From a virus: a stretch of DNA of 21,169 bases. Made by a program: the position numbers and the translations under genes. The notes under the pieces are model-generated. The model was not told the origin of the DNA, made no database searches, and saw only the letters and a list, made by a program, of their open reading frames with translations. Within the stretch, counting starts at the first letter, position 1. Each line of letters begins with the position of its first letter. Positions 1 through 21,169 of the stretch are shown in pieces. The stretch is taken from positions 1 through 21,169 of the IMG/VR virus record IMGVR_UViG_3300022198_003735; one strand, written 5' to 3'.

Positions 1-1299
1 CTTGCTGTGCTGCCCACTGGTGGCGGCAAGACCGTGTGTTTCAGCTACATCGCGGAACAAGCTGCGATCAAGGGAAACCGCGTCTGCGTGTTGGTTCATC
101 GCGCTGAGTTACTGGATCAAGCCAGTAAATCAATGCCGATGCACCACGGACTGATTGCAGCAAATCGAAGTATGGACCTTAGCCATGCGGTGCAGGTAGC
201 GAGTGTGCAGACGTTGGCGCGGCGCCTTCATAGGTTGCCGCGCGATTTCTTTCAGTTATTGATTATTGATGAAGCGCACCATACTACGGCGGGTACATGG
301 AAGCAGGTGATTGAGTATTTCAGCTCTGCGCGATTGTTGGGTGTGACTGCGACACCGATCAGGACAGATGGTCGCGGGCTTGGTGAAGATTACGAAGCGA
401 TGGTTTGCGGTCCTAGTGCTGCGTGGTTGACGGATAAAGGTTTTCTTGCTGATGCTGTTGTGTTGGCGCCACCAGGGATTGAGACTCGCGGGCTGCGTAA
501 GCGAATGGGTGATTTTGATATGAAGCAGGCCGAGGGGTTATTGCAGGAGGGGCAGGTAATGGGCGATTGTCTTACGCATTACAAAAAGCATCTTGCTGGT
601 GAGACTGCGATTGCGTTTTGCTGCTCGGTTGCGCATGCGGAAGCAGTTGCCGGGTTGTTTCAGTCCAATGGTGTTGCTGCTGCGAGTATTGACGGAAAGA
701 TGGATGCACTGCAGCGGCGGTCGCTGCTTGGATCGCTTGGCAGGGGTGAGATCAAGGTGTTGACCAGTTGCAGTTTGATCGGCGAAGGGGTTGATGTGCC
801 ATCAGTTGGTGGCTGTATTTTGCTGAGGCCGACCCAAAGTGTGGCGTTGCATTTACAGATGATTGGTCGATGTCTAAGGCCGTCACCAGGCAAGGAGAGG
901 GCAGTGATTTTGGATCACGTTGGAAATACGTTGCGACTGGGCCACCACCTTGAAGACAGGGAGTGGACGCTGGACGGGAAGAGAAAGAAAGATGTTGAGC
1001 GGGTGCCAAGTGTCAAGGTATGTCCGATGTGCTTTGCTGCAATGGCAAGTCAGTTGAGCAATTGCATTCAATGTGATTATGAGTTTGTTGCCGAAAAACG
1101 AGAGCTTGAGGTTGTGCCTGGTGAGTTGCAGGTGCTTTCGGCAGAGCAAGCTAAAGAGTTGGCTAAGGCAAGGAAAAAAGAGCAGTCTGGCGCTCGAACG
1201 TTGGCAGAATTACAGGTGATCGAACGCCAGCGGGGGTATAAACCCGGATGGGCCAGAAAAGTGATGGCATCTCGCAGCGGGAATGGAACACGCCGGTGA
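1..1299 (+). CDS. DEAD/DEAH-box helicase, SF2 (5' truncated by window edge)
   Basis: ATP-dependent superfamily 2 helicase that would unwind DNA in phage replication or recombination. The frame is open to base 1 and the Walker A motif PTGGGKT lies only a few codons in, so the true start is upstream. The GTG at base 7 is not the real start. Counting from base 7: Walker A at residues 3-9, DEAH box 88-91, motif III TATP 114-117 and motif VI QMIGRCLR 284-291, which gives two complete RecA-like lobes. After them come two CxxC pairs (C339/C342 and C353/C356), probably a zinc knuckle, and a Lys/Arg-rich tail. This resembles the phage and bacterial RadD/YejH-type helicases. The next small plus-strand ORF overlaps its 3' end by about 50 bases. 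The family call is firm; the substrate is unknown. Confidence 0.95.
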   Translation, partial: LAVLPTGGGKTVCFSYIAEQAAIKGNRVCVLVHRAELLDQASKSMPMHHGLIAANRSMDLSHAVQVASVQTLARRLHRLPRDFFQLLIIDEAHHTTAGTWKQVIEYFSSARLLGVTATPIRTDGRGLGEDYEAMVCGPSAAWLTDKGFLADAVVLAPPGIETRGLRKRMGDFDMKQAEGLLQEGQVMGDCLTHYKKHLAGETAIAFCCSVAHAEAVAGLFQSNGVAAASIDGKMDALQRRSLLGSLGRGEIKVLTSCSLIGEGVDVPSVGGCILLRPTQSVALHLQMIGRCLRPSPGKERAVILDHVGNTLRLGHHLEDREWTLDGKRKKDVERVPSVKVCPMCFAAMASQLSNCIQCDYEFVAEKRELEVVPGELQVLSAEQAKELAKARKKEQSGARTLAELQVIERQRGYKPGWARKVMASRSGNGTRR

Positions 1300-1466
1300 G
1301 GGAGCCATGGAACGCGCTGATCAAGGAGTGCTTGTCAGCGGTTGATCGGCATAACTGTGCGTATTTCGAGACAGGTGATGCGCGCAACGTGGTGCTAGCT
1401 GCGATGTTGCGTAAGTATGTTGCGGAACTCAAGGAATTGATCCATGAGCATGAAGCTGATTGTTGA
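1248..1466 (+). CDS. Small hypothetical protein, 72 aa
   Basis: ORF from an ATG at 1248 that overlaps the helicase 3' end by 52 bases in another frame. I do not recognise the family. The sequence is mixed and protein-like, with a helical C-terminal half (residues about 47-70, rich in Leu, Glu and Ala) and two internal cysteines. It has no membrane segment and no clear ribosome binding site, only a G-rich run near 1232. Its position right behind the helicase fits the pattern of small overlapping early genes in this block. It could be a chance ORF, though the amino-acid composition argues mildly against that. Confidence 0.55.
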   Translation: MGQKSDGISQREWNTPVREPWNALIKECLSAVDRHNCAYFETGDARNVVLAAMLRKYVAELKELIHEHEADC

Positions 1467-1533
1467 GGCTATGGCTGCTTGGGCTGGGATGTGTTCAGCG
1501 CTACTTTGGGGGATGTGGCTGTTGATTCCTTAG
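1444..1533 (+). CDS. Possible 29-aa membrane peptide
   Basis: A short ATG ORF overlaps the end of the preceding 72-aa ORF by 23 bases. The product is almost entirely hydrophobic after residue 4 (Met, Ala, Trp and Leu rich, ending in LLIP) and could form one transmembrane helix. Small single-span proteins are common in phage early regions. Its last 33 bases also lie opposite the 3' end of the minus-strand HNH gene. No supporting homology can be claimed, and it may be chance. Confidence 0.25.
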   Translation: MSMKLIVEAMAAWAGMCSALLWGMWLLIP

Positions 1534-1791
1534 CCAGTTTGCGATAGCCCATTCGCGCGTTGCCGTCCAGAAGGGTTGAGCGCGATACCAAGTGATCCAG
1601 TCTTTGTGACCTTTGGAGCTATTGCAAGCGAGACAGCAACTTACGACGTTGTGAAGGTCTGCTGAGCCACCAAGAGCTTTAGGAATGACGTGATCGAGAG
1701 TGCCAGAGCGACCGAGGTGTTCTCCGCAATAACAGCATTGGAAGTTCCAGCGGAGATGCACCTGATCACGTTTTTTACGAGGAAGTCGCAT
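1501..1791 (-). CDS. HNH endonuclease, 96 aa
   Basis: Small HNH nuclease, predicted to cut double-stranded DNA with a beta-beta-alpha-metal fold. Visible motifs: zinc-binding CxxC at C19/C22, LDH at 32-34 with the catalytic His34 and metal ligand Asp33, Asn48, then CxxCN (C53, C56, N57) and Lys60. The tail WYRAQPFW is typical of free-standing phage and cyanobacterial HNH proteins. It is encoded against the direction of the surrounding plus-strand genes and overlaps an upstream 60-aa ORF by 17 bases, so the pair looks like an inserted mobile island. It could be a homing endonuclease or a packaging-linked HNH protein; the isolated antisense position favours the former. It shares its layout with the HNH gene at 12128-12493. 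Confidence 0.9.
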   Translation of the reverse strand: MRLPRKKRDQVHLRWNFQCCYCGEHLGRSGTLDHVIPKALGGSADLHNVVSCCLACNSSKGHKDWITWYRAQPFWTATREWAIANWLRNQQPHPPK

Positions 1792-1957
1792 CGTCCCAGC
1801 GCGGCAGGACGAATACGCCTACGTCTAGGTCGATGATGTCGTCATCGTTACGGATGAATTCAGTTAGCTGCGAGTAGATATCAGCCGGCAGGTCTTCTGC
1901 TGGTGTATCGCTGCGGTAGATAATTTTGGCGTTAATTTCAACGAGGTGCGCTTGCAC
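1775..1957 (-). CDS. Hypothetical acidic protein, 60 aa, upstream of HNH
   Basis: ORF on the minus strand using a GTG start at 1957. No ATG is available nearby upstream, and the frame stays open for some distance into the region opposite the next gene. The product is acidic, with a beta-like N-terminus (HLVEINAKIIY), an Asp-rich centre (NDDDIIDLD) and a hydrophobic strand (VGVFVL). I do not recognise the family. It overlaps the HNH start by 17 bases, so the two would be translated together. It may be an accessory protein of the HNH island or the remnant of a longer gene. Confidence 0.45.
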   Translation of the reverse strand: MQAHLVEINAKIIYRSDTPAEDLPADIYSQLTEFIRNDDDIIDLDVGVFVLPRWDDATSS

Positions 1958-2004
1958 TGAATAGCCGCAGCTTGAACTACGGTAGCGAGAGGTACATAAA
2001 CGGA

Positions 2005-2361
2005 ATGAGCGAGACGGCGATACAGCAGCGGATCAGGTTGGCGCTGGGGAAGCTGCCGTGGGTGCGAATGTTTAGGAATAATTGCGGTAAATTGCCGGAT
2101 CCGAGGACGGGTCGATGGGTTGAGTTTGGCGTTGGCAGTCCGGGTGGTGGAGATTTGCTGGGATGGCGAACTGTGACGATCACGCCTGAGATGGTGGGAC
2201 AGAGGGTGGCGCAGTTTGTGAGCTTGGAGGTGAAGACGGCTACTGGTCGAGTGAGACCAGAGCAAGAGAACTGGCGACGTGTGGTGCTGGAGGCTGGTGG
2301 TGTTGCTGCTGTGGTGCGCAGCGTGGAGGATGCGGAGCGCGCGCTAGGGTGCGGAGGATAG
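2005..2361 (+). CDS. VRR-NUC domain nuclease
   Basis: PD-(D/E)XK-fold nuclease of the VRR-NUC type, a family that includes phage Holliday-junction or flap nucleases and the FAN1 nuclease domain. The 118-aa product carries the fold's signature: GGGD with Asp50, then SLEVK with Glu75 and Lys77, followed by a Gln/Glu-rich helix (RPEQENW) and a C-terminal strand-helix pair. The open frame reaches back to a TTG at 1972, but the ATG at 2005 gives the usual short N-terminus for this family. A purine-rich GAGAGG sits about 13 bases upstream. It probably resolves branched DNA alongside the helicase and exonucleases of this block. Two hairpins follow its stop codon. Confidence 0.85.
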   Translation: MSETAIQQRIRLALGKLPWVRMFRNNCGKLPDPRTGRWVEFGVGSPGGGDLLGWRTVTITPEMVGQRVAQFVSLEVKTATGRVRPEQENWRRVVLEAGGVAAVVRSVEDAERALGCGG

Positions 2362-2363
2362 AG

Positions 2364-2394
2364 CCCAGATCCCTGCTGCTGCAGCACATCTGGG
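2364..2394 (+). other. Hairpin after the VRR-NUC gene
   Basis: Perfect 7-bp inverted repeat CCCAGAT (2364-2370) and ATCTGGG (2388-2394), starting 3 bases after a stop codon. The 17-base loop contains the self-complementary TGCTGCAGCA. No T-run follows directly, so it may be an mRNA 3'-end stabiliser rather than a terminator on its own. Confidence 0.4.
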
Positions 2395-2423
2395 TCATCC
2401 AATGCGACAAAGCCTCTACACCT

Positions 2424-2444
2424 GCGCGCGAGTGGCGCGCTTTT
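2424..2444 (+). terminator. Candidate Rho-independent terminator
   Basis: GC-only stem GCGCGC (2424-2429), 5-base loop, GCGCGC (2435-2440), followed by TTTT (2441-2444). It sits in the 160-base gap between the VRR-NUC gene and the next ORF. Form and position fit a weak intrinsic terminator. The T-run is short, so partial readthrough is likely. Confidence 0.5.
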
Positions 2445-2524
2445 GTCGCGCAACGGATTATGAGCGGGATTGCGCTTAAGCAGATTATGGGTTAGGGTGT
2501 GGTGGCCAACGAGGCTTACCTTTT

Positions 2525-2752
2525 ATGGATTGGACTGAGATTCTTGAGCGCGGCGGGGTGCCAGAGCCACCCGGTCGTGCTGATGCATTGCGACGACTAA
2601 GAGAAGAGCGGCGGTTTGTGGCGACAGTGAGGAGCCGCTCGACGCAGCTCGTGAAGACGCTGCGAATTGAGGCGCGGGATTATTCGGATGCTTTGGTGAA
2701 GGTGCGCAGCATGCTGGCTGGGCACACGCTGGTTCGACTTGCGGAGGATTGA
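2525..2752 (+). CDS. Hypothetical protein, 75 aa
   Basis: First gene after the terminator-like hairpins, with an ATG start and GAGG about 13 bases upstream. The product begins MDWTEILERGGVPEPPGR, then has an Arg-rich helix (residues about 18-30) and a mixed strand-helix-strand tail that includes YSDALVKVRSML. It could be a small nucleic-acid-binding protein judging by basic content, but I do not recognise a family. It is followed 2 bases later by a GTG-started ORF with a clear ribosome binding site, so it heads a string of tightly packed small genes. Confidence 0.6.
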   Translation: MDWTEILERGGVPEPPGRADALRRLREERRFVATVRSRSTQLVKTLRIEARDYSDALVKVRSMLAGHTLVRLAED

Positions 2753-2754
2753 TC

Positions 2755-2892
2755 GTGACAGCACGACGACTTGGCGATGTCTGTGCATTTGTGATTGCTG
2801 CTTGGGCATTCGCGATGCTTGGCATTGAGGCTGCTGCTCACCATGGCAGTACGCATTCCGGTACGCAGCAGGTGGTGGAGGCGCGGAGATGA
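2755..2892 (+). CDS. Small membrane or exported protein, 45 aa (GTG start)
   Basis: GTG start at 2755 with GGAGG at 2743-2747 as a well-placed ribosome binding site. The product has a basic N-terminus (TARRLGD), one hydrophobic segment of about 18 residues (CAFVIAAWAFAMLGIEAAA) and a His/Ser/Thr-rich polar tail. This fits a single-span membrane protein or an uncleaved signal anchor. Its TGA overlaps the ATG of the next Cys-rich gene (ATGA), which supports both genes as translated units. Function unknown. Confidence 0.55.
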   Translation: MTARRLGDVCAFVIAAWAFAMLGIEAAAHHGSTHSGTQQVVEARR

Positions 2893-3059
2893 AGTACCTG
2901 CCACCAGAGGAGCAAAGCTGCGCAAATTGCGCATATCGGCGACATGGTGAGTGTCGCTATAGCCCACCATCACCTGATTCTTGCTTGGCGGAGGCCGCTT
3001 GGCCTTTAGTTGATATGTCTGACTGGTGTGGCGGATGGGTGGAGGCGAAGCATGACTAA
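2889..3059 (+). CDS. Cys-rich mini-protein, 56 aa, possible zinc binder
   Basis: ATG overlapping the previous stop as ATGA. It has CxxC at C11/C14, then RRHGEC with C22, C32 and C47. The spacing CxxC-x7-C-x9-C resembles, more loosely, the CxxCxHW...CDL..PEG...A.DC module seen three times further downstream (9872, 10381 and 11739 genes). That suggests a small structural zinc site. Function is unknown. It overlaps the next gene by 8 bases, again as part of a coupled string. Confidence 0.65.
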   Translation: MKYLPPEEQSCANCAYRRHGECRYSPPSPDSCLAEAAWPLVDMSDWCGGWVEAKHD

Positions 3060-3198
3060 TCGTCGTTTTGTGTTCGCCTTCCGAGGTTTGAACCTTTACG
3101 AGGTGATCTGGGCCGTATCTGCTGTTGAAGCTAGGCACAAGCTGATTAACTCCGATCTTGCCCCTTACTACGGTGTTGCCGTACTACTTAACCCATGA
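3052..3198 (+). CDS. Hypothetical protein, 48 aa
   Basis: The start is taken at ATG 3052 because GGAGG lies about 7 bases upstream; the frame also contains an upstream TTG at 3010. The product starts MTNRRFVFAFRG, then has YEVIWAVSAVEARHKLINSD and a short hydrophobic end. The pattern of a strand, then a helix with Ala-Val-Glu-Ala-Arg, resembles small phage proteins that act on an alphanumeric series of residues as a two-strand, one-helix unit, but no family is recognised. Its stop overlaps the exonuclease ATG by 4 bases, so the two are coupled. Confidence 0.65.
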   Translation: MTNRRFVFAFRGLNLYEVIWAVSAVEARHKLINSDLAPYYGVAVLLNP

Positions 3199-3863
3199 AT
3201 TTATTCATTGTCGACACGGAGACCACGGGTCTCACGCCTGCTGATGCGCGATGCATCGAAGTAGGTGGGATTTTATTTAGCGTTGATGATCGCGCTGTTT
3301 TAGGTCAGTGTTCATTTTTGTTGCCAACGGACGAGAATCCAGTTGCGCATATCAATGGAATTAGGGCAGAACTGACAAAGCGGCCACAGGCTGCGCGGTC
3401 AGGTCTTGAGTATTTTTACGCTTTGGAGAAGCATGCTGATTACGTGGTTGCTCATAATGCTGATTTTGATCAGCAGTGGTTTGGGCAAGGGGCGTTGCCT
3501 GCATTAACGCGGCGTTGGCTTTGCACGATGGAGGACTTTGATTGGCCCCGTATAAACCGGACCCGTCCGGGTGTCATGCATTTGGCGGTTGCGTATGGCG
3601 TGCCAGTTTGGGCTGCTCATCGTGCGTTGACGGATTGTATTTATCTGGCGCAGGTGATGGAGCGCGAGCCGGATTTGGAGCTGCTGATTGCGAATGCGCT
3701 GGAGCCGAAGAAGACGTATATGGCTTTAGTGAGCTATGAAGATCGACAGAAAGCGAAGGATGCTGGGTTCCGGTGGGATGGCGAGCAGCGGCGGTGGCTG
3801 CGAAAGCTGAGGGATTACCAGGTGAGTGAGCTGGGATTTGACGTGAGGGAGGTGGCGGCATGA
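3195..3863 (+). CDS. DnaQ-like (DEDDh) 3'-5' exonuclease with C-terminal DUF5710-like segment
   Basis: 3'-5' exonuclease of the DnaQ/RNase T fold, which removes nucleotides from DNA or RNA 3' ends and in phages may proofread or trim. Motifs: Exo I FIVDTETTGL with Asp7 and Glu9, Exo II HNADFD (residues 87-92), and Exo III with His142 and Asp147 (HRALTD). All DEDDh residues are present. After about residue 173 a separate segment contains AKDAGFRWDGEQRRWLRKL (187-205). This resembles the short DUF5710-type motif (aligned with AKxLGARWDxxxxxWY) that occurs on phage and plasmid DNA-processing proteins. The start overlaps the previous stop as ATGA. The enzyme family is secure; the C-terminal assignment is moderate. 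Confidence 0.92.
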   Translation: MNLFIVDTETTGLTPADARCIEVGGILFSVDDRAVLGQCSFLLPTDENPVAHINGIRAELTKRPQAARSGLEYFYALEKHADYVVAHNADFDQQWFGQGALPALTRRWLCTMEDFDWPRINRTRPGVMHLAVAYGVPVWAAHRALTDCIYLAQVMEREPDLELLIANALEPKKTYMALVSYEDRQKAKDAGFRWDGEQRRWLRKLRDYQVSELGFDVREVAA

Positions 3864-4066
3864 AGGCAAGTGAAGGGATGAAGATTATTGCCGAAAGCAT
3901 GACGATTAAAAATCGATTAGTTGTAGCTGGACTTGGCTTGCTCTCTTTGGTGTTTCCTGGTTTTGTTATCAGCATTGCATCTAAGTCAGTTGTGAAGGCT
4001 TTTGAGCGCCTTGCCGCTGATGAGCGTGCTGCTTTGATGTCCTTTTTGCTTGCTTCTGATGATTGA
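3860..4066 (+). CDS. Small membrane protein, 68 aa
   Basis: ATGA overlap with the exonuclease stop and a strong purine-rich ribosome binding site (GGGAGGTGG just upstream). The product has a basic first part, then one transmembrane segment (about residues 19-41: VVAGLGLLSLVFPGFVISI) and a helical charged tail ending in DD. Function unknown. Phages often carry such small inner-membrane proteins to change host physiology or block superinfection; that is inference. Confidence 0.65.
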   Translation: MKASEGMKIIAESMTIKNRLVVAGLGLLSLVFPGFVISIASKSVVKAFERLAADERAALMSFLLASDD

Positions 4067-4253
4067 TCTCGTACTAATGCTTGCTGTCTCGCAACCGATA
4101 CCGAGGCTGGGGATGTGTCCGCTTGGGTATTACAGTTCCGGGAGCTATTGCGTCCAAAGTCGCGGCAGTGACAAGGAAGCGATCGACAAGCGTGGCCGGT
4201 CTTGCCCGCTTGGGTGGTATAGCTCTGGGGAGTATTGCGTGAGGATGCGATGA
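4059..4253 (+). CDS. Small protein with two CPLGxYSSGxYCV repeats, 64 aa
   Basis: The start is taken at ATG 4059, overlapping the previous stop by 8 bases; a TTG at 4050 is possible. After a short hydrophobic N-terminus (IDLVLMLAVS) come two near-identical motifs, CPLGYYSSGSYCV and CPLGWYSSGEYCV, about 29 residues apart. The motif pairs two cysteines about 10 residues apart and recalls short Cys/Ser/Gly repeats of exported cyanobacterial proteins, so disulfides in the periplasm are plausible. The N-terminus is too short to be sure of export. Its stop overlaps the next ATG (ATGA) and GAGG in its last codons serves as the next ribosome binding site. Confidence 0.65.
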   Translation: MIDLVLMLAVSQPIPRLGMCPLGYYSSGSYCVQSRGSDKEAIDKRGRSCPLGWYSSGEYCVRMR

Positions 4254-4621
4254 AGTACTCCTTCATCCCGCCGCCCGAGCTGGTGCAGCAGTGGATCAAA
4301 GAGTGCGACCGGCCAGGCAATCCTCGCTGGCAGGAGTACGAGCAAGATGTAGCCAGCCGCGCTGCCCAATGGGGCGCAGACCAAGAGCTGGAGGCGTGCT
4401 GTGAGATTGCCTTAACGGATCCTGTTTGCGGCACCAAACACCAGCGCAGAATGTTGGTGCAACACATACGCGAGCGTCGCCGCCCCAAGCCGCCGAGCTT
4501 GAAGGAGCAGGCGCTTGAAATAGTTAGGAGAACTCCAGTCAACAGCGCTGGACTTTATTCCTATGAGCACATAGAAATCATCCGCCGCGCCCTTGAATCC
4601 ATCCCCGACCCTTCGTACTGA
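4250..4621 (+). CDS. Conserved cyanophage-type hypothetical protein (PPPELVQQW / PKPPSLKEQAL family)
   Basis: 123-aa soluble protein started at ATG 4250 (ATGA overlap; GAGG about 8 bases upstream). The N-terminal PPPELVQQWIKE, central AAQWGADQELEACCEIAL and the C-terminal RRPKPPSLKEQALEI form a pattern that I recall as a common hypothetical family in Synechococcus and cyanophage sequences. Members consist of helices joined by a variable middle. Function is not known. It supports the cyanobacterial-phage origin of the window. No catalytic motif is visible. Confidence 0.75.
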   Translation: MKYSFIPPPELVQQWIKECDRPGNPRWQEYEQDVASRAAQWGADQELEACCEIALTDPVCGTKHQRRMLVQHIRERRRPKPPSLKEQALEIVRRTPVNSAGLYSYEHIEIIRRALESIPDPSY

Positions 4622-4638
4622 TTCCGATTAAGCACATC

Positions 4639-4788
4639 ATGACTAACCCAAAAGCTTTCCTGATTATTGCCTTTTTGGCAGCGTTAATTGCGTTTAATTG
4701 GTGGTGGCTTCCACAGAAGTGGCACGCTTGTCAAAGGCTTTATGACAACAAGCCGGCGCAGGTTATGTGTCTGCTAGCCAAGCAGTGA
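4639..4788 (+). CDS. Small single-span membrane protein, 49 aa
   Basis: ATG at 4639. It has a polar start MTNPK, then a transmembrane helix (about residues 6-24: AFLIIAFLAALIAFNWWWL) and a cytoplasmic or periplasmic tail with two cysteines (C31, C44). The tail HACQRLYDNKPAQVMCLL shows a Cys-x12-Cys pattern that could form a disulfide. No close ribosome binding site is evident. The frame ends 9 bases before the next ATG, which fits the tight packing here. Function unknown. Confidence 0.55.
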   Translation: MTNPKAFLIIAFLAALIAFNWWWLPQKWHACQRLYDNKPAQVMCLLAKQ

Positions 4789-4797
4789 GGAACTCTA

Positions 4798-4980
4798 ATG
4801 ACTGACTACAAGTTTGTACCACTGAACACGCTGGAGAATCGTCTTGGCGATGCTCTTGGTCTAGCAATTGCCATGATCCGCAAGCCAGAGACCGTCGATA
4901 ACAAGACCATGGCGCAGATTGAAGCACCATTCAAGGAATGGTGCGACGGCCTTGTTGATGGAGGACTGCTCGATGACTGA
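4798..4980 (+). CDS. Hypothetical protein, 60 aa
   Basis: ATG at 4798 with GAGG about 7 bases upstream, inside the previous stop region. The product begins MTDYKFVPLNTLENRLGDAL, has a mid helix and ends acidic (DGLVDGGLLDD). It is soluble, with no motif recognised. Its last 8 bases overlap the next gene (ATGACTGA), and GGAGG near its end is the next gene's ribosome binding site, so translation is coupled. Confidence 0.65.
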   Translation: MTDYKFVPLNTLENRLGDALGLAIAMIRKPETVDNKTMAQIEAPFKEWCDGLVDGGLLDD

Positions 4981-5515
4981 CTTCGGAAAGCTTTGTGGCC
5001 GCAGGGCTAGGGAGCAAGCTATTGCGCTGATCGACGCCTGCCGCCAAACACATGCCGCCTTGGCTCAGTCCGAGTCGGAGGAGCTGCGTGATCTACGCAC
5101 CAGAATCGAGACGCTAGAGGCTGCACTACATAAACACATCATGCAAACCAGCTCCAGCACGGAAACGTCAAAAGTTCTAGACGTTAGCGACTTGCCGCAG
5201 TTGACACCAGAGCAGATGCGAAATCTGAAGGATCTACTCGGAACTTACCGGAATCATTTAGGGCTGAACGACTCCATGCCTAAACTTTCACCCGCTGCAA
5301 AAGCAGTTCTGGATGCCGCCTATCGGCGCATGGACGAAAACCCGCACAACGAGGTTGAAGCAACGATTGCCGCTGCCCTGCAAGCTGCTGTTGCGGATCA
5401 GCCTTATGACGTTCCCCAGTGGTGTCGCGGCGATGACTATTTGATGTACCGACACGGAGTAGACGATGAGCGCGATCGACTCCTCGCCATCGCCGCCGAG
5501 CTTGAAGCCCAGTAG
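4973..5515 (+). CDS. Hypothetical protein with coiled-coil segment, 180 aa
   Basis: The start is chosen at ATG 4973 because GGAGG (4961-4965) sits at ideal spacing and the ATG overlaps the previous stop; the longer frame has only a TTG at 4919. Residues about 30-55 form a Glu/Leu/Arg-rich heptad-like helix (SEELRDLRTRIETLEAALHK). The middle has LTPEQMRNLKDLLGTYRNHL. The end consists of LSPAAKAVLDAAYRRM followed by an Ala-rich helix and a charged tail. It looks like a soluble helical protein, perhaps an oligomer. I do not recognise the family, though the LSPAAKAVLDAA type of C-terminus is familiar from cyanophage hypotheticals. Confidence 0.7.
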   Translation: MTDFGKLCGRRAREQAIALIDACRQTHAALAQSESEELRDLRTRIETLEAALHKHIMQTSSSTETSKVLDVSDLPQLTPEQMRNLKDLLGTYRNHLGLNDSMPKLSPAAKAVLDAAYRRMDENPHNEVEATIAAALQAAVADQPYDVPQWCRGDDYLMYRHGVDDERDRLLAIAAELEAQ

Positions 5516-5536
5516 TGAGATCAACTTGAATGGGTT

Positions 5537-5592
5537 GCCCGGTAGTCACCCCTCCCGAGGTAGTGACCTTGCCCCTGCCGGGCGATCAGGGG
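5537..5592 (+). promoter_or_regulatory. Nested, mutually exclusive hairpins in intergenic leader
   Basis: GCCCGG (5537-5542) can pair with CCGGGC (5578-5583), enclosing GTCAC (5546 region) and GTGAC (5563 region). CCCCTG (5572-5577) can instead pair with CAGGGG (5587-5592) across a 9-base loop. The second hairpin would use bases next to the first and trap its 3' arm in the loop, so the two cannot both form. This lies in the 112-base gap between the 180-aa gene and the 98-aa ORF. It has the form of an attenuator or leader switch; no ligand is suggested. Confidence 0.35.
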
Positions 5593-5627
5593 TTACGCGA
5601 TGTGCCTTGAAAAGGAACGGGGCTACC

Positions 5628-5924
5628 ATGGCAAACATGTGGCGACTACTGGCAAAGGCACTGGGCGAAAAGGCAAGTGAGTGCGATTGCGAGTCAGATC
5701 GCGTCGCGCTGATCCGCTTGCTGATATTGGCCAGCTACCTAATTACGAATTGTTTCATCATTGCTGGCGTGCTTCGACACTGGGGGCCTAAGGATACGCA
5801 GGACACGCCCGTACGAGATTTCAAGCGCACGGGCAATGGCTGCAGCACTCATGCCACCACGATGCATGAAGTAGATGAGGTCGCGATCAAACTGGTCGGC
5901 GGCCACGCTGGACAATTCGGCTAA
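5628..5924 (+). CDS. Possible small membrane protein, up to 98 aa
   Basis: ATG at 5628 with AGGA about 12 bases upstream; the frame continues upstream to 5466, but that part looks non-coding. The first half is protein-like: a charged helix (MANMWRLLAKALGEKA), acidic residues, then a clear transmembrane helix (VALIRLLILASYLITNCFII, about residues 26-45). The second half (from about 5739) overlaps an opposite-strand helix-turn-helix gene and has poorer composition. Either both genes are real and overlap tail to tail, or only one is. Function unknown. Confidence 0.4.
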   Translation: MANMWRLLAKALGEKASECDCESDRVALIRLLILASYLITNCFIIAGVLRHWGPKDTQDTPVRDFKRTGNGCSTHATTMHEVDEVAIKLVGGHAGQFG

Positions 5925-5930
5925 GGGCAT
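5739..5930 (-). CDS. Small helix-turn-helix DNA-binding protein, 63 aa
   Basis: Minus-strand ATG at 5930 with AAAGG about 6 bases upstream on that strand. The central part DRDLIYFMHRGGMSAAAIAR, followed by ALEISYGRVLRILRP, matches a resolvase/Hin-like helix-turn-helix: helix, glycine turn (GG), Ala-Ile-Ala helix, then a recognition helix (SYGRVLRIL). It would be a small DNA-binding regulator acting on a nearby operator. It is transcribed against the surrounding genes and faces the membrane-protein ORF. A lone regulator on the other strand is typical of phage switches, but this role is inference. Confidence 0.55.
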   Translation of the reverse strand: MPLAELSSVAADQFDRDLIYFMHRGGMSAAAIARALEISYGRVLRILRPPVSKHASNDETIRN

Positions 5931-5942
5931 GGTAGCCTTTAT

Positions 5943-6125
5943 ATGTACCTTTATCCACTTATGACACCAAACGAAGTTCGAGACGCACTGGTCCCAATCC
6001 GAGAGGAGCTAGACGCAGTGCTGGGCAAGATTTATTGGCAGGACGGCATGGCGCATGTATTTGCTGCACTTCATGCTGCTGTCGAAAATGTCAAACTCGC
6101 AAGGGACTACACCCACCGTGCTTGA
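5943..6125 (+). CDS. Hypothetical helical protein, 60 aa
   Basis: ATG at 5943, with an alternative ATG at 5961 giving a more typical N-terminus (MTPNEVRDALVPIREELDAV). The product is mostly helical: residues 8-30 and 35-55 form two amphipathic helices. The start lies only 12 bases from the opposing HTH gene's start, so the promoters of the two strands share this short divergent region. It overlaps the following exonuclease start by 38 bases. No family recognised. Confidence 0.6.
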   Translation: MYLYPLMTPNEVRDALVPIREELDAVLGKIYWQDGMAHVFAALHAAVENVKLARDYTHRA

Positions 6126-6954
6126 TTACCATTCACACCCTGCGGCTTCGGCATCGAAGCTGAAGGCACTTATTAGCGGTACGCCGCGTGATTACTGGGC
6201 CAAGTTTGTCGATCCAGATCGCACCGCGTTCCAGCCCACGGACGCGATGCGTCAAGGCAGCTTGGTCGATTGCTTGATTACTGAACCCGAGGAGTACGAA
6301 AAGCGGTACTTGGTTGCACCGCAGTGTGATCGCCGCACAAAGGAGGGAAAAGCGATCTGGGCTGAGTTCCAAGCCGAAGCCGGTCAGCGTGAGGTGATCA
6401 CGCGCGACTGGGAAGACAACGCGCTCAGAGTGGTCGAAGCGCTAATGCGCGATCCAGATGCCGCACCTCTGATTAGGGGCGGCGAAGGACAAGATCCACA
6501 CTTCTGGCTCGATGAAGATTGCGACATCGAATGCCGGTATAAACCCGACATCGAACATCCCAAGCGTGGACTGCTTATCGATCTGAAGAAATCCAGATCA
6601 GCGAACCCGAGGATGTTTGCGGCGCAGTCGTATTCATTGGCATACGACCTGCAAATGGCGCATTACAGCTTGGGGTTTAAGAATCGCTACGGCAAGCCGC
6701 CTGAGCAAATCATTCTGATTGCTTACGAATGGCAGTGGCCTCACAACACCAGCGTCAACATCCTGAACGAAGACCTTATTGAAGAGGGTCATCGCCGCCG
6801 CGAGGAAGCGATCGTGACGCTGAAGCGCTGTTGGGAGTCTGGCATTTGGCCATCTTGGGGCGCTGTTGAGATGGATGTCCCGCGCTGGGCGCATGCGGAT
6901 GATCCGGCGAACGCTACTGATGCTGATGACCTTGAACTGGAGGGCCTTGAATGA
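6088..6954 (+). CDS. PD-(D/E)XK exonuclease, RecE/RecB-like (exodeoxyribonuclease VIII type)
   Basis: Phage recombination exonuclease that resects double-stranded ends to leave single strands for annealing. The 288-aa product has the family's N-terminal S-A-S-K-L-K-A-L motif (21-28) and the RQGSLVDCLITEP segment (about 55-67, equivalent to the G-x-x-x-H/D element). The nuclease core has YKPDI (Asp154), LLIDLKKSR (Asp165, Lys167) and motif IV YDLQMAHYSLG (Gln189, Tyr193). Start ATG 6088 is preferred over 6055 because it begins at the conserved VLDYHSHP region. It is followed by coupled genes, including an SSB-like protein, as in exonuclease/SSB recombination modules. Confidence 0.88.
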   Translation: MSNSQGTTPTVLDYHSHPAASASKLKALISGTPRDYWAKFVDPDRTAFQPTDAMRQGSLVDCLITEPEEYEKRYLVAPQCDRRTKEGKAIWAEFQAEAGQREVITRDWEDNALRVVEALMRDPDAAPLIRGGEGQDPHFWLDEDCDIECRYKPDIEHPKRGLLIDLKKSRSANPRMFAAQSYSLAYDLQMAHYSLGFKNRYGKPPEQIILIAYEWQWPHNTSVNILNEDLIEEGHRRREEAIVTLKRCWESGIWPSWGAVEMDVPRWAHADDPANATDADDLELEGLE

Positions 6955-7715
6955 ACACGCCAGCACCTGACGAGTTGATTGTTGTCTGGTTCTCTTGCGG
7001 CGCTGCTAGTGCGGTTGCTGCAAAAAAAACTATTGAAAAATATTCAGAAACAAATCAAATCAAAATAGTCAACAATCCCGTTGCTGAAGAAGACGACGAC
7101 AATCGCCGCTTCTTGAAAGATGTCGAAAGTTGGCTTGGGCATCCAATTGAAACCGCAGTGAACGAAAAGCATCCATCTTGCTCTGCTGTAGAAGTATGGG
7201 CACATCGAAAATTCATGTCTAGCCCACAAGGCGCTCCATGCACTATGGAGCTAAAAAAACATGCTAGGCAGCAATGGGAAGAGAAGCACAAGCCTGACTG
7301 GCATGTCCTTGGCTTCACCTATGACGAAATTGAGCGCCATGAGCGGTTTGTATTAACTGAACGCAACAATTTATTGCCAGTACTTATTGAGCAAAAAATT
7401 AGCAAACAAAGATGCTTTGAAATCCTTCTTGCCGCCGGTATTGAACTGCCTCGCGTTTATCGCCTTGGATATCCCAACGCAAACTGCATTGGATGTGTAA
7501 AAGCCAGTTCGCCAACATACTGGAATCATGTCCGCAAGCATCATCCAAGTGTGTTTGAGGCAAGAGCTATGCAGTCAAGAGAAATTGGCGCAAAATTAGT
7601 TCGCGTCAATAATGAGCGTATTTTTCTGGATGAGCTTCATCCTCGCCAGAAAGGCCGTCCAATGAAAAAATTTACTATTGATTGCGGAATTTTCTGCGAA
7701 GAGGACTTTTCATGA
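6951..7715 (+). CDS. PAPS reductase-like PP-loop (adenine nucleotide alpha hydrolase) protein
   Basis: Phage protein of the phosphoadenosine-phosphosulfate reductase / ATP-pyrophosphatase superfamily. The nucleotide-binding PP-loop, normally SGGxDS, reads SCGAASA (residues 15-21), so the usual GxDS core is altered. Conserved blocks GAPCTMELKK (94-103) and GYPNANCIGC (173-182) follow. Cysteines C179/C182 and C245/C249 could hold an Fe-S cluster or zinc. This type occurs in many phage replication regions. Its reaction is not known and could be tRNA or DNA sulfur modification or nucleotide chemistry. The start overlaps the exonuclease stop as ATGA with GGAGGG just upstream. The gene is AT-richer than its neighbours, with A-runs near 7020-7070, so it may have been acquired recently. 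Confidence 0.85.
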   Translation: MNTPAPDELIVVWFSCGAASAVAAKKTIEKYSETNQIKIVNNPVAEEDDDNRRFLKDVESWLGHPIETAVNEKHPSCSAVEVWAHRKFMSSPQGAPCTMELKKHARQQWEEKHKPDWHVLGFTYDEIERHERFVLTERNNLLPVLIEQKISKQRCFEILLAAGIELPRVYRLGYPNANCIGCVKASSPTYWNHVRKHHPSVFEARAMQSREIGAKLVRVNNERIFLDELHPRQKGRPMKKFTIDCGIFCEEDFS

Positions 7716-8260
7716 ACTTCGACGAGCTGTATCCCGGCCGTTTTTTGAAGGCTGGATTGATCCCGAACGGCAAAGCAACCTACACGATTGCTTCGGTTGC
7801 CAGGGAGCAGATTGAAGGTGAGAACGGAGTCGAGGACAAGGTTTTGATGACCTTCTCTGAGACTGCAATGCAGCTTGTGCTGCCGAAGGTGAATGCCGTT
7901 GCGATCCGGGCAATGTTTGGCAGCGATGTCCAGGCTTGGATTGGCAAGCGCGTGACGCTGTATGCGACGACGGACATCATGCCGTTTCCAAAGCGCAGGA
8001 ACGAGCCATGTATTCGTGTGTTCGGCAGCCCCGATATCCGCGAAGAGGTGATCTGCGAATGGCAGCCACCGAAGCGGCGGAAGCTGATTCAAAAGCTGCA
8101 GCCGACTGGGTATTACCAGACTGCTTGGACAGCGATTCAGCAAGGTACGCCGGATCAGATGCCGGCAATGCGTAAGCGGGTTGATCAGCTTGCTGCTAGC
8201 GGCGAGCTAACGCAGCCCGAGCACGCGCAATTGGTTGCTGCAATCGAAGCAAGAGTGTAG
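7712..8260 (+). CDS. Conserved phage protein of the recombination module, 182 aa
   Basis: The start is ATG 7712 (ATGA overlap; GAGGA 7 bases upstream). The N-terminus MNFDELYPGRFLKAG and the following strands (TYTIASVAREQIEG, VLMTFSETAMQLVLPKVNA, AWIGKRVTLYATT, CIRVFGSPDI) form a beta-rich OB-like domain. A short helical C-terminal part follows (from about residue 135). I recall this LYPGRFLKAG protein as a phage hypothetical found beside exonuclease and SSB genes. It may be a single-strand-binding or annealing accessory factor; that role is inferred from fold and position. Confidence 0.7.
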   Translation: MNFDELYPGRFLKAGLIPNGKATYTIASVAREQIEGENGVEDKVLMTFSETAMQLVLPKVNAVAIRAMFGSDVQAWIGKRVTLYATTDIMPFPKRRNEPCIRVFGSPDIREEVICEWQPPKRRKLIQKLQPTGYYQTAWTAIQQGTPDQMPAMRKRVDQLAASGELTQPEHAQLVAAIEARV

Positions 8261-8282
8261 GGTATATGTTGTTTTCTTTGTT

Positions 8283-8618
8283 ATGCCGGAATTCGAGCGA
8301 GTATCGATGGAACAAGTGAAAGAGCGCGTACGTCGCAAGAGCAAGACCACCCCACTGCGCGCTGAGATTTTGGCCATGCAGCCAGGTGACGCCATCTCCG
8401 TTTCGTTCTATAATTCGGAAACGGGCGAGGGGTACAAGCCAACCACGATCGCCCAGGTCGTCAGTCAGATGACCAAAGACAGCGCAGCAGTGCGCTACTC
8501 AATGCGCAAAGACGCTGACGGCTTCGGCTGTTACGTCATGTGCATTGAAAAAACCCCTGAGGATGCCCTGCGTCCTCGTCGTGGTCGGAAACCCAAAAAC
8601 CTGGAGGTAGCCTCTTGA
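8283..8618 (+). CDS. Hypothetical protein, 111 aa
   Basis: The start is taken at ATG 8283 (a second ATG at 8307 is possible); the frame extends upstream to a TTG at 8235 within the previous gene. The product has a charged helical N-terminus (MEQVKERVRRKSKTTPLRAE), an MQPGDAISVSF strand and a beta-rich middle, then a basic C-terminus (LRPRRGRKPKNLEVAS). The basic tail suggests nucleic-acid binding. Its end supplies GGAGG at 8602-8606, the ribosome binding site for the TTG-started SSB-like gene. Family not recognised. Confidence 0.65.
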   Translation: MPEFERVSMEQVKERVRRKSKTTPLRAEILAMQPGDAISVSFYNSETGEGYKPTTIAQVVSQMTKDSAAVRYSMRKDADGFGCYVMCIEKTPEDALRPRRGRKPKNLEVAS

Positions 8619-9040
8619 CCTTTACCGCTAGTGGTGCGCTGTTTCAACAAACCGCAGAGCAACTTCAACAGCGCCTTGGTGAGCGTTACGACGCTTCCAA
8701 GAATTATCCCAACTATGACGGGATTCTGAATGTACCTGCGGATCAGGCGTATGCGCTTGCGCAGTACCTGATGAATGGCCAACCAATTGGTGAGCGGCAA
8801 GAAATTCCTATTCGGATTTCGGGTTGGCGCAAGCAATCACAAGCTGGCAAGCCGTATTTGAGCTTGAGCTTCAAGCCGGATTCGCGTGTCCAGCAGGCTG
8901 CACCCGCTGCACCACCCGCAGCACCAGCACCCGCACCTGCCGCCGCTGTACCACCTCCGGTCGTACAGCAAGCTGCGCAGCAAGTTGCGACTGCATTTGG
9001 TGGCGCCGTGCTCGATATCGATTCGGAAATCCCCTTCTGA
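8615..9040 (+). CDS. Single-stranded DNA-binding-like protein (TTG start)
   Basis: Predicted ssDNA-binding protein for phage replication. It starts at a TTG (8615), overlapping the previous stop (TTGA), with GGAGG 9 bases upstream; no ATG lies near the N-terminus. It has helices at 10-25 and an NVPADQAYALAQYL helix. A beta segment, IPIRISGWRKQSQAGKPYLSL, leads into a Pro/Ala linker (about 94-115), and the end is VLDIDSEIPF. The acidic tip ending in PF is the hallmark of SSB proteins, which use it to recruit partners. The module order exonuclease to SSB fits. The OB domain is not clear-cut, so SSB-like is safer than SSB. Confidence 0.7.
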   Translation: MTFTASGALFQQTAEQLQQRLGERYDASKNYPNYDGILNVPADQAYALAQYLMNGQPIGERQEIPIRISGWRKQSQAGKPYLSLSFKPDSRVQQAAPAAPPAAPAPAPAAAVPPPVVQQAAQQVATAFGGAVLDIDSEIPF

Positions 9041-9049
9041 TCAGTCCAC

Positions 9050-9073
9050 GGGCGGCATCAGTCGCCCCTTTCT
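9050..9073 (+). terminator. Candidate terminator after SSB-like gene
   Basis: Stem GGGCGGC (9050-9056) and GTCGCCC (9061-9067) around the loop ATCA, 7 bp with one G-T pair, then CTTTCT. It sits 9 bases after the SSB-like stop. The T-run is broken by C, so it may stop only some transcripts before the next gene at 9084. Confidence 0.45.
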
Positions 9074-9083
9074 ACCCATAATT

Positions 9084-9509
9084 ATGGAATTTACCTTCAA
9101 CAGCAAATCACTTGAACGTGAAGTCAGCCTTCACCAAATCTATGAGCTGACACCATCTGAAGCAAGAAATCTTCACGCTGAACTGGTCATCGCTGTCCAG
9201 TCAATGGATGAGAAAGTCAGCGAGGCACTAGCCAGCGAACACGCCAGCGGCATTCCCGCCGACAAGGACTGGATTCATCGGGTCAAGAAAAAGCGTCGCA
9301 TCTGCGTTGCTTTTGCCACCCAAGTAAAGCAAATGCTGGATGCACCGCAGCAGCAAGCAGCGCCTGTTTCCAATTTTACGACCGTATTCCAGCGCAGATT
9401 TGAGGAACTGCTACTGGAAGAACTTGGTCAAACGATCTTCGATGAAATCAAGGCCGAAGCGAGGGATCTTGCGCTTGCAGATCTTCAAGTGCCAGTTCAA
9501 GGCGCATAA
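9084..9509 (+). CDS. Hypothetical protein, 141 aa
   Basis: ATG 9084 is chosen because the upstream part of the frame lies inside the SSB-like gene and has shadow-like composition (His/Pro/Leu-rich). The product is helical and charged: LTPSEARNLHAELVIAV, a Lys/Arg-rich stretch (HRVKKKRRICVAF), then a Gln/Pro linker and a C-terminal helix (RRFEELLLEELGQTIFDEIK). It could bind nucleic acid through the KKKRR stretch. Family not recognised. Its last 62 bases overlap an opposite-strand gene tail to tail. Confidence 0.65.
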   Translation: MEFTFNSKSLEREVSLHQIYELTPSEARNLHAELVIAVQSMDEKVSEALASEHASGIPADKDWIHRVKKKRRICVAFATQVKQMLDAPQQQAAPVSNFTTVFQRRFEELLLEELGQTIFDEIKAEARDLALADLQVPVQGA

Positions 9510-9651
9510 TCTCCCAAACCGCCTGCTGCAACATGTTTTGATACATAATGCAGGTGCGAAACATGCTGGCCTCGCGTTCAGTCATTGAACGTGCAGCCAG
9601 CTCGTATTGAAGTTCCTGCTCCGGCGGGATGCTGTTCTTAATCCATTCCAT
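9448..9651 (-). CDS. Small helical protein on the opposite strand, 67 aa
   Basis: Minus-strand ATG at 9651. The product begins MEWIKNSIPPEQELQYELAA, then a long helix rich in Met, Gln, Glu and Leu (MTEREASMFRTCIMYQNMLQ to LALEDLQAQDP), which looks like an amphipathic coiled-coil. It is more protein-like than the competing frames. It ends inside the preceding plus-strand gene and starts 8 bases from the ATG of the next plus-strand ORF. No ribosome binding site of its own is obvious. Function unknown; it could be a small antisense-encoded regulator or inhibitor. Confidence 0.5.
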   Translation of the reverse strand: MEWIKNSIPPEQELQYELAARSMTEREASMFRTCIMYQNMLQQAVWEIMRLELALEDLQAQDPSLRP

Positions 9652-9659
9652 TTTTCGTC

Positions 9660-9872
9660 ATGCATTGGGTAGAGGAAGATGCTGGCAAGACCCAGCACGG
9701 AGAGGGCATCAGCAGAGCACCTGCAAAAGCAAAAACAAAATTGTTCAACCTAATCGTAAAGCAATCTGGTGCGCGGCCAATGAAATTCAGCATTCCCGCA
9801 GAATCAGCCACCAAAGCAAAGCGATACGCAGCAGCGCGCTGGCCACTGGCCGAGATTGAGGTGGTGAAATAG
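9660..9872 (+). CDS. Hypothetical protein, up to 70 aa
   Basis: ATG at 9660, or a shorter form from ATG 9780. The last 30 residues (from MKFSIPAESATKAKRYAA through WPLAEIEVV) are the convincing part. They form a strand-helix-strand pattern (KFSIPAES, ATKAKRYAAARW, AEIEVV) that I have seen in small cyanophage proteins. The first 40 residues are less typical and lie next to the divergent minus-strand start. GAGGTGG in the 3' end serves the next gene, whose GTG overlaps this stop by one base. Confidence 0.5.
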   Translation: MHWVEEDAGKTQHGEGISRAPAKAKTKLFNLIVKQSGARPMKFSIPAESATKAKRYAAARWPLAEIEVVK

Positions 9873-10381
9873 TGGAGCAGTATTGCACGCACACATTTCG
9901 CCGGATCGTATCAACTCATAACTGGAAAAATAATTCACCAGTCAAGACGTACTGGCTGAAGTGCAAATGCTGCGGTCATAAATGGACGGTGCATTATGAC
10001 CGTCAATTAAAGCGCGAAGTAATTGTTGACAAAGATTCAATCAGTAGACCATTAAGTGTTAAAAAACTTACAGCCGAAGACGTAAAGCTAATTCTTACTG
10101 ACTCCAGATCTGGTGCCGAATTGGCAAAGGAACTTGGTGTTACGCATCAATCTGTAAACCAAGTGCGTCTTGGCATGACGCATCGGCAATTATGGCCAGA
10201 ATTGAAGCGACACATCCCTGCTCCTCGTCGGCGCATTCGTCGTGCTGCAGTATCCGCTCAGCCTTCTGCTGTTGATTGCCGCAATTGCGCGCATTGGTGG
10301 CACGGGCGTTGCGATTTAGATGTGCCGGAAGCTGGCGATGATTTCGCCGCTGAATGCTCTTATTTCAGTGCTGATGACTAA
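9872..10381 (+). CDS. Zinc-ribbon plus helix-turn-helix protein with C-terminal Cys module
   Basis: 169-aa protein from a GTG at 9872 (GAGG 10 bases upstream; overlaps previous stop). Three parts are visible. An N-terminal zinc-ribbon-like region has Cys5 and a C31-x-C33-C34-GHKW cluster. A middle helix-turn-helix (about 67-105) contains LTDSRSGAELAKELGVTHQS. A basic linker (PAPRRRIRR) leads to the C-terminal module CRNCAHWWHGRCDLDVPEAG with C136, C139, C147 and C162. It is probably a DNA-binding regulator. The C-terminal module recurs in the two following Cys-rich genes. A TAATG overlap couples it to the next gene. Confidence 0.75.
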   Translation: MEQYCTHTFRRIVSTHNWKNNSPVKTYWLKCKCCGHKWTVHYDRQLKREVIVDKDSISRPLSVKKLTAEDVKLILTDSRSGAELAKELGVTHQSVNQVRLGMTHRQLWPELKRHIPAPRRRIRRAAVSAQPSAVDCRNCAHWWHGRCDLDVPEAGDDFAAECSYFSADD

Positions 10382-10659
10382 TGGCAATTACCAAGAACTG
10401 CCGCCCCTGCCTCAGTTGCTCCTGTCAGACCACCGCCCCGGTCTATTGCGATCGTTGCTATCGCGCGACACCATCAGGTCGCGCTGAAATCGCAATGAAG
10501 AATAAATACAGACAGGTTCCCAACGGCGGCCCATGTGCGGCATGCTTGCACTGGATTGGCCGTTGCGACCTCGGTCTACCTGAAGGCGGATCAGAATACG
10601 CGCGGGACTGCTCCTTGCTTTTACTCCAAAACGAATTATGCGTGGCCACCCATTCCTGA
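10381..10659 (+). CDS. Cys-rich protein with two zinc-like clusters, 92 aa
   Basis: ATG at 10381 overlapping the previous stop (TAATG). The N-terminus has C7, C10, C13, C15, C23 and C26, including CRPCLSCSC and CDRC, a dense zinc-finger-like cluster. The second half carries the CxxC-HW-CDL-PEGG-A-DC module: CAACLHWIGRCDLGLPEGG with C52, C55, C62 and C77. The end is hydrophobic (LLLLQNEL). It is likely a small zinc-binding protein, perhaps acting with its neighbour through the shared module. Function unknown. Confidence 0.7.
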   Translation: MAITKNCRPCLSCSCQTTAPVYCDRCYRATPSGRAEIAMKNKYRQVPNGGPCAACLHWIGRCDLGLPEGGSEYARDCSLLLLQNELCVATHS

Positions 10660-10868
10660 ATCCGATTGAGGCGGCTCTTATCCGTTGGCTTGCCGGTTCT
10701 CCTCGAATCGGTTACATCGCGGTTAAGCAGCACAGCAGCTTGAATACTTGGATTTTGCGGGATCACACAGATCGTGCGATGCCAACCGAAGAAGAGTATG
10801 AAGAAGACGACGAGCCACTATCCATGCAGCTTGAGCGCCTCTACCATTTGCCTGATGCCGATCGCTAG
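10638..10868 (+). CDS. Hypothetical protein, 76 aa
   Basis: ATG at 10638, 22 bases inside the preceding gene. The product has an N-terminal helix (NPIEAALIRWLAGSP), a strand (IGYIAVKQHSS), then an acidic stretch (PTEEEYEEDDEPLSMQLERL) and a short Pro/Asp-rich end. The acidic region could mimic DNA or serve as a binding surface, as in several small phage inhibitors; that is speculative. No family recognised. Confidence 0.6.
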   Translation: MRGHPFLNPIEAALIRWLAGSPRIGYIAVKQHSSLNTWILRDHTDRAMPTEEEYEEDDEPLSMQLERLYHLPDADR

Positions 10869-10871
10869 TGC

Positions 10872-11054
10872 ATGTACCTGCCTAGCGCAGGCGTCGGGTC
10901 ATTCGGCGCCCATCCCGTGATTTGGGGTGTCGACACTTATTTCAAGCCTTGGTTTTTCGATGGAAAAGTCGTTTATTGGGGCTGTCCAGCCCCTGACCGC
11001 AGAGACGCTTTGCGAGAAGCTGCCGCAATGGCAGATCGAAAACGGCAAAGCTGA
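10872..11054 (+). CDS. Hypothetical protein, 60 aa (overlaps next ORF)
   Basis: ATG at 10872, 3 bases after the previous stop. The product contains GVDTYFKPWFFDGKVVYWG and ends in a helix (RRDALREAAAMADRKRQ). The aromatic, strand-rich centre and the amphipathic end look like a real small protein. Its last 95 bases overlap the ORF at 10960 in another frame; one or both may be expressed. No strong ribosome binding site is seen for either. Confidence 0.5.
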   Translation: MYLPSAGVGSFGAHPVIWGVDTYFKPWFFDGKVVYWGCPAPDRRDALREAAAMADRKRQS

Positions 11055-11199
11055 TTTTATGGATTATCTGTACGAACTGTACGATCGCGCCAATGAGGAG
11101 CCCGGCTTGAAAGGGACTTACACGGGACTTTGGGAACGATTCAAAAATGACACAGCGCAGATTATGCGCGCTGGTCACATTGAAACCGGTATTGTTTAA
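10960..11199 (+). CDS. Hypothetical protein, 79 aa
   Basis: ATG at 10960, with an upstream in-frame GTG at 10927 as alternative. The product is helical and acidic: PLTAETLCEKLPQWQIENG, then FMDYLYELYDRANEEPG and LWERFKNDTAQIMRAGHIET. Repeated aromatic-Glu helices suggest a folded soluble protein. Its stop overlaps the dNMP kinase ATG (TAATG), which supports it as a translated gene. It overlaps the 60-aa ORF upstream by 95 bases. Confidence 0.6.
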   Translation: MEKSFIGAVQPLTAETLCEKLPQWQIENGKADFMDYLYELYDRANEEPGLKGTYTGLWERFKNDTAQIMRAGHIETGIV

Positions 11200-11735
11200 T
11201 GCAAAAAATCATTGGCCTTTACAGCCCGGCGCCGCAGTCGGGCAAATCGACCGTTGCTAGTGAGCTTAAAAAGCGAGGGTACACGATTGTGCCTTTTGCT
11301 GAAACGCTCAAGCTAATGCTGATTCCAATGCTGGAATCGCTTGGCTATGACGAGCATGGGGCGAATTATCTCGTCCACCAGGCCAAGCAAGTGGTCGTCG
11401 GTGATGCTGGTGTCAGCGTGCGGCACATGCTGCAGACGCTTGGCACCGAGTGGGGGCGGCAATGCATTCATCCTGAAATATGGGTGCGCTGCTGGAAAGG
11501 TCGCGCGTCACGGTTCGATGCCGTCGTTGCTGATGACGTGCGCTTCCCCAACGATGCAAAAATGATCAAGCTGCTCGGCGGCGAAATGTGGCGCATTGAT
11601 CGTACGCACACTGTACGTACATTCGATCATGCCAGCGAAGGCTCCCTCGATAACTACAGCGAATTTGATCGCTATATCACAAACGATGGGACAATTGAAG
11701 AGTTAATCAGTAAGCTTCAAGATATTCCCGTGTAA
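11199..11735 (+). CDS. Deoxynucleoside monophosphate kinase-like protein
   Basis: P-loop kinase of 178 aa in the phage dNMP kinase family, which phosphorylates dNMPs to dNDPs for phage DNA synthesis. The ATP-binding loop is IGLYSPAPQSGKSTVA (residues 5-20). It keeps GKST but has Pro where the classic first Gly of GxxxxGKS lies. Downstream are FAETLK (33-38), typical of the dNMP-binding helix, LGTEWGRQ and VVADDVRFPNDA, which fits the DxRFxNE element of T4-type dNMP kinases. It starts within the previous stop (TAATG). With dCTP deaminase nearby it suggests that the phage reshapes the host nucleotide pool. Confidence 0.85.
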   Translation: MQKIIGLYSPAPQSGKSTVASELKKRGYTIVPFAETLKLMLIPMLESLGYDEHGANYLVHQAKQVVVGDAGVSVRHMLQTLGTEWGRQCIHPEIWVRCWKGRASRFDAVVADDVRFPNDAKMIKLLGGEMWRIDRTHTVRTFDHASEGSLDNYSEFDRYITNDGTIEELISKLQDIPV

Positions 11736-11738
11736 TCA

Positions 11739-12044
11739 ATGGCTAGTTTGCGTTACCACGCCGGTCGGATGGTGCTTTACGAGTCACCATCTGGCTGGCG
11801 GGTACGCATTAAGACCAAGGAAGGGAAGCTTGACCTGGCGCTGCTGTCCACCGATCTAGAGCAGGCCACGCTTGAAGCGGAGGTACTTTACGCCGATGCT
11901 AGAGCGATCAGCAGTAGCAAACCATTCTGCTATCAATGCATCCACTGGAAGGCATCTGCGGCAAAATGTGATTTAGGGTTTCCTGAAGGACGATCATCCG
12001 GTGGACGATTCGCAAAAGACTGCAGTGCCTTCAAACGCGATTGA
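11739..12044 (+). CDS. Hypothetical protein with C-terminal Cys module, 101 aa
   Basis: ATG at 11739, 3 bases after the kinase stop. The N-terminal 55 residues form strands and a helix (MVLYESPSGWRVRIKTKEGK, then DLEQATLEAEVLYADAR). They resemble small integrase-arm or AP2-like DNA-binding folds, although this is not certain. The C-terminus has CYQCIHWKASAAKCDLGFPE with C64, C67, C77 and C95, the same module as in the 9872 and 10381 genes. The shared module on different N-terminal parts suggests a portable interaction or zinc domain. Confidence 0.65.
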   Translation: MASLRYHAGRMVLYESPSGWRVRIKTKEGKLDLALLSTDLEQATLEAEVLYADARAISSSKPFCYQCIHWKASAAKCDLGFPEGRSSGGRFAKDCSAFKRD

Positions 12045-12204
12045 TTGCGGTGACGGCTATTACATCGAAACCGGAGAAGAACCCGGTATCGGCGAGGTGC
12101 GTTATGCCGCTTGCATGCCGGGTGGCGCTATCTGCCGGTATTCCAATGATTTATGGCAGGCGCAAATTTATATTGAACAGATGAAAGGGAGCCGATGCCA
12201 GTGA
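12001..12204 (+). CDS. Hypothetical protein, 67 aa (GTG start)
   Basis: GTG at 12001, 44 bases inside the preceding gene, with AAGGACG about 9 bases upstream. The product contains CGDGYYIETGEEPGIGEVRY and ends with LWQAQIYIEQMKGSRC. The strand-turn-strand centre and the terminal helix look like a real small domain. Its last 77 bases overlap the opposing HNH gene, marking where the plus-strand cluster meets the minus-strand cluster. Family not recognised. Confidence 0.5.
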   Translation: MDDSQKTAVPSNAIDCGDGYYIETGEEPGIGEVRYAACMPGGAICRYSNDLWQAQIYIEQMKGSRCQ

Positions 12205-12493
12205 TCCACTCGTAAACCTGCTGCGCGCGATGCCAGCACCAAGAGTCTTGGTGCGTCCACCAGTTCCAGAGCGACATGTAGCCTTTCGAGGCATTGCAGG
12301 ACAAACAAGCGGGCACGCAATTTTGAGGAACTGTGAGCCCACCTTTTGATTTTGGTTTGACGTGATCAATCGTTGTAGCGTGTTTGCCGCAGTAGGCGCA
12401 GCGGTGATGCCACGCTTCAAATATTGATGCCCTGAATCGTTGTTTTGTTACTTTCTTGCTAACCAGTTCGACGCCATCGATCTGGTGCTCCAT
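12128..12493 (-). CDS. HNH endonuclease, 121 aa
   Basis: Second small HNH nuclease. The start is ATG 12493 (a TTG at 12499 is possible). Motifs: C32/C35 zinc pair (RCAYCG), TIDH with Asp43 and catalytic His44, KPKSKGG, Asn58, then CLSCN (C63, C66). The end has a WNWW and a W-rich tail like the HNH gene at 1501-1791. It lies downstream of dCTP deaminase on the same strand and its 3' end runs into the plus-strand cluster. It is probably a free-standing, homing-type endonuclease. Confidence 0.9.
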   Translation of the reverse strand: MEHQIDGVELVSKKVTKQRFRASIFEAWHHRCAYCGKHATTIDHVKPKSKGGLTVPQNCVPACLSCNASKGYMSLWNWWTHQDSWCWHRAQQVYEWITGIGSLSSVQYKFAPAINHWNTGR

Positions 12494-12525
12494 AACCAAC
12501 GAGACAAGGCTCGGTTACAGGGTAG

Positions 12526-13050
12526 CTAGGCAGGCTGCTCCCAGCTTGGCATCACGCGGGCTTGACCGTTGTAGTGTCCCACTTTTCCGTAGTCAATATC
12601 AGGGATTCCGGCAGTTATGACAAAAACCATCTGACCAATTTTTAAGCCAGGATATAGCGGAAGAGAATGCAATCGACGAGCATTAACAAGCTCCAAAGTT
12701 AGCTTACTTTCGGACCACAGAGGATCTGCAAATCCTGCATGGCTGTGCTCATAACCTTCACGAGCGCGAGAAGATTTAAGGCAAAACATACCGCAAACAT
12801 CATTGGGCATGTTGAACGTTTCGCGGGTTTCGGCTAATACAAACTCGCCAGGCGCTAGCCAGTAAGGGTTCTCAGCGGTGCAATGCGCAATCGACTGAAG
12901 CTGCAGCTCTGGCGTGTGCTCAACTTCAACCATGATGTTGTCGCCAAGCCTGAGATCAAGCGAAGCTGGATTGAGCAGTTCAGGCTCGAAGGGCTCGATC
13001 ATCCGCTCCTCTTCAATGAGGCGCTGAATTTCGCGGTCGTGGAGGATCAT
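12526..13050 (-). CDS. dcd: dCTP deaminase (dUTPase-fold)
   Basis: 174-aa enzyme of the dCTP deaminase/dUTPase superfamily, which converts dCTP to dUTP in the cytosol to feed thymidylate synthesis. Recognised by MILHDREIQRLIEE, NPASLDLRLGD (27-37), KSSRAREGY (92-100, matching the catalytic Ser/Arg loop), HAGFADPLW (104-112) and SKLTLELVN with the catalytic Glu120. All key residues appear present. The start is ATG 13050, the usual position for the family. The gene is alone on the minus strand, away from the dNMP kinase, between two HNH endonuclease genes. Whether it is monofunctional or also hydrolyses dUTP cannot be told. Confidence 0.9.
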   Translation of the reverse strand: MILHDREIQRLIEEERMIEPFEPELLNPASLDLRLGDNIMVEVEHTPELQLQSIAHCTAENPYWLAPGEFVLAETRETFNMPNDVCGMFCLKSSRAREGYEHSHAGFADPLWSESKLTLELVNARRLHSLPLYPGLKIGQMVFVITAGIPDIDYGKVGHYNGQARVMPSWEQPA

Positions 13051-13098
13051 TCAATAAAGGACGGGACAGCCCGACTGTAGACCTGATAAGATTTTGGT

Positions 13099-13125
13099 GC
13101 TTCAGCAGGTTGCCGCCTCTGAAGC
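13099..13125. promoter_or_regulatory. Hairpin in the divergent region between dcd and the homing endonuclease
   Basis: GCTTCAG (13099-13105) pairs with CTGAAGC (13119-13125), and AGG (13107-13109) with CCT (13116-13118), which gives a 10-bp stem with one bulged base and loop TTGCCG. It sits between the dcd start and the NUMOD4-HNH start, where the promoters of both would lie. It may be a leader structure or an operator-like palindrome. Confidence 0.35.
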
Positions 13126-13151
13126 GTGACCAACTCACCCAAACTGAGCTG

Positions 13152-13559
13152 ATGGAAGGCATTGTAGAGCAATGGCGCCCTGTTGTCGGGTACGAGGGGC
13201 TATACGAAGTTTCGGATCAAGGGCAAGTCAGGAGTTTGCCTGGGTGGCGCTGGAATGGGCAAGCAATACATCGATTCAAAGGAAGAGTGCTAAAGCCGCA
13301 GCAGTCACCTCGATACTTTCATGTAGTTTTATCAAAAAATAGTAAAGTTAAATGTGTAAAAGTTCACCAGCTGGTGGCAGATGCCTTTCTGCCGCCATGC
13401 CCTGGCACCCAAGGCAAGCGGTCTGGCTGCTATCACATTGATCACATAAATAACAATCCAATTGACAATAGGGCGGAGAATCTTCAATGGCTTCCTCGCT
13501 ATGAAAACACATATATCAAGGTTTGCCGAAAAAGAGATCAGGCAGGCAGATTTATTTAG
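13152..13559 (+). CDS. NUMOD4 and HNH homing endonuclease, 135 aa
   Basis: Free-standing homing endonuclease. The start is ATG 13152; an upstream TTG at 13110 only adds an atypical leader. An N-terminal NUMOD4 segment (WRPVVGYEGLYEVSDQGQVR, 8-27) binds DNA. A KGRVLKPQ and VHQLVADAFL part leads to the HNH core, HIDHINNNPIDNRAENLQWL (95-114), with His95, Asp97, His98 and Asn110, and Asn119 after it. It cuts double-stranded DNA to promote its own spread. It is the only plus-strand gene in the right half and meets the endolysin gene with 4 bases of tail-to-tail overlap. The stretch around 13330-13350 is AT-rich, which fits recent acquisition. Confidence 0.9.
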   Translation: MEGIVEQWRPVVGYEGLYEVSDQGQVRSLPGWRWNGQAIHRFKGRVLKPQQSPRYFHVVLSKNSKVKCVKVHQLVADAFLPPCPGTQGKRSGCYHIDHINNNPIDNRAENLQWLPRYENTYIKVCRKRDQAGRFI

Positions 13560-14641
13560 CTGTAGTCCCAGCGACGGCGCTGTCCATCTGCACGGCGACC
13601 GAGATGAACAAAATTTGGCGCAGCATAACCAAGAGAAAAGGGCCAGTTTTGATCACACCATTTCTCAACAGCGTGCATATCTGCTCCATTGATCCAAAAA
13701 TCAACAGCGCCAGTTCCAGGGCCGCTAAACAAATGTTCACTGTTCTTTGCACCACCAACTGAGCGATTAACAGCAGGCGGTCTGTAACCACTTGTAACAA
13801 TTACCGGCTTTCCCCCAAAGGCCGTTCGCGCCCGCTCAAGAAATGCCGCCAGTTCAGCCGCAGTATCAACCTGATACTGGTGATCGAACCTGCGCGCTTC
13901 CTGTCCAAGTGCAAATTCGCCTAACGTGATGTGCGGCGTCAGTCGAGCGCTAAACGGGCTGCTTGGTGTCAGCTTGGCAGGATCTTGCTGAACTTCAGGC
14001 TGCTTCGGCAAGCTAGAGCGCCAGAGTTCTCCTTCCGCACGACGACGACGAAGAAGACCAGCCTCCACATTCGTACCCGGATTGCGATACAACTCAAGGG
14101 CTGATGGCACTGCGCTCCAATCGCGTTCGCGCAATCGCTTGCTGATGGTCTCGAAGCCAGCAGTGCCATAGAAGCCAGCCCCTAGGTTATACGCAAACGA
14201 AATAAGCGCAGACTGCTGCCCGTCTGTCATCGCCGACCAATGCGGCACCGTTTCGCTGAGCTTTTTTGCGATTTGATCAATTTCAGTGCGAACAAACATG
14301 TCCGCTTCAATCACGGTGATCTTGTCGCCACGACTGACACGCCGGCCACCTGGGTAGCGAGTGGTGCCGTAACCGATGGTGTAAGGCTCGCCGCCGCTAA
14401 GCGGGTCAGGGTATGCGGTGAGATGGCAGCCTTCAAATTCTTTAATAAGTTTTAGCGCTGACGCATAATCCCCCTGCTTGCCGCCTTGACTCCAGGTCTT
14501 GAACCAACCTTGGTCGCGACCAAGGATGTGCGGATTTGCTTTATTGATCGCGTCCTCAAGCTCAGTCAACGCCGCCATTTGATGCGGCAATGCCTTGTAA
14601 TACTTGAATAAATCAAGAAGGCGGATTTTGTTTTGCGTCAT
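13556..14641 (-). CDS. Bifunctional endolysin: GH24 muramidase plus M15 peptidase
   Basis: 361-aa lysis enzyme. Residues 1-57 are a cyanophage-type N-terminus (RLLDLFKYYKALPHQMAALT, FKTWSQGGK). Next is a GH24 lysozyme domain with the Glu70-Asp79-Thr88 triad (EFEG, AYPDP, YTIGYG), about residues 62-210. After a Pro-rich linker comes an M15 zinc peptidase domain: SGYRPPAVN (284-292), SEH with His303, AVDF with Asp314 and FVHLG with His346 as zinc ligands. It would cut glycan strands and also peptide stems. Such fusion of muramidase and carboxypeptidase is fairly uncommon. The gene follows the holin-like gene and its frameshift extension on the same strand; it ends tail to tail with the homing endonuclease. 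Confidence 0.93.
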   Translation of the reverse strand: MTQNKIRLLDLFKYYKALPHQMAALTELEDAINKANPHILGRDQGWFKTWSQGGKQGDYASALKLIKEFEGCHLTAYPDPLSGGEPYTIGYGTTRYPGGRRVSRGDKITVIEADMFVRTEIDQIAKKLSETVPHWSAMTDGQQSALISFAYNLGAGFYGTAGFETISKRLRERDWSAVPSALELYRNPGTNVEAGLLRRRRAEGELWRSSLPKQPEVQQDPAKLTPSSPFSARLTPHITLGEFALGQEARRFDHQYQVDTAAELAAFLERARTAFGGKPVIVTSGYRPPAVNRSVGGAKNSEHLFSGPGTGAVDFWINGADMHAVEKWCDQNWPFSLGYAAPNFVHLGRRADGQRRRWDYS

Positions 14642-14879
14642 CGCTCCAAGGTGCGTGAATACTTATTGCGCCACCGAGGAGGCGGCTATCACCAGTTTGT
14701 AGTTCAGGATCAACCGGGTGCTCGATGATGACAGGCGGTTCGATCGCAGGTGGTTGCGTTGCGTGCCACTCTGCTTCAGCTTGATCAAGCTTGGCTGGCA
14801 GCGTTAGCTCAAACCACCATTGCCTGATGGCCTGTTCCAGTCGACGCTGCCAGCTTGGCTTGCCAAAGCTGATCAGAGC
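14613..14879 (-). CDS. Possible -1 frameshift extension of the holin-like protein, 88 codons
   Basis: Open frame of 88 codons after the slippery site, reading ALISFGKPSWQRRLEQAIRQ, then a WWFELTLPAKLDQAEAEWH stretch and a Pro/Ile-rich part, to a TGA at 14613-14615. It contains no ATG, GTG or TTG, so it cannot start in the usual way. The amino-acid sequence is strongly protein-like: amphipathic helix, Trp-rich patch, Pro-rich linker. Read in -1 frame after K45 of the 46-aa ORF, it gives a fusion of 133 aa. Its last 29 bases overlap the endolysin start. The alternatives are an indel in the A6 run or start at a CTG near 14876. Confidence 0.65.
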   Translation of the reverse strand, partial: ALISFGKPSWQRRLEQAIRQWWFELTLPAKLDQAEAEWHATQPPAIEPPVIIEHPVDPELQTGDSRLLGGAISIHAPWSDDAKQNPPS

Positions 14880-14885
14880 TTTTTT
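14851..14885 (-). promoter_or_regulatory. Predicted programmed -1 ribosomal frameshift site
   Basis: On the minus strand the codons GGA AAA AAG CTC TGA contain the slippery heptamer A AAA AAG (14885-14879), identical to that of E. coli dnaX and placed in the correct frame. A 7-base spacer (14878-14872) is followed by a stem-loop: CAGCTTTGG (14871-14863) with CCAAGCTG (14858-14851), 8 bp with one bulged T and loop CAAG. The zero-frame stop lies inside the spacer. Slip site, spacing and hairpin all match known -1 frameshift signals. No upstream Shine-Dalgarno-like stimulator is seen at the dnaX distance, though GGG lies next to the slip site. Confidence 0.7.
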
Positions 14886-15013
14886 CCCTTCAGCGCACGC
14901 AGCGCATGGAACACAAGCTGAATAATGCTGTTATCCTTTAGCGGGGAAAGGGCGATCAGCTCAGAAGCTGCTGCTACGAGAATCCAAAAAGCAGGATGCT
15001 GAATAAAGTCCAT
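14873..15013 (-). CDS. Holin-like small membrane protein, 46 aa
   Basis: ATG at 15013, 2 bases after the preceding gene's stop. The product has a short start MDFIQHP, one transmembrane segment (about residues 8-25, AFWILVAAASELIALSPL) and a basic helical end (LRALKGKKL). I recall small proteins of this AFWxLVAAASELIALSPLK type upstream of cyanophage endolysins. The position between the TM/coiled-coil gene and the endolysin fits a holin or antiholin that permeabilises the inner membrane. The stop follows a slippery A AAA AAG, and an alternative longer product is likely. Confidence 0.75.
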   Translation of the reverse strand: MDFIQHPAFWILVAAASELIALSPLKDNSIIQLVFHALRALKGKKL

Positions 15014-15015
15014 AA

Positions 15016-15267
15016 TTAGCAAGAGGGTGGACGCACTTCCAGCTTAGAGACCCTTTGCTCAACGGTATTAAGACGAGAGAAAAATTCTTTTCTATCCTCC
15101 TTAATATCCGAATGCAATACCTCTAATTGTGTTGCAATATGCTCGACGGCGCTTGTAAGTCTGATTACAGCGTCGCGCGCTTCATCTGACTTACGGCTAA
15201 ACCCGGCCGCCCCCATCGCGGCAACCGTAATAGACGCGCCGGCCACTGCGGCAATGACTTCGATCAT
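15016..15267 (-). CDS. TM plus coiled-coil protein, 83 aa (holin or spanin-like)
   Basis: ATG at 15267. An N-terminal transmembrane segment (about residues 3-23, EVIAAVAGASITVAAMGAAGF) is followed by SRKSDEARDAVIRLTSAVEH and a long heptad-type coiled coil (IATQLEVLHSDIKEDRKEFF, then NTVEQRVSKLEV). This resembles small cyanophage lysis-cassette proteins. It could be a holin or an inner-membrane spanin subunit. The gene stands immediately upstream of the holin-like gene and endolysin on the same strand, forming a lysis cassette. Confidence 0.75.
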   Translation of the reverse strand: MIEVIAAVAGASITVAAMGAAGFSRKSDEARDAVIRLTSAVEHIATQLEVLHSDIKEDRKEFFSRLNTVEQRVSKLEVRPPSC

Positions 15268-15291
15268 GGCGGCAATGGCTACTTATACAGA

Positions 15292-15429
15292 CTAGCGACC
15301 CTGCCCCCGCAGCTTTTTCTTGCCGCGACGTTGCGGGCGTGAATTTTGTCCCATGCCTTGGCTTGTCGTTTTAGGCCGGCCAGCTTGGTGCTCAAGCCTG
15401 CCCGTGCCCGTCTTGGCTTTTACTGCCAT
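15292..15429 (-). CDS. Small basic protein, 45 aa (RGQGR ending)
   Basis: ATG at 15429, 2 bases after the previous stop. Very basic and Gly/Gln-rich: MAVKAKTGTGRLEHQAGRPK at the start and RPQRRGKKKLRGQGR at the end. The K/R-RGQGR ending is a feature I recall from short cyanophage structural-region proteins. It is probably disordered and could bind nucleic acid or act within the virion. Function unknown. Confidence 0.7.
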   Translation of the reverse strand: MAVKAKTGTGRLEHQAGRPKTTSQGMGQNSRPQRRGKKKLRGQGR

Positions 15430-15431
15430 CT

Positions 15432-15572
15432 TTATCCATTCAACGCAATAAATTTACCATCCTGCGTTAGCAGTTTTAACCCAGACTGCGACAAAAGAAT
15501 TCGCAGAATAGCAGGCCCGCCCGGCTCGCCGCCTCTTAGTCCTGTGTTGATGCTAGTTCTTAAGTTTTTCAT
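15432..15572 (-). CDS. Hypothetical protein, 46 aa
   Basis: ATG at 15572 overlapping the preceding stop by one base (TAATG). The product starts MKNLRTSINTGLRGGEPGGP, followed by AILRILLSQSGLKLLTQDGKF and ends IALNG. The second half is an amphipathic or hydrophobic helix. Its stop lies 2 bases before the next ATG. Unrecognised, but the coupling on both sides supports translation. Confidence 0.6.
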   Translation of the reverse strand: MKNLRTSINTGLRGGEPGGPAILRILLSQSGLKLLTQDGKFIALNG

Positions 15573-15904
15573 TACATTGAACCAACTTTGGCGGACACGG
15601 TAGGCGTACCACCGTCAATGCTGACAAGGCGAAGCCTTGCGTATTGAACTGGGCATCCACTCAAGGCGTAGCCGTAGGTGCCGTTAGCGGTCAGCGTAGT
15701 ATTGGTTTCACTTTCATCAAGGTTGAAATAATTAGTGCCGTCAACACTGCCTTCAAGCCTGATCGTCACGCTTGTGCCGATGCCAGATACAGTCACTTGA
15801 AATGCAAGATCAAGGCCAGTAGTAACTTCGCTGCTGCTAACGCCAGCTTGGGTCAGCGAGCCAAGATCGGCGACCTCGTATCCAGCTTTAAGTCCTAGTG
15901 CCAT
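15572..15904 (-). CDS. Beta-rich virion-associated protein, 110 aa
   Basis: ATG at 15904. After MALGLKAGYEVADLGSLTQA the product is a series of strands: GLDLAFQVTVSGIGTSVTI, LEGSVDGTNYFNLDES, TLTANGTYGYALSG and a final YARLRLVSIDGG part. The alternating hydrophobic pattern resembles a small beta-sandwich of phage tail or head decoration proteins. It lies between membrane-type small genes, so it is probably a minor structural protein. Overlaps the next stop/start as TAATG. Confidence 0.65.
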   Translation of the reverse strand: MALGLKAGYEVADLGSLTQAGVSSSEVTTGLDLAFQVTVSGIGTSVTIRLEGSVDGTNYFNLDESETNTTLTANGTYGYALSGCPVQYARLRLVSIDGGTPTVSAKVGSM

Positions 15905-15935
15905 GTCGATGCGTAGAAAGCTAAACCAACTTTAA

Positions 15936-16178
15936 CTACCTATCGCCTTTCTGCAGCTCTTGTACCAAGTACTGCCGCAAAGCTCGATCAGCAGGCGTCT
16001 GCTGCGGTTTCAAATCAATCTCAAGAATGCGCAGCTTAATTTGCCGCGCGTAATACTCATCAAGCTGCTGCTTGACTTCTTGCGCCTTGGCATACCGCGT
16101 CTCGATAGCCACAGTGGCGCCAACGATCACAGACAATGCTGCAACGATGGCGCCAGCAGTAGCAATCCAGCGGTGCAT
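15936..16178 (-). CDS. TM plus coiled-coil protein, 80 aa (spanin or holin-like)
   Basis: The start is ATG 16178 (the frame extends to a TTG at 16187, but the ATG overlaps the previous TAA as TAATG). An N-terminal membrane helix (residues 5-23, IATAGAIVAALSVIVGATVA) precedes ETRYAKAQEVKQQLDEYYAR and a charged helical tail (LKPQQTPADRALRQYLVQEL). The one-helix plus periplasmic coiled-coil form matches inner-membrane spanins and some holins. It lies about 900 bases ahead of the TM/coiled-coil gene at 15016-15267, so two such proteins serve this cluster. Confidence 0.65.
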   Translation of the reverse strand: MHRWIATAGAIVAALSVIVGATVAIETRYAKAQEVKQQLDEYYARQIKLRILEIDLKPQQTPADRALRQYLVQELQKGDR

Positions 16179-16522
16179 TAGCCCCAAGGCACGCCAGCGG
16201 ACTTAGTAGGCGCCAGCTTCTCGCTGATCTGGGCGTCGAGTGCCTGGACGATCTCTTCGACCTTTTCATCGCCGAAGTGCGATTTGACCCAGCCGATCAC
16301 GGTGTCTTCGGTCAGCTCGGCGTAAGGGATGCCAGTTCCCTCTTCTGGGGCTTCAAGGCCGATGGAGCCATAAGCGCCAGCTTGCTCGCCATCGCGGAAG
16401 TGCGTCACGGTGTAATGCACCGTGAAGACCGTTCCGATGTCATCAAGATTTCTTTCCATATTGGCGACCTTCCACACAGTGAAGGGGAAGTCGATTCCAG
16501 GTGCGGGGTTGGTGTCAGGCAT
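16178..16522 (-). CDS. DUF7936-like phage protein, 114 aa
   Basis: Start ATG 16522. The product has the pattern FTVWKVANMERN, then VFTVHYTVTHFRDGEQAGAYG and a helix with ELTEDTVIGWVKSHFGDEKV plus a C-terminal LDAQISEKLAPTKSAGVPWG. I recall this as a small phage family (a DUF7936-like one) found near tail genes. It is probably a structural accessory. The gene at 18488-18820 has the same plan (helix EEQMIGFVEQTLGDELATIQ, then a SLPW end) and seems to be a diverged paralogue. Confidence 0.75.
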   Translation of the reverse strand: MPDTNPAPGIDFPFTVWKVANMERNLDDIGTVFTVHYTVTHFRDGEQAGAYGSIGLEAPEEGTGIPYAELTEDTVIGWVKSHFGDEKVEEIVQALDAQISEKLAPTKSAGVPWG

Positions 16523-16604
16523 TGGAATGCTTGCGATTGTGTAAGCGTAATCGGGTTGCAGCCAGTTGGGAAGGGTCGGCTGCCCACCCTTTTAGTGAGT
16601 AGGG

Positions 16605-17114
16605 TTACTGGGTCTGGCTGAGGTTAGCTTTCATGTAGAAGTAGATTGCTTCCACCTCTTCTAAGCTCGCGTCATTCTTGAGGAAGTTGGCACGAGCTGA
16701 AATGACCTTGACATTGCCCTTGGTGTAGCCGCCTGATGGATCAATGCGATCCAGCGTTGGTGCGTTCCAGTTGTCCTTCATCGAGACGCGACCCTTGCCG
16801 ACAGAAGCAAAGATTGGGATGCCCAAAACTGGACAGATCTCCGGGATCACAATGTCGCCAACTTTCAAATCGCAATCCAATCCGCGGTCCGCTGCACGAT
16901 TCCGTGCGTTGTAAAGCAGCTTGCGACGTGGGTCGATGCCGACGTATTCCTGATTTTTGCAGGTCTTGCACCGCGTCGTGCGCTTGATTCCGTCAGCACC
17001 GCGCCTAGATTCTCCGGCATTGCGATCAGGCCAGAACTGATCAAGAGGCAAGAATTCCTTGCACTTGGTACACCAGAGAAGCGTTGGATCGGGCGATTTT
17101 ATGGAAGCTGGCAT
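16605..17114 (-). CDS. HNH-type endonuclease with zinc knuckle, 169 aa
   Basis: ATG at 17114 overlapping the tail-fibre stop (ATGA). The N-terminus has CTKC (C15/C18) and a C49/C52 pair (CKTC), a zinc site like those of endonuclease VII/HNH-type phage nucleases. A basic middle contains RKLLYNARNRAADRGL. The C-terminus APTLDRIDPSGGYTKGNVKV (118-137), with Asp122, Arg123 and Asp125, and the following ARANFLKND, are the signature of a phage HNH subfamily (LDRIDPxxGYxxxNVxxVxxxxNxxK). It lies in the tail cluster, tightly coupled to the fibre gene, and could be a homing element that has become part of the operon. Confidence 0.85.
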   Translation of the reverse strand: MPASIKSPDPTLLWCTKCKEFLPLDQFWPDRNAGESRRGADGIKRTTRCKTCKNQEYVGIDPRRKLLYNARNRAADRGLDCDLKVGDIVIPEICPVLGIPIFASVGKGRVSMKDNWNAPTLDRIDPSGGYTKGNVKVISARANFLKNDASLEEVEAIYFYMKANLSQTQ

Positions 17115-18475
17115 CAGGTGTAAACGATCTTCAGGTCGCCAGTGGAGGTGCGATACACATCTCCATCAACAAGGCCGCCAGTTTTAGCGGCAGCGTTATC
17201 AGCATAAACGGGCGTGTTGGCAATATTGATGATGCGCGAATTCTTGATACGCATCGCCTCGGTTGGTGATGACGCCCCATCCGCAGTAACGGAGAACACT
17301 AGGCAGCTAGGTCGGCTACTCGCAGAGGTCCACGTTCCTCCATCACGCTGAGCAAATATCCGAGCTGCATCTCCGTTATTTGAATCACCAAAACTCAGAT
17401 CACCAAGAAGTGCTCCATCAGCAGGAGTGTCCTGTCCACGGCAAAGACGCAAAATCGCCTCAGAGGTAGTAGCGCCACTGCGTCCCTGAAGGACGACAGT
17501 AGAAGAGACAGGCGTACTAGACGTGCCAACTAACAACCTGCCGGAGCTGTCGATGCGGGCGCGTTCGTTTACTGTGCCGTTTGTAAAGAATGTGATTGGG
17601 GCTCCAAGTGTTGTACCAATATCAAGACCATTGCCTGTAGCGACGATAGATTGAAAACCGCTACTTTTAGCTCCTATTCCAAGACGCAACTGGCCGCCTG
17701 TAGAACTAATGGCGGCAACCGTAATAGCAGTTGCTTCATTCAAAGTATCGAGATGAAGCAAAGTGCTAGGACTCGTAGTGCCAATCCCTACGTTGCCTGA
17801 GGAGTCGATACTTAAGCGGGTTTGGCGACTACCGGCTCCGCCGGTCTCAATACTGGCTCCAAAGCCAGACATTACGGCACCTGTTGCGCTTTTGTAAAAG
17901 AACGCCTCGCCTGTTGTTGGTGCAGATGAGTCTGAAGTTACAGCAATCCGCCCATCTACATGCAACCTATCTACCGGGCTACTAGTCCCCAGACCCAGCT
18001 TCCCGTCCGATGTGATGCGGAGGCGTTCGGCGCCTGCAGTTTCAATAAACAGTTCGCGGCCAGACGTAAAAGCAATCTTGCCTGCCTCAAGTGAATTGAC
18101 GTAGGAACGGATAATTGCGTTTGTTGTATCTGTACTGCGAAGGCGGAGTTCGGATGCGCTGCCGGAGCCGGAAAGCTCTAATAACGAGCCAGGGCTACTG
18201 GTCCCCACACCCAGCTTCCCGTCCGATGTGAGGCGGAGTTTTTCAGTGCCATTAGTCGAGATGGCTACTTGGTCTGCGCCGGGGGAGTAGATGCCGGCAT
18301 TGTCGCCGTCAAACGCAATGCCCGGTGCTGCAGCAGTACCAGCCGATGCGTTCTTCAGCAGATCCGCAATGCTGATCTTCTTGGTAACGTCTGCCGCTAC
18401 GTCAACGATTGGCAGCACATCAGTGCTGACAGGATTGGTGAGCTGCGTCAGCTCGGTGATCTTGGTGTTAGCCAC
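17114..18475 (-). CDS. Tail fibre-like protein with beta repeats, 453 aa
   Basis: The start is a GTG at 18475, giving MANTKITELTQLT, a start common to phage fibre proteins. The chain then has a Ser/Thr/Gly-rich series of repeats: GTEKLRLTSDGKLGVGTSSP (76-95), ERLRITSDGKLGLGTSSP (150-167), RLSIDSSGNVGIGTTSP (220-236) and ERARIDSSGRLLVGTSS (304-320). These match the SDGxxGxGTxSP repeats of trimeric fibres. The C-terminus YADNAAAKTGGLVDGDVYRT and a TGDLKIVYT ending also fit. It would attach to the host surface. At DNA level two of the repeats share a 46-base near-identical stretch. No chaperone domain is visible. Confidence 0.8.
   Translation of the reverse strand: MANTKITELTQLTNPVSTDVLPIVDVAADVTKKISIADLLKNASAGTAAAPGIAFDGDNAGIYSPGADQVAISTNGTEKLRLTSDGKLGVGTSSPGSLLELSGSGSASELRLRSTDTTNAIIRSYVNSLEAGKIAFTSGRELFIETAGAERLRITSDGKLGLGTSSPVDRLHVDGRIAVTSDSSAPTTGEAFFYKSATGAVMSGFGASIETGGAGSRQTRLSIDSSGNVGIGTTSPSTLLHLDTLNEATAITVAAISSTGGQLRLGIGAKSSGFQSIVATGNGLDIGTTLGAPITFFTNGTVNERARIDSSGRLLVGTSSTPVSSTVVLQGRSGATTSEAILRLCRGQDTPADGALLGDLSFGDSNNGDAARIFAQRDGGTWTSASSRPSCLVFSVTADGASSPTEAMRIKNSRIINIANTPVYADNAAAKTGGLVDGDVYRTSTGDLKIVYT
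17976..18021. repeat. Direct repeat copy 1 in the tail-fibre gene
   Basis: About 46 bases beginning GGGCTACTAGTCCCC and containing CCCAGCTTCCCGTCCGATGT. It matches 18192-18237 with few differences. It encodes, on minus, the SDGKLGLGTSSP repeat. The pair may support recombination or repeat-number change. Confidence 0.75.
18192..18237. repeat. Direct repeat copy 2 in the tail-fibre gene
   Basis: About 46 bases beginning GGGCTACTGGTCCCC and containing CCCAGCTTCCCGTCCGATGT, 216 bases after copy 1 and in the same orientation. It encodes the SDGKLGVGTSSP repeat on minus. The 216-base step is a multiple of three, so unequal crossing over would keep the frame. Confidence 0.75.
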
Positions 18476-18487
18476 AGCGACGAAAGA

Positions 18488-18820
18488 CTACCCTTCGCCA
18501 AAGTCTAACGCCAGCTCCCAAGGCAGAGAACGGGTAGTAATTGGGTTGGCGTACTCAGCTTGTAATGCCGTTTGGATTGTCGCCAACTCATCGCCTAGCG
18601 TCTGTTCGACAAAGCCGATCATCTGCTCTTCAGTGATTGATGCGTACTCGGTGAACAGCGCCGGATCTGCTGGGGCAAAATCCACGCTGCCGTAGTGATA
18701 CACCCACCGAGAGCGGTCGGCGGTGTAGCCAATGCGGTAGTCAGCGCTGACCATTACATCGGCAAGGTCGCCTTGCTGGGCGGCGACGCGCAGGTTTTTG
18801 AAGGTCCAGGAATAGGTCAT
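18488..18820 (-). CDS. DUF7936-like tail-associated protein, 110 aa (paralogue of the 16178-16522 gene)
   Basis: ATG at 18820 overlapping the stop of the large tail protein (ATGA). The product has MTYSWTFKNLRVAAQQGDLA, VMVSADYRIGYTADR, YHYGSVDF, then YASITEEQMIGFVEQTLGDE and a TRSLPWEL end. The FVEQTLG helix and PW end match the 114-aa gene at 16178-16522. It stands between the tail protein and the fibre gene, so it is probably a small tail component or fibre-attachment factor. Function inferred. Confidence 0.75.
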   Translation of the reverse strand: MTYSWTFKNLRVAAQQGDLADVMVSADYRIGYTADRSRWVYHYGSVDFAPADPALFTEYASITEEQMIGFVEQTLGDELATIQTALQAEYANPITTRSLPWELALDFGEG

Positions 18821-21169
18821 AGCTTGATGCTGCGGAAAGCGGTAAGGGGTTTGTCGACATCAATCCCCTTGGCGATAGGAGTTACTTCAACATTAAGAGC
18901 ATCGAAGTCTTCTTGTGATCCAATATCCCCTGGGGTTGCTGGATAGCCTGAATCAGCCGGCTCCGTCGCTGTTCCAGCTTGACGCAAGAAATAATGTCTA
19001 CGACAGGACCTAACCGTGAAACCATCAATTATTGTTTGAATACCTTTTGCTCTATTGTTCAGAGAAGCGTTATTGTAAGTTCCATAATTACCAAACTTAC
19101 CCGCAAACCCCTGATAGTGATCAGCGGAAGTTATAAAACCATCGTGCCAATGAAGACCGCCTGTTGTAGCGACAAAGTAGGGCGTACCAAAGAAGCCTTG
19201 CACGGCTGGTCCAATCGTTTTCCATGCTGCCCCTTCAGGTGACGTATCATTGGCAGTAGTTGGATAAGCCATCGCGTTATTAACTAAGTGGATATTGTTC
19301 CAAGCAAAGTTGTAGTCAGCGTCAGACCCCGTGCCACCAGTAATTTCACGAAATCCGCCAAGATTAAGCGTGACCCCCTCTTGCTTGTTTAGTTCTTGAT
19401 CTATGTCAAACAAGGATTCGGCAAAACCCGTAATTTGGTAAGTAGATTGTCCGCGCAATTTAGGTGCGCCTGCAAGGTTTGAGCTGACATTTGTATTACC
19501 AATAAACCAAAGGCCACGCGCTTTTACGGGTTCGCCTTTTGTTTGAATGATCGAACCATTTTGGGTGCTATTGAATCGTAGATTGCAGGGGGAGATTGCG
19601 TCAATAGCGATATTGGACAATGTTAAATCTTTATTCGCTACCATGCAAGCTTGTGATTCAATGTATTCCAGTCCATTTGTCGTCACGTCGCTGCTAGTGC
19701 TTGTTGCAAGTTCTTCTAAAATAAGATAGTTGATTGCATCATCTGGCGCAGCTTTTGCGTCAACTCGCCAGTCTGACACAGCAGACCTACTTGTAAAAAA
19801 GCTATCAGGAATATCATCACTTACAACCGTTTCCATTGTCCCCCACCAAACCACGCCAGTAACTGTTGCGTTTTCCCGAAACACAAGCCGTAACGGCTCT
19901 AGTCTTAAAAACGCTCTTTCTGGCGTATAAGCGAAAGAAATGCGAGGTCGCGAAAGGAAAATAGGATGATTTGTTTTGTCTGTAAAATACGCCCTAGTTT
20001 GATTCCATGATTTACCATCTGCGGCTTGACCCATGAACGGAACGGTGCCGCCGGCTTCGTCATCGTTAAGGTAGGATTGAGTGCTGAAGTTCCAAGCTCG
20101 AATGAGTGTTATCGAATTAAAAGTAATAGCACCAGTTTCGAGATAAATGCCAGGGCCAATGCGAAACTCGACAGTCTCACTAGAACTGTAAGCAGCATTT
20201 GCGTAATTAACGGCAGCTCGCAAAGTCTTGACTGGCTTGTTGTCAGTCGCTGATGTCGGGGGGTCTGAAAGCAGCGTGTTGACACTAGTAACATCGCGTC
20301 CATTTACGGGATCAACATAGACATATTGCACGCCACTCCTGGCGCTAACTAGACGGTTGTGCGTCTTCCAGTATTCAAGTCCTTTCTTGGTGACAACAAC
20401 AGGATCAGCGTTAATGCTGTTGTTTCGCTGCGTATCATTATTGCCGCTGATTGACGTGGAGTTACGCAGCTCAGCAGCGCTGGCAAGCTCAACCGCACCC
20501 GCGACCTCAGTTGTGGTTGCAGCACTTGGCAGGTCAACCGTGTTACGAACGATCAGCTCATCTACCTCAAGGGTGCTAGCCGTCAATCCATTGGGGAAAT
20601 CTGTGACTTGAAAATCATCCAGCGTTGCCGAGCCGATCGCATCGACTGTCAACGTGGCGCCAGTTTCAATGTCCTCCAGACCTCGCGGGGTAATGTTGAA
20701 GCCATCTTCGTTCGAGCCCTGCGGCACCACACGGCCACCGCTATCACTGGTGAAGTAATAGGTGAACTTATTCTGTGCGCCAAGCTCCTGCTGTGCAGCA
20801 GGTAGCGCTTTGGAATAGTTCAGGAAGCCCGCCCATTCCCAAGCATGGCCATAAAGGCGTAACACACTCGGGCGTCGGAATTCAATGGCCCAGTTGCCAA
20901 GTCCGCTTGCGGCTCCGCTGGATGGCGGGGTAGGGAAATCAGCAGAGCTAGTGGGGTCGCGATCTCGATCTGCGTCAGCTTGTGGCACCAGTGCAGAATG
21001 TGCAGCAGCACTGCTAAAGCCCAGCGCCACGAGGAAGCCATAAACACCGAGATAATCCGTCGCAGTGCGGTATTGATCGCGCAACGTGCCGGCAGATGTC
21101 CAGCCAGTGGTGAAATTGACGCCAAGCGTTTCGCTATTGGCATCGTCACTGGTGTCAGTGTCGAGCAGA
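18817..21169 (-). CDS. Large cyanophage-type tail/structural protein (5' truncated by window edge)
   Basis: The frame is open to the right edge of the window, so the gene begins outside; a TTG at 21084 is not the real start. The visible part is about 783 residues. It has RRPSVLRLYGHAWEWAGFLN and NKFTYYFTSDSGGRVVPQG, motifs I recall from cyanophage tail and structural proteins, then TPRGLEDIETGATLTVDA. A later YVDPVNGRD followed by PVKTLRAAVNYANAAY and FRIGPGIYLETGAI looks like the start of a pectate-lyase-like beta-helix. The C-terminus has TLNLGGFREITGG and a region ending LTAFRSIKL. It is probably a long tail or baseplate protein with a receptor-binding or glycan-degrading role, but that activity is not shown. 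Confidence 0.85.
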   Translation of the reverse strand, partial: LLDTDTSDDANSETLGVNFTTGWTSAGTLRDQYRTATDYLGVYGFLVALGFSSAAAHSALVPQADADRDRDPTSSADFPTPPSSGAASGLGNWAIEFRRPSVLRLYGHAWEWAGFLNYSKALPAAQQELGAQNKFTYYFTSDSGGRVVPQGSNEDGFNITPRGLEDIETGATLTVDAIGSATLDDFQVTDFPNGLTASTLEVDELIVRNTVDLPSAATTTEVAGAVELASAAELRNSTSISGNNDTQRNNSINADPVVVTKKGLEYWKTHNRLVSARSGVQYVYVDPVNGRDVTSVNTLLSDPPTSATDNKPVKTLRAAVNYANAAYSSSETVEFRIGPGIYLETGAITFNSITLIRAWNFSTQSYLNDDEAGGTVPFMGQAADGKSWNQTRAYFTDKTNHPIFLSRPRISFAYTPERAFLRLEPLRLVFRENATVTGVVWWGTMETVVSDDIPDSFFTSRSAVSDWRVDAKAAPDDAINYLILEELATSTSSDVTTNGLEYIESQACMVANKDLTLSNIAIDAISPCNLRFNSTQNGSIIQTKGEPVKARGLWFIGNTNVSSNLAGAPKLRGQSTYQITGFAESLFDIDQELNKQEGVTLNLGGFREITGGTGSDADYNFAWNNIHLVNNAMAYPTTANDTSPEGAAWKTIGPAVQGFFGTPYFVATTGGLHWHDGFITSADHYQGFAGKFGNYGTYNNASLNNRAKGIQTIIDGFTVRSCRRHYFLRQAGTATEPADSGYPATPGDIGSQEDFDALNVEVTPIAKGIDVDKPLTAFRSIKL

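Follow-up and report, generated by a model that had tools for sequence, protein, structure and literature searches.

The lysis region of the viral record IMGVR_UViG_3300022198_003735 (IMG/VR), whose 21,169 analysed nucleotides are referred to here as the window, contains a gene for a small membrane protein which ends one codon after the run A_AAA_AAG and is followed, in the -1 frame, by a further 88 open codons that run into the endolysin gene. Does this arrangement encode two proteins from a single start codon through programmed -1 ribosomal frameshifting, and, if so, do the two proteins act in lysis? We addressed both questions computationally, by comparing the locus with its relatives among cultured and uncultured phages.

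Layout of the lysis region

The genes concerned lie on the minus strand and, in order of transcription, are those of an 83-aa protein, of P1 (the small membrane protein), of P2 (the -1 frame extension) and of the endolysin. The features are as follows:

15016..15267, minus strand: 83-aa protein directly upstream of P1, containing a hydrophobic segment at the N-terminus and a coiled coil (phrog_26178, E 3.8e-42)
14873..15013, minus strand: P1, 46-aa holin-like membrane protein, the zero-frame product, phrog_22542 (ORF list and PHROGs profile search)
14879..14885, minus strand: slippery heptamer A_AAA_AAG, read in the P1 frame and separated from the P1 stop by one codon (conservation among homologues)
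14776..14872, minus strand: candidate stimulatory RNA, an extended hairpin of ~97 nt (folding against synonymous recodings)
14851..14871, minus strand: local 8-bp hairpin, an alternative fold of the same stretch (pair counts in the class)
14613..14879, minus strand: P2, the -1 frame extension, 88 codons and a stop (translation, dN/dS, AlphaFold2)
13556..14641, minus strand: endolysin with phage lysozyme and peptidase M15 domains (phrog_28234, E 1.5e-146; PF00959, PF08291)

The junction had been described in an earlier prediction made from this DNA, and its description holds in the window. The 46-aa ORF ends GGA AAA AAG CTC TGA, with the heptamer in frame and correct base for base. The seven bases CTCTGAT come next and then, as predicted, a stem of 8 bp with one bulge and a 4-base loop, CAGCTT(T)GG-CAAG-CCAAGCTG. 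The -1 frame is open for 88 codons without ATG, GTG or TTG, and its stop at 14615-14613 creates an overlap of 29 bases with the endolysin ORF, which starts at 14641. The joint P1-P2 product would comprise 45 + 88 = 133 aa.

Other ORFs of the window deserve mention. A second ORF of 83 aa lies upstream in the same direction (15936-16187, minus strand); its hydrophobic N-terminal segment and the charged helix after it give it a spanin-like anatomy. Two further minus-strand ORFs, at 1501-1791 and 12128-12499, show by eye CxYCG and HNH-nuclease-like motifs.

Conservation of the frame relation and of the heptamer

When viral contigs were searched with P2 and with P1, 150 loci were found; 135 of them contain both parts, and at all 135 the frame of P2 is -1 relative to that of P1. 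Wider searches yielded 187 distinct P1 homologues; a canonical -1 heptamer is found 0-1 codons ahead of the P1 stop in 164 of them. Relatives with a run length that fuses both parts into one frame, which the original prediction had named as the sign of a sequencing error, number 0 among the 135 loci, and there are none among the 164 heptamer-bearing homologues. Across relatives, the P1 stop is retained, and at most one codon separates it from the heptamer. Since no relative fuses the frames and the P1 stop is retained, the short product is presumably needed alongside the long one.

The A6G run itself is conserved in the relatives: A_AAA_AAG occurs in 157 of the 187 homologues, and in some others it is exchanged for different canonical X_XXY_YYZ heptamers, C_CCA_AAG in 6 of the 164 and G_GGA_AAG in 1. 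Additional C_CCA_AAG and G_GGA_AAG cases were found among loci reached from the P2 side; such loci contain only three consecutive adenines (A3), with the frame relation unchanged. At a single locus, L023, the heptamer position reads G_AAA_AAG. The codon before AAA-AAG varies (GGA, GCA, CCA, ACA, GTA, CAA, GAA or TCA) and specifies Gly, Ala, Pro, Thr, Val, Gln, Glu or Ser, and yet its last base is A in 151/151 A_AAA_AAG homologues. Where this codon is four-fold degenerate, its third position is A in 146 of 146 cases; the background in these genes is 22%. Similarly, the last Lys-Lys of P1 is written AAA-AAG in 157 of the 158 loci with P2, while elsewhere in P1 AAG is used 168 times and AAA 49 times. 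Conservation of the heptamer is far beyond chance.

P1 homologues without P2 provide natural negative controls, and they have no heptamer. Firstly, the Oinezvirus S37C6 group encodes an identical KPKK peptide, its Lys-Lys written as AAG AAA or AAG AAG. Secondly, at two loci (L240 and L241) P1 ends CCA CGC AAA TGA and runs straight into the endolysin. Thirdly, the heptamer is missing from the P60, S-CBP and S-CBS4 phages.

Carriers of P1/P2 include cultured cyanosiphoviruses and cyanopodoviruses; those in the named-phage collection are S-CBS3, S-CBS1, KBS-S-2A and S-EIV1, together with the T7-like S-B28, WH11-B and 7B11-B. A joined P1-P2 gene is annotated in none of the cultured members. For S-CBS3, S-CBS1 and S-EIV1, what is annotated of P2 is a short ORF that begins at an internal start, and P1 is not annotated in the S-EIV1 and S-B28 records. 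A frameshift gene would correct GenBank GU936715, HM480106, KJ410740 and MK016662, where internal P2 starts are given or P1 is omitted. As a separate observation, a P1/P2 cassette with A_AAA_AAG occurs in contig L337, which was assigned to a Hyphomonadaceae MAG and is probably a mis-binned cyanophage contig.

These data bear on two explanations that require no ribosomal frameshift. The six-A run is a classic error site, but the idea that a wrong homopolymer length, introduced in sequencing or assembly, conceals one continuous frame is refuted by the equal frame relation at every locus, by the agreement of the independently sequenced S-CBS1, S-CBS3, KBS-S-2A, S-EIV1, S-B28, WH11-B and 7B11-B, and by the same relation at the C_CCA_AAG and G_GGA_AAG loci with A3 only. 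Transcriptional slippage on A6 would produce mixed mRNAs, and the commonest form of the heptamer does offer the homopolymer. However, the architecture is kept at C_CCA_AAG and G_GGA_AAG loci, which have no long homopolymer, and one locus has G_AAA_AAG, so that this explanation retains a next to negligible likelihood.

A_AAA_AAG is the shift site of dnaX (PMC5009743), and the signal had been predicted to be of the dnaX type. The likeness extends to the heptamer; it does not extend to the Shine-Dalgarno-like element that a dnaX-type signal has about 10 nt upstream, as GGAG, GAGG, AGGA and AGGG are absent from positions -18 to -6 relative to the heptamer in 163 of 164 homologues.

Selection and start codons in the P2 frame

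Sequence pairs that differ at 3-25% of sites give a median dN/dS of 0.16 for the P2 frame; the values for the other two reading frames of this DNA are 1.18 and 2.02. The P2 frame, predicted to encode a genuine domain, is thus under strong purifying selection.

A constrained P2 could in principle be translated independently, by reinitiation after the P1 stop. The P2 frame of some relatives does contain GTG or TTG, and rarely ATG, and the starts given in GenBank for S-CBS3, S-CBS1 and S-EIV1 lie within P2. Against this, the window's P2 has none of the three start codons, and the relatives largely lack an ATG of their own for the second part: it is missing from the junction region of the P2 frame in 134 of 158 sequences, and 84 of the 158 have none of ATG, GTG and TTG in the stretch that begins at the preceding -1 stop and extends 20 codons beyond the slip. 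Reinitiation, moreover, would require neither the heptamer nor the invariant A in front of it nor the swaps for other canonical heptamers. We consider reinitiation very unlikely. Thus, the agreement of independent isolates, the missing starts and the A3-only heptamers contradict sequencing error, reinitiation and transcriptional slippage.

Structure of the downstream RNA

Downstream of the heptamer, a hairpin other than the predicted one is the better candidate for a stimulator. In the window, positions +5 to +113 fold as one long hairpin of ~97 nt, with a first pair at +7 (6 nt past the slip site) and a stability of -54.8 kcal/mol (z -3.7 against synonymous, peptide-keeping recodings). Within the window's class (37 sequences), 97% of members fold with a span >70 nt and the median start lies 7 nt past the heptamer. 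The mean z of this class is -2.9, versus -0.9 in control windows of the downstream endolysin gene, while that of the other P2 classes, at -1.7 to -1.9, partly overlaps controls (-1.2 to +0.2), all these z-values coming from related and hence not independent sequences. In a consensus structure of the long hairpin, 90% of cells are paired (36 sequences).

The short local stem was rejected as the conserved stimulator: only 6 of the 32 members of the class (19%) form all 8 of its 8 pairs, where the peptide alone would give 12%, and with a z of 2.9 it is weaker than the long stem. Neither in the long hairpin nor in the local stem was compensatory covariation seen beyond that of shuffles, and the argument for structure is therefore one of stability. 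The long-range fold is the better supported explanation of this stretch, and a long hairpin is likely present in the window's class.

A model for the production of P1 and P1-P2

Together, the conserved heptamer, the frame relation, the selection on P2, the retention of the P1 stop and, in part, the long RNA hairpin argue that programmed -1 ribosomal frameshifting very probably yields a short P1 and a long P1-P2 from one start codon. Comparison of the relatives therefore favours what had been predicted, i.e. a short membrane protein and an extended form of 133 aa. The majority of ribosomes would stop at the P1 stop and release the 46-aa membrane protein. A fraction would pause on A_AAA_AAG, AAA occupying the P site and AAG the A site, facing the long RNA hairpin; both lysine tRNAs would then slip one base back, and 88 more codons would be read in the -1 frame. 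The resulting 133-aa form would consist of P1 and a soluble, conserved C-terminal domain, P2. P1-P2 might be a minor form in the membrane oligomer of P1, where it could set timing or provide a link to another partner via its C-terminal motif.

The P2 domain and its stand-alone relatives

P2 is predicted to form a long helix, a Pro-rich linker and two short strands, and it ends in a conserved C-terminal motif, LQTG[DE]SRLLGGxMxI[HK]xPW. The AlphaFold2 model (pLDDT 80, pTM 0.37) places a helix at residues 9-40 and strands at 50-53 and 72-75. No match to P2 was found in Pfam or the PDB, PHROGs gave weak matches with no assigned function, and a fold search returned as similar only cyanophage proteins, including an S-PM2 protein without known function.

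The C-terminal motif is also present in stand-alone proteins of cyanomyoviruses, namely the T4-GC 410 proteins of P-HM1, P-SSM4 and S-SSM7, as well as in g111 of S-CRM01 and in three further contigs, L080-L082. The T4-GC 410 proteins and those of L080-L082 have their own amphipathic helix of the WLKK type. Since cyanomyoviruses encode P2-like domains as separate proteins with a start codon of their own, P2 is not necessarily a lysis factor. It looks like a membrane-associated cyanophage module, which in some lineages would be joined to P1 by frameshifting.

The positions of these stand-alone genes may be of use to others. For P-HM1, P-SSM4, S-SSM7, S-CRM01 g111 and S-CBP3_0014 the motif lies in L331:1267-1665, L332:1273-1809, L334:1267-1653, L333:1279-1644 and L335:1537-1764. 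The P2-like protein at L081:4950-5216 (also in L080 and L082) starts at an ATG of its own, has an amphipathic helix at its N-terminus and is encoded near replication genes, with no P1 alongside.

P1 and the lysis cassette

P1 belongs to phrog_22542 (E 2.3e-30), a family whose function is not assigned. Its single clear hydrophobic segment spans residues 9-25 (~17 residues, mean Kyte-Doolittle 1.81) and is accompanied by an amphipathic second helix; AlphaFold2 gives a two-helix model with a pLDDT of 80. Searches for holin families in Pfam and PHROGs gave no match to P1 (none at all in Pfam, and in PHROGs matches without known function), and the fold search matched only a near relative.

Genomic context points to lysis. 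An endolysin of the window's type lies directly downstream of P2 at 137 of 153 loci, and a homologue of the 83-aa gene directly upstream of P1 at 104 of 152. The 83-aa protein shows a weak match to the hemolysin family phrog_937 (E 0.0023) and is a probable partner in the lysis cassette. P1 homologues without P2 in the P60/S-CBP phages adjoin lysozyme genes as well. In the T7-like members, P1/P2 sits between tail and terminase genes, ahead of the small terminase gene and with no endolysin after it, a position which in T7 is that of the holin gene 17.5 and which would suggest a lysis setting there too. We are thus inclined, with some reservation, to regard P1 as the lysis cassette's holin or as a subunit of that holin, and the short and extended forms could be read as holin and antiholin.

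A different function would leave the frameshift untouched: the P2 module may use P1 as a membrane anchor in host-envelope remodelling, virion assembly or some other late function, outside any holin system. The cyanomyovirus proteins that carry the P2 motif away from lysis genes with an amphipathic helix of their own are compatible with such a role, as are the location of the T7-like members between tail and terminase genes and a P1-like peptide in a Microviridae genome. The endolysin that so regularly follows P2, the lysozyme genes beside P1 in phages without P2 and the correspondence with gene 17.5 argue against it, and we regard it as possible but rather unlikely. An identity with the tail assembly chaperones G/GT was considered and rejected, as the locus stands directly before the endolysin and not between the major tail protein and tape measure genes.

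A timing role for P1-P2 can be put forward only tentatively. More speculative still is the proposal that several cyanophage families control lysis through the ratio of P1 to P1-P2, in which case the slip rate at AAA-AAG, which depends on ribosome speed and on how the lysine tRNA of the host is faring, might act as a built-in clock or sensor and set the time of the burst.

Comparison with known systems

A close mechanistic parallel is dnaX (tau/gamma) of Escherichia coli, with which P1-P2 shares the zero-frame A_AAA_AAG and a short spacer, followed by a downstream hairpin that for P1-P2 is a candidate. In dnaX, however, the shifted product is the short one, whereas in P1-P2 it would be the extended one; in addition, P1-P2 has no Shine-Dalgarno-like element upstream, and its candidate hairpin is ~97 nt long and lies within coding sequence. 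Phage lambda G/GT and its relatives produce, as P1-P2 would, short and C-terminally extended forms via -1 slippage at interchangeable heptamers, and in the tail chaperones of phiCbK-like phages the heptamers AAAAAAC and GGGAAAC are interchangeable (PMC3556154). P1-P2 differs from G/GT in its lysis cassette rather than pre-tape-measure location, in its protein family and in having a membrane protein as the N-terminal part.

Holin/antiholin pairs, in which a small lysis membrane protein is made in two forms from a single gene, are known from lambda (S105/S107, dual start) and from SPP1, where gp24.1 and gp26 have dual starts (PMC6316719). There, a second start codon changes the N-terminus by a few residues, whereas P1 and P1-P2 would differ by a C-terminal domain of 88 residues through a frameshift. 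PBSX XhlA/XhlB and SPP1 gp24.1/gp26 are two-component holins (PMC6316719) and, like P1 and the 83-aa protein, combine a small one-segment protein with a second small membrane protein beside the endolysin. P1 is not detectably related to XhlB, though, the 83-aa protein carries its hydrophobic segment at the N-terminus and XhlA at the C-terminus, and the PBSX and SPP1 systems involve no frameshift.

Recoding of lysis genes has been discussed before. For the L gene of MS2, a frameshift was proposed (Kastelein 1982, as cited in PMC5009743), and a 1987 paper, going by its entry in the reference list of PMC5009743, explains the activation of L by termination at the coat gene. A frameshift is also reported to have been proposed for a lactococcal phage lysin made from two overlapping genes (Shearman 1994, as cited in PMC10885494). 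P1-P2 differs from both, as MS2 is an RNA phage and the lactococcal case concerns an endolysin, not a holin-like protein. In the open-access reviews and papers that we searched, including PMC5009743 and PMC10885494, we found no frameshift or conserved heptamer in a holin-like gene of dsDNA phages or cyanophages. The mechanism is thus known, also from phage tail genes, while for a lysis gene of the P1 type we found no description.

If our reading is correct, a group of aquatic phages makes a putative holin in two forms by recoding. To our knowledge, recoding in dsDNA phages has so far been tied mainly to tail and capsid genes. Frameshifting would also explain why annotation pipelines missed or truncated the gene in cultured phages, and it would offer a handle on the timing of cyanophage lysis, with a bearing on carbon turnover in water. 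KBS-S-2A, WH11-B and 7B11-B carry P1/P2 and grow on Synechococcus WH7803, a ready test bed, and the three natural heptamers, with matched relatives that have P1 only, provide comparative data on the rules that govern -1 slippage in bacteria.

Finally, the P1-like peptide of the Microviridae is encoded by an unannotated 46-aa ORF of genome MH572431 (L157:2846-2983; 48% over 44 aa, E 4e-3). This ORF, which comes without heptamer or extension, may encode a small lysis or membrane protein of microviruses.
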